Shown in pieces: positions 1 through 45,053 of a stretch of DNA of 45,053 nucleotides; position 1 is the first letter of the stretch, and every line of letters starts with the position of its first letter. The notes under the pieces were generated by a model. It was not told the DNA's origin. It made no database searches and saw only the letters and a program-made list of their open reading frames with translations. Where the stretch lies: positions 1 through 45,053 of the forward strand of contig CACYDP010000107.1 in the NCBI GenBank assembly GCA_902773135.1, written 5' to 3'. The stretch comes from an uncultured Ruminococcus sp. GTDB taxonomy: Bacteria; Bacillota; Clostridia; Oscillospirales; Acutalibacteraceae. The translations under genes were made by a program, and so were the position numbers.

Positions 1-41
1 CCCTTTTTTGATTTTTGGAAAAGTTTTTAACAAAATTTCAA

Positions 42-86
42 GGGCTGTGAAGATTTGATGATCGTTTCATCGTTTCTTCACAGCCC
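42..86. terminator. Long perfect hairpin, probable terminator or end of a mobile remnant
   Basis: A perfect 12-bp inverted repeat has arms GGGCTGTGAAGA (42-53) and TCTTCACAGCCC (75-86). The 21-nt loop contains a second small dyad (GATGA/TCATC). It lies beyond the 3' end of the minus-strand methyltransferase gene and could end that transcript, although the tail on that side is only moderately U-rich. It could also be a structural end of the AT-rich foreign segment. Confidence 0.5.
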
Positions 87-119
87 CCGTGATAGTAATG
101 TGGTGACAAACTTTCAATG

Positions 120-190
120 CCCCTTGAGGGGTTAAGCCTGTATTAACCCCTTCTAGAGGTAGAGCAAACCACCCGTTCAACGGGTGGTTT
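120..190. terminator. Cluster of three hairpins, two mutually exclusive, the last terminator-like
   Basis: CCCC at 120-123 can pair with GGGG at 128-131. The segment GGGGTTAA (128-135) can instead pair with TTAACCCC (143-150), so these two hairpins exclude each other. A third hairpin is perfect: AAACCACCCG (166-175), a 5-nt loop, then CGGGTGGTTT (181-190), followed by TTTTGATTAATT on the plus strand. The third has the form of a rho-independent terminator for the plus strand or a bidirectional one for the minus-strand gene ending at 194. Hairpins like these also occur at IS200/IS605-type ends, but no transposase is present here. Confidence 0.5.
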
Positions 191-193
191 TGA

Positions 194-1975
194 TTAATTA
201 GAAATATAAGATTCAATGTATTTACGCTCGATTTCAGATATTCCATATATTTCATAAATATTGTTATTCAGTTCCGATAAAAAGCGTTCGTTTATTGGTT
301 CTTTTAAAAGATTATTAACGATATCGATAATGTTAATAAATCGATTTTTATCAATACAGATTCTTACTTTTTTTAAATCAGATATTTTGATTTGAGGAGT
401 TTGACCGTTTTCAGCTCTTATTATTTTATTAATTCGGCAGTAAAAAGTAATTAACTTACTGTTTAATATACCACATATATATTTTAACATATTTACTGAT
501 GTTTCATCATCTTTCTTGGTAGTCAAAATATAGATACTATTATTTGCGGCGTAAGGTTGATCAGTAAAAGTAGCAATTATTTCTTTTGCACTTTGGCGAA
601 TAAAAATTTTAGGATGTGTATATGCTTCAATATCACCTAATGTTACTCTTTTTTTGTTTTTGACTCCCACTGCAGCTAATTCTTTTTTGAAATCATTCGA
701 AAGTTTAATCTGAAGATTATAATCCATTTTAATATTGAAAGAAGGTTTAGGATTATGAAATTTTCCTGTTATACCTTTCGATCCTTCAAGATATGGTAAT
801 ACCAATCCATTAAATATATCTTTTTTGTCAAATATGAACTCTTCTGTTTTTCCTGTTAACGCACAACATGTCCTCAGAGATTTACCAGGATATAATTCAT
901 CAATCGACTGAAAATTGTTAACTTTATCAACAATACTCTTTTCTATATCATTAAAAGGCATAGTAAACTTATATTCATTTTTATTATTAATCCATTTGTT
1001 CTGATCAATATACGATACGATTTCTTTAAAGTCATCATTGACTATAATATTTGGATTCTTTTTCCTTATATTTCTAACATTAAGTATTATTTGTCCACTT
1101 GCTACATTCTTAAATGTTTTCAGTCCCATTGTCAATGATTCAATATAATAGTTTTCTAATAAATACTTTCTAATATCTTTATAAGCAGTTTCTAAAAATG
1201 AAATATCTAATACAAATGAAAGCTGACCGTTTTCAGTAAGATATTTTAGTCCATTTTCAATGAAAAACATAGAAATATTAAATTTATTATTTCCAGTTTT
1301 ATTACAAACAAAATCAAATGTGTTGAAATAACTACGTTTTTCTTCAGTCATATTTCTGCTGCGTTTACCATACATTGTTACAAATGGTGGGTTACCTATT
1401 ACTACTGAAAATAATGTATTAAAAGCATTTTTTTGAACAAAGTCAATATTGGATATATGTAATCTGGACATTACAAAAGAAGGATTTTTTTTATATACAT
1501 CTTTTATAATAGGAAAAAGTAGTGATATAATTCTAAGTTCAGTTATACATGTGGCATTCATATCAATGTCGTTTGCATAAAAATTTTCTGATATATACGT
1601 AAGAATTTGTTTAGATGATAATCCCTTATTACTTTGCATACGAACTATTTTGTCAATTATTCTTATACAAAAATCTCCTGTTCCACACGAGGGCTCAAGT
1701 ATTTTACCTGATAAAATGTTAATTGAATTAATCATAGAATCAATTATTTTTGTATCTTTAGTGTAAAATTTTCCATAATCTTTTTTTATGTCTGCAGAAA
1801 AGAAATCGCCACAAAGATAATTGTATATCATATCTTTATTAGTTGAAAAATAGCTATTCTCAAAAATATATGGATATACTTTTTGGATACAGCGGAACTC
1901 CTTAGATTTAATATCATTTTTACAAATAATATCTGAAATAAAACTAATACTATCTGCATTTATAGTGTTATTCAT
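194..1975 (-). CDS. Orphan N6-adenine-type DNA methyltransferase (Eco57I/TaqI-like)
   Basis: A 593-residue protein expected to transfer a methyl group from S-adenosylmethionine to an adenine in a specific DNA site. A GxFYT segment lies near residues 68-72. Motif I is EPSCGTGDF at about 94-102 and the catalytic motif IV is NPPF at about 195-198. The C-terminal third looks like a target-recognition region of the TaqI/Eco57I type. I see no endonuclease motif in the protein and no restriction gene beside it, so it is either a solitary methyltransferase or the survivor of a restriction-modification system. The start ATG at 1975 follows AAAGGAAG. The gene is clearly more AT-rich than the genes from 2.7 kb onward and sits next to a broken recombinase, which suggests horizontal acquisition. 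Confidence 0.88.
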   Translation of the reverse strand: MNNTINADSISFISDIICKNDIKSKEFRCIQKVYPYIFENSYFSTNKDMIYNYLCGDFFSADIKKDYGKFYTKDTKIIDSMINSINILSGKILEPSCGTGDFCIRIIDKIVRMQSNKGLSSKQILTYISENFYANDIDMNATCITELRIISLLFPIIKDVYKKNPSFVMSRLHISNIDFVQKNAFNTLFSVVIGNPPFVTMYGKRSRNMTEEKRSYFNTFDFVCNKTGNNKFNISMFFIENGLKYLTENGQLSFVLDISFLETAYKDIRKYLLENYYIESLTMGLKTFKNVASGQIILNVRNIRKKNPNIIVNDDFKEIVSYIDQNKWINNKNEYKFTMPFNDIEKSIVDKVNNFQSIDELYPGKSLRTCCALTGKTEEFIFDKKDIFNGLVLPYLEGSKGITGKFHNPKPSFNIKMDYNLQIKLSNDFKKELAAVGVKNKKRVTLGDIEAYTHPKIFIRQSAKEIIATFTDQPYAANNSIYILTTKKDDETSVNMLKYICGILNSKLITFYCRINKIIRAENGQTPQIKISDLKKVRICIDKNRFINIIDIVNNLLKEPINERFLSELNNNIYEIYGISEIERKYIESYISN

Positions 1976-2008
1976 TGCATTGTCTTCCTTTAAAATATTC
2001 TGATTATT

Positions 2009-2037
2009 ACTTTACCATATTTTAAATGTGGTATCAA
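2009..2037 (-). promoter_or_regulatory. Promoter of the methyltransferase gene with a palindromic spacer
   Basis: On the minus strand TTGATA (2032-2037) and TAAAGT (2009-2014) are 17 nt apart. The spacer is itself an imperfect palindrome (CCATATT/AATGTGG on the plus strand). A further AATATGGT half-site lies upstream near 2065-2072. The spacer may therefore be an operator, possibly for self-repression by the methyltransferase; that part is inference. Confidence 0.5.
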
Positions 2038-2090
2038 TAATATTTACAATTTACAATCCAAAAAAATATGGTTTACATCTATTTTGCCTT

Positions 2091-2664
2091 TTATATTTTA
2101 TTTATCGCATCCAGTAACTTCTGCACATTCACATGAGTATAAACCCTCTCCGTCAGTGACATAGCACCAGAATGATCGACAATCTTCTTGATAATGGTCG
2201 GTGATACTCCTTTCTCTGACAGTAATGAAATATAGGTGTGTCGGGTATCATGCGGTTTGTGTGTCGCATCTATTAGTTCCATCACCAGCTCCCAATAGGA
2301 ATCGCAATAGTTTGTATAAGTGAATTTCTTTCCGTCATCAGCATGGACAAGAAATTCACTTTTTTCGTTATACCATTTTACCCAGAAATCATAAACCTTA
2401 TCGGCAATCGGTACTTTGCGTATGCCGTTTTCGGTCTTGCTCTTGATGACATTAAAACAATGTTCCGCTAAATTGACATTTTCACATTTCAAATCAAGCA
2501 ATTCGGATATTCTCACTCTACTGTATATCAACATCAGAACGACTTGCACATAGCGGTTGCTTTTCTGTACCCACAGAGAAGAATTTTTCTTCTTGCTGAA
2601 TGGTAAATGGTTTGTCTTGTTCGGATTTTTTTCGTCCGTTTTATAGCATTTATATATGAAAAGA
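2091..2664 (-). pseudogene. Truncated tyrosine recombinase / phage integrase (C-terminal domain)
   Basis: The frame encodes the catalytic C-terminal half of a tyrosine recombinase. It keeps the first catalytic arginine (RVRISEL), the H-x-x-R box (HDTRH), the later histidine (DHSG) and the nucleophilic tyrosine (VYTHV). The same frame runs upstream of the GTG at 2549 through residues resembling the interdomain linker (KNPNKTNHLPFSKKK). It then meets a stop near 2666, with no plausible start and no arm-binding or core-binding domain. It is therefore an N-terminally deleted integrase and probably inactive. It lies immediately upstream of the methyltransferase on the same strand and marks the remains of an integrated element. 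Confidence 0.8.
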
Positions 2665-2695
2665 AATTTTTATGTATTTTTGTATGAATCAATAT

Positions 2696-2725
2696 TTGAC
2701 AATGATATGGTATTTATGTTATATA
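2696..2725 (+). promoter_or_regulatory. Sigma-A-type promoter for the membrane protein and WYL genes
   Basis: TTGACA (2696-2701) and TATATA (2720-2725) are separated by 18 nt. A leader of about 40 nt and an AGAGGTG ribosome binding site follow before the ATG at 2769. Confidence 0.6.
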
Positions 2726-2768
2726 AAAGTAAAGGCATTCGCAGACAGAGAAAGAAGAGGTGTTCTGA

Positions 2769-3422
2769 ATGATCATTAAGCCAAGAATAACAGGCAAACA
2801 TAAAAGATTATTTTTATTGCTGGCGGTGTTATTCGGTCTTATAGCATTGATCAATGTCGTATGCTTTTTCAAGGGAACCGATTCTGAAACCTCCTATCCC
2901 CAAAAAGAACTGGAAAGAAAATATAATTCGGAATTTATATATTTGTCGAAGAATTTTAATGAAGTAACGGGGCAAACAGTTTATCACTTTCAGCCCTCCA
3001 CAAGACCGGATTTGACAGTTACTGTTAATTACAGTGAAAGTTCGAATCAAGGAACAATGCAGGTGATGCCTTTTGCTTATCAAACAGTGGTTACGGATGA
3101 TTTCTGGCAGCAAATTGTGGACGAAATTGTTTGTGCTCATATAGGGGAAATATGGGATTTGTCATCTGTATCGCTTGAAGATGCCGTGCAGACAGTACAA
3201 ATGATTCAGGCAGAAATACAGCAAAGTAAAACACAATATATTAAGAAATACATTAATAATAATACTTATGTATATGTTGATGATCGGTTTTGTATCAATG
3301 TTTCTGATGGAAACATTTCTAAAGATATTCATTTTGATATAAACGAAAATACAGAATCTGTTCGCAACAAAATAGAGGCGTTTTTATTGGGAATTTCCAA
3401 TGAAAACAGTACCGATGGCTGA
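2769..3422 (+). CDS. Membrane-anchored protein of unknown function
   Basis: A 217-residue protein. A short basic N-terminus (KPRITGKHKR) is followed by one hydrophobic segment at about residues 14-34, with the remaining ~180 residues predicted outside the membrane. The distal part is polar, has no cysteine pattern or catalytic motif that I recognise, and alternates strand-like and helix-like stretches. The start ATG at 2769 has AGAGGTG upstream. It is first in a possible operon with the two WYL proteins, whose first start lies about 100 nt downstream, so it may belong to the same regulatory unit. I do not recognise the family. Confidence 0.7.
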   Translation: MIIKPRITGKHKRLFLLLAVLFGLIALINVVCFFKGTDSETSYPQKELERKYNSEFIYLSKNFNEVTGQTVYHFQPSTRPDLTVTVNYSESSNQGTMQVMPFAYQTVVTDDFWQQIVDEIVCAHIGEIWDLSSVSLEDAVQTVQMIQAEIQQSKTQYIKKYINNNTYVYVDDRFCINVSDGNISKDIHFDINENTESVRNKIEAFLLGISNENSTDG

Positions 3423-3519
3423 CATTGACATATCGTAAAACAAAATGCCTGTCAGGCAGCTTGCATATGTCAATGCCGCTGATGATAAATTGATTGTTAA
3501 CATAAAGAAAGTGGTTGTA

Positions 3520-4761
3520 ATGGCTTACAGTGAACTGATCAAAAATTTTGACAAGATACGAAGTTATGTACGGGAATTTTATATCTACGGATTTAAGAGC
3601 CGTGATGGGTACGATAAAAAAAGCGGGCGATCCTATGATGACGAAAGACGACGGTTGGAAAGCTGGTTTGAAGATTATATAGGATTCAGTAAAAAGGAAG
3701 AAAAAAAGAATTTTTATATCGCCATCGACAGCAGAAGTTCGCAGCATAATCCGCTTTATAAAGCCTGGAAGGCAAAAAGTTTTACAGATGGTGATATTAG
3801 TTTGCATTTTATTATCTTTGATATTTTATATTCCGAAAAGACAGCGTTGACACTTGGAGAAATTGCAGATAAAATTGATAATGAGTATTTATCGGAATTT
3901 GAAAATGCCAGATTTTTTGATGAATCAACCATCAGAAAAAAATTAAAGGAATATGTTTCACTTGGTTTGATTGAAATGCAAAAAGAGGGCAGAAATGTAT
4001 ATTATCGAAGAAGTAAAAAGTGTTCTCTGAATGGCAGCGATGCATTGAACTTCTATTCCGAAATTGCCCCCTGCGGTGTGGTGGGGTCTTTTTTACTTGA
4101 CAGAGAAAATAATCCGAACAGTTTTTTCCGATTCAAACATCATTATATCAACAGTGCAGTGGACAGTGAAATATTGGCAAAATCCTTTTTGGCAATGAAA
4201 CATAAAAGTACGGTCAATATTGTCAGTGTCAGCAAAAAGGGTAACCGGCAGGTTTACAGCGGATTAGTTCCGCTCAAAGTCTTTATCAGCGTTCAGAGCG
4301 GCAGACAGTATCTGATGACCTATACGGAAAAACAACGGCGTATGAGAGCGTTCCGGCTGGATTACATACTTGATATTACCGAAAAGGAAAGAGCTTATCG
4401 GTTTGATGAATTGAGAACCGTTTTAGATAAAGTGCGGGAAAAAATCTGGGGAGTCAGTGTTGACGGAAAAAGCGGCAGAACAGAAACAGTGGAGTTTACA
4501 CTGCATATCGGCAGCGGAGAACAGCATATTCTGGAAAGACTTTATCGTGAAAAACGCTGCGGCAGAATCGAAATTATCGATGAACATACAGCAAGGTTTT
4601 TTGCGGAAGTTTTTGATTCCAGTGAACTGGTTCCTTGGATCCGTACTTTCATATGCAGAATCGTTGATATTCGATTTTCCAACAAAATGCTGCAAAGGCA
4701 GTTTATCCAAGATATGAATGAAATGTATGAAATGTACGGAATAGTGAATCCAAAAAATTGA
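3520..4761 (+). CDS. WYL-domain transcriptional regulator
   Basis: About 413 residues from the ATG at 3520; an upstream ATG at 3445 would add 25 residues without a good ribosome binding site. A winged-helix-like region at about residues 85-165 (LTLGEIADKI, then a DESTIRKKLKEYVSLGLI recognition segment) precedes a WYL-type sensory domain containing YLMTYTEKQRRMRAFRLDYI. WYL proteins usually bind DNA and sense nucleic acids or nucleotides through the WYL fold; the ligand here is unknown. It overlaps the ribosome binding site of a second WYL protein, so the two are translationally coupled and may act as a heteromeric pair. Confidence 0.82.
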   Translation: MAYSELIKNFDKIRSYVREFYIYGFKSRDGYDKKSGRSYDDERRRLESWFEDYIGFSKKEEKKNFYIAIDSRSSQHNPLYKAWKAKSFTDGDISLHFIIFDILYSEKTALTLGEIADKIDNEYLSEFENARFFDESTIRKKLKEYVSLGLIEMQKEGRNVYYRRSKKCSLNGSDALNFYSEIAPCGVVGSFLLDRENNPNSFFRFKHHYINSAVDSEILAKSFLAMKHKSTVNIVSVSKKGNRQVYSGLVPLKVFISVQSGRQYLMTYTEKQRRMRAFRLDYILDITEKERAYRFDELRTVLDKVREKIWGVSVDGKSGRTETVEFTLHIGSGEQHILERLYREKRCGRIEIIDEHTARFFAEVFDSSELVPWIRTFICRIVDIRFSNKMLQRQFIQDMNEMYEMYGIVNPKN

Positions 4762-4771
4762 GGTGATGAAA

Positions 4772-5719
4772 TTGCTGTTCAGTGAATTGTACGGAATCTA
4801 TTACAGATGTGTGACAAAAATACTGGAAAAGGCCGTTAAGGATAAAGTGACGGACCAAGAAATACATGAAATTGCCTGTCGATATGGTTTTTCGGAGAGT
4901 TTTCTTACCATAGAATCATCGTTTAAAAATCAAAAATGGTCACTGATTCGACCGGACGGAACAACGCCTGTCAAAAATGCACCGGATATGCCGATAAGCC
5001 TGTTGGAAAAAATGTGGCTGAAAGCCATATTACAGGATAAGCGAATCAGACTTTTTGATATAAAAATTGACGGATTGGAAAATGTTGAGCCTTTGTTTAC
5101 ACCGGATGATTATATTGTATTTGACAGTTATTCCGATGGCGATCCGTTTGATGATGAAAAGTATATCCATCATTTTCGTTTGATTTTGTCCTGTATCAAA
5201 ACAAAATGTCCGATGAGAATCGCAGTGAAAAACAGAAAAGGTTTGCTGACGGAAACCAGTGTGATACCCGAATATTTGGAGTATTCGGAAAAGGACGATA
5301 AATTCAGGCTGATGACAAGCGGTACAAGAAATCATACAGTAATCAATCTCGGCAGGATCGTTTATTGCGGACGGCTGACACAAAATATTCCGAAAAGAAG
5401 ATCGGTTTTCAGTCCTCAGCGTCCGAAAGATATGATCAGGCTGATTTTGACAGATGAAAGAAATGCTCTGGAACGTGTAATGCTGCATTTTTCTCATTTT
5501 GAAAAACAAACCGTCAAAATGGATGACCAACATTATATGCTGACCGTGTACTACGATAAATTTGACGAAACGGAACTGCTTATTCGGGTGCTCTCATTCG
5601 GTCCTAAGATCAAAGTGATCGAACCGGAATCGTTTATTCGGCTGCTGAAAGATCGCTTGCAAAAACAAAGAGAATATCTGTTATCTGAAGCAGATGGCTT
5701 TTCTGCTTCATCGTCCTGA
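4772..5719 (+). CDS. Second WYL-domain protein, paired with the preceding regulator
   Basis: About 315 residues. I chose the TTG at 4772: GAGGTG (4760-4765) lies 6 nt before it, and the resulting N-terminus LFSELYGIYYRCV matches the usual start of this Clostridia family. The in-frame GTG (4763) and ATG (4766) overlap or abut that ribosome binding site. The family-typical LEKMWLKAILQDKRIRLF segment at about residues 70-87 precedes a WYL-like sensory region at about 115-210. There is no clear winged helix at the N-terminus, so it may depend on its upstream neighbour for DNA binding. Confidence 0.78.
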   Translation: MLFSELYGIYYRCVTKILEKAVKDKVTDQEIHEIACRYGFSESFLTIESSFKNQKWSLIRPDGTTPVKNAPDMPISLLEKMWLKAILQDKRIRLFDIKIDGLENVEPLFTPDDYIVFDSYSDGDPFDDEKYIHHFRLILSCIKTKCPMRIAVKNRKGLLTETSVIPEYLEYSEKDDKFRLMTSGTRNHTVINLGRIVYCGRLTQNIPKRRSVFSPQRPKDMIRLILTDERNALERVMLHFSHFEKQTVKMDDQHYMLTVYYDKFDETELLIRVLSFGPKIKVIEPESFIRLLKDRLQKQREYLLSEADGFSASSS

Positions 5720-5735
5720 TGAGTTATCCGCTTTA

Positions 5736-5816
5736 TTACACAAAAATCAGACAATGTGATATAATGTCGAACAAGGGAGGTATTGATTATAAAAGTGATA
5801 AAATATCATAAAAACT
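5736..5816 (+). promoter_or_regulatory. Promoter and strong ribosome binding site with no gene behind them
   Basis: TTACAC (5736-5741), 18 nt and TATAAT (5760-5765) form a plausible promoter. An excellent AAGGGAGG follows at 5773-5780. The only reading frame is 11 codons from a TTG at 5783, with its stop at 5816. This is either the stub of a deleted gene or a leader peptide just ahead of the tRNA promoter. Confidence 0.4.
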
Positions 5817-5831
5817 AATCTCTGTTTTCTA

Positions 5832-5860
5832 TTGACTTTTGTTCAAAAAAAGTTTAGAAT
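5832..5860 (+). promoter_or_regulatory. tRNA-Ser promoter
   Basis: TTGACT (5832-5837) and TAGAAT (5855-5860) are separated by exactly 17 nt. The tRNA begins 25 nt after the -10 box. Confidence 0.7.
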
Positions 5861-5884
5861 AGTATTGTTCTTTTGACGATATTC

Positions 5885-5970
5885 GGAGATGTATCGAAGT
5901 GGTCATAACGGGCCTGACTCGAAATCAGGTAGCCCTCACGGGCTCGTGGGTTCGAATCCCACCGTCTCCG
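5885..5970 (+). tRNA. tRNA-Ser (anticodon CGA)
   Basis: An 86-nt class II tRNA. The acceptor arms GGAGATG (5885-5891) and CGTCTCC (5963-5969) pair over 7 bp with one G-U, and the discriminator is G5970. The anticodon stem CCTGA/TCAGG carries loop CTCGAAA with anticodon CGA at 5920-5922, which reads UCG. A long variable arm (AGCCC/GGGCT) and a T-loop with TTCGAAT are present. The CCA end is not encoded. The long variable arm together with CGA identifies serine. Confidence 0.97.
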
Positions 5971-5978
5971 CTCAGATG

Positions 5979-6016
5979 ATCCGCAAAGCAGTGATGTTTT
6001 GCGGATTTATTTTTTT
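5979..6016 (+). terminator. tRNA-Ser terminator
   Basis: ATCCGCAAA (5979-5987) pairs with TTTGCGGAT (5998-6006), followed by a T-rich tract to 6016. Confidence 0.85.
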
Positions 6017-6027
6017 GCGTTTGGGTA

Positions 6028-6058
6028 TTGACTCTGCCATTGTGTCAGACTGTATGAT
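6028..6058 (+). promoter_or_regulatory. MerR-type promoter with a 19-bp spacer
   Basis: TTGACT (6028-6033) and TATGAT (6053-6058) are 19 nt apart. That over-long spacing is the hallmark of promoters activated by MerR proteins. The spacer carries an imperfect dyad (ACTCTG ... CAGACT). It lies directly before the merR-like gene, which suggests autoregulation; the spacing is visible and the regulation is inferred. Confidence 0.6.
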
Positions 6059-6094
6059 AATAGGGAGCTCAAAAATAATCCTTCGGAGGTTGCT

Positions 6095-6916
6095 ATGCTG
6101 AAAATAGGTGATTTTTCAAAACTGTCAATGGTAAGTGTTCGTATGCTGCGGCATTATGATAAAATCAATTTATTGAAACCGGTTAAGATTGACCCGTTTA
6201 CAGGATACCGCTATTATGATGAACGGCAGCTTGTGATAATGGGGCGTATCAATACTTTGAAAAGTATGGGTTTTTCTCTTTCAATGATCAAAGAAATACT
6301 GCCCGTTTATGACGACAAGGAAAAAATGAAACGGTTCTTTCTTCAACGAAAAGCAGAGCTTACCGCAGAGTATTACGAAACCGCTGAAAAGCTCTCCTTA
6401 CTAACGACAGCAATGGAACAATTGAGAAAGGACGATACGATGAAGTACAATGTAATTTTAAAAATGATTCCCGAAAGACAGGTTGCCAGTGTACGCAAGA
6501 TCATACCTGCCTATGATCAGGAGGGATTGCTTTGGCACATACTCTTCCGAGAAACAAGCGGTATGGATATGAAACTTACTGAACCGCCGATGCATTGTGC
6601 ATTGCTTCACGACCAAGAATATAAAGAAAACGATGTTGATGTTGAAGTGCAGGTTACAGTTGACGGAAGTTACAGCGATACCGAAAATGTACGCTTTAAA
6701 ACAGAACCGGAAATGCAGGCTGTTAGTATTCAATTCAAAGGAGCGTATTCACAGTTCGGAGAAGTGTATGCACAGCTTGCGGCGTGGGTGAATCAGAATG
6801 GCTATGAATTCTGCGGACCGATGATGGATATTTATTATGTCAGTCCCCATGATACACAAAATCCTGAGGAGTTTATTACCGAGGTATGCTGTCCTGTTAT
6901 CAAAAAACAGCCGTAA
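6095..6916 (+). CDS. MerR-family regulator with GyrI-like effector domain (BmrR type)
   Basis: A 273-residue protein. The N-terminal MerR helix-turn-helix is clear (IGDFSKLSMVSVRMLRHYDKINLL, then the wing GYRYYDERQL) at residues 3-47, followed by a dimerisation helix at about 75-110. The C-terminal ~160 residues look like a GyrI/BmrR effector pocket, which usually binds lipophilic cations or drugs and triggers promoter untwisting. CGGAGG lies upstream of the ATG at 6095. No efflux pump is adjacent, so its target outside its own promoter is not visible here. Confidence 0.9.
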   Translation: MLKIGDFSKLSMVSVRMLRHYDKINLLKPVKIDPFTGYRYYDERQLVIMGRINTLKSMGFSLSMIKEILPVYDDKEKMKRFFLQRKAELTAEYYETAEKLSLLTTAMEQLRKDDTMKYNVILKMIPERQVASVRKIIPAYDQEGLLWHILFRETSGMDMKLTEPPMHCALLHDQEYKENDVDVEVQVTVDGSYSDTENVRFKTEPEMQAVSIQFKGAYSQFGEVYAQLAAWVNQNGYEFCGPMMDIYYVSPHDTQNPEEFITEVCCPVIKKQP

Positions 6917-6984
6917 TAATAACAAAATCTTATAAAAATCCGTCTTTTGCTGATATGGGGTATGATTTCAGGGATTTTGGGTAC

Positions 6985-7013
6985 TTGATTATTTTATCGT
7001 GATAATGTAAAAT
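6985..7013 (+). promoter_or_regulatory. Promoter of the cyclophilin gene
   Basis: TTGATT (6985-6990) and TAAAAT (7008-7013) are 17 nt apart. The ~100-nt leader contains a perfect 8-bp hairpin, ATGAATGA/TCATTCAT (7056-7077). Confidence 0.6.
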
Positions 7014-7120
7014 AAATTTGTCCGGCAGATACAAATCACAATGGACAGCCCGGGTATGAATGAGATGATTCATTCATGAAACGGCAATATGATTTATTTT
7101 ATCAAGAGAGGTCGATTATT

Positions 7121-7642
7121 ATGGCACAGAATCCGATCGTTACCATCACAATGGAAAACGGTGACATCATTAAAGCAGAACTCTATCCCGAAATTGCACC
7201 GAATACCGTGAATAACTTTATCAGTCTTATTAAAAATAAATTTTATGACGGTATTACATTTCACAGGGTGATCTATAACTTTATGCTCCAGGGCGGCTGC
7301 CCGGAGGGTACAGGTACAGGCGGACCGGGATACCATATTAAAGGTGAATTTTCGGGCAACGGTTTTCAGAATGATTTGAAACATACAGAAGGCGTACTTT
7401 CAATGGCTCGTACAATGATTCCCGATTCGGCAGGATCACAGTTCTTTATTATGCACAAGTCCGCACCTCATCTTGATGGTCAGTATGCCGCTTTTGGAAA
7501 GGTGATCGAGGGTATGGACGTTGTTAACAAAATTGCTGAATGTGATACGGATTTTGCGGACAAGCCGCTCGACCCGCAGGTGATGAAAAGCGTTACCGTT
7601 GAAACGTTCGGTGTGGAATATCCGCAGCCTGAAAAGGTCTGA
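7121..7642 (+). CDS. Peptidyl-prolyl cis-trans isomerase, cyclophilin type
   Basis: A 173-residue cytoplasmic cyclophilin that isomerises X-Pro peptide bonds during folding. Core motifs are intact: FHRVIYNFMLQGG with the catalytic arginine, the GTGTGGPGY loop, GVLSMAR, and SAGSQFFIM followed by LDGQYAAFGKVIEGMDVV. I start at the ATG at 7121 (MAQNPIVTI), preceded by AGAGG; the upstream ATG at 7076 would add 15 poorly conserved residues and lies within a leader hairpin. There is no signal peptide. It is monocistronic, between its own promoter and a strong terminator. Confidence 0.95.
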   Translation: MAQNPIVTITMENGDIIKAELYPEIAPNTVNNFISLIKNKFYDGITFHRVIYNFMLQGGCPEGTGTGGPGYHIKGEFSGNGFQNDLKHTEGVLSMARTMIPDSAGSQFFIMHKSAPHLDGQYAAFGKVIEGMDVVNKIAECDTDFADKPLDPQVMKSVTVETFGVEYPQPEKV

Positions 7643-7677
7643 AACCAACCTAAAGGAACATTAATCAGTAACAAAGG

Positions 7678-7711
7678 TGCTGCTGCATTATTTAGTGCAG
7701 CAGCATTTTTT
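7678..7711 (+). terminator. Cyclophilin terminator
   Basis: A 10-bp perfect stem, TGCTGCTGCA (7678-7687) with TGCAGCAGCA (7696-7705), is followed by TTTTTT. Confidence 0.9.
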
Positions 7712-7863
7712 GTTATTTCTTGGAATATTTTTGTTTACTGGAATTTTTTTAAGTTTTTGTTTACTTTTATTTAACAGCAAAATCATATTAAATTCGTATA
7801 TTCTTTTTATAATATAAACATCAAATTAAACAACCACTTGCCATATCAAAGGAGATGTTATCT

Positions 7864-10158
7864 ATGAGTAAAAAATATATAAGAAGAAATATTTCGATCG
7901 CATTGCTTTGTGCGGCTCTGGCAGGCTCAATGGTTCTTTCGGGCTGCGGCACTTCTGAATCTGCTGAAAGTTCATCGGAGAAAAATGTTTCAACTGTTTC
8001 GGAGTCTTCGGATACGAAAAGTGAGGCGGCTTCGGCAAATGAAAAAACAGCATCTTCTGTTGATTTTGATAAAGAAGATACCGATACCTCTTATGATGAA
8101 AACGGCTCTGTGTCGATTACGCTCAACGGAAATTCTGCTTCCGTTTCGGGTGACGGTGCAAAGGCGGACGGTTCAACCGTTACTATCAGCAAGGCCGGAA
8201 CTTATGTGATAAGCGGTAAACTGGATGACGGTAATATTGTGATCGCTGCGGATAAAAACGATACGGTCAAACTGGTTCTGAACAATGCCGAAATTAACAG
8301 CAAAACGACTTCGGCAATTTATTCGTCAAAGGCGGATAAAACCATCATTCTTCTTCAGGACGGAACGGTAAATACCATATCGGACGGCAGTGATTATGTT
8401 ACGAAATCCGATACGTCAAGTGAATCAAGCGATTCGGATACCGATACTTCTGATGATTCTGATGCACCCAATGCGGCAATATTTATTCAGGACGACCTGA
8501 CGATTCTCGGCAACGGCACACTGAACGTAACCGGTAATGCTAACAACGGTATTACCAGCAAAGATACGCTCCGTATTTCAAGCGGTACGATTAACGTGAC
8601 TGCTTCTCATCACGGAATAACAGGAAAAGATAACCTTGCCATCGAGGGAGGAAAAATTACCGTCACAGCCGAAAGCGGCGATGGTCTGCGTTCGACATAT
8701 TCCAAAACAGATGATAAGGATAAAGGCAATGTCTTTATTGAAAATACGGAAATCAATGTTACTGCCGGCAATGACGGTATACAGGCAGAATATGACCTTA
8801 CCGTGAACAGCGGCACCATCACTATTGTTACAGGCGGCGGTGCAGCAGCCAACAAAACAAGCAATAACGGCGGAGGTTTTGGCTTTAACAACTCGTCATC
8901 TTCGGACGATACGGAAAGTATGAAAGGAATCAAGGCAGGAGATAATCTGACGATTAACGGCGGTACTATATCTGTCGATTCCTATGATGATTCCATACAC
9001 AGCAACGGCGATGCCTCTATCACCGGAGGAACTATTAATCTGAAATCGGGCGATGATGGCATACACAGCGATAATACTCTGACCGTAAAAGACGGAATGA
9101 TTACCGTTGAACAGTCCTATGAAGGTCTTGAGGGCAATATTATCAACATTAGCGGCGGTACTACTGATATTACCGCAAGTGATGACGGTGTGAACTGCTC
9201 GGGCGGCAATGATGCCAGCGGATTCGGCGGTATGGACGGCAATATGCAGTTCGGCAGAGGCGGAATGAGAGGAATGTCCCAGAATACAGCGGATTCTACA
9301 AATGTGACATTAACGGCTGCCACCGAGGATTCGGCAAGTGAAAGCAAAACAGCCGAAATACCTGAACTCAATATCAGCGGCGGTACGTTATATGTAAACG
9401 CTCAGGGCGATGGTCTTGACAGCAACGGAAATGTGGAAATGAGCGGCGGTACAGTGGTTGTAAACGGTACTACCAGCGGCGGAAATGGTATTCTTGACCA
9501 TAACGGCACATTTAATCTGACCGGAGGTACTTTGATCGGTGCCGGTACGTCCGATATGTTGGAAATGCCTTCCGATTCTTCTTCGCAAAAAACAATCGCT
9601 GTATTATTTGAACAAAATCAGACAGCGGGATCTTCTGTCTATCTGACAGACAGTGACGGAAAAGTGATTGCAGCAATGAGCCCCGAAAAGAATTACAGCT
9701 GCTTGCTATTCAGCTCATCGGCTCTTGAAAGCGGGAAAACTTATAAAGTTTACTCGGGCGGAAAAATAACAGGCGATTCTGTTCACGGTTATTACAGCCA
9801 GGCAGTTGTATCTGACGGAACGGAATATTGTTCATTTGCCCTCTCTGAAAATGCGGTAACTTATGTCAACGCAAGCGGTGTGACAACGTATTCGGGAATG
9901 GGCGGCGGAATGGGAGGCCGTATGGGTATGGGTCGCCAAAATGTTGATGATCAGCAGACACCTCAGATGCCTGACAATCAGAACGGCGATAACCAACAGA
10001 CACCTCAGATGCCCGACAATCAGAATGGCAATGACCAGCAGACACCTCAGATGCCCGAGAACCGAACCGGCGGCAGAGGCGGACGTATGCAGGACAGAGA
10101 AAATGCATCTTCCGGCGACAATGCCGAAAAAGCGGCTTCCGCTGCGGAATCTGTATAA
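7864..10158 (+). CDS. Large DUF4353-type beta-helix carbohydrate-binding lipoprotein
   Basis: A 764-residue surface lipoprotein. The signal peptide ends in lipobox L25-S-G-C28, so the mature protein is lipid-anchored at the outer face of the membrane. After a Ser-rich linker come many short turns of the type ISGGTINV, GDDGIHS and LTVKDGMI, which indicate a right-handed parallel beta-helix. The same architecture is known from Cthe_2159 (DUF4353), which binds cellulose and pectic acid with calcium. The C-terminus is a Gly/Met-rich patch (MGGGMGGRMGMG), then three tandem 14-residue copies of QQTPQMPDNQNG with an extra two residues each, then a basic Gly-rich end. The ATG at 7864 is chosen because GGAG at 7851 gives proper spacing; the ATG at 7855 abuts it. 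TATAAT at 7808-7813 is a likely -10 box. Confidence 0.82.
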   Translation: MSKKYIRRNISIALLCAALAGSMVLSGCGTSESAESSSEKNVSTVSESSDTKSEAASANEKTASSVDFDKEDTDTSYDENGSVSITLNGNSASVSGDGAKADGSTVTISKAGTYVISGKLDDGNIVIAADKNDTVKLVLNNAEINSKTTSAIYSSKADKTIILLQDGTVNTISDGSDYVTKSDTSSESSDSDTDTSDDSDAPNAAIFIQDDLTILGNGTLNVTGNANNGITSKDTLRISSGTINVTASHHGITGKDNLAIEGGKITVTAESGDGLRSTYSKTDDKDKGNVFIENTEINVTAGNDGIQAEYDLTVNSGTITIVTGGGAAANKTSNNGGGFGFNNSSSSDDTESMKGIKAGDNLTINGGTISVDSYDDSIHSNGDASITGGTINLKSGDDGIHSDNTLTVKDGMITVEQSYEGLEGNIINISGGTTDITASDDGVNCSGGNDASGFGGMDGNMQFGRGGMRGMSQNTADSTNVTLTAATEDSASESKTAEIPELNISGGTLYVNAQGDGLDSNGNVEMSGGTVVVNGTTSGGNGILDHNGTFNLTGGTLIGAGTSDMLEMPSDSSSQKTIAVLFEQNQTAGSSVYLTDSDGKVIAAMSPEKNYSCLLFSSSALESGKTYKVYSGGKITGDSVHGYYSQAVVSDGTEYCSFALSENAVTYVNASGVTTYSGMGGGMGGRMGMGRQNVDDQQTPQMPDNQNGDNQQTPQMPDNQNGNDQQTPQMPENRTGGRGGRMQDRENASSGDNAEKAASAAESV

Positions 10159-10317
10159 GAGCCTGTTTAAAATCTTAGTACCGTACGTCTTTTTGGCGTA
10201 TGTTTCTGCTAACTGCGTCAAAAAACTTGTCATACGCCAGTATGCCTGCGTCTTTTTTCCTTGTTATCGAAAAATGACACTTCAAAAATCCGTACGGCAC
10301 AGATATTAAACAGGCTC
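10159..10317. mobile_element. 159-bp MITE-like palindromic element with 3-bp target duplication
   Basis: Perfect 12-bp terminal inverted repeats GAGCCTGTTTAA (10159-10170) and TTAAACAGGCTC (10306-10317) are flanked by the direct repeat TAA (10156-10158 and 10318-10320). Inner inverted repeats (CCGTACG/CGTACGG at 10181 and 10291, and TGGCGTATG/CATACGCCA at 10194 and 10231) let the whole element fold on itself. There is no coding capacity, so movement would need a transposase in trans. The left TAA is the stop codon of the upstream gene. Confidence 0.8.
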
Positions 10318-10335
10318 TAAAAAGTATAAGTTTAT

Positions 10336-10371
10336 ATCCTTCGGCAGATATTCTCTGTCGGAGGATTTTTT
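10336..10371 (+). terminator. Terminator of the beta-helix lipoprotein gene
   Basis: A 13-bp stem, 10336-10348 with 10354-10366, includes two G-U pairs and has a 5-nt loop and a T-tract to 10371. The MITE now separates it from the gene it serves. Confidence 0.85.
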
Positions 10372-10380
10372 CGATTCATT

Positions 10381-10409
10381 GTATAATTTCATAAAATAAA
10401 GCCCATATT
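10381..10409 (+). promoter_or_regulatory. Candidate sigma-F-type promoter of spoIIR
   Basis: GTATA (10381-10385), a 15-nt spacer and GCCCATATT (10401-10409) fit the sigma-F pattern GYWTA-N15-GnnnAnAnT. In Bacillus spoIIR is transcribed by sigma-F. A TATAAT overlaps at 10382-10387 but has no good -35 box. The match is visible; the sigma assignment is inference. Confidence 0.5.
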
Positions 10410-10489
10410 CTTCTCAGATAAAACGATTGGTGAAAGATGGTTATTCTGTCCGGGATTTATATTCCGCTGTTTTAAGGAGAGAAAATTTT

Positions 10490-11095
10490 ATGAAATTTTT
10501 TTTCAAAGCCCTCTGCTGTGCATTGGTATTCTGCTGTATATTTTCAATGACAGGTTTTTACGGTGCGTGTGACGACATAGAAAATTCGGTATTCAGACTT
10601 CATATTCTTGCCAACTCGGACAGTGATGAAGATCAGGAATTGAAATTAAAGGTTCGTGACGGTATATTGGAATATACCGAACAGCTTTTTGACAAATGCA
10701 GTACCAAGGAAGAATCAATGCAGTGTGCCCAAAAAAATATCAATGAAATCCGTCAATATGCCCAGTCACTTGTGTACAGGTACGGATATGATTATGATGT
10801 CAGTGCCTATATTACCAAAATGCCGTTTAATACAAGAGTGTATGAAAACTTCACTTTGCCTGCCGGAACATATGATGCACTGAGAATTATTATCGGAAGC
10901 GGCAGCGGTCATAACTGGTGGTGTGTACTCTATCCGTCTCTTTGTCTGGGTTCTGCACAGGAAAATGATGATAAACTTCAGGCAACAGTGAATCAGGGTG
11001 AGTGTGACATACTTACCGACAGCGGTAAGTATGAGGTGAAATTTAAAATAGTGGAAATCTTTGAAAGTATTCAAAATCTGTTTTCGTCACGATGA
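10490..11095 (+). CDS. spoIIR: Stage II sporulation protein R
   Basis: A 201-residue secreted signalling protein. In sporulation it is made in the forespore and activates the SpoIIGA protease, so that pro-sigma-E is processed in the mother cell. Family hallmarks are the N-terminal signal sequence, the block SVFRLHILANSDSDEDQELKLKVRD, the pattern MPFNTRVYENFTLPAGTYDALRI and the C-terminal GSGHNWWCVLYPSLC. The ATG at 10490 follows AAGGAGAG; a longer in-frame start at 10427 has no ribosome binding site. It shows that the host can probably sporulate. It stands alone between a sigma-F-like promoter and a strong terminator. Confidence 0.95.
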   Translation: MKFFFKALCCALVFCCIFSMTGFYGACDDIENSVFRLHILANSDSDEDQELKLKVRDGILEYTEQLFDKCSTKEESMQCAQKNINEIRQYAQSLVYRYGYDYDVSAYITKMPFNTRVYENFTLPAGTYDALRIIIGSGSGHNWWCVLYPSLCLGSAQENDDKLQATVNQGECDILTDSGKYEVKFKIVEIFESIQNLFSSR

Positions 11096-11116
11096 TGAAG
11101 GGGATAGGTCTGTTTG

Positions 11117-11161
11117 GGGTTCTTTCGCAAAAGCAGCTATTTTGCGAAAGAACCCTTTTTT
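11117..11161 (+). terminator. spoIIR terminator
   Basis: A very stable perfect stem begins with GGGTTCTTTCGCAAAA (11117-11132), has its partner ending at 11155, and is followed by TTTTTT. Confidence 0.92.
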
Positions 11162-11226
11162 CTTATTTTACGTGAGTTTTGATTGCAAAATAAAAAGAAC
11201 TGTTGAGTTAAGTCCCAAAAATGACA

Positions 11227-11288
11227 CCTGTAAAAAAATTATTTTTTTAATTTGACCTTTTGGGGTCAAATTTTTTTATTTTTACAGG
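11227..11288 (+). terminator. AT-rich nested hairpin upstream of the phage cluster
   Basis: An outer pair CCTGTAAAAA/TTTTTACAGG (11227 and 11279-11288) encloses AATTTGACC/GGTCAAATT followed by TTTTTTTA. The inner hairpin is terminator-like. It lies in the 346-nt gap between spoIIR and the first phage gene. That gap shows no convincing sigma-A promoter, so this structure may control entry into the phage operon. Confidence 0.6.
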
Positions 11289-11307
11289 GGATAGTGAAAG
11301 GAGTTTC

Positions 11308-11328
11308 ATGGGCAACAACATTGATTGA
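11308..11328 (+). other. Six-codon mini-ORF behind a strong ribosome binding site
   Basis: AAAGGAG precedes ATG at 11308, which opens MGNNID and then stops with TGA at 11326-11328. It is not in frame with the terminase. It may be a leader peptide, or the original start of a gene interrupted when the GC-rich repeat that follows was inserted. Confidence 0.35.
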
Positions 11329-11339
11329 TGCCTAATTCT

Positions 11340-11417
11340 GAGTATAGGGGCTTTGCCCCAAACCCCACCAGGACTGCTCGCCCTGGACCCCGGCAGGAGC
11401 TGCGAGCCCCTGCACCC
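11340..11417. repeat. GC-rich dispersed repeat, copy 1
   Basis: A locally GC-rich block full of small dyads (GGGGCTTTGCCCC, CCAGG...CCTGG, GCAGGAGCTGC...CCCCTGC). Its last part (11393-11417) closely matches 42171-42195. The composition contrasts sharply with the AT-rich surroundings. It lies in the leader of the phage operon. Confidence 0.6.
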
Positions 11418-11441
11418 GTAATTGAGAAAAGAGGTGATGGT

Positions 11442-11939
11442 TTGAATAAAAAAAGAAATTCGCTGAGCCTGAAAGAAAAACTGTTCTGCTTTTATTATAC
11501 CGAATTATGTGATGCAGTCAAAGCTGCCTCTAAATCGGGTTACAGCAGACCGGATAAAATTTCGGTTGCTTTGTTGTCTAAAAAGTCTGTTTGCGATGAA
11601 ATCAAAAGAATCTTCGCCAAAAGAGAACAAAATATCTGGAATAAAGTGAAATGCGGATATGAAAAACTGGCTTTCGGCAGTACGGAAGATGCAGTCAAAC
11701 TGATGTTTTTCAACAATCCGACAAATGATGAAATTGAAAAACTGGATCTGTTTCATATTGCCGAAATCAAACGTCCTAAAGAAGGAGCGATGGAAATTAA
11801 ATTTTTTGACAGATTAAAAGCAATTGAAAAATTGGAGAATATTGGATATGCAAAAAAATCCGAGGAATCTGATTTTTACAGGGCGGTGATAGGAGGATTG
11901 GAACAAAATGATCAAAATTTTGGAAGTGACGGCTGCTGA
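11442..11939 (+). CDS. Phage terminase small subunit
   Basis: A 165-residue protein that should recognise DNA for packaging and hand it to the large terminase. The N-terminus has the Terminase_2-type helix-turn-helix (LSLKEKLFCFYYTELCDAVKAASKSGYSRPDKISVALL), then a helical middle and a C-terminal helix. I start at the TTG at 11442 because GAGGTGATGG precedes it. An upstream ATG (11325) would translate through the GC-rich repeat and give a nonsense Pro/Arg-rich leader. It overlaps the large subunit by one base (TGATG). It is the first gene of the 17-gene cluster. Confidence 0.82.
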   Translation: MNKKRNSLSLKEKLFCFYYTELCDAVKAASKSGYSRPDKISVALLSKKSVCDEIKRIFAKREQNIWNKVKCGYEKLAFGSTEDAVKLMFFNNPTNDEIEKLDLFHIAEIKRPKEGAMEIKFFDRLKAIEKLENIGYAKKSEESDFYRAVIGGLEQNDQNFGSDGC

Positions 11940-13201
11940 TGACATTTAAACCTTTTTCCAAAAAACAGCTGGCTGTATTAGGGTGGTGGTCGCCTCTGCG
12001 GGAAAGTTCACGCTGTGATGGAATTATCTGTGACGGGGCGGTCAGGAGCGGAAAGACGCTTTGTATGAGTGTTTCCTTTATCTCATGGGCAATGTATTGT
12101 TTTCAGAACCGAAGTTTTGCTATTTGCGGAAAAACAATCAAATCCGTGAAACGCAATGTCGCTGAACCGCTTTTGCCCATACTGCGGAGTCTTGGTTTTG
12201 AAGTCAATGAAAAATTATCATCAAACAGTTTTGAGGTGATGTCGGAGACGCATAAAAATAAATTTTACCTTTTTGGAGGACGTGATGAAAGTTCCGCTTC
12301 TCTGATCCAGGGAATGACTTTATGCGGCGTGCTTTTTGATGAAGCCGCTTTGATGCCCCGTTCGTTTGTCGAACAGGCAGTGGCAAGATGTTCTGTTGAA
12401 AACTCGAAACTGTGGTTCAACTGTAATCCCGAATATCCGCAGCATTGGTTTTGCAGGGAATGGGTCAGAAAAACTAATGAAAAAAACTTGTATTATCTGC
12501 ATTTTACAATGGACGATAATCCGTCATTGTCTGAAAAAATCAGAAACAGATACAAAAGTCTGTATTCGGGAAGTTTTTATGAAAGATTTGTTCTCGGAAA
12601 ATGGACTGCCAACGAGGGACTGGTGTATCCGTTTATGTCGGACGACAGAATGTTTTATGATGTCCCCTTGAACTGTGATGGAGATGAAGATTTTGACGAA
12701 TATGCCGTTTCTTGTGATTACGGTACGGTGAATCCCTCATCGTTCGGCTTGTGGGGACTAAAGGAGGGTGTGTGGTACAGAATCAAAGAATATTACTACA
12801 ATTCGAGAAAAGAAGGAATGTCAAGAACCGATGAGGAGCATTACAGTGGTTTGTGCGAACTGGTCGGTGGAAGAAAAATACGGAAAATAGTGGTTGACCC
12901 GTCGGCTGCAAGCTTTATGGAGGTGATAAGAAGGCATGGCACATACCCTGTGGTTCCTGCTAAAAACAACGTGCTTGACGGTATCAGACAGACCAGTACC
13001 GCTCTGAAAGAAGGAAGTGTACGTATTTGTAAAAGCTGTGAAGACTGTATCAGGGAGTTCGGTATGTACAGGTGGGAAAGCGGCGGCAGAGATGCTCCGA
13101 TAAAAGAAAACGATCACGCAATGGATGACATCAGGTATTTTGTCAGTACGGTTGCTGCATATGATGATGACGTGATTTTTGCTTTTGCATCGGAAAGATG
13201 A
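11939..13201 (+). CDS. Phage terminase large subunit (ATPase-nuclease)
   Basis: A 420-residue packaging motor of the PBSX/Terminase_3 type. The Walker A motif is GAVRSGKT at residues 33-40 and the Walker B motif is VLFDEA at about 131-136. The RNase H-like nuclease acidic residues lie in SCDYGT, VVDPSAASF and the C-terminal NDHAMDDIRYF. All are intact, so it should be able to translocate and cut DNA. Its start overlaps the small-subunit stop. An intact packaging motor matters here because the cluster lacks replication and lysis genes. Confidence 0.95.
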   Translation: MTFKPFSKKQLAVLGWWSPLRESSRCDGIICDGAVRSGKTLCMSVSFISWAMYCFQNRSFAICGKTIKSVKRNVAEPLLPILRSLGFEVNEKLSSNSFEVMSETHKNKFYLFGGRDESSASLIQGMTLCGVLFDEAALMPRSFVEQAVARCSVENSKLWFNCNPEYPQHWFCREWVRKTNEKNLYYLHFTMDDNPSLSEKIRNRYKSLYSGSFYERFVLGKWTANEGLVYPFMSDDRMFYDVPLNCDGDEDFDEYAVSCDYGTVNPSSFGLWGLKEGVWYRIKEYYYNSRKEGMSRTDEEHYSGLCELVGGRKIRKIVVDPSAASFMEVIRRHGTYPVVPAKNNVLDGIRQTSTALKEGSVRICKSCEDCIREFGMYRWESGGRDAPIKENDHAMDDIRYFVSTVAAYDDDVIFAFASER

Positions 13202-13220
13202 TGTTTGAGGTGGTGAAAGT

Positions 13221-14360
13221 TTGAATTTTAATTTTGGCAGAAAAAAGAAAAAAACGGAACAAGCGGTGATGCAGACTGCGGTAAGCAGCGGTTATAGTGA
13301 GAGTTTGTTTTCGTATTTCGGTTCTCATAATGCTTATAACGGCTGTGAACGTCAGTTGTACCGGTCGCTGAGAGAAAATATACCGATTATCGATGCGGCT
13401 GTATATAAAATTATACGGTTGATAGGCGGATTTAAAATACAATGTGAGAACAAAAAAATCAGTGAGGAAATCAATCGGTTTCTTGACAACGTACGGGTAA
13501 ACAGCTGTGAATCGGGAATATCGAGCTTTATTTCGGGATATGCCGATCAGCTGCTGACATACGGTACGGCTGTGGGAGAAATTGTAATGGACGGCGGAGG
13601 GGATATTGCCGGGTTATACGTTTCTTCTCTTGATGATGTGGAATTATGCAGAGGAAAAAGTCCTTTTGATCTGAAAATTATGGCAGTCGGAAAAGGCGGT
13701 GAAAGAATTGCCGTTCGTTATCCAGAACTCATATTATGCAGCGTTCTGATGCCTGAACCTGAAAATGTATACGGAACCTCTTTGCTCAGAGGATTGCCTG
13801 CTGTGAGCGAGGTCTTTATGAAAATTATCAGGGCAGTGGGAACAAACTGGGACAGAGTGGGAAATGTACGTTTTGCGGTTTCGTACAAGCCTTCCGAAAA
13901 TGAAAGAAGTTTTTCTAAGGACAGGGCAAAACAGATAGCAGGAGAATGGAGCAAGGCAATGAAAAGCCGTGAACCCAAAGATTTCGTGACGGTGGGAGAT
14001 GTAAGCATTAAAGTGATCGGTGCGGATAATCAGATACCCGACAGCGAAATTCCGGTGAAACAGCTTTTGGAACAAATTGTTGCCAAATTATCGATTCCTC
14101 CGTTTTTACTCGGTCTTTCATGGTCCACAACCGAAAGAATGTCTTCGCAGCAGGTCGATATTCTTACAAGTGAACTGGACTATTACAGAAGTTTGCTGAA
14201 TACTGCTATTCTGAAAATTTGCAGTGTCTATATGAAATGCAGGGGGATCAAGGAAGAAATCGAAATTGTATGGGACAGCGTTAATTTACAGGACGAAGTG
14301 GAACTGGCAAGGGCAAAACTGCTGAATGCTCAGGCAGATCAGATTATTGACAAGGGGTGA
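13221..14360 (+). CDS. Phage portal protein
   Basis: A 379-residue portal subunit expected to form the dodecameric channel at one capsid vertex. Typical elements are IPIIDAAVYKIIRLIGGF near the N-terminus, PEPENVYGTSLLRGLP near the middle, and the LLEQIVAKLSIPPFLLGLSW and MSSQQVDILTSELDYYRSLL helices near the C-terminus. The TTG start at 13221 follows GAGGTGG by 7 nt. Its stop overlaps the putative GTG start of the protease gene. Confidence 0.9.
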   Translation: MNFNFGRKKKKTEQAVMQTAVSSGYSESLFSYFGSHNAYNGCERQLYRSLRENIPIIDAAVYKIIRLIGGFKIQCENKKISEEINRFLDNVRVNSCESGISSFISGYADQLLTYGTAVGEIVMDGGGDIAGLYVSSLDDVELCRGKSPFDLKIMAVGKGGERIAVRYPELILCSVLMPEPENVYGTSLLRGLPAVSEVFMKIIRAVGTNWDRVGNVRFAVSYKPSENERSFSKDRAKQIAGEWSKAMKSREPKDFVTVGDVSIKVIGADNQIPDSEIPVKQLLEQIVAKLSIPPFLLGLSWSTTERMSSQQVDILTSELDYYRSLLNTAILKICSVYMKCRGIKEEIEIVWDSVNLQDEVELARAKLLNAQADQIIDKG

Positions 14361-15292
14361 TTTTTATCAATCAAGATGAACTGAAACTGATTAACAACTA
14401 CACAAGAAGTCCGTTTGGTGAAGATGATGTGTATGTTTTTTCGGTGGTACTCTGTGATAACGAAATCGACAGAGATTTTGAGAGGTTTTCGGATGATACA
14501 TTGGATGCCTTTGAAAAAATGTTTGTGGGTGTGACGGGAATTACCGATCATAACCCTAAAAGCGACAATCAGAGTGCAAGAATTTTTTCATGCAGAACCG
14601 AATATCCGGAACACCAAAAATGTAGTGACGGAAAACCGTATAAACGTCTTTGTGCAAGAGCTTATATGCCGAAGAGTGCTAAAAACAGCGACTTGATACT
14701 GTCACTTGAAAGCGGTATCAAAAAAGAAGTTAGTATAGGCTGTGCTGTTGGAAAAAGAATCTGTTCCATATGCGGCGATGATATTTCTGTGTGCAGCCAT
14801 ATTAAAGGAAAATCTTATGGCAATCAACTTTGTTTTGCCGAACTCAGAGATCCTGCCGATGTGTACGAATGGTCGTTTGTGGCTGTTCCGGCACAGCGTA
14901 AGGCGGGCGTGATCAAAAGTTATCAGTCTATGAAAACGGAGGAAAGTATGAATATCGAAAAGAAACTCAGAAGTCAAACCGAACAACATTTTACGGCAGA
15001 CGAAATGAAATTACTGGCAGATAAAATTGCCGTACTCGAGGAAAAAGCTGCTCAGGGTGAATTTTACTGCAAAAAACTGAAAGAGGACATTATGGCTCTT
15101 TCGGCGTCGGCTTTACCGGAATTATCGGAACATATCTTACAGTATGTGATCGATAAAATGAATATTACTCAGCTTGATGAGTTTAAAAAGTCACTGGAAA
15201 AAAAAGCTGCCAAATCGTTTCCTGTGGTTCCGCAGCTTTTCAGAAACAGTGAAAATGACAAAAACAACAATATTGACTACAAAAACATATGA
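14357..15292 (+). CDS. Prohead protease fused to a scaffold domain
   Basis: A 311-residue protein. Residues 20-185 resemble an HK97-type assembly protease: a strand with NEIDRDFERFS, probable catalytic H65 (ITDHNP) and S126 (KEVSIGCAV), then EWSFVAVPA. A cysteine/histidine cluster (CSIC at 136-139, CSH at 146-148) interrupts the fold and may hold zinc. From about residue 200 the protein is a long polar coiled-coil-like scaffold. It would shape and mature the capsid. The start is odd: the GTG at 14357 sits inside AAGGGGTGA, so translation may instead begin at a rare ATT or ATC a few codons later. Confidence 0.75.
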   Translation: MIFINQDELKLINNYTRSPFGEDDVYVFSVVLCDNEIDRDFERFSDDTLDAFEKMFVGVTGITDHNPKSDNQSARIFSCRTEYPEHQKCSDGKPYKRLCARAYMPKSAKNSDLILSLESGIKKEVSIGCAVGKRICSICGDDISVCSHIKGKSYGNQLCFAELRDPADVYEWSFVAVPAQRKAGVIKSYQSMKTEESMNIEKKLRSQTEQHFTADEMKLLADKIAVLEEKAAQGEFYCKKLKEDIMALSASALPELSEHILQYVIDKMNITQLDEFKKSLEKKAAKSFPVVPQLFRNSENDKNNNIDYKNI

Positions 15293-15304
15293 GGAGGTTT
15301 TTTG

Positions 15305-15640
15305 ATGAACGTATCATTTACAGGCTATAAAGAGGGAATCGTGACATTTGAGGCAGAAAGTGATGTGACGGCAGGTATGCCCGTGACTGTGTCGGGAAAC
15401 GGCAAAGTGAAAAAAGCAACTAATGTTTTTTGCGGTATCTGCAAGGGTGTCAGAAACGGTTATGCGGCTGTTCAGCTTGACGGTTATGTGCAAGTGCCGT
15501 ATACAAGTACTTTAACGGTAGGTTACCAGTCTCTGGCGGCGGACAGCACCGGCAAATTAAAAGTGGACGCTTCCAACGGCAGACAAATTCTGGTGGTGGA
15601 TATTGATACCGTTAACTCGATGGCAGGGATTATACTTTGA
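15305..15640 (+). CDS. Probable capsid decoration / head-stabilising protein
   Basis: An 111-residue beta-rich protein between the protease and the major capsid genes, the usual place for a decoration protein. The pattern VTFEAESDVTAGMPVTVSGNGKVKKA, then GICKGVRNGYAAVQLDGYVQVPYTS, resembles small phage head-stabilising proteins of this kind. The ATG at 15305 has a perfect AGGAGG 7 nt upstream; the TTG at 15302 is closer than ideal. The strong ribosome binding site fits a protein needed in hundreds of copies. Confidence 0.65.
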   Translation: MNVSFTGYKEGIVTFEAESDVTAGMPVTVSGNGKVKKATNVFCGICKGVRNGYAAVQLDGYVQVPYTSTLTVGYQSLAADSTGKLKVDASNGRQILVVDIDTVNSMAGIIL

Positions 15641-15666
15641 TTTTTTAAAGAAAGGAATTTTTGATA

Positions 15667-16674
15667 ATGGCATTTTATAATACGATTAAACTTGAAAAAG
15701 GAATGTACGGTAATGGCCGTTCTCTGACTGATATTCTGGAGGAAATAGATCCGTCGGACAATTATAAGGGAAGTGATCTGGACGGACTGGACGCTTATCA
15801 GCGTCAGCTGAAACGTTTTGACATTAAAGTGGGAGGTGCATATTCTGATAAGGTACAGAAATTTTTTGAAACTTCTGATTCAGCAGCCCTGTTTCCGGAA
15901 TATGTTTCAAGAGCTGTACGGCAGGGAATGGAATCGGCGGATTATCTCAATGATATTATTGCCGCTAAAACGATGATTGAAGGTATGGATTATCGTTCGG
16001 TGATTTCATCTCCCACAGAAGATGAAAAAAGTCTGAAACCGACAATGGAGGGGGCGTATCTTCCTCAGACCAATGTAAGAACCAGCGAAAACCTTGTGAA
16101 ACTGATGAAAAGAGGAAGAATGCTGGTGGCATCTTATGAAGCGGTAAAGTATCAAAGACTGGATTTATTTACCGTAACACTTCGTCAGATTGGTGCCTAT
16201 ATAGCAAGGGAACAGCTGAAAGACGCCGTCAATGTCCTTATCAGCGGTGACGGCAGCGGCAATGCAGCGGAAATCGTATCAGCTGCTGATACAGGTACGC
16301 TTGCTTATGGGGATTTGCTGAAACTATGGGGCGAACTGAGTCCGTATGAACTCAACACCCTTCTTGCACCGACAAGTGTAATGAAAGATTTGCTTGGTAT
16401 GAGTGAGATGAAGGATTCTCAGGCAGGGCTGAACTTTCAAGGAACAGGCAAAATGATTACGCCGATGGGGGCATCGCTTCTGCATATTCCGTCAATGAGC
16501 GGTACTCAAATTATCGGTTTGGATAAAAACTGTGCTCTGGAAATGGTCCAGTCAGGCAATATCTGTATGGATACCGATAAATTGATCGACCGACAGCTTG
16601 AAAGAGCGTCTATCAGCTGTACGGCAGGATTTGCAAAGATTTTTGCAGACAGTGCTAAGATTTTACAGTATTGA
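15667..16674 (+). CDS. Major capsid protein
   Basis: A 335-residue protein with features of HK97-fold capsid subunits: an N-terminal arm, FFETSDSAALFPEYVSRAVRQGM, a long spine helix region around LDLFTVTLRQIGAYIAREQLKDAVNVLISGDGS, and a C-terminal segment ending in GFAKIFADSAKILQY. It lacks its own scaffold region, matching the separate protease-scaffold gene. I prefer the ATG at 15667 (AAAGGA upstream) to the TTG at 15661. It is undamaged, so a capsid could be built. Confidence 0.85.
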   Translation: MAFYNTIKLEKGMYGNGRSLTDILEEIDPSDNYKGSDLDGLDAYQRQLKRFDIKVGGAYSDKVQKFFETSDSAALFPEYVSRAVRQGMESADYLNDIIAAKTMIEGMDYRSVISSPTEDEKSLKPTMEGAYLPQTNVRTSENLVKLMKRGRMLVASYEAVKYQRLDLFTVTLRQIGAYIAREQLKDAVNVLISGDGSGNAAEIVSAADTGTLAYGDLLKLWGELSPYELNTLLAPTSVMKDLLGMSEMKDSQAGLNFQGTGKMITPMGASLLHIPSMSGTQIIGLDKNCALEMVQSGNICMDTDKLIDRQLERASISCTAGFAKIFADSAKILQY

Positions 16675-16766
16675 TGATCATTTGAATTTTGAGGAGATGG
16701 GCGGAAAGTTTCAGCAGGGACTTTCCGTTCCTTGTCCGAATAAATGGCGATAAGGAGGAAATCGGA

Positions 16767-17126
16767 TTGAATATTGATACCGTAACAGAAATATTCGGAA
16801 AACTTTCGGGACTAGATCCTAGGGAACTTGCCGGGTTTCAATTTCTGTGCATTTCGGCAGCCGATACTTTGGTGCAAAACATTGTATCTGATGGGATTGA
16901 TGATCACTATCAAGGAAAAATAGAATTTGCAGCCGCAGCATTGGCATATTACAGATATGTTTTGTGGCTGATGAGCAGCTGTGATGATGTGAGTGTAGGC
17001 GAAATATCTGTGAAAAAATCAACAGCCAGCCGGCTTGATGCCGCTAAAAAACTGTTTGACGAGGCTGTTCAGAATATATCCGATATTTATAAGGGAGATG
17101 GCTTTTTCTTTGAAAATATCCGATAA
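16767..17126 (+). CDS. Probable head-tail connector protein
   Basis: About 119 residues from the TTG at 16767, which follows AAGGAGG; a longer in-frame start at 16689 has no such site. The sequence is largely helical, with a KIEFAAAALAYYRYVLWLMSSCDDVSVGEISVKK core. Size and position directly behind the capsid gene suit a gp6-like adaptor that docks on the portal. Its 3' end overlaps the next start by 29 nt. The assignment comes from position and fold impression, not from a specific motif. Confidence 0.5.
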   Translation: MNIDTVTEIFGKLSGLDPRELAGFQFLCISAADTLVQNIVSDGIDDHYQGKIEFAAAALAYYRYVLWLMSSCDDVSVGEISVKKSTASRLDAAKKLFDEAVQNISDIYKGDGFFFENIR

Positions 17127-17454
17127 AGAAAGGACGGAACATAATATCAAAAATGCAATTGAAAAAATAGGACTGGACGTTTCTGTCGTGACTGAGGACG
17201 GATACAAAAAGGGAATCGCTGTGATTTCTCCTGTGAGATATGAAAAAAATAAAAACGGCTGCATTGACGTTTCTGCCGGGGGCAGAAGCAATCCTGACAG
17301 ATATATGATGTTTGCCTGTACGGATTTGCTCAAAGATGCCAAGTACGGTGATTCTGTTGTGCAGGGCAGCAAAAATTATATGATACTCTGGGTCGATGAG
17401 TATGAGAGCAGGGCAGGCAATTATATAAAAGCCTATTTGCGGAGAAAGGATTGA
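17098..17454 (+). CDS. Probable head-closure or neck protein
   Basis: About 118 residues from the ATG at 17098 (GGGAG immediately before it); a TTG at 17110 is an alternative with better spacing. The protein is strand-rich (VSVVTEDGYKKGIAVISPVRYEKN, GDSVVQGSKNYMILWVDEYES), like small beta-barrel head-closure proteins. It overlaps the upstream gene and sits 4 nt before the next. The function is inferred from place and size only. Confidence 0.45.
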   Translation: MAFSLKISDKERTEHNIKNAIEKIGLDVSVVTEDGYKKGIAVISPVRYEKNKNGCIDVSAGGRSNPDRYMMFACTDLLKDAKYGDSVVQGSKNYMILWVDEYESRAGNYIKAYLRRKD

Positions 17455-17458
17455 TTGT

Positions 17459-17863
17459 GTGGGAGTATTTGCAGAGAAATTGTTTGAAAAACTGAAATGT
17501 GATGAAGAATTTTCGGATTGCATCATAAAACGGGAATATGATCATCAAAAAATTCCTTTTCCTCTTAAAAACAATATGATTATTATCGGAAATGAAACAG
17601 CTGATGAAATGTCGTTTCTTCTGGGATATGACGATGTTCGTGTTACCGGAGAAAAAACAGTCGTTACAGTAATGTCGGATGAAAAAAAAGGCGGTATTTT
17701 TTGTGAACAATTTGCCGAAAAAGTATGCAGAAAAATTTTCGCAGCTGATACCGAAAAAATGATCATTTCTTTTTCGACAGAAAAATGTATGTATGATAAA
17801 AATGCCTTTGCCTATAAAATAACAATGAAATTCGGTTTGACGGCTTTTTTAAGGAGGGATTGA
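17459..17863 (+). CDS. Probable tail terminator / neck protein
   Basis: A 134-residue alpha/beta protein from a GTG start. The order MGVFAEKLFEKLKCDEEF, then strands NNMIIIGNETADEMSFLLGYDDVRVTGEKTVVTV, then a helix and the strand pair KMIISFSTEKCMYDKNAFAYKITMKFG, resembles small tail-terminator or minor capsid proteins of siphovirus and myovirus necks. It ends at 17863 and the next gene begins at the following base. The assignment is tentative. Confidence 0.42.
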   Translation: MGVFAEKLFEKLKCDEEFSDCIIKREYDHQKIPFPLKNNMIIIGNETADEMSFLLGYDDVRVTGEKTVVTVMSDEKKGGIFCEQFAEKVCRKIFAADTEKMIISFSTEKCMYDKNAFAYKITMKFGLTAFLRRD

Positions 17864-18259
17864 GTGAATGAAATAAGAGCGGTTTCCGCAAGAGATGTGT
17901 GCGTGTCCATTAATGGTAAAAAACTGCTTCAGGCTGAAAGTGTGCAGCTGAAACAAACGGTCGGAATTCATTCGATCAGATCTTGCTTTTGCAGCGATGA
18001 CAAGGCACATATCAAATATCGTCCCCAATATAAACTCAATCTGACGGGGCTTACCTTTCTCAGACCTTTTGAAAACTGTAATTATAGTGATCTGGACGAT
18101 TTTTCGGTAACTGTCGAAATAGATGGAGTGCTTTATCATTTACTGCATTGTATGTGGGACGATTATCAGTTTACGGTGCATCAACAGGCAATGAAAGAAC
18201 ATATCAGTATCATAGCATTGCGTATGGAAAAGGAGATCAAAAGTGATGAGGGAACTTGA
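17864..18259 (+). CDS. Candidate tail tube protein, or tube substitute
   Basis: 131 residues from a GTG start with AAGGAGGG 5 nt upstream. The opening AVSARDVCVSINGKKLLQAESVQLKQ resembles the first strands of tail tube proteins and baseplate hub proteins, and the rest is strand-rich. It is the only candidate in the cluster for a tube subunit. No sheath gene precedes it, although contractile phages place sheath directly before tube. The assignment is a fold impression combined with gene order. Confidence 0.42.
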   Translation: MNEIRAVSARDVCVSINGKKLLQAESVQLKQTVGIHSIRSCFCSDDKAHIKYRPQYKLNLTGLTFLRPFENCNYSDLDDFSVTVEIDGVLYHLLHCMWDDYQFTVHQQAMKEHISIIALRMEKEIKSDEGT

Positions 18260-18395
18260 AACAATACCAGATCAGTTCTACGGTGAAATGACGGACGAAA
18301 CAAGCGAACTGCACAGAATATCGGAGTTGGTTGTATCCGATATTCTTAGGTACAACAGAACATTGAATGCAGAGGAGGAATTTGATGAAAGCTGA
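18246..18395 (+). CDS. 49-residue helical ORF where chaperone and tape measure are expected
   Basis: ATG at 18246 overlaps the upstream gene by 14 nt, and its stop at 18393-18395 overlaps the next start by 11 nt. The product is acidic and predicted helical (ETSELHRISELVVSDILRYNRTLNAEEEF). In PBSX/Mu-like order this slot holds a tail assembly chaperone and a tape measure of many hundreds of residues. Here only this short ORF remains. It could be a chaperone remnant or a minimal tape-measure-like helix. The tight double overlap argues that it is translated. Confidence 0.5.
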   Translation: MRELETIPDQFYGEMTDETSELHRISELVVSDILRYNRTLNAEEEFDES

Positions 18396-18906
18396 AGGGA
18401 AAATGAGTTTCAGGGATTTTGTTTTTCCTGTGAATCCCTCGTTAATACGGATTGTTCACGACAGGAATATTTCACGCCATCAAGTGCCTTTCGGCAGCAG
18501 TATGGTCAGCGATATGGGAACGGTCGGCAGAACCATATACGGCGAAGGGGAATTTTTCGGCGAAAATTGCGAAAAGGATTTTGCTCAATTATTGCAGCTT
18601 TATCGGGACGGGTACAGCGGAATATTATATATTCCATCGCAGAAACCTTTATGTGCTTATCTGAAACAGCTGGAATGGAAGGGCAGCGATATAGAAGGTG
18701 TGATTCAATACCGGTTTTGCTTTGTGGAAAATTTTGAAAAAATGTATCAAGCCTGCCCCGCCTATGCTGTCGGAAACGGTAAAAAATGTCTTTGGGATTT
18801 TTCTTATGAATATTCGGTTCCGGTGGAAGAAATACTTTCGCTGAATCCGGATATTCACAGACCGGATGAAAGTATCAAAAGCGGAAAGAGAGTTTATTTA
18901 TGCTGA
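18385..18906 (+). CDS. Baseplate-tube adaptor with LysM domain (XkdP / DNA_circ_N-like)
   Basis: 173 residues from the ATG at 18385, with AGAGGAGG upstream. The N-terminal part (FRDFVFPVNPS, then DMGTVGRTIYGEGEFFGE) matches the DNA-circularisation N-terminus family of tail adaptors. The last ~50 residues form a LysM-like module (YAVGNGKKCLWDFSYEYSVPVEEILSLNP, ending GKRVYLC). Contractile tails use such proteins to join the tube to the central hub. It overlaps the next gene by 7 nt. Confidence 0.7.
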   Translation: MKAEGKMSFRDFVFPVNPSLIRIVHDRNISRHQVPFGSSMVSDMGTVGRTIYGEGEFFGENCEKDFAQLLQLYRDGYSGILYIPSQKPLCAYLKQLEWKGSDIEGVIQYRFCFVENFEKMYQACPAYAVGNGKKCLWDFSYEYSVPVEEILSLNPDIHRPDESIKSGKRVYLC

Positions 18907-19814
18907 AATTTATTTTAAAAGATATTGAAGGAAACATAAGCGAATTACAAAATCCGGTAAAAGTGAATATCGTTTCTTCCGAAGATGCAGTAGCAGATAG
19001 TATTGATGCCGTGTTTGCTGTGACGGGAGAAATACCGCTGATTCAATCTATCAACGTTAAAGATGGAATCCGAACGGTTTTTAACGGACTTGTTGACAGA
19101 CAAACACAGGAAGTGACGGAATCAGGAACTTTGCTTACCGTCAGGGGAAGAAGTATGGAATGTGTTCTGCTGGATAATGAGGCTTTGCCTCAGACGTATT
19201 GTATGCCGTCGATGCCTTTGCTGATGAAACATCATTTTAATGCTTTGGGTTTTAAGGAGTATCGGGGCAGCAGGGAGGCTTTTAGCGGGCAGATCGATAT
19301 TGCAAAAGGAATGAGCGAATGGGCGGTACTAAGTACGTTCTGTGAACAGTTTCTCGGCTGCAAACCTAAAATCGATAAGAACGGTATCATTGATGTTACC
19401 GGGGAAGAATGCAGTGAAAAAATATATATTTCGTCCGATAAGTGTCTGTCCCTGAAAAAAATATTTGACAGAAGCAGCTTGATTTCTAATATTTATGCCC
19501 GAACTTATACGGGTGGCACGTATGAAATGCCGCTTGAAAACCCATTGGCAAAACGTCTCGGTGTCACCAGAATCAGATATGTTAATTCTGTGGACAGCAA
19601 AAGCGGAACGGTTCTGACTGCGAAAAATATTATTGCAAAATCTCAGAACCAATACCAACGCTGTGAAATTGATTATGCCGCACGAATTCTATGCGAAATG
19701 GGTTCGGAATTACTGATTGACGGGAAAAAAGAAAATCTCAGAGTATATGAACTGCATTATACTCTTGATCGGAATGGGGAACATACCAAATTATATGCGG
19801 AGGTGAAACGTTGA
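18900..19814 (+). CDS. Baseplate hub protein (XkdQ / gpD-like)
   Basis: 304 residues. The order of elements, with an N-terminal strand domain, then TLLTVRGRSMECVLLDNEALP, IDIAKGMSEWAVLSTFCEQFLG and a C-terminal LRVYELHYTLDRNGEHTKLYAEVKR, resembles hub proteins of PBSX (XkdQ), Mu (gp44) and P2 (gpD). It would form the trimeric or hexameric core on which the spike sits. The start overlaps the adaptor gene and the stop overlaps the spike start. Confidence 0.65.
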   Translation: MLKFILKDIEGNISELQNPVKVNIVSSEDAVADSIDAVFAVTGEIPLIQSINVKDGIRTVFNGLVDRQTQEVTESGTLLTVRGRSMECVLLDNEALPQTYCMPSMPLLMKHHFNALGFKEYRGSREAFSGQIDIAKGMSEWAVLSTFCEQFLGCKPKIDKNGIIDVTGEECSEKIYISSDKCLSLKKIFDRSSLISNIYARTYTGGTYEMPLENPLAKRLGVTRIRYVNSVDSKSGTVLTAKNIIAKSQNQYQRCEIDYAARILCEMGSELLIDGKKENLRVYELHYTLDRNGEHTKLYAEVKR

Positions 19815-20170
19815 TGAAATTATCAAAAAATATGGCAAATGCTCTTGGGGCGGGGACATCTTTGACTGCTGCAAAGGTACATTACGGTGCAGAGCAGCGA
19901 GTAGCAGTTTCCGCTTTGGACGGAAGAAGCCAGTTCGGATTGGTGGCTCCCGCCGGAATGGTATATATACCGCCGAGTGACAGCGATGCGGTGGTAGTAC
20001 AGACTGACTCGGGAAGAATGTGTCTGGGAATAAGAATGTCACAGTCGTTATCTCCGATGGAAGCCGGTGAACTGATGATATATTCTCAAGGGGGAGCGTC
20101 AATCACATTAAAAAACAACGGAAATGTTATCATCAGCGGTAAACTGGTGATCAACGGAGAGGAGTATTGA
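19814..20170 (+). CDS. Baseplate spike / assembly protein (gpV or gp45-like)
   Basis: 118 residues. An OB-like opening (ALDGRSQFGLVAPAGMVYIPPSDSDAVVVQ) is followed by SPMEAGELMIYSQGGASITLKNNGNVIISGKLVINGEEY. That is the usual C-terminal repeat of phage spike proteins, where strand repeats build a beta-prism needle. It is short compared with lytic spikes and carries no lysozyme domain. The ATG at 19814 is preferred over the TTG at 19811 because of AGGTG spacing. Confidence 0.75.
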   Translation: MKLSKNMANALGAGTSLTAAKVHYGAEQRVAVSALDGRSQFGLVAPAGMVYIPPSDSDAVVVQTDSGRMCLGIRMSQSLSPMEAGELMIYSQGGASITLKNNGNVIISGKLVINGEEY

Positions 20171-20171
20171 T

Positions 20172-20498
20172 TTGGAAATATGTGAATATACTGATTTTGA
20201 CAATCATGATACCTCCATTGAAGATGATACGGAATTGCTGAAACAGAAACTGTATATGATGCTGTGCGGCAGAAAGGGCAGATTTCTTTATGACAGAAAT
20301 CTGGGAAGTGAAATCTGTGATGTGGATTTTTTCGATGCGGACAGCATTGAGAAGGTTACTTCCAAAGCAAGAACAGCAGTGAAGGCAATCGAAAATGCGG
20401 AAGTTACGGATGTTGAAAAAGTACAGGGGGAATTTTGGATATATATTGAGGTAAATGGAGAAGTTTATGTGGTAAAGGCGGGTGAAAATAATGGCTGA
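20172..20498 (+). CDS. Baseplate wedge protein W (gp25-like)
   Basis: 108 residues from a TTG start behind GAGGAG. It has the gp25/W-family layout: LLKQKLYMMLCGRKGRFLYDRNLGSEICDVDF, then a helix with KARTAVKAIENAEVTDVEKVQ, then strands to the end. In contractile injection systems this protein joins sheath to wedge, so it is notable that no sheath gene is present. Confidence 0.75.
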   Translation: MEICEYTDFDNHDTSIEDDTELLKQKLYMMLCGRKGRFLYDRNLGSEICDVDFFDADSIEKVTSKARTAVKAIENAEVTDVEKVQGEFWIYIEVNGEVYVVKAGENNG

Positions 20499-21549
20499 TG
20501 TCAGTTACAGCTATGATGAAATTCTTGACAGAATGAAAAATAAATTTTATGAACTTTCGGGATATACGGCAGGCAAAATCAGCGATGCAGAAATACGAAT
20601 GAAAGTATTGGCAGGAGAAATTTTTTCTTTGACCAGCCAGGCGGAATATATTAAAAAACAAATGTTTGTCACTACCGCAAGCGGTGAAGCCCTGGATCAA
20701 TATGCCGCTCAGACGGGAATTACAAGAAAAAAAGGAGATAAGGCAAAGGGCAGGATTATGTTTAAGCTGGATGTTCCGCTGGAATATGACTTGACCTTAC
20801 CCAAGGGAATTCTCTGCACAACCTCCGACGGCACACTCAATTATATTACAACCGAAAGTGCGGAAATAGAGCGGGGAAGCAGTTATGCGTTGGTTGCCTG
20901 TGAAGCAGAAAACAGCGGAAGACAATATAATGTGTCATCAGAATCGGTTAAAACGATTGTTACCTATTTTTCAGTGGGAATTGCCATATCCAATTCAGTA
21001 AAGTTTACGGGCGGAACCAATGATGAAAGCGATGAAGAGCTGCGAAAAAGGATTATGGAATATATGAGCAATAAGCCCAATGGGGTAAATAAAGCCTATT
21101 ATATCGCTTTGGCAGAGTCGGTAGAGGGTGTTCATTCCGCTTCGCTGGCAGCAACAGACATTGGTATGATCTATATGAATATTGCGGGAAAAGGCAAAAA
21201 TGTTTCCGATGAGGTATTGGCTCAGACAAAAGCATATGTTAATGAAAATAAAACACTGGGAGTTTCTGTAAGTATCCATCATGCAGAATTGGTGGAAGTT
21301 TCGCTGAATGTTAAGATTTCCGTTAAAAACGGATTTGATGCCGAACAGGTGATCAATCATGTGCAGGAGGCGATTGAGTCGTATTTTGAAAATATATCTG
21401 TGGGTACCAGTATCACTGGTGCAAAAATAGGCAATGTGATTTTTTCGGTAGAAGGTGTAGAAAACTATTCTTTGACGGATTTTGTTGATATAACAATGAA
21501 TTATGATCGTCTGCCTGTTTTGAAAACTTTGTCTGTTGTAAAAGTATGA
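20491..21549 (+). CDS. Baseplate J-like wedge protein
   Basis: 352 residues, starting at the ATG at 20491 within the end of the W gene. Baseplate_J features are clear: LDQYAAQTGITRKKGDKAKG, GGTNDESDEELRKRIMEYMSNKPNGVNKAYYIALAESVEGVHSA, and the C-terminal VSVSIHHAELVEVSLNVKISVKNGFD region. It would form the wedge ring of the baseplate. It is full length for the family and shows no damage. Confidence 0.9.
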   Translation: MADVSYSYDEILDRMKNKFYELSGYTAGKISDAEIRMKVLAGEIFSLTSQAEYIKKQMFVTTASGEALDQYAAQTGITRKKGDKAKGRIMFKLDVPLEYDLTLPKGILCTTSDGTLNYITTESAEIERGSSYALVACEAENSGRQYNVSSESVKTIVTYFSVGIAISNSVKFTGGTNDESDEELRKRIMEYMSNKPNGVNKAYYIALAESVEGVHSASLAATDIGMIYMNIAGKGKNVSDEVLAQTKAYVNENKTLGVSVSIHHAELVEVSLNVKISVKNGFDAEQVINHVQEAIESYFENISVGTSITGAKIGNVIFSVEGVENYSLTDFVDITMNYDRLPVLKTLSVVKV

Positions 21550-21558
21550 GGTGAGTAA

Positions 21559-22026
21559 TTGAATTCTTTTGAGTCTATGAGCGAAAAATTAAAACAAACA
21601 GGTCTGTATCATATCGCAGAGGGAAGTTTGATATATTATGAACTTTGTGCCTATGCGGAGGGTCTGGATATTTTATATGAGGTATTGAATGAACTGGAAA
21701 ATGAATGTTTTATTATGACGGCAAAGAATTACGGGCTCTCTGTGCCTGAAAAAATTGTGAATAAAGTCAATGTGATGTCGAGCCGTCAAAGCAGACGTAG
21801 TTCTGTTATCAATGCACTGTCGGTAACAAGTAAGGACAGAATGATGTATAGTCTGGAAAAATATCTGAATATCTTCAATATCAAAGGTGAATTTACCGAA
21901 AATGTTCCCCAAAAAAAGATAACGCTTGTATGTGAAACCGGTCTGACTGAAACCCAAAAGCAGCAGATTACATATCAGATGTCACAGTATATGCCATGCT
22001 GGATGAAACTTGTGATTGAAAATTGA
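21559..22026 (+). CDS. DUF2313 (YmfQ/XkdU-like) baseplate protein
   Basis: 155 residues from a TTG start behind GAGGTGAG. The helical N-terminus with LDILYEVLNELENECFIMTAKNYGLSVPEKIV and the later SSVINALSVTSKDRMMYSLEKYLNIFNIKGEFTEN fit the DUF2313 baseplate family that follows J genes in Mu- and PBSX-like phages. It is the last gene of the cluster. No tail fibre, receptor-binding, holin or endolysin gene follows; a strong terminator comes instead. Confidence 0.75.
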   Translation: MNSFESMSEKLKQTGLYHIAEGSLIYYELCAYAEGLDILYEVLNELENECFIMTAKNYGLSVPEKIVNKVNVMSSRQSRRSSVINALSVTSKDRMMYSLEKYLNIFNIKGEFTENVPQKKITLVCETGLTETQKQQITYQMSQYMPCWMKLVIEN

Positions 22027-22033
22027 ATATATT

Positions 22034-22070
22034 AAAAGGAGCAAATTCGTCGTCCGAATTTGCTCCTTTT
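22034..22070. terminator. Bidirectional terminator closing the phage cluster
   Basis: A perfect 16-bp stem has arms AAAAGGAGCAAATTCG (22034-22049) and its complement at 22055-22070, with a 5-nt loop. A-rich and T-rich flanks let it work on both strands, for the phage operon and for the convergent membrane-protein gene. Confidence 0.92.
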
Positions 22071-22134
22071 GTATTTGTTTTTTGCCAAGCCTTTTCTATC
22101 ATCTGAAAGGCGGATTGTTTTGAATGAGAAAGAT

Positions 22135-22719
22135 TTATTCAGCGGTCTGTATAGCAGGATTTATTTCGAGTGACTGAGATTTTTTTCTGTTGAATAATAG
22201 TCTGAAAATTTTTCGGACGAGCGGCTGTATAAAAAGAAGCTGCGAAAAAAATGCAAAAGGAAGGTTACAGCAAACTAGTTTGAACCAGGAACAGAGTAGT
22301 CTGATAATGTCAAATCCCATATAGAACGGATAATAAATGACAGAGGCAATCAAACTCATGGCAGGACACATGATGGCAACTGTGGCAGCAATAATGACCG
22401 TTTCAAAAATCAAAGGGTTTGTCTTTCGGGGATCAAAGTGTTTTGCGGCTATTCTGAAAGACAGGGGACTGCCTGCGGTAACTTCCAGTGTATAGGCACA
22501 TACAAACTCAACAATGACTACCAGCCATATCGGGAAATATGAACCAAACATATAAATGCCGCCCTGTTTATTTACGGCATCAAGAACACTATCTGTGTGG
22601 TTTGATGACATCAGCAGCGAACCGTTGACAACATAAATGTTATAAAGGACGAAAGCGTGGACAGTGATGATTACTGTAATCAAGGCAAAGATCATTCTCT
22701 GAAACTGATTTTTTGGCAT
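22135..22719 (-). CDS. Integral membrane protein, DUF2798-like
   Basis: 194 residues from the start at 22719 (MPKNQFQRMIFALITVIITVHAFVLYNIYVVNG), with AGGAGTG upstream. Four hydrophobic segments are visible in two similar halves, the pattern of proteins with duplicated DUF2798 motifs. The function of this family is not established. The gene has its own promoter and a structured leader of about 140 nt, which suggests regulated expression, perhaps by a small molecule or ion. Confidence 0.7.
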   Translation of the reverse strand: MPKNQFQRMIFALITVIITVHAFVLYNIYVVNGSLLMSSNHTDSVLDAVNKQGGIYMFGSYFPIWLVVIVEFVCAYTLEVTAGSPLSFRIAAKHFDPRKTNPLIFETVIIAATVAIMCPAMSLIASVIYYPFYMGFDIIRLLCSWFKLVCCNLPFAFFSQLLFIQPLVRKIFRLLFNRKKSQSLEINPAIQTAE

Positions 22720-22752
22720 AAATAATACACTCCTGTTTTTTTGTACATAAAA

Positions 22753-22830
22753 ACACAAGCAGTAAACGGAGCAATCTGAAGGGAAGCACTGTTCCGTGAT
22801 CAGATTTACGCACCGAAGTACTACTTGTGT
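22753..22830 (-). ncRNA. Structured 5' leader of the membrane-protein gene (possible cis-regulatory RNA)
   Basis: On the minus strand an outer 12-bp stem pairs ACACAAGTAGTA (22819-22830) with TACTGCTTGTGT (22753-22764), with one G-U. Inside it AATCTGA (22800-22806) pairs with TCAGATT (22773-22779). The unit is 78 nt long and lies between a good promoter and the start codon. It does not match a riboswitch class that I can name. No terminator helix is obvious, so control of translation is possible. Confidence 0.5.
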
Positions 22831-22866
22831 CGTTATGCCATTTAATATAATTTTTAATTTGATTTG

Positions 22867-22895
22867 ATTATATCATTTATGGGGCTTGTGTTCAA
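22867..22895 (-). promoter_or_regulatory. Promoter of the membrane-protein gene
   Basis: On the minus strand TTGAAC (22890-22895) and TATAAT (22867-22872) are 17 nt apart. The predicted start point near 22860 gives a leader of about 140 nt. Confidence 0.75.
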
Positions 22896-22967
22896 CCGTT
22901 TAAAACAAAATCAGCAAAAAGAACAATCAGCCGTTGGGTTGTGGAAAAAATTATATCGTTTTCTTAT

Positions 22968-23465
22968 TCAGGAATTCAGGCATTTGTCGCCTTTTTCAAG
23001 AGAAGCAATACCGGTGCGTGCCATTTCGAGTATGCCGAAAGGTGAAACTTCCTCTACCAGTTCGTCGATTTTTTCCGGAGTGCCCGAAGCTCTGAATGTA
23101 ATGGAATTTTCGCCAATATTGACAACAGAAGCATGATACGATGATGTGATGGAAAGAATGTCGTTTTCGCTGCGGTTCTGGGTGCTGATCTTGATCAGAA
23201 TCAGTTCTGATGCTACGGAATCGTCATCGGGAAGAATTTCTGCTTTTTTGACATCGATGATTTTCATCATCTGGTTGATAAATTGCTCTGCCTGAGCATC
23301 ATCACCGTTGATTCGGATCGTCATTCTTGAGTAGCCGTCAATTCCGGCAGGGCTGACGGTAAGACTGTCAATATTAAAACCTCTTCTTGTAAAAAGGCTG
23401 GTCACTCTGAGGAGGACTCCCGGATGATTATGTACCAGAAGACCGATAATTTGTTTATGTTCCAT
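22968..23465 (-). CDS. ilvN: Acetolactate synthase regulatory (small) subunit
   Basis: 165 residues. The N-terminal ACT domain is clear (HKQIIGLLVHNHPGVLLRVTSLFTRRGFNIDSLTVSP), followed by the second regulatory domain (ELILIKISTQNRSENDILSITSSYHASVVNIGENSITFRASG). It binds the catalytic subunit, raises its activity and usually confers feedback control by valine. The start at 23465 (MEHKQ) lies 5 nt beyond the ilvB stop and uses the GGAGTGA overlapping that stop, so the two are translationally coupled. Confidence 0.95.
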   Translation of the reverse strand: MEHKQIIGLLVHNHPGVLLRVTSLFTRRGFNIDSLTVSPAGIDGYSRMTIRINGDDAQAEQFINQMMKIIDVKKAEILPDDDSVASELILIKISTQNRSENDILSITSSYHASVVNIGENSITFRASGTPEKIDELVEEVSPFGILEMARTGIASLEKGDKCLNS

Positions 23466-23470
23466 TTTTA

Positions 23471-25144
23471 TCACTCCATTTCTGTAATCATATCGTCAAC
23501 GGTTTTTCCCGGCGGTATCATTGGCAGAACGTTTTCGTCCGGAGAAATCATACAGTCGATGACAACAGGTTCTTTTGAGGCAAATGCTTCTTTCAGTACG
23601 TTTTCCGCCTGTGAATCGTTCTGAATTCTTAAGCCTCTGACACCGAATGCTTTGGCAAGTTCGCAGAAATCGGTTTTTCTATGGGGATCTGTCTGTGAAA
23701 AACGTCTGCCGTAGAACAGTTTCTGCCATTGTCTTACCATTCCGAGTACGGTATTGTTCAGAACAACTACCACAATCGGAAGATGATAGGAACATACGGT
23801 TGCAAGTTCGTTGAGATTCATATGGAAGCTGCCGTCACCTGTGAAAAGAACGACTCTTTTTTCAGGGTGGGCAACCGCTGAGCCGATAGCTGCACCCAGA
23901 CCGTATCCCATTGTGCCGAGACCGCCTGAGGTACACCATGTACGAGGTTTTTCAAATCTGTATTTCTGGGATACCCACATCTGATGCTGACCGACATCTG
24001 TTACGATTATATCATCGTCCGAAGTCAGCTTTCTTACTTCCTCTATAATATGGTAGGGGTGGGCATATTGTTCCGAATCGGGTGTTTCGGTAACGGAAGA
24101 ATTTTTGCTCCACTCTGCAACGGTTTCGATCCATTCGGTATGTGCTGCTTTTTCTGTTTTTTGTGTCAGTCTGGAAAGGGTGTCTTTCAGATCGCCTATC
24201 ATGGGGTAATTGATTTTGACGTTTTTATTGATTTCGGCTTTGTCAATATCAAGCTGGATAATGACAGCATCTTTGCCGAACTTTTCACGATCTCCCGCTA
24301 CTCTGTCGGAAAATCTTGCACCTACTGTAATAATCAGGTCGGCATTGTCGGTTGCTTTGCCTGTTTCGTATCCGCCGTGCATACCGATCGTACCGATAAA
24401 AAGTCTGTGTGATGAAGGGAATCCGCCCAATCCCATAATGGAAGTGGCAACGGGACAGTCGATTTTTTCTGCAAATGCCAGAAGTTCTTGTTCCGCATCT
24501 GCACTGACAACACCGCCGCCCATATAGATGAGGGGACGCTGTGCCTGATTGATTGCTTGTGCAGCCGCTTCAAAATCCACCTCTTCCGCAATCAGTTCGT
24601 TAACGGGAAGTTCGGGTGTCTGAGCGGTGTACTCATACTTTGCTCCCGTAACGTCTTTCGGTATGTCGATCAATACGGGTCCTTTACGTCCGGACATTGC
24701 GATACGGAATGCTTTTCGGATTACATTGGCAAGGTCTTTGACATCTTTTACAATAAAATTATGTTTGGTGATGGGCATTGTGATGCCGCAGATGTCTACT
24801 TCCTGAAAACTGTCACGGGCAAGAAGATCGTTCGATACGTTGCCTGTAATGGCAACCATCGGAATGGAATCCATATACGCCGTTGCAATGCCTGTCACAA
24901 GGTTGGTAGCACCGGGACCGGATGTTGCGATCACGACACCGCATTTTCCTGTTGTTCTGGCATAACCGTCGGCAGCGTGGGAAGCTCCCTGCTCGTGAGA
25001 GGAAAGAATATGTGTGATTTTGTCGCTGTACTTATAAAGTGCGTCGTAAATATTAAGAACCGCACCGCCCGGATAACCAAAAACAGTGTCAACACCCTGT
25101 TCTAAAAGACACTCGGCGATGATTTCAGATCCTGTAAGCTGCAT
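23471..25144 (-). CDS. ilvB: Acetolactate synthase catalytic (large) subunit
   Basis: 557 residues. This thiamine-diphosphate enzyme condenses two pyruvates to acetolactate, or pyruvate with 2-ketobutyrate, as the first common step to valine, leucine and isoleucine. The catalytic-glutamate region is GYPGGAVLNIYDALY ... SSHEQGASHAADGYAR, and the FAD-linked and ThDP-binding GDGSFHMNLNELATVCSYHLPIVVVVLNN segments are intact. The start at 25144 has GGAGG upstream. An AUG-distal extension to 25207 would run into the T-box terminator. Expression is governed by that T-box. Confidence 0.97.
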   Translation of the reverse strand: MQLTGSEIIAECLLEQGVDTVFGYPGGAVLNIYDALYKYSDKITHILSSHEQGASHAADGYARTTGKCGVVIATSGPGATNLVTGIATAYMDSIPMVAITGNVSNDLLARDSFQEVDICGITMPITKHNFIVKDVKDLANVIRKAFRIAMSGRKGPVLIDIPKDVTGAKYEYTAQTPELPVNELIAEEVDFEAAAQAINQAQRPLIYMGGGVVSADAEQELLAFAEKIDCPVATSIMGLGGFPSSHRLFIGTIGMHGGYETGKATDNADLIITVGARFSDRVAGDREKFGKDAVIIQLDIDKAEINKNVKINYPMIGDLKDTLSRLTQKTEKAAHTEWIETVAEWSKNSSVTETPDSEQYAHPYHIIEEVRKLTSDDDIIVTDVGQHQMWVSQKYRFEKPRTWCTSGGLGTMGYGLGAAIGSAVAHPEKRVVLFTGDGSFHMNLNELATVCSYHLPIVVVVLNNTVLGMVRQWQKLFYGRRFSQTDPHRKTDFCELAKAFGVRGLRIQNDSQAENVLKEAFASKEPVVIDCMISPDENVLPMIPPGKTVDDMITEME

Positions 25145-25193
25145 AATAAAACCTCCGTAAATATAATTTTTTTGAGATAAAGATTTCTGATAA

Positions 25194-25477
25194 CAAAAAA
25201 GCCTCATCTCTTTTCACAAGAGACGAAGCATTATGAATCCTGACCTCGCTGTACCACTCTTTTCATGGTAGGGAATACCTTATATCGGATATGAAAAACA
25301 TATCGAATACTGCCAATATAACGGTCGGCATACCGTTTTTGCTTAATGACGCAAAGGTGTTCGGCAAAACTGCTCCCGGACTACTTCATATTGTTCTGCG
25401 GCTGTTTTGCACCAAACAACAGCTCTCTGAACGCAGGCGGCAATATTACTGCTCCCGATCATTGCATTTGATTTTAT
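25194..25477 (-). promoter_or_regulatory. T-box leader controlling ilvB-ilvN
   Basis: The minus strand carries the T-box AGAGTGGTACAGCGAGG (25244-25260). A 12-bp terminator stem (25201-25229) and a T-run (25194-25200) follow. Stem I elements lie upstream, including an AGTA bulge motif and the apical AGAGAGCTG ... GGTGCAAAACAGC segment. Uncharged tRNA binding would favour antitermination. The specifier loop contains GAAGTAG (25381-25387), so GUA (valine, 25382-25384) is the likeliest codon, but the register is not certain. Confidence 0.92.
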
Positions 25478-25483
25478 ACTACT

Positions 25484-25512
25484 ATCATACAATGTTTTTG
25501 GCAATATGTCAA
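25484..25512 (-). promoter_or_regulatory. Promoter of the ilvB T-box leader
   Basis: On the minus strand TTGACA (25507-25512) and TATGAT (25484-25489) are 17 nt apart. A small dyad GTGAC/GTCAC (25516-25532) lies just upstream, between this and the divergent hen1 promoter, and could be an operator. Confidence 0.8.
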
Positions 25513-25593
25513 TAGGTGACAAATTAAGTCACGAAAAAATATTTTTATTCCGATTTATGCGATTACAAAAGGCAGCAGAATACAGACATAGCT

Positions 25594-25641
25594 GATTCGC
25601 AAGTTTTTTTCCGAGATTTTTCCTGCCATATCGGATATGAT
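25594..25641 (+). promoter_or_regulatory. RNA-repair promoter, copy 1 (hen1-pnkp)
   Basis: GATTCGCA, two variable bases, then TTTTTTTCCG and G at 25594-25615. Exactly 20 nt later comes TATGAT (25636-25641). The same arrangement recurs at 29681-29728. There is no TTGACA-like -35 box. The shared element covers about -54 to -33, as expected for an activator site or an alternative sigma factor. The start point near 25648 would give a 35-nt leader before hen1. Confidence 0.65.
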
Positions 25642-25682
25642 GAGTACAGACACAATACCAACAATACAAGGGGGAATCAATT

Positions 25683-27095
25683 ATGCTGATTACAATCACT
25701 ATGACAGGAAATGCAGAACAAGATGCAAGAGATCTTGGCTATCTGCTCCATAAAAATCCATACAGAGCTCAGCAGTTTGCAATGACATTCGGAAAAGCGT
25801 ATGTGTTTTATCCAACGGTGGAACGGGAAACAACAACCGCTGCATTGCTGCTGGACATCAACCCGATCGATCTGGCAAGAGGCAAAAAGGGCAGCAGCGA
25901 CGGAGGACTGTTTGATTACGTGAATGACCGACCTTATGTGAATTCATCTTTTATGAGTACGGCAATCGCCAAGGTCTTTGGGACGGCTCTGAACGGAAAA
26001 TGTGCCAAAAATCAGCAGCTTGCCGATACCAAACTGCCTCTTGAGGTATTTGTAAGTATGCTCAACTGCGGCGGAGAAAAACAATTCGTCAGAGATGTGT
26101 TTGAGCCTCTTGGCTATCAAACAAAAATTCAAACAACCCTTCTTGATGAAGAGTTTTCTGAATGGGGCGAAAGTCCGTATATCGACCTGACATTAAAAGG
26201 CTGTGTGAGATTATCGGAGCTGCTGAATCATCTGTACGTACTGCTTCCTGTTTTTGACCAGCAGAAACATTATTATACGGCAGAAGATGAAATAGAAAAA
26301 CTGGTAAAGCACGGTGAATTCTGGCTGAAAGATCACCCTGAAAAAAATCGTATTATCAGGCGGTATTTTCATCAATGCAAAAGTTACGCCAACGAAGCTA
26401 TTAAAAGAATATCCGTTGATTCTGAAACGGAACAAAATGATTTGTCCGATGAGTTTGTAAGCAAAGAAAAATCCCAAAGCAAAATACCGCTTAACAAACG
26501 GCGTTTGGAAGCAGTTAAAAATGCGGTTCTGGAATGTGGTGCAAAAAGAGTTGCCGACCTGGGCTGCGGTGACGGAAAACTGACAGCACTTTTGATGAAA
26601 GAACCGTCTGTCAGCAAAATTGCCGCATCGGATGTTTCGGTGATGATGCTGGAAAGAGCAAAACAAAGAATACACTATGATAAACTTCCGGATTATCAAA
26701 AACAGAAAATTACCTTTTTTCAGAGTTCCCTCATATACCGTGATGACAGATTTTCGGATTACGATGCGATTTGTGTGATTGAAGTAATAGAACATATCGA
26801 CAGCAACAGAACAGCGGCTTTTGAGCGAGTGATCTTTGAGTATGCAAAGCCCCGAAACGTCATACTTACCACTCCGAACAGAGAATATAATGTCAGATAT
26901 GGTCTGGACAGCGGTGAAACCGAACATCTCAGACACAGTGATCATCGGTTTGAGTGGAATAGGGAACAGTTTCAAAACTGGTGCAGCAGGGTTTGCCAAC
27001 AATTTTCTTATTCCGTGGATTTCCGAGAAATAGGCGATACGGATAAGGAATTGGGAGCCCCTACACAGATGGCTGTATTTACAAAATGTGAATAA
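25683..27095 (+). CDS. hen1: RNA 3'-terminal ribose 2'-O-methyltransferase Hen1
   Basis: 470 residues. Bacterial Hen1 methylates the 2'-OH at the 3' end of a cleaved RNA before Pnkp ligates it, so the repaired RNA resists a second cut by the same ribotoxin. An N-terminal Hen1-specific domain (about 1-240) is followed by a short linker rich in charge. The methyltransferase has a SAM motif DLGCGDGKL at about 295 and the Hen1 metal-binding pattern EVIEH at residues 367-371, with the later HSDH at 418-421. All key residues are present. GGGGG precedes the ATG at 25683. It is 17 nt upstream of pnkp and forms one operon with it. Confidence 0.96.
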   Translation: MLITITMTGNAEQDARDLGYLLHKNPYRAQQFAMTFGKAYVFYPTVERETTTAALLLDINPIDLARGKKGSSDGGLFDYVNDRPYVNSSFMSTAIAKVFGTALNGKCAKNQQLADTKLPLEVFVSMLNCGGEKQFVRDVFEPLGYQTKIQTTLLDEEFSEWGESPYIDLTLKGCVRLSELLNHLYVLLPVFDQQKHYYTAEDEIEKLVKHGEFWLKDHPEKNRIIRRYFHQCKSYANEAIKRISVDSETEQNDLSDEFVSKEKSQSKIPLNKRRLEAVKNAVLECGAKRVADLGCGDGKLTALLMKEPSVSKIAASDVSVMMLERAKQRIHYDKLPDYQKQKITFFQSSLIYRDDRFSDYDAICVIEVIEHIDSNRTAAFERVIFEYAKPRNVILTTPNREYNVRYGLDSGETEHLRHSDHRFEWNREQFQNWCSRVCQQFSYSVDFREIGDTDKELGAPTQMAVFTKCE

Positions 27096-27112
27096 CAAGG
27101 AGAGTGAAATAT

Positions 27113-29674
27113 ATGACAATTCAAATACCCGAGTTTGCACTGGTGGCAATGGTAGGAGTGAGTTCCGCCGGGAAATCTGCTTTTGCACAGAAACATTTTT
27201 TAAGCACCGAGATACTGTCTTCGGATTTTTTCAGAGGAATGGTCTGCGATGATGAAGAAGATCAGACTGTTTCAAAGCAGGCTTTTGATTTGCTCTATGA
27301 TGCAGCGGACAAACGTCTGGAAAATAGGAAAACAACCGTCATAGATGCTACTAATCTGAAAAAAGAGGCAAGAAAGAGAATCCTTGCAACAGCTGTAAAG
27401 CATAATGTGCATACGGCTGCTATTGTTCTTGATTTGCCGCTGAAAACGGCATTACAACGCAATGAGGGCAGAACGGACAGACATTGTCCTGATAATGTGA
27501 TCAAAAGGCAGCACGCAGATTTGAAAAGAAGCATCAGACAATTAAAAAGAGAGGGTTTCCGGTTTGTGTATATCCTTAGCAGTGAAGATGAGATCAATTC
27601 GGTCAGCATCGAAAGAACGAAACTCTGGAACAATCAAAAAGAGGAACACGGACCTTTTGATATAATTGGTGATATTCACGGCTGCGGCAGAGAACTGGTA
27701 TGTTTGCTTGAACAGCTCGGATACAGCAAAAACAACGGCATCTATATGCACCCTAACGGAAGGAAGGCTGTATTTTTGGGGGATTTGTGCGACCGGGGAA
27801 ATCAGAATGCCGAGGTACTGCGAATTGTGATGTCTATGGTGAAATCGGGGAATGCCTATGCTGTACCCGGCAACCACGATGTGAAGCTGCTCAAATACCT
27901 TAACGGCAAAAATGTTCAGCATACCCACGGATTGGATAAAACCATTGCAGAACTGGAAAAAGAAAGTGATAAATTCAGGGAAGAAGTCCGCCGTTTTATT
28001 GATGGTCTGGTAAGTCATTATGTTTTTGACAGCGGTTCCCTTGTAGTTGCTCACGCCGGCATCAAAGAGGAGTATATCGGCAGAGGTTCGGGGCGAATCA
28101 GGACATTTTGCCTGTACGGAGATATTACAGGGGAAAAGGACGAGTACGATTTGCCGGTAAGGCTGAACTGGGCAGCTGATTACAGAGGAAAAAGCACCAT
28201 TGTTTATGGTCATACCCCGCAAAAAGAAGTTGCCGTGCTGAACAATACCTATTGTATCGATACGGGCTGTGTTTACGGAAATAAACTCACCGCTATGCGT
28301 TTTCCGGAAAAGGAATTTGTCAGTGTGGAAGCCTTTGAAAAATATGAAGAGGCTCCCCGTCCTCTCGGTCGGAATGATTCTGATGATAAGGATATGCTGA
28401 GAATCAGCGATGTGCAGGGAAAAATGTTTCTCCAAACCAAATGGATGCCATCGGTGGTGGTTCGTGAAGATCATTCTGCTGCGGCTCTGGAAGTGATGAG
28501 CAGATTCTCAGCGGATCCGCATTGGCTGATTTATCTTCCGCCCACAATGTCACCGTGTGCAACAAGCAGCCTTGATGATTATCTGGAATATCCTATCGAA
28601 GCATTTGACTATTATCGGAAAAACGGCGTCAGAAAAGTCATATGCGAAAAGAAACATATGGGTTCAAGAGCGGTCATCATTTTATGCAGAACCGCAGAAA
28701 CTGCTCAAAAACGTTTTGGCGTGTTTGACGGCAGCAGAGGTATGATCTATACAAGAACAGGAAGACAGTTTTTTGGCAACGGTACCTATGAAACCGACCT
28801 GCTCGACAGATTGGAGTCTGTTCTGACAGAAAGCGGGTTCTGGGAAGATTTTCAGACGGATTGGGTATGCCTCGATACCGAATTGATGCCGTGGTCCGAA
28901 AAAGCAAAGGATTTGTTGAAAAAACAGTATGCTCCTGTGGGCAGAGCAGGAAAAAATTCTCTCGGTAATGCCGTGAAAATGCTGGAACAATGTTGTATGC
29001 ACGAAAATCGGACATTTGATGTTTCCGATATAACATCGGGGCAGAATATTTCCCCTGAAGTACTTCTCAAACGTTACAGAGAAAAACAGAATGCCATTGA
29101 CTCATACATCAGGGCTTACAGAGAATATTGCAGCAAGGTGGAAAGTGTCGATGATTTTCGTATTGCACCGTTTCATCTTCTTGCCGTTGAGGGCAGGGTG
29201 TTTGATGATATAACCAACAGGCAGCATATGGAAATACTCAAACAATACTGTACCGGCACAGACGATATATGGATAGCAACGGATTACACAGAAGTGGATC
29301 TATATGATGAAGAAAGTATTCGCAAAGCCACAGACTGGTGGCTGAACCTGACAGAAAACGGCGGAGAAGGTATGGTGGTAAAGCCCGAATATTTCGCTGT
29401 AAGACACAATGCCGGGATCATACAGCCTGCCGTAAAGTGCAGAGGTGCGGAATATCTCAGGATTATATATGGTCCTGAATACAGATCTCCGGAACATATC
29501 AGGCGTTTGAAGAAGCGTTCGCTGTCAAAAAAGAGAAGTCTTGCTCTGAGAGAGTTTGCTTTGGGAATGGAAAGTTTGAAACGCTTTGTGGAAAAAGAAC
29601 CGCTTTACAAAGTACACGAATGTGTATTCGGTGTGCTGGCTTTTGAAAGCGAACCGGTAGACCCGAGATTGTAA
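27113..29674 (+). CDS. pnkp: Polynucleotide kinase-phosphatase-ligase Pnkp (RNA repair)
   Basis: 853 residues with three enzymes in order. The 5'-polynucleotide kinase has P-loop GVSSAGKS at 15-22. The metallophosphatase has GDIHG (D187, H189), GDLCDRG at 223-229 and GNHD at 253-256, and removes 2',3'-cyclic or 3' phosphates. The adenylyltransferase/ligase has KHMGSRA with nucleophile K514. Together they heal and seal broken RNA ends, and ligation requires complex formation with Hen1. I start at the ATG at 27113 (AAGGAGAG upstream), not the in-frame GTG at 27104 inside that site. The length is typical for the family and no catalytic residue is missing. Confidence 0.97.
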   Translation: MTIQIPEFALVAMVGVSSAGKSAFAQKHFLSTEILSSDFFRGMVCDDEEDQTVSKQAFDLLYDAADKRLENRKTTVIDATNLKKEARKRILATAVKHNVHTAAIVLDLPLKTALQRNEGRTDRHCPDNVIKRQHADLKRSIRQLKREGFRFVYILSSEDEINSVSIERTKLWNNQKEEHGPFDIIGDIHGCGRELVCLLEQLGYSKNNGIYMHPNGRKAVFLGDLCDRGNQNAEVLRIVMSMVKSGNAYAVPGNHDVKLLKYLNGKNVQHTHGLDKTIAELEKESDKFREEVRRFIDGLVSHYVFDSGSLVVAHAGIKEEYIGRGSGRIRTFCLYGDITGEKDEYDLPVRLNWAADYRGKSTIVYGHTPQKEVAVLNNTYCIDTGCVYGNKLTAMRFPEKEFVSVEAFEKYEEAPRPLGRNDSDDKDMLRISDVQGKMFLQTKWMPSVVVREDHSAAALEVMSRFSADPHWLIYLPPTMSPCATSSLDDYLEYPIEAFDYYRKNGVRKVICEKKHMGSRAVIILCRTAETAQKRFGVFDGSRGMIYTRTGRQFFGNGTYETDLLDRLESVLTESGFWEDFQTDWVCLDTELMPWSEKAKDLLKKQYAPVGRAGKNSLGNAVKMLEQCCMHENRTFDVSDITSGQNISPEVLLKRYREKQNAIDSYIRAYREYCSKVESVDDFRIAPFHLLAVEGRVFDDITNRQHMEILKQYCTGTDDIWIATDYTEVDLYDEESIRKATDWWLNLTENGGEGMVVKPEYFAVRHNAGIIQPAVKCRGAEYLRIIYGPEYRSPEHIRRLKKRSLSKKRSLALREFALGMESLKRFVEKEPLYKVHECVFGVLAFESEPVDPRL

Positions 29675-29680
29675 TATCAG

Positions 29681-29728
29681 GATTCGCAGATTTTTTTCCG
29701 TGTTATATTGGTATAGATTTGCTATGAT
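29681..29728 (+). promoter_or_regulatory. RNA-repair promoter, copy 2 (candidate small RNA)
   Basis: GATTCGCA, two bases, TTTTTTTCCG and G at 29681-29702, then exactly 20 nt to TATGAT (29723-29728). The upstream element differs from copy 1 in only three positions. The 20-nt segments between element and -10 box are not conserved, so this is not a recent duplication. The predicted start is G29735. Confidence 0.65.
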
Positions 29729-29734
29729 AAATGT

Positions 29735-29894
29735 GCGGTAAGGTTCTGTTCCGTGTTTCTGATAACACGGAGGTGCATAAGGTATTCCGTAATGTATGCC
29801 GAATCTTGATCCGCCACCATTACGCCTGTTTGTGATTCTGGCATTAAATGAAAAATCACAAGAAAACAGTACGATACACTGTTGTCTTTTTTTT
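29735..29894 (+). ncRNA. Candidate structured small RNA of the RNA-repair island
   Basis: The RNA would begin at the first base of its own closing helix: GCGG (29735-29738) with CCGC (29811-29814), and AAGGTTC (29740-29746) with GAATCTT (29801-29807). This encloses hairpins CCGTGTT/AACACGG (29751-29770) and GCATA/TATGC (29774-29799), a three-way junction. CACCA follows directly. Then come TTGTGATT/AATCACAA (29830-29861) and AACAGT/ACTGTT (29865-29883) with GTC and eight Ts to 29894. A second hairpin with T-rich tail (29915-29937) could be a backup terminator. The shape recalls Y RNAs, which accompany other bacterial repair operons, but I see no T-arm and no Ro gene here. An antisense ORF covers the region and I treat it as a shadow. 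Confidence 0.5.
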
Positions 29895-30123
29895 GTAAGA
29901 CTGTCCATCTTACACTGTATTTGGGATACAGCTCTTTTGTATATGCCGTATTTACCCGTTGGTTTTGCTGCGAAAGTCTTTCGGCTGTTTCCTGCGAATC
30001 TGCCGCACACTTTTGCCATCACTGCTGTATAGGGACTGCCTTGTTCGGAAAAGGATACCGTATCAAATTTGTATACACCAGAGAATTGGTTCTTCCGTGT
30101 AGATCAAAATGATGCTGAATTTT

Positions 30124-30152
30124 TTGACCGCCGTCTGTATACAGGGTAAATC
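30124..30152 (+). promoter_or_regulatory. Possible own promoter of the slipin-rlaP pair
   Basis: TTGACC (30124-30129) and TAAATC (30147-30152) are 17 nt apart, 41 nt before the slipin start. The rest of the gap from 29938 to 30123 shows no clear gene or signal. Confidence 0.4.
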
Positions 30153-30192
30153 GGTATATGACATCGTAATGAATACCGAGGAGGTTTGTGAT

Positions 30193-31311
30193 ATGAAGAA
30201 AGTTATTGTTAATGAAAAAGAAAGAGGATTGATGTTTGTTCACGGTAAGTTTACAAGGCTGCTTTCTCCCGGAAAATATACCCTATGGCGTAAAGATACG
30301 GAAATTGAAATTGTCAGTCTTGACAGTGCTCTCATTTCTAAAAAATGTCCTGTTGATGTTTTGCTGAAAAATAAAGAGATCGCCGGACAGACAGATGTCG
30401 TGGAGGTGAAAGAGGGCGAATATGTTTTTCGCTTTGCGAACGGCGTGTTTCAAAAAGAGTATTGTCCGGGAAAATATGCATTCTGGAATATCGGTATTCA
30501 AAATGACTTTGTGATCGCCGATATAACGAAAAAAGAAATTGCCGAGGATTTTCCCAAGCATATTTTACGTAAAATTCCGCCTGCCCTCTATCAGACCATC
30601 GTTGTACAGGAATACGAAAAGTGTGTGCTGTATTATAACGGTAAGTTTGAGAAAGTGCTCGAACCCGGTACCTATTATTTCTGGAACAATCATTGGACAT
30701 TGATAGGCTATCATAAACTGGATATGCGTCTGCTCAATATGTCGGTGAACGGTCAGGATGTTCTGACACTGGATAAAGTTTCGATACGGGTCAATCTGAC
30801 GCTGAATTACCAGATAACGGATTGCGTCAGTATCTGCAACAATGTTGAAAATTACAGAGAACAGCTGCATATTATCGCACAGATGGCATTAAGGGATTTT
30901 GTCGGCAAGTATAAACTGGATGAGATTCTTACCAGTAAAAATGAAATGTCGGAATTTGTTCTGAAAAGATGCAGGGAAAAAGAAAAGGAATTGTTTGTCG
31001 AAATTAAAGAGGCAGGTGTGAAGGATATTATTCTTCCCGGAGAAATTCGTGAAATTATGAATACGGTACTGATAGCGGAAAAGAAAGCACAGGCAAGTGT
31101 CATCACAAGACGGGAAGAGGTTGCTTCTACACGCTCTTTGTTAAATACTGCGAAATTGATGGACGAAAACAAAACGCTGTACAGGCTCAAAGAACTGGAA
31201 TATATTGAAAAGATATGTGAAAATGTTGGAAACATCAGTTTGAACGGCAGCGGAGATATATTGTCTTTGCTGACCGGTATGATGCAGAAAACAGCCGAAA
31301 GGAGCGGCTGA
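30193..31311 (+). CDS. SPFH / slipin-family protein with three N-terminal repeat motifs
   Basis: 372 residues from the ATG at 30193, behind GAGGAGG. The central part is an SPFH/band-7 domain (VNGQDVLTLDKVSIRVNLTLNYQITD, then LREFVGKYKL-like and DEILTSKNEMSEFVLKRC segments), followed by an alanine/glutamate-rich oligomerisation helix and a tail. SPFH proteins form membrane-linked scaffolds. Before the domain come three copies of a beta motif of the form G-x-F-x(3,4)-L/Y-x-PG-x-Y-x-x-W, at residues 4-32, 71-98 and 137-164. There is no clear transmembrane helix. It overlaps rlaP (TGATG) and so is coupled to a nucleotidyltransferase next to the repair operon. Confidence 0.82.
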   Translation: MKKVIVNEKERGLMFVHGKFTRLLSPGKYTLWRKDTEIEIVSLDSALISKKCPVDVLLKNKEIAGQTDVVEVKEGEYVFRFANGVFQKEYCPGKYAFWNIGIQNDFVIADITKKEIAEDFPKHILRKIPPALYQTIVVQEYEKCVLYYNGKFEKVLEPGTYYFWNNHWTLIGYHKLDMRLLNMSVNGQDVLTLDKVSIRVNLTLNYQITDCVSICNNVENYREQLHIIAQMALRDFVGKYKLDEILTSKNEMSEFVLKRCREKEKELFVEIKEAGVKDIILPGEIREIMNTVLIAEKKAQASVITRREEVASTRSLLNTAKLMDENKTLYRLKELEYIEKICENVGNISLNGSGDILSLLTGMMQKTAERSG

Positions 31312-32078
31312 TGATGAAGAAAATGATTATTGCACGGCTGCGAAAGATTGAAAATGATGAAAATATCCGAATTCTTTTTGCTGTTGAATCGGGCAGCCGT
31401 GCGTGGGGATTTGCTTCAGACAACAGTGATTATGATGTAAGGTTCATCTATATGCGTCCGATGCAGGAATATCTGAGGCTTGACAGAAAAAAAGATGTGC
31501 TGAACTTTTTGACAGATTCTTCTTTGCTCGACATCAATGGCTGGGATCTGGATAAAACACTGAAATTAATGTATCGATCCAATCCGACACTTTATGAATG
31601 GCTTTCTTCGCCGATTGTGTACATTAAGACCGATTTTGCGGATCAACTCAAAGAAATGTGCCGCCGATATTTTGTTTCAAAGAATTCGTTGTTTCACTAT
31701 ATCGGTATGGCTGAGAATAATAACAAAGAATTTCTGAGAAATAAGGAATTTGTCAGTGTGAAAAAATATTTGTACGTATTACGTCCCCTGCTTGCGTGCA
31801 AGTGGATATTGCAGTACGGAAAACCTGCACCTATGCTGTTTGCAGCATTGATGGAAAGCCAGCTGGAAGAAAGTTTGCAACCCGATGTGAAGCGGCTGCT
31901 TGACATTAAAATAAATCATCCTGAAAATATAATGATCCAGCGAGTTGAAAAAATCGACCACTATATTGAAGAAAATTTAGAACTTATCAAAAATGAAATC
32001 AGTCTGATGAGTGGCAGCTGTAAACAGGATTACAATTTATTGAATGATCTGTTGATTCATCAATTAAATGACTGGTGA
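31311..32078 (+). CDS. RlaP-type nucleotidyltransferase (RNA-repair-associated, PF10127-like)
   Basis: 255 residues. It belongs to the DNA polymerase-beta nucleotidyltransferase superfamily: the helix-strand ILFAVESGSRAWGFASDNSDYDVRFIYM carries the G-S motif and the D-x-D metal ligands (SDYDVRF). The long helical C-terminal half with SNPTLYEWLSSPIVY and KKYLYVLRPLLACKWI is typical of the RlaP family, predicted from genome context to act in RNA repair, perhaps modifying RNA ends. Its partner here is the SPFH protein, with pnkp further upstream. It starts at the ATG at 31311 overlapping the upstream stop; the next codon is also ATG. Confidence 0.82.
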   Translation: MMKKMIIARLRKIENDENIRILFAVESGSRAWGFASDNSDYDVRFIYMRPMQEYLRLDRKKDVLNFLTDSSLLDINGWDLDKTLKLMYRSNPTLYEWLSSPIVYIKTDFADQLKEMCRRYFVSKNSLFHYIGMAENNNKEFLRNKEFVSVKKYLYVLRPLLACKWILQYGKPAPMLFAALMESQLEESLQPDVKRLLDIKINHPENIMIQRVEKIDHYIEENLELIKNEISLMSGSCKQDYNLLNDLLIHQLNDW

Positions 32079-32103
32079 AAATAACAAAAAATTTGCTTTA
32101 TGC

Positions 32104-32132
32104 TTTACATATTTTTAGGGTTATGTTATAAT
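32104..32132 (+). promoter_or_regulatory. Promoter of the CAP-domain protein gene
   Basis: TTTACA (32104-32109) and TATAAT (32127-32132) are 17 nt apart. AGGAGG lies before the start at 32170. Confidence 0.8.
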
Positions 32133-32169
32133 TGATAAAAATTAACTAATTATAGGAGGAAATATAGTA

Positions 32170-34143
32170 ATGGCAAAGCAAAAAATATTCAGGAAAGTTC
32201 TTACTGCTGCTCTGGCATTGACGGTAGCATCCGGTACAGGTGCATTTGCTGTGAACGGCAATATTGCTCTGGAAACACCCGGTACTCTTGCTGTTTCGGC
32301 GGCAACACTGCCGACTGACAACGGTTCGTACCTCAGCAGCACTTCGCTGACCACAGCGAACACCGGTCTGACCGCATATGCAAAGTTTAAAGGCGGAGAA
32401 GGAATTTACAGATATGCCTATTCCTACAAAAAAGATGGCGGTGACTGGGTAAAGGTGACAGTGGATACCACATCGGCAAAATCTCAGAAAATCACGCTTC
32501 CTAGAAGAGCGGGTTTCTATACGATACGAATTGCTGTATGGGATTCCAGAGATCATTATGCATCGAAATATTTGAATGTTACGGTGAAAAATAAGACAGG
32601 AAAAGCTTTTTCAGGCAATTCTTCGTCACTCAGTTCCTCTTCTACCTGGGCAAAATGGACCATTACTGCTAATGCGAACTTTACAGGCGGCACGGAACCG
32701 TATCAATATAAGTATTCTTACAAAAATGATGGAGGCAGCTGGAGAGATGTTACCTCTTATGTCACCAATCAGAATCAAAAAATCACACTCCCCGATGAGC
32801 CGGGATTTTATACCGTCAGAGTTGCAGCGATTGATGCGGACGGAAATTATCAGTCGAAATATCTTGACCTTACAGTAAAGAAGAATACGAATATCAGTTT
32901 CCACGAATTTCGTTCTACGCTCAGTTCCAACTCAACGTGGGCAGGCTGGACCATCACCGCCAATGCTGATTTTTCGGGAGGTACTCAACCCTATACCTAT
33001 AAATATTCCTATCGTCTCGGAAACGGCAGTTGGACAGACGTTACCAAAAACTACGTGAAAAACGCAAGTCAGAAAATCAAAATGCCCTCTACGGCAGGCT
33101 ATTACACCATACGCATAGCAGCGAAAGATGCCGTAGGAAACTATCAATCAACTTACCGCTATATTCCCGTTAACAAAGATACCAAAAAGACTTTCAAAGA
33201 TAACGGCTCAAATCTCAGCACCACCTCCACTTGGGTCAACTGGACCGTGACAGCCAATGCAAAATTTACGGGAGGTGCAGAACCGTATAAGTACAAATAT
33301 TCTTATCGTCTTGAAAACGGCAGCTGGACAGATGTTTCAAGTAGTTACAGCTATACGGCAAAATCACAGAAAATCAAAATGCCCTCCACTCCCGGCAATT
33401 ACACTGTAAGAATTGCGGCAATTGACGGAAAAGGAAAATATCTTTCAAAATATATCAATCTCAAAGTGAAGCAGGATACAAAACTTCCGTTTAAGGATAA
33501 TGGCAGTGATCTTTCTTCCAAACTTCGCTTTGTTAACAGTGATGTTTCAGTTTATGCCGATTTTACAGGCGGTGTAAAACCCTATACCTATAAGATCGAT
33601 TATAAACAAAGCAACGGCAGTTGGAAAACCGTTAAAAATTACAGCAGTGTTTCGGAAACTTCGTTTAAACTTCCTTCACAGCCCGGGACTTATGCCGTAA
33701 GAATCGCAGCAAAAGATGCAAATGGAACTTATCAATCCAAATATATCAATGTCACCGTAGTCAGTGACAAACCGTCGATTGGCTCTGATAAAATGGAAAT
33801 GTTGGAACTGATTAATCGTGCAAGAAGCAACAGCGGTGTCAGCACAGTCACATTGGATAATGAACTGACAGTAGCTGCCAATATCCGTGCAAAAGAAACA
33901 ACCCAATTATTCAGTGTGCAGCGTCCGGACGGCAGAGAATGGTACACCGTTCTTTATGAACTGGGGCTTGTGTCCTATGCTCAGACTGCCGGAACCAACA
34001 TTATTGAAGATTGCAGCAGTCCGTCCACAGCAATGAATTCGTGGTTAAGTTCCCGTTCGGGAGAAGAACCGATTACGTATCCGTCATTTACAAAAGTAGG
34101 AATCGGAAGATATAAAAATAACTGGGTACTTATTTTTAGATAA
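32170..34143 (+). CDS. Secreted CAP-domain protein with five beta-sandwich repeats
   Basis: 657 residues. A signal peptide (KQKIFRKVLTAALALTVASGTGAFA) is followed by about five tandem repeats of 90-100 residues from about 40 to 530. Each has the pattern F-x-GG-x-x-P-Y-x-Y-K-Y-S-Y, S-Q-K-I-x-x-P, and G-x-Y-T-I-R-I-A-A-x-D. They look like PKD/Y_Y_Y-type stalk domains. The C-terminal ~120 residues are a CAP (SCP/PR-1) domain starting MEMLELINRARSNSGVSTVTLDNELTVAANIRAKE and ending VGIGRYKNNWVLIFR. CAP domains in Firmicutes are common surface proteins of unclear enzymology. No sortase or dockerin signal is seen. Confidence 0.85.
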   Translation: MAKQKIFRKVLTAALALTVASGTGAFAVNGNIALETPGTLAVSAATLPTDNGSYLSSTSLTTANTGLTAYAKFKGGEGIYRYAYSYKKDGGDWVKVTVDTTSAKSQKITLPRRAGFYTIRIAVWDSRDHYASKYLNVTVKNKTGKAFSGNSSSLSSSSTWAKWTITANANFTGGTEPYQYKYSYKNDGGSWRDVTSYVTNQNQKITLPDEPGFYTVRVAAIDADGNYQSKYLDLTVKKNTNISFHEFRSTLSSNSTWAGWTITANADFSGGTQPYTYKYSYRLGNGSWTDVTKNYVKNASQKIKMPSTAGYYTIRIAAKDAVGNYQSTYRYIPVNKDTKKTFKDNGSNLSTTSTWVNWTVTANAKFTGGAEPYKYKYSYRLENGSWTDVSSSYSYTAKSQKIKMPSTPGNYTVRIAAIDGKGKYLSKYINLKVKQDTKLPFKDNGSDLSSKLRFVNSDVSVYADFTGGVKPYTYKIDYKQSNGSWKTVKNYSSVSETSFKLPSQPGTYAVRIAAKDANGTYQSKYINVTVVSDKPSIGSDKMEMLELINRARSNSGVSTVTLDNELTVAANIRAKETTQLFSVQRPDGREWYTVLYELGLVSYAQTAGTNIIEDCSSPSTAMNSWLSSRSGEEPITYPSFTKVGIGRYKNNWVLIFR

Positions 34144-34155
34144 TATCAATTAGAA

Positions 34156-34193
34156 AAACTCCGCAGAATCTCGTTACGGTTCTGCGGAGTTTA
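34156..34193 (+). terminator. Terminator of the CAP-protein gene
   Basis: ACTCCGCAGAA (34158-34168) pairs with TTCTGCGGAGT (34180-34190), with short A and T flanks. The 280-nt gap up to the protease gene is otherwise AT-rich with no further gene. Confidence 0.82.
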
Positions 34194-34423
34194 TGTTGTT
34201 GTTAAATATTAATAAATTTTTATAATTTTTATTGGTTTATATATTCAAAATAAATTTCTCTTGTGGTTTTGTTTAAAAAAATATTTTTTTAAACAAATAA
34301 TTTTCGTTTTTATCCAATGACAAATAGGAAAAATTATGGTAACTTATTCAATGGTAAAAACTGTTAAAGAAATGGTCTAACAGTAAAGTTCATTGATTCA
34401 AAGAACTGATAGGAGGAATTACA

Positions 34424-37400
34424 GTGAATCAGAAAGTAAAACGACTGCTTGCATGTATATTGTCCGCATTGACAATATCATCCGCATTGCCCGTGATGGC
34501 AAATGCAGCCAATACCGGTGACGCAGCTGAAACGGAAGAGGTAGAATATTTCCGTGACGGCGATGATATTCCGATTGATCTTGATGAGATAGATCAGGAC
34601 CTGGTCATCAGAAATGTCCAAGATTATTATGAATTTGAAGAACAGAACGATCAATATGCAGGTCTGGACAGAGATGCTGATACAGAAACACCTGATGAAA
34701 TGGCTCAAAGACTTTACGGTGAGTATGATAACAGTGTCAACGAAAATGCCAAATATCTGCCTGCGATCAAAAGTCAGGGCGGTATAGGTTCATGTGTAGC
34801 GTGGGCAGAGGTGTATTATCAGTATACTTATATGATCAACAAAGCAAGAGGCATCACAACAACTCCTGCTAATACGTATTCTCCTAATTTTGAATATAAT
34901 CTCATCAACTATGGTAAAGATGATGGATCAAATGCGGCTAGATGTTATAAAATACTTCAGAATCAGGGGGCTGTTACGATATCTGATGTACCGCTGATTA
35001 CCTCTAATACTGCCGATGGTTCAACATATCTGAATTGGTTTACAGAGAATGACAACTGGAAAAAATCTCAGGATAACCGAATTGAAGGATATTCATTTAT
35101 TGATGTAGATGAAGAAGGAATTGATAATGAAAAATCCCCGAAGCTGAATCTTATCAAAGATGCTTTGAATAAGGGAGAAATTCTTTCATTTTCTTCACGT
35201 GTTGCTGACTGGCTTGTAAAAGATGTTGCCGGAGGAACATCGGGAGGCAAATCTGCCGTAGGCGATAAAATTGTTTATGCAAAAGAAACTAGCGTAACAA
35301 GTCACCGTATGTCCATTGTTGGTTATAATGACAGCATATGGGTCGATATTAACGGCAACGGCAAAAAGGATCAGGGGGAACTCGGTGCTTTTAAGGTCTA
35401 TAACTCATGGGGTACAAAAACTGCATGGTATGGTACCAATACATTTGACGAATCCACTGTGGTAAATAATAATGGTGGCTGGATATGGGTGGCATACGAT
35501 GCACTGAACAAAGTGTCTTCTGTCAGCAACGCACCAACTGTTAGACAAAAAGCTTGTATACTGGAGTCTGTCGGAAGAATGCAGGTCAATGCTCAAAAAT
35601 CCCAGAAATCAGGTATTTATCTGAAATATACATTGAATACAGATAATCGCTCTCAAAATGTTATCAGCTTTACTGTAACAGATGAAAATGATAATATCAT
35701 CAAGAATAACAGCCAGGTAATGCCGTATGCAATTGGTACAGCAGGAGGGGCGTGCTCCTACAACGGTAAAGCTGCGAAGGGTGATGGTACCATGTATTAT
35801 GACCTGAATAACTGCGTGCCAAATCTTAATTCTGATAATCTTGGAAACTATACTTGGAAAATTAAGGTAAATGATTATACGAAAGACAGCAGCGATCTGA
35901 CAGTAAAAGAACTGAAGATCATCGATGAAAATACCAACAGCACCTATGATTTGCTTAAGGGAGAAACGGTTGTTCTGAACGGTCAGTCTAAAGAATATGA
36001 AGCTGCTGTTGGCAATGTTATTTCGAGAATCAAAAGCATTACTCCTGATAAAACTTCTGCAAAACTGGGTGACACCGTTAAGTTTTCTTTCACCAGCAAT
36101 ATCACCGATTCCAATGTAAGCTATCAGGGTACAGCAACACTCAACGGTTCATCGGAAAAACTTTCAGTGAATAATAAAACAATGAGCTGGACACCGTCAA
36201 AAGCAGGTACTTATACCATTAAAGTTGATGCTGTCAGCGGCGGCAAAACAATTGCTACCAAATCTATTTCTTATACCGTAGCTGAGGCAAATGTTGTAAC
36301 TATTTACTATAAAGGTTACTCCACACCGTACATTCATTATCAGACAGGCTCGGGTACATGGACAACCGCTCCCGGCAAAGCAATGGTCGCAAGCAATGAA
36401 GTAAGCGGCTATACGCACAAGTATACCATTGATCTCGGTACAGCAAGCTACGCAAATGTATGCTTCAATGACGGCAACAATAACTGGGACAGCAGAAACG
36501 GTTCCAATTACAGATTTGAAAAAGGTACTTATACTTTCTCTAATGGTTCTATCAATGCGATTTCTGTTGCAGAACAAGAACTTTCGGCATCTCTCACGAT
36601 GACTAACAACGGCAATGTTCCTGTGAACCATCCTGTTACGATCACAGCATCAGCAACAGGCGGTACTGCTCCGTATCAGTATGAATTCTCACATTTCAGA
36701 TACGGTGCTACCACACAGCTCCAATCATCAAGCAATTCCGTAAGTTTTACCCCCACACTTGACGGTTACTATACCGTAACGGTGAAGGTAACAGATGCAA
36801 AGGGCAGAACTTTCAGCAAGAGCGGCAATCTGACAGTGACAAAAATAACGGTTTATTCTTTCACATCAAGTGCGGACACCATTAAGACCGGCGAACAGGT
36901 AACATTCTCCGCAAAAGTGAATACCAGCGTGATTCCTTTAACTTATCAATATACCGTATCAGGCAATGGTGTGAATCAGACACTGACCACCAATTCTGAT
37001 AACACAGCAAGCTGGAAACCCACTAAAGAAGGTACTTATACTGTTAATGCAGATATACGTTACAACAGCTCAACTGTTGCAACCAAGTCGATGTCTTATA
37101 CAGTAGAAAAGGGTGACGTTGTAACAGGCAATGAAACAACCATTTATTATAAAGGTTATGCAGCACCGTACATTCACTATCAGACAGGTACAGGTGCGTG
37201 GACAGCAGCTCCCGGTAAGGCAATGACTGCTACCAACGAAGTAAGCGGTTATACACACAAGTATACCATCGACCTCGGAACAGCAAGCTATGCAAACGTA
37301 TGCTTCAATGACGGCAACAACAGCTGGGACAGCAATAACGGTTCCAATTACAGATTTGAAAAAGGTACTTATACCTATTCTAACGGTAAGATCACAGCTT

Positions 37401-38839
37401 ACACAGTAACTCCGCAGGGTCTTTCGGCAACTGTCAGCATCAAAGAGGGCAGCAATGTGCCGCTCAACACATTGACTACCATTAATGCTTCCGCAGCAGG
37501 CGGCACTGCTCCGTATCAGTATCGTTATACTTATACAAAGGACGGCAGTGAAACAGTCATCAGCAATTATTCTTCCAACACATCTGCCACATTCAGACCG
37601 TCGGCAGCAGGCACATACACCGTAAAAGTAACAGTCAAAGATTCCACCGGCAACACAGCAGCAAAGACTGCAAGTCTGACAGCATCTTCTGTAACAATCA
37701 AGAGCCTGAGTGCTAATAAAACATCTGTCAAAGAGAACGAACAGGTAACATTCTTTGCTTCACTTTCTACTAACAGTGTTCCTGTTACTTACAGATATAC
37801 TGTATCCGGTAACGGCGTAAATCAGACACTGACAACCAACTCCGGTAATACAGCAAGTTGGAAACCGACCAAAGAAGGTACGTATACCGTAACGTTGGTG
37901 ATTCTTTATAACGGTTCTTCAATTGCTTCCAAATCCATTTCTTACAAAGTAGAAAAAGGTTCGGTCGTAACAGCTAACCAGACAACCATCTACTACAAAG
38001 GTTATGCAACACCGTACATTCATTATCAGGTAGGTACAGGTGAATGGACAGCAGTTCCGGGCAAGGCAATGACAGCAACCAATGAAATCAGCGGCTACAC
38101 ACACAAGTATACTATTGACCTCGGTACAGCAAGCTATGTAAATGTATGCTTCAATAACGGCAGCAACAGTTGGGACAGCAGAAACGGTTCTAATTACAGA
38201 TTTGAAAAGGGTACTTACACCTATGCAAACGGTACAATGATCAAAATTTCTGCCGATGCAGATAAAGATGCAGATATACAGAATGCAGAATTGACAAACC
38301 TTTCCACTGTCAGTGCTTCATCTGTTACAATCGGCAAATCTGTTACCGTCAATGCAGGTGCTATCGGCGGCTCGGGTGACTACACTTATGCTGTATTCTA
38401 CAAGAAGACAACCGACAAGAGTTGGGCTTCTAAACAGAGCTACAAAGCTAACACAACTGTTACTTTCAAACCTGCCAAGGCTGTTGCTTACAACATACTT
38501 GTTAAGGTAAAGGACAGTGACGGAACTATTGTAAAGAAAACATTTACATTGAAAGTAAATGAAGTGCTGAAAAACACTACTTCCATTTCTGCCACATCGA
38601 TTGCTCTCGGCAAAACCGTTAAGGTTACTGCCAATGCATCGGGCGGTTCGGGTGACTATACCTATGCAGTATATTATAAGAAAGCAACCGATACCAAATG
38701 GGCTGCTAAGCAGAGCTACAATACAAATGCATCTGTATCGATCAAGCCCGCAAAGGCTGTTAAATATAATATCCGTGTAAAGGTAAAGGACAGCAGTGGA
38801 ACGATTTCTACTAAGGACTTTACTGTTACCGTCAAATAA
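34424..38839 (+). CDS. Secreted C1-type cysteine protease with three CBM25-like starch-binding modules
   Basis: 1471 residues from a GTG with AGGAGG 7 nt upstream. The signal peptide ends near VMANA. The papain-like domain (about 105-370) has the catalytic Cys at about 124 (GGIGSCVAWA), His at about 294 (TSHRMSIVGYND) and Asn at about 327 (VYNSWGT), after a proregion-like acidic stretch. Three modules at about 626-716, 905-995 and 1187-1277 repeat YYKGY-x(2)-PYIHYQ, W-T-x(2)-PGKAM, and C-F-N-x-G-x(2)-W-D-S, the hallmark of CBM25 starch-binding domains. Ig/PKD-like domains alternate with them. Two final ~85-residue repeats (GGSGDYTYAV-YKK) end the protein. It probably degrades proteins at the starch granule. 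No dockerin is visible. Confidence 0.88.
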   Translation: MNQKVKRLLACILSALTISSALPVMANAANTGDAAETEEVEYFRDGDDIPIDLDEIDQDLVIRNVQDYYEFEEQNDQYAGLDRDADTETPDEMAQRLYGEYDNSVNENAKYLPAIKSQGGIGSCVAWAEVYYQYTYMINKARGITTTPANTYSPNFEYNLINYGKDDGSNAARCYKILQNQGAVTISDVPLITSNTADGSTYLNWFTENDNWKKSQDNRIEGYSFIDVDEEGIDNEKSPKLNLIKDALNKGEILSFSSRVADWLVKDVAGGTSGGKSAVGDKIVYAKETSVTSHRMSIVGYNDSIWVDINGNGKKDQGELGAFKVYNSWGTKTAWYGTNTFDESTVVNNNGGWIWVAYDALNKVSSVSNAPTVRQKACILESVGRMQVNAQKSQKSGIYLKYTLNTDNRSQNVISFTVTDENDNIIKNNSQVMPYAIGTAGGACSYNGKAAKGDGTMYYDLNNCVPNLNSDNLGNYTWKIKVNDYTKDSSDLTVKELKIIDENTNSTYDLLKGETVVLNGQSKEYEAAVGNVISRIKSITPDKTSAKLGDTVKFSFTSNITDSNVSYQGTATLNGSSEKLSVNNKTMSWTPSKAGTYTIKVDAVSGGKTIATKSISYTVAEANVVTIYYKGYSTPYIHYQTGSGTWTTAPGKAMVASNEVSGYTHKYTIDLGTASYANVCFNDGNNNWDSRNGSNYRFEKGTYTFSNGSINAISVAEQELSASLTMTNNGNVPVNHPVTITASATGGTAPYQYEFSHFRYGATTQLQSSSNSVSFTPTLDGYYTVTVKVTDAKGRTFSKSGNLTVTKITVYSFTSSADTIKTGEQVTFSAKVNTSVIPLTYQYTVSGNGVNQTLTTNSDNTASWKPTKEGTYTVNADIRYNSSTVATKSMSYTVEKGDVVTGNETTIYYKGYAAPYIHYQTGTGAWTAAPGKAMTATNEVSGYTHKYTIDLGTASYANVCFNDGNNSWDSNNGSNYRFEKGTYTYSNGKITAYTVTPQGLSATVSIKEGSNVPLNTLTTINASAAGGTAPYQYRYTYTKDGSETVISNYSSNTSATFRPSAAGTYTVKVTVKDSTGNTAAKTASLTASSVTIKSLSANKTSVKENEQVTFFASLSTNSVPVTYRYTVSGNGVNQTLTTNSGNTASWKPTKEGTYTVTLVILYNGSSIASKSISYKVEKGSVVTANQTTIYYKGYATPYIHYQVGTGEWTAVPGKAMTATNEISGYTHKYTIDLGTASYVNVCFNNGSNSWDSRNGSNYRFEKGTYTYANGTMIKISADADKDADIQNAELTNLSTVSASSVTIGKSVTVNAGAIGGSGDYTYAVFYKKTTDKSWASKQSYKANTTVTFKPAKAVAYNILVKVKDSDGTIVKKTFTLKVNEVLKNTTSISATSIALGKTVKVTANASGGSGDYTYAVYYKKATDTKWAAKQSYNTNASVSIKPAKAVKYNIRVKVKDSSGTISTKDFTVTVK

Positions 38840-38855
38840 AATACAAACAAATATT

Positions 38856-38893
38856 AAATGGCAGCAGCTGTGGAAATCAGCTGCTGCCATTTT
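38856..38893. terminator. Bidirectional terminator between the protease and GNAT genes
   Basis: The 15-bp arm AAATGGCAGCAGCTG (38856-38870) pairs with its complement (38878-38892), with A and T flanks on both sides. It serves the two convergent genes. Confidence 0.92.
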
Positions 38894-38915
38894 GACTTTT
38901 CAGATAGCCTGTTAT

Positions 38916-39452
38916 TTAAGAATCTTTCAGAGAATTAAAATCTTCTCTCAGCATCGAGAATACTTTATAGCTGTAATATTTTCCGTTTTTATATACGGCA
39001 TTGCGAATTTTTCCTTCAAATTTGAAACCGGCATTATGAAAAAGTTTTTCGGCAATGAAAATATTTTCATCAATGTATGGTTTTGCTTCTATTCTTTCGA
39101 CGGGATAATCATCAAATACAAAGCCGCACATTTTTTTAACGGTGTCGGTGGCGATTCCCCTTCTTCTGTAATCTTTATCAATCCATATGGAAATCTCGGC
39201 ATTTCCGCAGTATACACCGTTGCCGATCAAGATTTCTATGCTGCCAATCAGTTTGCTGTCGGAAACTATCGCACGGCAACATTGTTTGATTTCGCTGTTG
39301 AGCATTCTTTGTTCAATAAAATGTCTTGCGTGCTGCTCAAGAAACGGATATGGATAGTCTTCTCTCAGACTTTCGGTCAGTTTAGGGTCGTTCATTGCAT
39401 TCTTTAAATCTTCCAGATAATTGATACTCCATTTTTTCATTTCAAAACTCAT
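38916..39452 (-). CDS. GNAT-family N-acetyltransferase (RimJ/RimL-like)
   Basis: 178 residues. It transfers an acetyl group from acetyl-CoA to an amine; the substrate is unknown. The acetyl-CoA-binding core is IWIDKDYRRRGIATDTVKKMCGFVF, with the R-R-x-G-I-A pyrophosphate loop, and the C-terminal AEKLFHNAGFKFEGKIRNAVYKNGKYYSYKVFSML is typical of ribosomal-protein-type acetyltransferases. The start at 39452 follows GAGGTG with proper spacing; the GTG at 39461 lies inside that site. It is 13 nt downstream of the dehydrogenase and likely cotranscribed. Confidence 0.9.
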   Translation of the reverse strand: MSFEMKKWSINYLEDLKNAMNDPKLTESLREDYPYPFLEQHARHFIEQRMLNSEIKQCCRAIVSDSKLIGSIEILIGNGVYCGNAEISIWIDKDYRRRGIATDTVKKMCGFVFDDYPVERIEAKPYIDENIFIAEKLFHNAGFKFEGKIRNAVYKNGKYYSYKVFSMLREDFNSLKDS

Positions 39453-39465
39453 ATGATGCACCTCG

Positions 39466-40413
39466 TTAATTCACTTTATTTTTGGGGTTACCGTCTAAAA
39501 AAGATTTTATGTTATCGGAAACAATTTTGATAAGTCTGTCGGTTGTTTCTTTGGGCGACCATGCAATATGCGGAGTGATAATCAGATTTTTGACTCCTAA
39601 AAGAACACAGTCATGGCTCATAGGCTCAATGGTGATTGTATCAACTGCTGCTCCTGCCAATTGATCGTTTTCAAGGGCTTCTTTCAGAGCATTTTCATCA
39701 ACCAGACCGCCTCTTGCGGTATTAATAAAATACGATCCTTTTTTGAATTTTTTGAAAGTATCGGAACAAAACATTTTTTGCGATTCGCTGTTCAGAGGAC
39801 AATGAACAGTTACAATATCAGAAAGCGATAAAAGTGTGTCAAAATCAACAAAATTTACATTTTCATCTGCCAATACGGTTCTTGTAAAGACTACAACATT
39901 CATACCAAAAGCATGAGCAATTTTAGCAGTGGCTTTTCCGATATTTCCGTAACCTACGATGCCGATTGTTTTTCCGGAAAGCTCGTGAGTGCGGAAGACC
40001 ATTGGTGAAAACATTTCGGTTTCGATCCAGCCGCCCTTTTGTACAAAATCATCATACTCTCTGACTTTATTGAACAGACTGAGTATTAGTGCAAATGTGT
40101 GCTGTGCTACGGCATCGGTCGAATAACTGCCGGCATTGCATACGGTGATTCCGTGCTGTGTGGCATAGGCAATATCTATATTATTGTATCCTGTCGCACA
40201 AAGACCGATATATTTCAGTTTCGGTGCTTGTGATAATGCGTTTGCGTCAAATATGGTTTTGTTGCATAATACCATATCTGCGTCCTTGATCCTGTCGGGA
40301 AGTTCTTCGGGAGAGGTAAGGTCATATAGAACCAATTCGCCGAATTGTCTGAAGGTATCAAGATCTGCTCCGCTTGATGCGACTGTTTTACTGTCTGTAA
40401 AAACAATTTTCAT
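39466..40413 (-). CDS. D-2-hydroxyacid dehydrogenase (glycerate/phosphoglycerate dehydrogenase-like)
   Basis: 315 residues. An NAD-dependent oxidoreductase interconverting a 2-keto acid and a D-2-hydroxy acid. The Rossmann motif is GIVGYGNIGKATAK. Catalytic Arg lies in NTARGGLVDE, Glu in TIEPM and His in ITPHIAWSPKE. The N-terminal substrate domain carries YIGLCATGYNNIDIAYA. There is no ACT domain, so it is not a regulated SerA. The start at 40413 (MKIVFTDS) has GAGG upstream. The exact substrate cannot be read from the sequence; glycerate or hydroxypyruvate is the usual choice for this branch. Confidence 0.93.
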   Translation of the reverse strand: MKIVFTDSKTVASSGADLDTFRQFGELVLYDLTSPEELPDRIKDADMVLCNKTIFDANALSQAPKLKYIGLCATGYNNIDIAYATQHGITVCNAGSYSTDAVAQHTFALILSLFNKVREYDDFVQKGGWIETEMFSPMVFRTHELSGKTIGIVGYGNIGKATAKIAHAFGMNVVVFTRTVLADENVNFVDFDTLLSLSDIVTVHCPLNSESQKMFCSDTFKKFKKGSYFINTARGGLVDENALKEALENDQLAGAAVDTITIEPMSHDCVLLGVKNLIITPHIAWSPKETTDRLIKIVSDNIKSFLDGNPKNKVN

Positions 40414-40609
40414 ATTCAAACCTCGTAATCCATAAGAATTAATATCATATAAATAAATTATATAACAATCGGAAAAAAATTGCACCTGTTTTTGATAAAT
40501 TTTTGTAAATTAACTATGAAAAATATACTTTTAAAATTCTTACAGAGAAATTTATAAAAAATAGCCAATTATCATCAGTTTTGCGTTGATTATTTTTAAA
40601 AAAAATCTC

Positions 40610-40663
40610 TTGACACAAAAGGTTAGATATGTTAAACTCAAATCAAGTTAATAGTGTTTAACT
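40610..40663 (+). promoter_or_regulatory. Promoter with operator-like inverted repeats before the flavodoxin operon
   Basis: TTGACA (40610-40615) and TAAACT (40633-40638) are 17 nt apart. GTTAAAC (40631-40637), overlapping the -10 box, is an inverted match to GTTTAAC (40656-40662), and AGTTAA/TTAACT (40646-40651, 40658-40663) forms a second dyad. A repressor bound here would block transcription. An iron-type regulator is plausible because a flavodoxin follows, but the sites are not a clear Fur box. Confidence 0.6.
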
Positions 40664-40714
40664 ATAATAATTACAACAATGTTTCAAATAATAGAAATAT
40701 ACGGAGGTGAAAGA

Positions 40715-40993
40715 ATGAGTCTTGTGATTGTTGGAGGAAACGAATGTATGGTAAGAGAATATATTGAACTTTGCAGTCAGTACAACTGTAAAGCAAAGGT
40801 ATATCCAAAAATGAGTAGGGGACTTCAGAATTTTGGCAGTCCTGATTTAATGGTTCTTTTTACTAATACAGTGTCACATAAAATGATCAAATGTGCATTG
40901 AGCGGTGCTAAAAGTATGGGTGTGCCTGTTGCAAGATCTCATACAAGTTCTAAAAATGCCCTGAAAAATATTCTTGATACATATATAAAATAA
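40715..40993 (+). CDS. DUF2325-domain protein
   Basis: 92 residues from the ATG at 40715 behind GGAGG. It has the family pattern MSLVIVGGNECMVREYIELC, then KAKVYPKMSRGLQNFGSPDLMVLFTNTVSHKMIKCAL and PVARSHTSSKNAL. DUF2325 proteins are small and Rossmann-like, and their biochemical role is not established; the repeated cysteines hint at redox or metal sensing. It is first in an operon with DUF3793 and a flavodoxin, a combination I associate with iron-limitation or electron-transfer gene sets in Clostridia. Confidence 0.85.
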   Translation: MSLVIVGGNECMVREYIELCSQYNCKAKVYPKMSRGLQNFGSPDLMVLFTNTVSHKMIKCALSGAKSMGVPVARSHTSSKNALKNILDTYIK

Positions 40994-41016
40994 TTTATTC
41001 ACGAAAGGAAGAGCCG

Positions 41017-41571
41017 ATGATGTCTGATGATATTCTGGTAAGATATTGTTCTCCCACCATAGCGGGACTGAAAACAGGCAGTATGTTCTCTTACTGCTTT
41101 AAAAATGATACCGACAAAAAAGAAACTGTCAGAAGACTGAACCAATCTCTCGGCAAAAAAGGTCTTAGGGTGATACCATTGAAACAAACAAATAATCGAA
41201 CCCTGTTATATGTATATCGCCCGTCAAAATTAGAAAAAGACCTCAAAAGTGAAAGTGCAAGGGAAATACTTGATCAATTTGGATATAAAAGCGATGCTTA
41301 CGGGCAGTGCATTGCAAGGCTTGTGAAAAGAATTAAAAAGACAGACAGCTTTCCCCACGAAGTAGGACTTTTTCTTGGCTATCCGCCGGAAGATGTCAGC
41401 GGATTTATCAACAATAAAGCGGCAAACTGTAAATGCTGTGGTTGGTGGAAAGTGTATGGTGATGAACAGAAAGCACAAAAAACTTTTGAAAAATATACAA
41501 AATGTACAAGGCTTTGCTGTTCTCTGATTGCAAAAGGCTGTTCTGTGGAACAGCTGGCAGTTTCATATTGA
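41017..41571 (+). CDS. DUF3793-family protein
   Basis: 184 residues (ATG 41017 or the adjacent ATG 41020, behind AAAGGAAG). It has the DUF3793 pattern: VRYCSPTIAGLKTGSMFSY near the N-terminus, LLYVYRPSKLEKDL in the middle, then FPHEVGLFLGYPPEDVSGFINN and CKCCGWWKVYGDEQKAQKTFEKYTKCTRLC. The clustered cysteines (CKCC and C-x(3)-C) could bind metal or an Fe-S cluster. The function is unknown. It lies between DUF2325 and flavodoxin genes and is therefore likely part of their redox or iron response. Confidence 0.85.
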   Translation: MMSDDILVRYCSPTIAGLKTGSMFSYCFKNDTDKKETVRRLNQSLGKKGLRVIPLKQTNNRTLLYVYRPSKLEKDLKSESAREILDQFGYKSDAYGQCIARLVKRIKKTDSFPHEVGLFLGYPPEDVSGFINNKAANCKCCGWWKVYGDEQKAQKTFEKYTKCTRLCCSLIAKGCSVEQLAVSY

Positions 41572-41648
41572 TTTCGTAGAAAACGGTTCGATTGGTGATC
41601 ATCGGACGTTTCTTAATAAAAAACAATGATTGAAAGGAAAGATTTACA

Positions 41649-42062
41649 ATGAGTAAAATCGCAGTAGTTTATTGGAGCGGAACAGGCAATACAGAAGCAA
41701 TGGCAAATGCAGTTGTGGAAGGTGCATCAGATGCAGAACTGTTCCAGGTTTCAGATTTCAGTGCAGACAAGGTTGCGGAATTTGACGGTATTGCTTTTGG
41801 ATGTCCCGCAATGGGAGCAGAGGAATTGGAAGACAGCGAATTTGAACCGGTATTTGCAGAGTGTGAAGCCAATCTCAGCGGCAAAAAGGTTGCTTTGTTT
41901 GGTTCCTACGGCTGGGGTGACGGTGAGTGGATGCGTACATGGGAAGAAAGAGTGAACAATGCCGGAGCTTCCCTCGTAACAGAAAGCGTGATCTGCAACG
42001 ATGCTCCCGATGATGAGGCTATTGAGGCTTGCAAGGCACTCGGTGCAGCTTTCAGCGACTAA
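41649..42062 (+). CDS. Flavodoxin
   Basis: 137 residues. A short-chain FMN electron carrier of the cytoplasm that can replace ferredoxin when iron is scarce. The FMN-phosphate loop is YWSGTGNTEAMA. The aromatic and acidic flavin-flanking loops are FGCPAMGAEELEDSEFEPVF and FGSYGWGDGEWMRTWEER. AAAGGAAA precedes the ATG at 41649. It lies 77 nt after the DUF3793 gene and ends before a strong terminator, the last gene of its operon. Confidence 0.95.
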   Translation: MSKIAVVYWSGTGNTEAMANAVVEGASDAELFQVSDFSADKVAEFDGIAFGCPAMGAEELEDSEFEPVFAECEANLSGKKVALFGSYGWGDGEWMRTWEERVNNAGASLVTESVICNDAPDDEAIEACKALGAAFSD

Positions 42063-42093
42063 TTTTCAAGATTGCTGTCAATACAGATAACTG

Positions 42094-42151
42094 AAATCCC
42101 CCTAAAGCACATGCTCGAAATGATCGGGCAGACAAGACTTTAGGGGGATTT
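42094..42151. terminator. Terminator of the flavodoxin operon
   Basis: A perfect 14-bp stem has arms AAATCCCCCTAAAG (42094-42107) and CTTTAGGGGGATTT (42138-42151). The 30-nt loop is unusually long for a terminator, so another role as an RNA element is possible. Confidence 0.75.
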
Positions 42152-42225
42152 CGCTCTCTGCGGAGAGCGAGCAGGAGCTCTGCCCCTGCACCCCGCCGCC
42201 TTTGAAAAGGTGGGCGAAACTTTTG
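42152..42225. repeat. GC-rich dispersed repeat, copy 2
   Basis: The hairpin CGCTCTC/GAGAGCG (42152-42169) is followed by GCAGGAGCTCTGCCCCTGCA and CCCCG (42171-42195), closely matching 11393-11417. A CCGCCTTT/AAAGGTGG dyad comes next. This copy sits between the flavodoxin terminator and the VanY-like gene. Confidence 0.6.
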
Positions 42226-42231
42226 ATTTTG

Positions 42232-43107
42232 TTATCTTGAATTCAGATAGATCACATACTGATCAAGGCACATATTCAGTGTGGTCATTCTTAAAGCATT
42301 TTCTTTTCCCACATACCTGAAAAGTGATGGTTTGAAAGGCAGAGAAGTAGTATCTTCTTTTCCCTCGGGATAACGCAGGATAAATCCGTATTTATAGGCA
42401 TCTTTGATCAGATATTGATATTCAGGGCTGTTTTCAAAACTTTCTGTATCCGATGAATCAAATTCAACCGACAGTCCGAGCTGGGTATCGGCGTGATTTC
42501 CCATCGGTACATTTTTTTCGGCTTCTTCTTCTGCTTTGGTACGGCTGTATCCCAGTTCTTCCGTAAGTCGTTTGACTTCGGCGTTATAAAGCTCATTCTG
42601 TTCTTCGGTAGATACATAACCGCTTTTTAATTGAAGATTGATGTTATTTTGTTTTGCGGCGGAAATCAGTTCATTCAAACTTTCAACAGCTGCTTCGTCT
42701 ATTTTGATCGTTTCATAAGATACAAGATTTAGTTTATAATTGGTCGGCAAAGGGTTGGAAGGCGAAACAACAGTAAGAAGTTTATCTGAATCAACGTCGA
42801 CTGCTGCCGAATGTTGCTGCGTATTCTCATTGTCTGTCTTTTGAGAAACAGAAGAAACTTGCTGTATCACAAAAAACAGTAAAGCGGCAATGATCAGAAC
42901 AATCACGATAGGAATGATGATAATGGCAGCCTTCAGTTTTTTAATATTATCAGTTTTAATAACTTTATTGTCACCGATTTTTTTGGCTCTTTGTTTTTTA
43001 CCGGATATTTTCTTTTTACCAAGAGTTGATTTTACTGAAATAATTTCATTCTTTTTCGTAGTACTCACCCTCTTTGAGCAAATCATTCTTTTTATAGATA
43101 ATATCAT
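42232..43107 (-). CDS. Membrane-anchored VanY/M15-like protein lacking the catalytic residues
   Basis: 291 residues. A lysine-rich cytoplasmic N-terminus (about 1-58) and one transmembrane helix (59-83) lead to an extracellular domain related to D-Ala-D-Ala carboxypeptidases. The fold markers SGYVSTEEQNELY (162-174), QLGLSVEF (209-216), YGFILRYPEGKE and FRYVGKENA remain. The zinc ligands do not. Family S-x-H-x(3)-L-A-x-D has become A-D-T-Q-L-G-L-S-V-E (Thr209, Glu215), and E-P-W-H-x-R-Y-V-G has become K-P-S-L-F-R-Y-V-G (Lys259, Leu262). It is probably a pseudoenzyme that binds but does not cleave peptidoglycan peptides. The start is uncertain, since neither 43107 nor 43086 has a strong ribosome binding site. 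Confidence 0.8.
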   Translation of the reverse strand: MILSIKRMICSKRVSTTKKNEIISVKSTLGKKKISGKKQRAKKIGDNKVIKTDNIKKLKAAIIIIPIVIVLIIAALLFFVIQQVSSVSQKTDNENTQQHSAAVDVDSDKLLTVVSPSNPLPTNYKLNLVSYETIKIDEAAVESLNELISAAKQNNINLQLKSGYVSTEEQNELYNAEVKRLTEELGYSRTKAEEEAEKNVPMGNHADTQLGLSVEFDSSDTESFENSPEYQYLIKDAYKYGFILRYPEGKEDTTSLPFKPSLFRYVGKENALRMTTLNMCLDQYVIYLNSR

Positions 43108-43322
43108 ATTTATATATAAAACTTCAAGTAGTAATTTGTATGTGATTATGAAAAATTAATAAAAACTCCTTACAAAACATATGACAGCAGCGGTATCGAC
43201 TGACAAATTATAAAAATAATGAAAATGTATAAAATTGTTTGCATTTATAGGTGGTTTGTAATATAATTAACTGTAAGGATATATATCAATGTTATGACAT
43301 TTTGATTTCGGAGAACAGACTT

Positions 43323-44618
43323 ATGGAACTTAACAAAAATTTAATGATAAAAATATTTGTGCTTTGTGTATGCGTGATTCTGGTTTTTCTGGGATTTCAG
43401 CACCTGGATATTGTCTTTTCATTTCTCGGATGGATGCTTAATGTTCTCACTCCCTTTATTATTGCCGGATGCTGTACGTTCTTTTTGAATGTGCCGCTGA
43501 AAGCGATTGAAAAGAGTTTGTTTCGTTCCAAGAACGGAAAACCTGTCAGCAAATTCAAGGAAAAAGCACGCCGTCCCATTGCTATTATACTGTCAATGGG
43601 TATATTTATTCTTGTAATAGGTATTTTTTTGATTATCATTATTCCGGAAGTGGTCAACAGTCTTCAAAGTATCGCAGAAGCCATTCCCGGATTTGCCAAC
43701 AGTATTCAGGATAAGCTGATAGAGATCAGCGAGGAAAATGAATATGTTAAACAAATACTGGATGAAAATGTGATCGACTGGCAGAGCCTGACTAATACGA
43801 TTATTTCTTTTATACAGAATAATGCCGGAAATTTTATGAATTCTGCGGTCAGTATTGTTACTTCGGTAGTCAGCACAGCAGTCAATATATTCCTCGGAAT
43901 CGTTATTTCCATTTATACGCTTATGCGTAAGGAAAAACTTTCGTCTGACCTGAAAAAAGTTATTTATTCGGTGTGTCCCATCAAAGCTGCTGATTTTATT
44001 GTGGAAGTGGGACATCTTACCAATCAGTCGTTTTATAACAGTATTACAGGTCAGATGACGGAATGTATTATTATAGGCGGTCTTACGGCACTGGGAATGA
44101 CAATTTTCGGATTTCCGTATGCGGCTCTTGTAGGAGTTATGATAGCAATTTTATCGTGGATCCCTATGTTTGGCGTTGGAATCGGTATCTGTATTGGTGC
44201 ATTGTTTATTTTAACGACCGATCCGATACAGGCAATATGGTTTGTTGTATTTATGGTTTGTCTTCAGCAGATTGAGGGCAATTTTATTTTCCCGAGAGTT
44301 GTTGGTTCCAATATGGGATTGCCCCCGCTGATTATGGTTTCGGCAATTACGCTGTTTGCAAACTTTTTCGGTGTTGTAGGACTTTTAGTAAGCGGTCCTG
44401 TAACATCGGTTGTTTATACACTGGTGAAGCGTTTTGTTGCCGTGAGAATTAAAGAACGCAATATCCCCCCCGAAAAATATGAACCAGTTATTGAATCACC
44501 TGAAATCAATGAAAAAAAATTTAAAAACCATACAACTAAAGTGCATCCGCCTATAACCCCCGTTAATCAGTCCAAAACGGCAAAGAAAAAACAGCCCGAA
44601 AAATATAAAAAATCCTGA
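43323..44618 (+). CDS. AI-2E / PerM-family membrane transporter
   Basis: 431 residues from the ATG at 43323 (MELNKNLMIKIFVLC), behind GGAG. It has about seven to eight hydrophobic helices with a central cytoplasmic segment, the family layout. The conserved C-terminal region includes GALTALGMTIFGFPYAALVGVMIAILSWIPMFGVGIG-like sequence and QQIEGNFIFPRVVGSNMGLPPL. Members export autoinducer-2, export indole-type compounds or act as Na+/H+ antiporters, so the substrate is open. The C-terminal ~50 residues form a basic Pro/Lys-rich tail. It is divergent from the VanY-like gene. Confidence 0.9.
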   Translation: MELNKNLMIKIFVLCVCVILVFLGFQHLDIVFSFLGWMLNVLTPFIIAGCCTFFLNVPLKAIEKSLFRSKNGKPVSKFKEKARRPIAIILSMGIFILVIGIFLIIIIPEVVNSLQSIAEAIPGFANSIQDKLIEISEENEYVKQILDENVIDWQSLTNTIISFIQNNAGNFMNSAVSIVTSVVSTAVNIFLGIVISIYTLMRKEKLSSDLKKVIYSVCPIKAADFIVEVGHLTNQSFYNSITGQMTECIIIGGLTALGMTIFGFPYAALVGVMIAILSWIPMFGVGIGICIGALFILTTDPIQAIWFVVFMVCLQQIEGNFIFPRVVGSNMGLPPLIMVSAITLFANFFGVVGLLVSGPVTSVVYTLVKRFVAVRIKERNIPPEKYEPVIESPEINEKKFKNHTTKVHPPITPVNQSKTAKKKQPEKYKKS

Positions 44619-44645
44619 TAATATTTATATTATCAGGATTTTATC
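44611..44645 (+). terminator. Terminator overlapping the AI-2E gene stop
   Basis: AATCCTGATAATA (44611-44623) pairs perfectly with TATTATCAGGATT (44628-44640), followed by TTTATC. The stop codon of the transporter (44616-44618) lies inside the stem. Confidence 0.88.
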
Positions 44646-44704
44646 AAAAGTATCGTATTCAATCAAAGATACTATTATGCGAAACTTTTTAAGGAGGGAT
44701 TTTT

Positions 44705-45053
44705 ATGAAAAATATATCCAGGATTTTTATCTCTGCTGTTACAGCTGCGGCTGTGGTGAGTACGGTTTTTGTCACAGCATATGCAAATGATAATGAAATT
44801 TCTGAAACAATTTCATCAAGCATTGTAGAGGAATCGAGCGTTGCGGAGGAATCGAGCGTTGCAGAGGAATCGAGCGTTGCGGAGAAATCGAGCACTACGG
44901 AGGAATCGAGCGTTGCGGAGGAATCGAGCATTGCGGAGGAATCGAGCATTGCAGAGGAATCGAGCGTTGCGGAGGAATCGAGCATTGCGGAGGAATCGAG
45001 CATTGCGGAGGAATCGAGCATTGCGGAGGAATCGAGCATTGCGGAGGAATCGA
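44705..45053 (+). CDS. Secreted hexapeptide-repeat protein, partial at the window end
   Basis: At least 116 residues with no stop before the window ends. AAGGAGGG precedes the ATG. A signal peptide (KNISRIFISAVTAAAVVSTVFVTAYA) leads to DNDNEISETISSS-like sequence and then EESS(V/I)A repeats. Such acidic Ser/Glu repeats usually form an extended, disordered cell-wall stalk or linker before a functional domain, which would lie beyond the window. The opposite strand also has a repeat ORF, which is a shadow. What the complete protein does cannot be said from here. Confidence 0.85.
   Translation, partial: MKNISRIFISAVTAAAVVSTVFVTAYANDNEISETISSSIVEESSVAEESSVAEESSVAEKSSTTEESSVAEESSIAEESSIAEESSVAEESSIAEESSIAEESSIAEESSIAEES
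44828..45053 (+). repeat. 18-bp tandem repeat encoding EESS(V/I)A
   Basis: At least 12 head-to-tail copies of an 18-nt unit starting GAGGAATCGAGC and ending GTTGCG or ATTGCG. One copy is variant (KSSTTE at about 44882-44899). The V and I versions group unevenly along the array, a sign of recent slippage or unequal exchange. The array continues past the end of the window. Confidence 0.95.

What the first reader, a model, noticed from the sequence alone, without database searches (positions are those of the whole stretch)
29735..29937. Candidate structured RNA inside the RNA-repair island
The second shared promoter has no gene within 450 nt. Its predicted start point falls on the first base of an 11-bp bulged closing helix that encloses two hairpins in a three-way junction, followed by CACCA, another hairpin and a terminator-like hairpin with eight Ts. 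Y RNAs accompany the Ro/RtcB repair operons of other bacteria. This could be an analogous RNA for the Pnkp/Hen1 pathway: a guide, scaffold, decoy or sensor substrate. I regard this as the best candidate for something undescribed in the window.
Basis: partly seen in the sequence, partly recalled or inferred. Interest (0 to 1): 0.82.

Follow-up and report, generated by a model that had tools for sequence, protein, structure and literature searches.

The report
tRNA-mimic leader RNA of RNA-repair operons
Some bacteria related to Ruminococcus carry a previously uncatalogued, strongly conserved folded RNA in front of the slipin gene of their RNA-repair operons, and in most relatives part of it imitates a rearranged transfer RNA, so repair of broken RNA may involve an RNA partner that works without the usual Ro protein.

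Summary
The structured RNA is real, but longer than described and tied to a different partner. The three-way junction at 29735-29814 (domain A) is conserved. A domain C model found one copy in each of 17 of 394 genomes of the order. In the 16 loci not used for training, 34 of 39 domain C pairs and 22 of 29 domain A pairs show compensatory changes. Nothing reaches an Rfam 15 threshold. All 17 lie before a slipin gene; 22 of 23 slipin loci have the RNA (20 by the domain C model, 2 by eye). Most relatives carry a tRNA T-arm between the domains, the best case a full permuted tRNA-like module matching a model of local Y RNAs; it is degenerate in this window. No Ro (TROVE) match in the 20 RNA-bearing genomes tested. 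The promoter element, 20 nt before the -10, also precedes hen1; a WYL regulator pair is the likely activator. Best reading: a Ro-independent, Y-RNA-like RNA of the slipin repair system; function is inferred.

The parts
29683..29702 (+). Upstream promoter element TTCGCANNTTTTTTTCCNTG (likely activator site)
   Evidence: in the window before this RNA and before hen1; exact in 15 of 16 and 1 mismatch in 1 of 16 homologous order loci
29723..29728 (+). -10 hexamer TATGAT, 20 nt after the element
   Evidence: hexamer at +20 matches TATAAT at 4 or more of 6 in 33 of 35 loci with the element
29735..29814 (+). Domain A: three-way junction (P1 29735-29746 with 29801-29814; P2 29750-29771; P3 29772-29800)
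   Evidence: model R1 matches once in each of 20 of 20 loci (4 of them training sequences; E 2.1e-7 to 0.099 in the other 16)
29815..30024 (+). Middle region; in most relatives carries a permuted tRNA-like module, degenerate here
   Evidence: T-arm in 23 of 25 loci but not in the window or G454; model R3 gives no match here
29865..29894 (+).
   Evidence: not reported; U8 only in the window of 25 loci
29894..29914 (+). Hairpin of 7 pairs with 7-nt loop CUGUCCA, roughly where relatives have the capped acceptor-like hairpin
   Evidence: sequence; G454 has a hairpin with loop CUGUCAA; by eye
29915..29931 (+). Hairpin CTGTAT-TTGGG-ATACAG, same sequence in G023
   Evidence: by eye
30025..30144 (+).
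30180..30184 (+). Shine-Dalgarno sequence of slipin
   Evidence: by eye
30193..31311 (+). slipin (SPFH/Band 7)
31311..32078 (+). rlaP, RNA-repair nucleotidyltransferase family PF10127
25596..25615 (+). Same promoter element before hen1 (1 mismatch), -10 at 25636-25641
25683..27095 (+). hen1
   Evidence: PF12623
27104..29674 (+). pnkp with ligase domain
   Evidence: PF16542
3445..4761 (+). WYL1 regulator, candidate activator of the shared promoter (similarity from 3523)
   Evidence: 51% identical to the WYL protein next to the RNA in G111, which matches Pfam WYL over its cut-off
4763..5719 (+). WYL2 (WCX-type) regulator
   Evidence: 46% identical to the second regulator of G111, whose WCX match (22.0 bits) is below Pfam's cut-off of 23.9

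Best explanation
A structured noncoding RNA of about 410 nt (29735 to about 30144) is the 5' part of the slipin-rlaP transcript. A promoter shared with hen1-pnkp makes it, probably under the WYL regulator pair encoded at 3445-5719. It has two conserved domains: a three-way junction (A) and a bulged rod (C). Between them most relatives carry a circularly permuted tRNA-like module (T-arm, capped acceptor, D-arm) of the Y-RNA kind; in this window that module has decayed. Mechanism proposed: A and C are protein-binding platforms of the slipin repair complex, and the tRNA-like module docks tRNA-recognising enzymes, so that the RNA works like a Y RNA scaffold without Ro, either on the mRNA leader or after processing. 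Shown by computation: conserved structure, strand, linkage to slipin, shared promoter geometry, tRNA-like module in relatives. Inferred: transcription, activator identity, binding partners, scaffold role.
For: Covariation in the 16 loci not used to build the models: domain C 86.9% of cells paired, 34 of 39 pairs with compensatory change, slid controls 34-50%; domain A 89.4%, 22 of 29, slid 36-49%. RNAalifold found domain C unprompted. Domain C in 17 of 394 order genomes, once each; domain A model hits all 20 loci once each and nothing else at E up to 10. A slipin match begins 28-125 nt after domain C in 14 of the 16 other genomes and about 690 nt after it, behind an extra ORF, in G314 and G326 (ORF). 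Of 23 slipin loci, 20 have domain C by model; G309 and G050 have the RNA by eye (G050 also by R1 at E 0.019 and by R3); G350 lacks it. T-arm in 23 of 25 RNA loci against 1.2 expected in mononucleotide shuffles and 5 on the antisense strand; with all five pairs 21 against 0.17 and 0. The Y-RNA module model matches G050 at E 1.2e-14 and G377 at 7.3e-8. Same element before hen1, before this RNA and before DUF2828 genes. WYL1 and/or WYL2 beside slipin in 18 of 22 other order loci, both in 17.
Against: No transcript data. The tRNA-like module is missing in the window and G454, so it is not needed for whatever A and C do. Most of the 20 R3 matches rest chiefly on the T-arm (18 of them at 14-24 bits, E 6e-6 to 0.02), and R3 also has matches elsewhere, at 18.1 bits on a true tRNA and at 16.3 bits outside any RNA locus, so the weakest are not significant alone. 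A place just before slipin also suits a cis-acting leader. G005, G433 and G442 have the element but no WYL1 hit, and G061, G377 and G309 have it with no WYL gene in the stretch fetched, which weakens the activator assignment. G350 keeps promoter and slipin without the RNA. Slipins are not known to me to bind RNA (recalled).
Confidence: 0.45

Rival explanations
1. Cis-acting leader: domains A and C sense damaged tRNA, a ligase or another ligand and control expression of the slipin operon, like a T-box or an autoregulatory leader; the tRNA-like module mimics the substrate of the encoded enzymes.
For: Slipin begins 28-125 nt after domain C in 14 of 16 other genomes and no conserved U-run separates them; the RNA starts just behind the promoter in the loci with the element; one copy per genome.
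Against: No conserved pairing with the Shine-Dalgarno was seen (looked for by eye only); in G301, G314 and G326 a further ORF lies between RNA and slipin; G350 has lost the RNA but kept promoter and operon.
Confidence: 0.3
2. Decoy or inhibitor: the tRNA-like module competes with tRNA for a ribotoxin or nuclease while damage is repaired, as suggested for YrlA in Salmonella.
For: tRNA T-arm with capped acceptor in most relatives; operon genes belong to RNA-repair families; a decoy role for YrlA is proposed in PMC7790460 (passages read).
Against: I saw no conserved anticodon-like arm (by eye), and the module is lost in the window and G454 while A and C stay conserved.
Confidence: 0.12
3. One reading: a discrete RNA of 160-200 nt ended by the U8 terminator and working with Pnkp/Hen1.
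For: Promoter and junction are real; a weak hairpin and U8 exist in the window.
Against: Terminator not conserved; the conserved structure goes on to 30144; the RNA follows slipin, not pnkp.
Confidence: 0.06
4. A Y RNA proper with an undetected Ro-like protein.
For: Permuted tRNA-like module of the Y-RNA kind; G111 has a DUF2828/DUF7788 gene just before the RNA.
Against: TROVE: no match in own genome or G438, G023, G454, 0 of 16 order genomes; DUF2828: none in the same 4, 1 of 16. TROVE-DUF2828 profile similarity is weak (probability 25%).
Confidence: 0.07

Closest known systems
Bacterial Y RNA YrlA
   Same: tRNA-like module in circularly permuted order (T-arm, capped acceptor, D-arm) in the best relatives; home in RNA-repair operons (for YrlA: PMC7790460, PMC8394870, PMC11472068, passages read)
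   Different: About 410 nt against 90-150; two extra conserved domains; no Ro/Rsr match found; follows slipin; module degenerate in this window
Tandem Y RNAs at TROVE loci of the same genus
   Same: T-arm, capped acceptor, D-arm order; model R3 built from 13 of them matches G050 and G377
   Different: Arrays of short RNAs; no domain A or C in the loci searched; no promoter element with fewer than 4 mismatches in the part that was shown
Tandem RNAs before DUF2828 genes (G005, G433, G442, G432, G024)
   Same: Same promoter element and spacing; T-arm-like hairpin in some
   Different: No match to R1 or R2; other repeat units
T-box leader
   Same: tRNA-related 5' leader with ornate structure
   Different: No Rfam match at this place; the window's only T-box is at 25216-25471 on the other strand
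tmRNA
   Same: T-arm
   Different: Rfam tmRNA scores only 14.1 of 47 bits, on the T-arm of the G417 homologue

Membership tests
Y RNA (YrlA) | Permuted tRNA-like domain with T, acceptor and D arms | tested here: inconclusive
   Met in G050 and G377 (R3), weaker in 18 further loci; no R3 match in the RNA of the window, G454, G055, G172, G309, nor at G350 (20 of 26 sources with a match). G055 and G172 do have a T-arm with capped hairpin
Y RNA (YrlA) | Ro/Rsr (TROVE) partner gene in the genome | tested here: not met
   Own genome and G438, G023, G454: no match; 0 of 16 order genomes; G050, G377, G180, G301, G309 not tested; several genomes are incomplete
Y RNA (YrlA) | Basal stem of 5' and 3' ends that binds Ro | not testable with these tools
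   Domains A and C are separate closed structures; 3' end unknown; binding needs experiment
Y RNA (YrlA) | Length of 90-150 nt (PMC8394870) | tested here: not met
   Conserved structure spans 29735-30144; processing to shorter pieces cannot be excluded
Any Rfam 15 family | Score over the gathering threshold | tested here: not met
   Window RNA; 16 homologous loci: 0 matches; low-threshold scans of two loci gave nothing near a cut-off
T-box riboswitch | Match to RF00230 | tested here: not met
Rtc-type RNA-repair operon | RtcB ligase gene beside the RNA and slipin | tested here: inconclusive
   RtcB beside slipin in 14 of 22 other order loci; no RtcB match in the window, which has rlaP and hen1-pnkp instead

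The most novel reading that the evidence does not exclude
A new class of RNA: a Ro-independent, tRNA-mimicking RNA that is the constant RNA subunit of a membrane-linked (slipin) RNA-repair particle, kept while the repair enzymes themselves are exchanged (RtcB against Pnkp/Hen1 with RlaP) and co-induced with them by WYL regulators.
Probability: 0.35. Interest if true: 0.9.

Novelty: new variant of a known kind. Interest (0 to 1): 0.8.

Why it matters
What slipin does in RNA repair, and why tRNA-like RNAs sit in repair operons, is open as far as I know. This RNA gives a defined, deletable molecule, present in 14 genera of the order in the sample searched, that separates the tRNA-mimic RNA from Ro and ties it to slipin. 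It also exposes a regulon: one promoter element with fixed geometry before hen1-pnkp, before the slipin RNA and before DUF2828 genes (possibly Ro-like), with a WYL pair as candidate activator, so the inducing signal becomes testable.

Tried and rejected
Fold energy as evidence: undecided, because the - strand folds better relative to shuffles.

Rfam at low threshold: chance-level matches only (Thr_leader 17.5 of 55 bits in the window; ssnA 18.7 of 37.3 bits and T-arm fragments of tmRNA in a homologue).

DUF2828 as a Ro homologue: weak profile match over 98 columns (probability 25%, E 7.5e-4); left open.

Y RNAs of TROVE loci as direct homologues: domains A and C gave no match in those searched (L098-L104).

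Domain A with four sequences alone was only moderately supported: one of five shuffle measures was not unusual (further pair types, 209 of 500 shuffles as high; the others 1 to 11 of 500). The wider set settled it.

Pairing just before and after domain C (such as GCAATTACTC with GAGTAATTGC in G044): seen by eye in several loci, weak or absent in the window; not counted, so not claimed.

Literature: nine searches. None of the listings that I saw names an RNA before slipin. The library lacks the key papers: PMC4201824, PMC5062991, PMC6047535 and 10.1093/nar/gkw722 are not held, so 'not in print' is not established.

Alignment A4 holds one antisense row (L045 minus strand, 25.8 bits); one search repeats the count without it: 36 of 39 pairs, 87.6% of cells.

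Full report
Setting. The window is a contig of a genome whose genus has 64 searched genomes, own included. One named locus with the same pnkp-slipin interval (L014) is labelled uncultured Ruminococcus sp.. Around the finding lie hen1 (25683), pnkp (27104), slipin (30193) and rlaP (31311). The WYL pair that I link to the promoter lies at 3445-5719 of the same window.

The observation. The promoter and the three-way junction exist. The best single-sequence folds of four homologues (window, G454, G438, G023) are all three-way junctions. The interval continues: an alignment of the pnkp-slipin interval shows a second conserved block close to slipin, which folds as a rod. In these four sequences alone 20 of 39 rod pairs show changes on both sides, with 90.3% of cells paired against 33-48% in slid controls and no shuffle as high on any measure. 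For the junction it is 8 of 29 and 88.6% against 31-55%; there one of five shuffle measures is not unusual.

Independent test. Models built from those four sequences were then searched elsewhere. The rod model hit 17 of 394 genomes of the order (own plus 16, 14 genera), once per genome, with E from 4.6e-20 to 6.7e-7 for the others. The junction model hit each of 20 loci once, at the expected place, and nothing else at E up to 10; in the 16 loci not used for training E runs from 2.1e-7 to 0.099, with 8 of 16 below 0.001. Counting only those 16 loci, 86.9% (rod) and 89.4% (junction) of cells pair, with compensatory change in 34 of 39 and 22 of 29 pairs; slid controls give 34-50% and 36-49%. These alignments are fitted to the model, which favours it; the slid controls and the genome-wide specificity are the safeguard. 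One weak antisense match (L045, 25.8 bits) appeared too.

Linkage. All 16 other genomes carry a slipin homologue downstream (14, G061 and G216): it begins 28-125 nt after domain C in 14 and about 690 nt after it in G314 and G326. Conversely slipin (E up to 1e-40) occurs in 23 of 394 genomes. Seventeen have the rod by genome scan and three more by scanning their loci (G301, G180, G377). G050 and G309 show the RNA by eye, with R1 and R3 matches for G050 only. G350 has the promoter but an ORF in place of the RNA. In G301, G314 and G326 that kind of ORF lies between RNA and slipin. RtcB lies beside slipin in 14 of these 22 other loci, and a WYL1 and/or WYL2 gene upstream in 18, both in 17 (several contigs end nearby). 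In the genus, pnkp is over the cut-off in 13 of 64 genomes, the junction motif in 4 of 64, three of them among the 13; the fourth, G023, has a hen1-like start behind the element on another contig (by eye) and no pnkp match, and its RNA contig begins inside this interval. The RNA therefore follows slipin rather than one ligase.

The promoter. The element with up to one mismatch gives 19 sites in 15 of 64 genomes; the reversed control pattern gives 1. By position and sequence, 6 lie before hen1, 4 before this RNA and 4 before DUF2828 genes with tandem RNAs; the other 5 (G022, G424, G425, G426, G012) lie inside open frames of 294-653 residues and look like chance. In 35 loci with an element examined (24 RNA loci and 11 others chosen from those above and G024; a 36th, G050, has none), the hexamer 20 nt later matches TATAAT at 4 or more of 6 in 33, and is the best hexamer nearby in 30. 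For the WYL assignment: WYL1 is in 12 of 64 genus genomes, including all four with the RNA, and G050, which lacks the element, shows no WYL gene in its locus. Against it: G005, G433 and G442 have the element and no WYL1 match, and G061, G377 and G309 have it with no WYL gene in the stretch fetched. WYL domains are proposed to bind nucleotides or nucleic-acid fragments (PMC4012209, passages read).

The tRNA-like module. A T-arm (7-nt TTCRANY loop, at least 4 of 5 stem pairs) is present in 23 of 25 RNA loci, against 1.2 expected in mononucleotide shuffles and 5 on the antisense strand; with five pairs 21 against 0.17 and 0. In 14 of the 16 order loci a T-arm with five pairs is followed within 3 nt by a hairpin of 5 or more pairs (a lenient rule, no control run) and then, by eye, a D-loop-like GG-containing stretch. 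In G050 the order T-arm, capped acceptor, TA, D-arm is complete. Y RNAs at TROVE loci of this genus have that order; a model from 13 of them matches G050 at 49.1 bits and G377 at 29.7, and 18 further loci at 14-24 bits at the like place, mostly through the T-arm. Six of 26 sources have no match there (window, G454, G055, G172, G309, G350). Five matches lie elsewhere: one on the window's true tRNA-Ser (18.1 bits) and four of 6.7 to 16.3 bits outside the RNAs. YrlA is described as a tRNA-like domain on a Ro-binding stem (PMC8394870, passages read) and as circularly permuted against tRNA (PMC11472068, passages read).

No Ro found. TROVE has no match in the four RNA-bearing genus genomes nor in 16 of 16 order genomes; DUF2828 has none in the four and one in 16, next to the RNA (G111). 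Several of these genomes are incomplete, and five further RNA-bearing genomes were not tested.

Known or not. Rfam 15 has no match over a gathering score in the window RNA or in 16 homologous loci. It also misses the local Y RNAs, so Rfam silence alone says little about kinship with Y RNAs. The literature that I could search (nine searches, listings only, plus passages of five papers) shows no description, but the key Y-RNA and RNA-repair reviews are not held.

Judgement. That this is a conserved structured RNA of about 410 nt linked to slipin I hold at about 0.97. That it works as a Ro-independent, Y-RNA-like partner of the slipin repair system I hold at 0.45, a cis-acting leader at 0.3. In the window itself the tRNA-like part has decayed while both outer domains keep compensatory changes, so the outer domains probably carry the constant function.

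Noticed in passing
L076-L087, L098-L104 (TROVE loci of the genus): Tandem arrays of Y RNAs with permuted tRNA modules before TROVE genes; none reaches an Rfam 15 gathering score in the loci tested.
   Followed up: partly
L048, L053, L056, L114, L118: DUF2828 genes preceded by tandem RNA units with an ACAGCA motif and, in some, a T-arm-like hairpin, under the same promoter element as hen1 and the slipin RNA.
   Followed up: partly
L195 (G350), L144, L147, L196: An ORF of about 210 aa, not searched against protein families, lies between RNA and slipin in three genomes and replaces the RNA in G350.
   Followed up: partly
L143, L155, L193, L194: Two T-loop hairpins in tandem inside the RNA of G417, G216, G377 and G180.
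   Followed up: no
window 25216-25471, - strand: T-box leader (105.9 bits) before the thiamine-pyrophosphate enzyme gene 23471-25207, probably acetolactate synthase.
   Followed up: no
window 5885-5971: tRNA-Ser (CGA) closely behind the WYL pair.
   Followed up: no
window 34424-38839: Large protein with three family 25 carbohydrate-binding stretches and PKD domains downstream of the repair genes.
   Followed up: no
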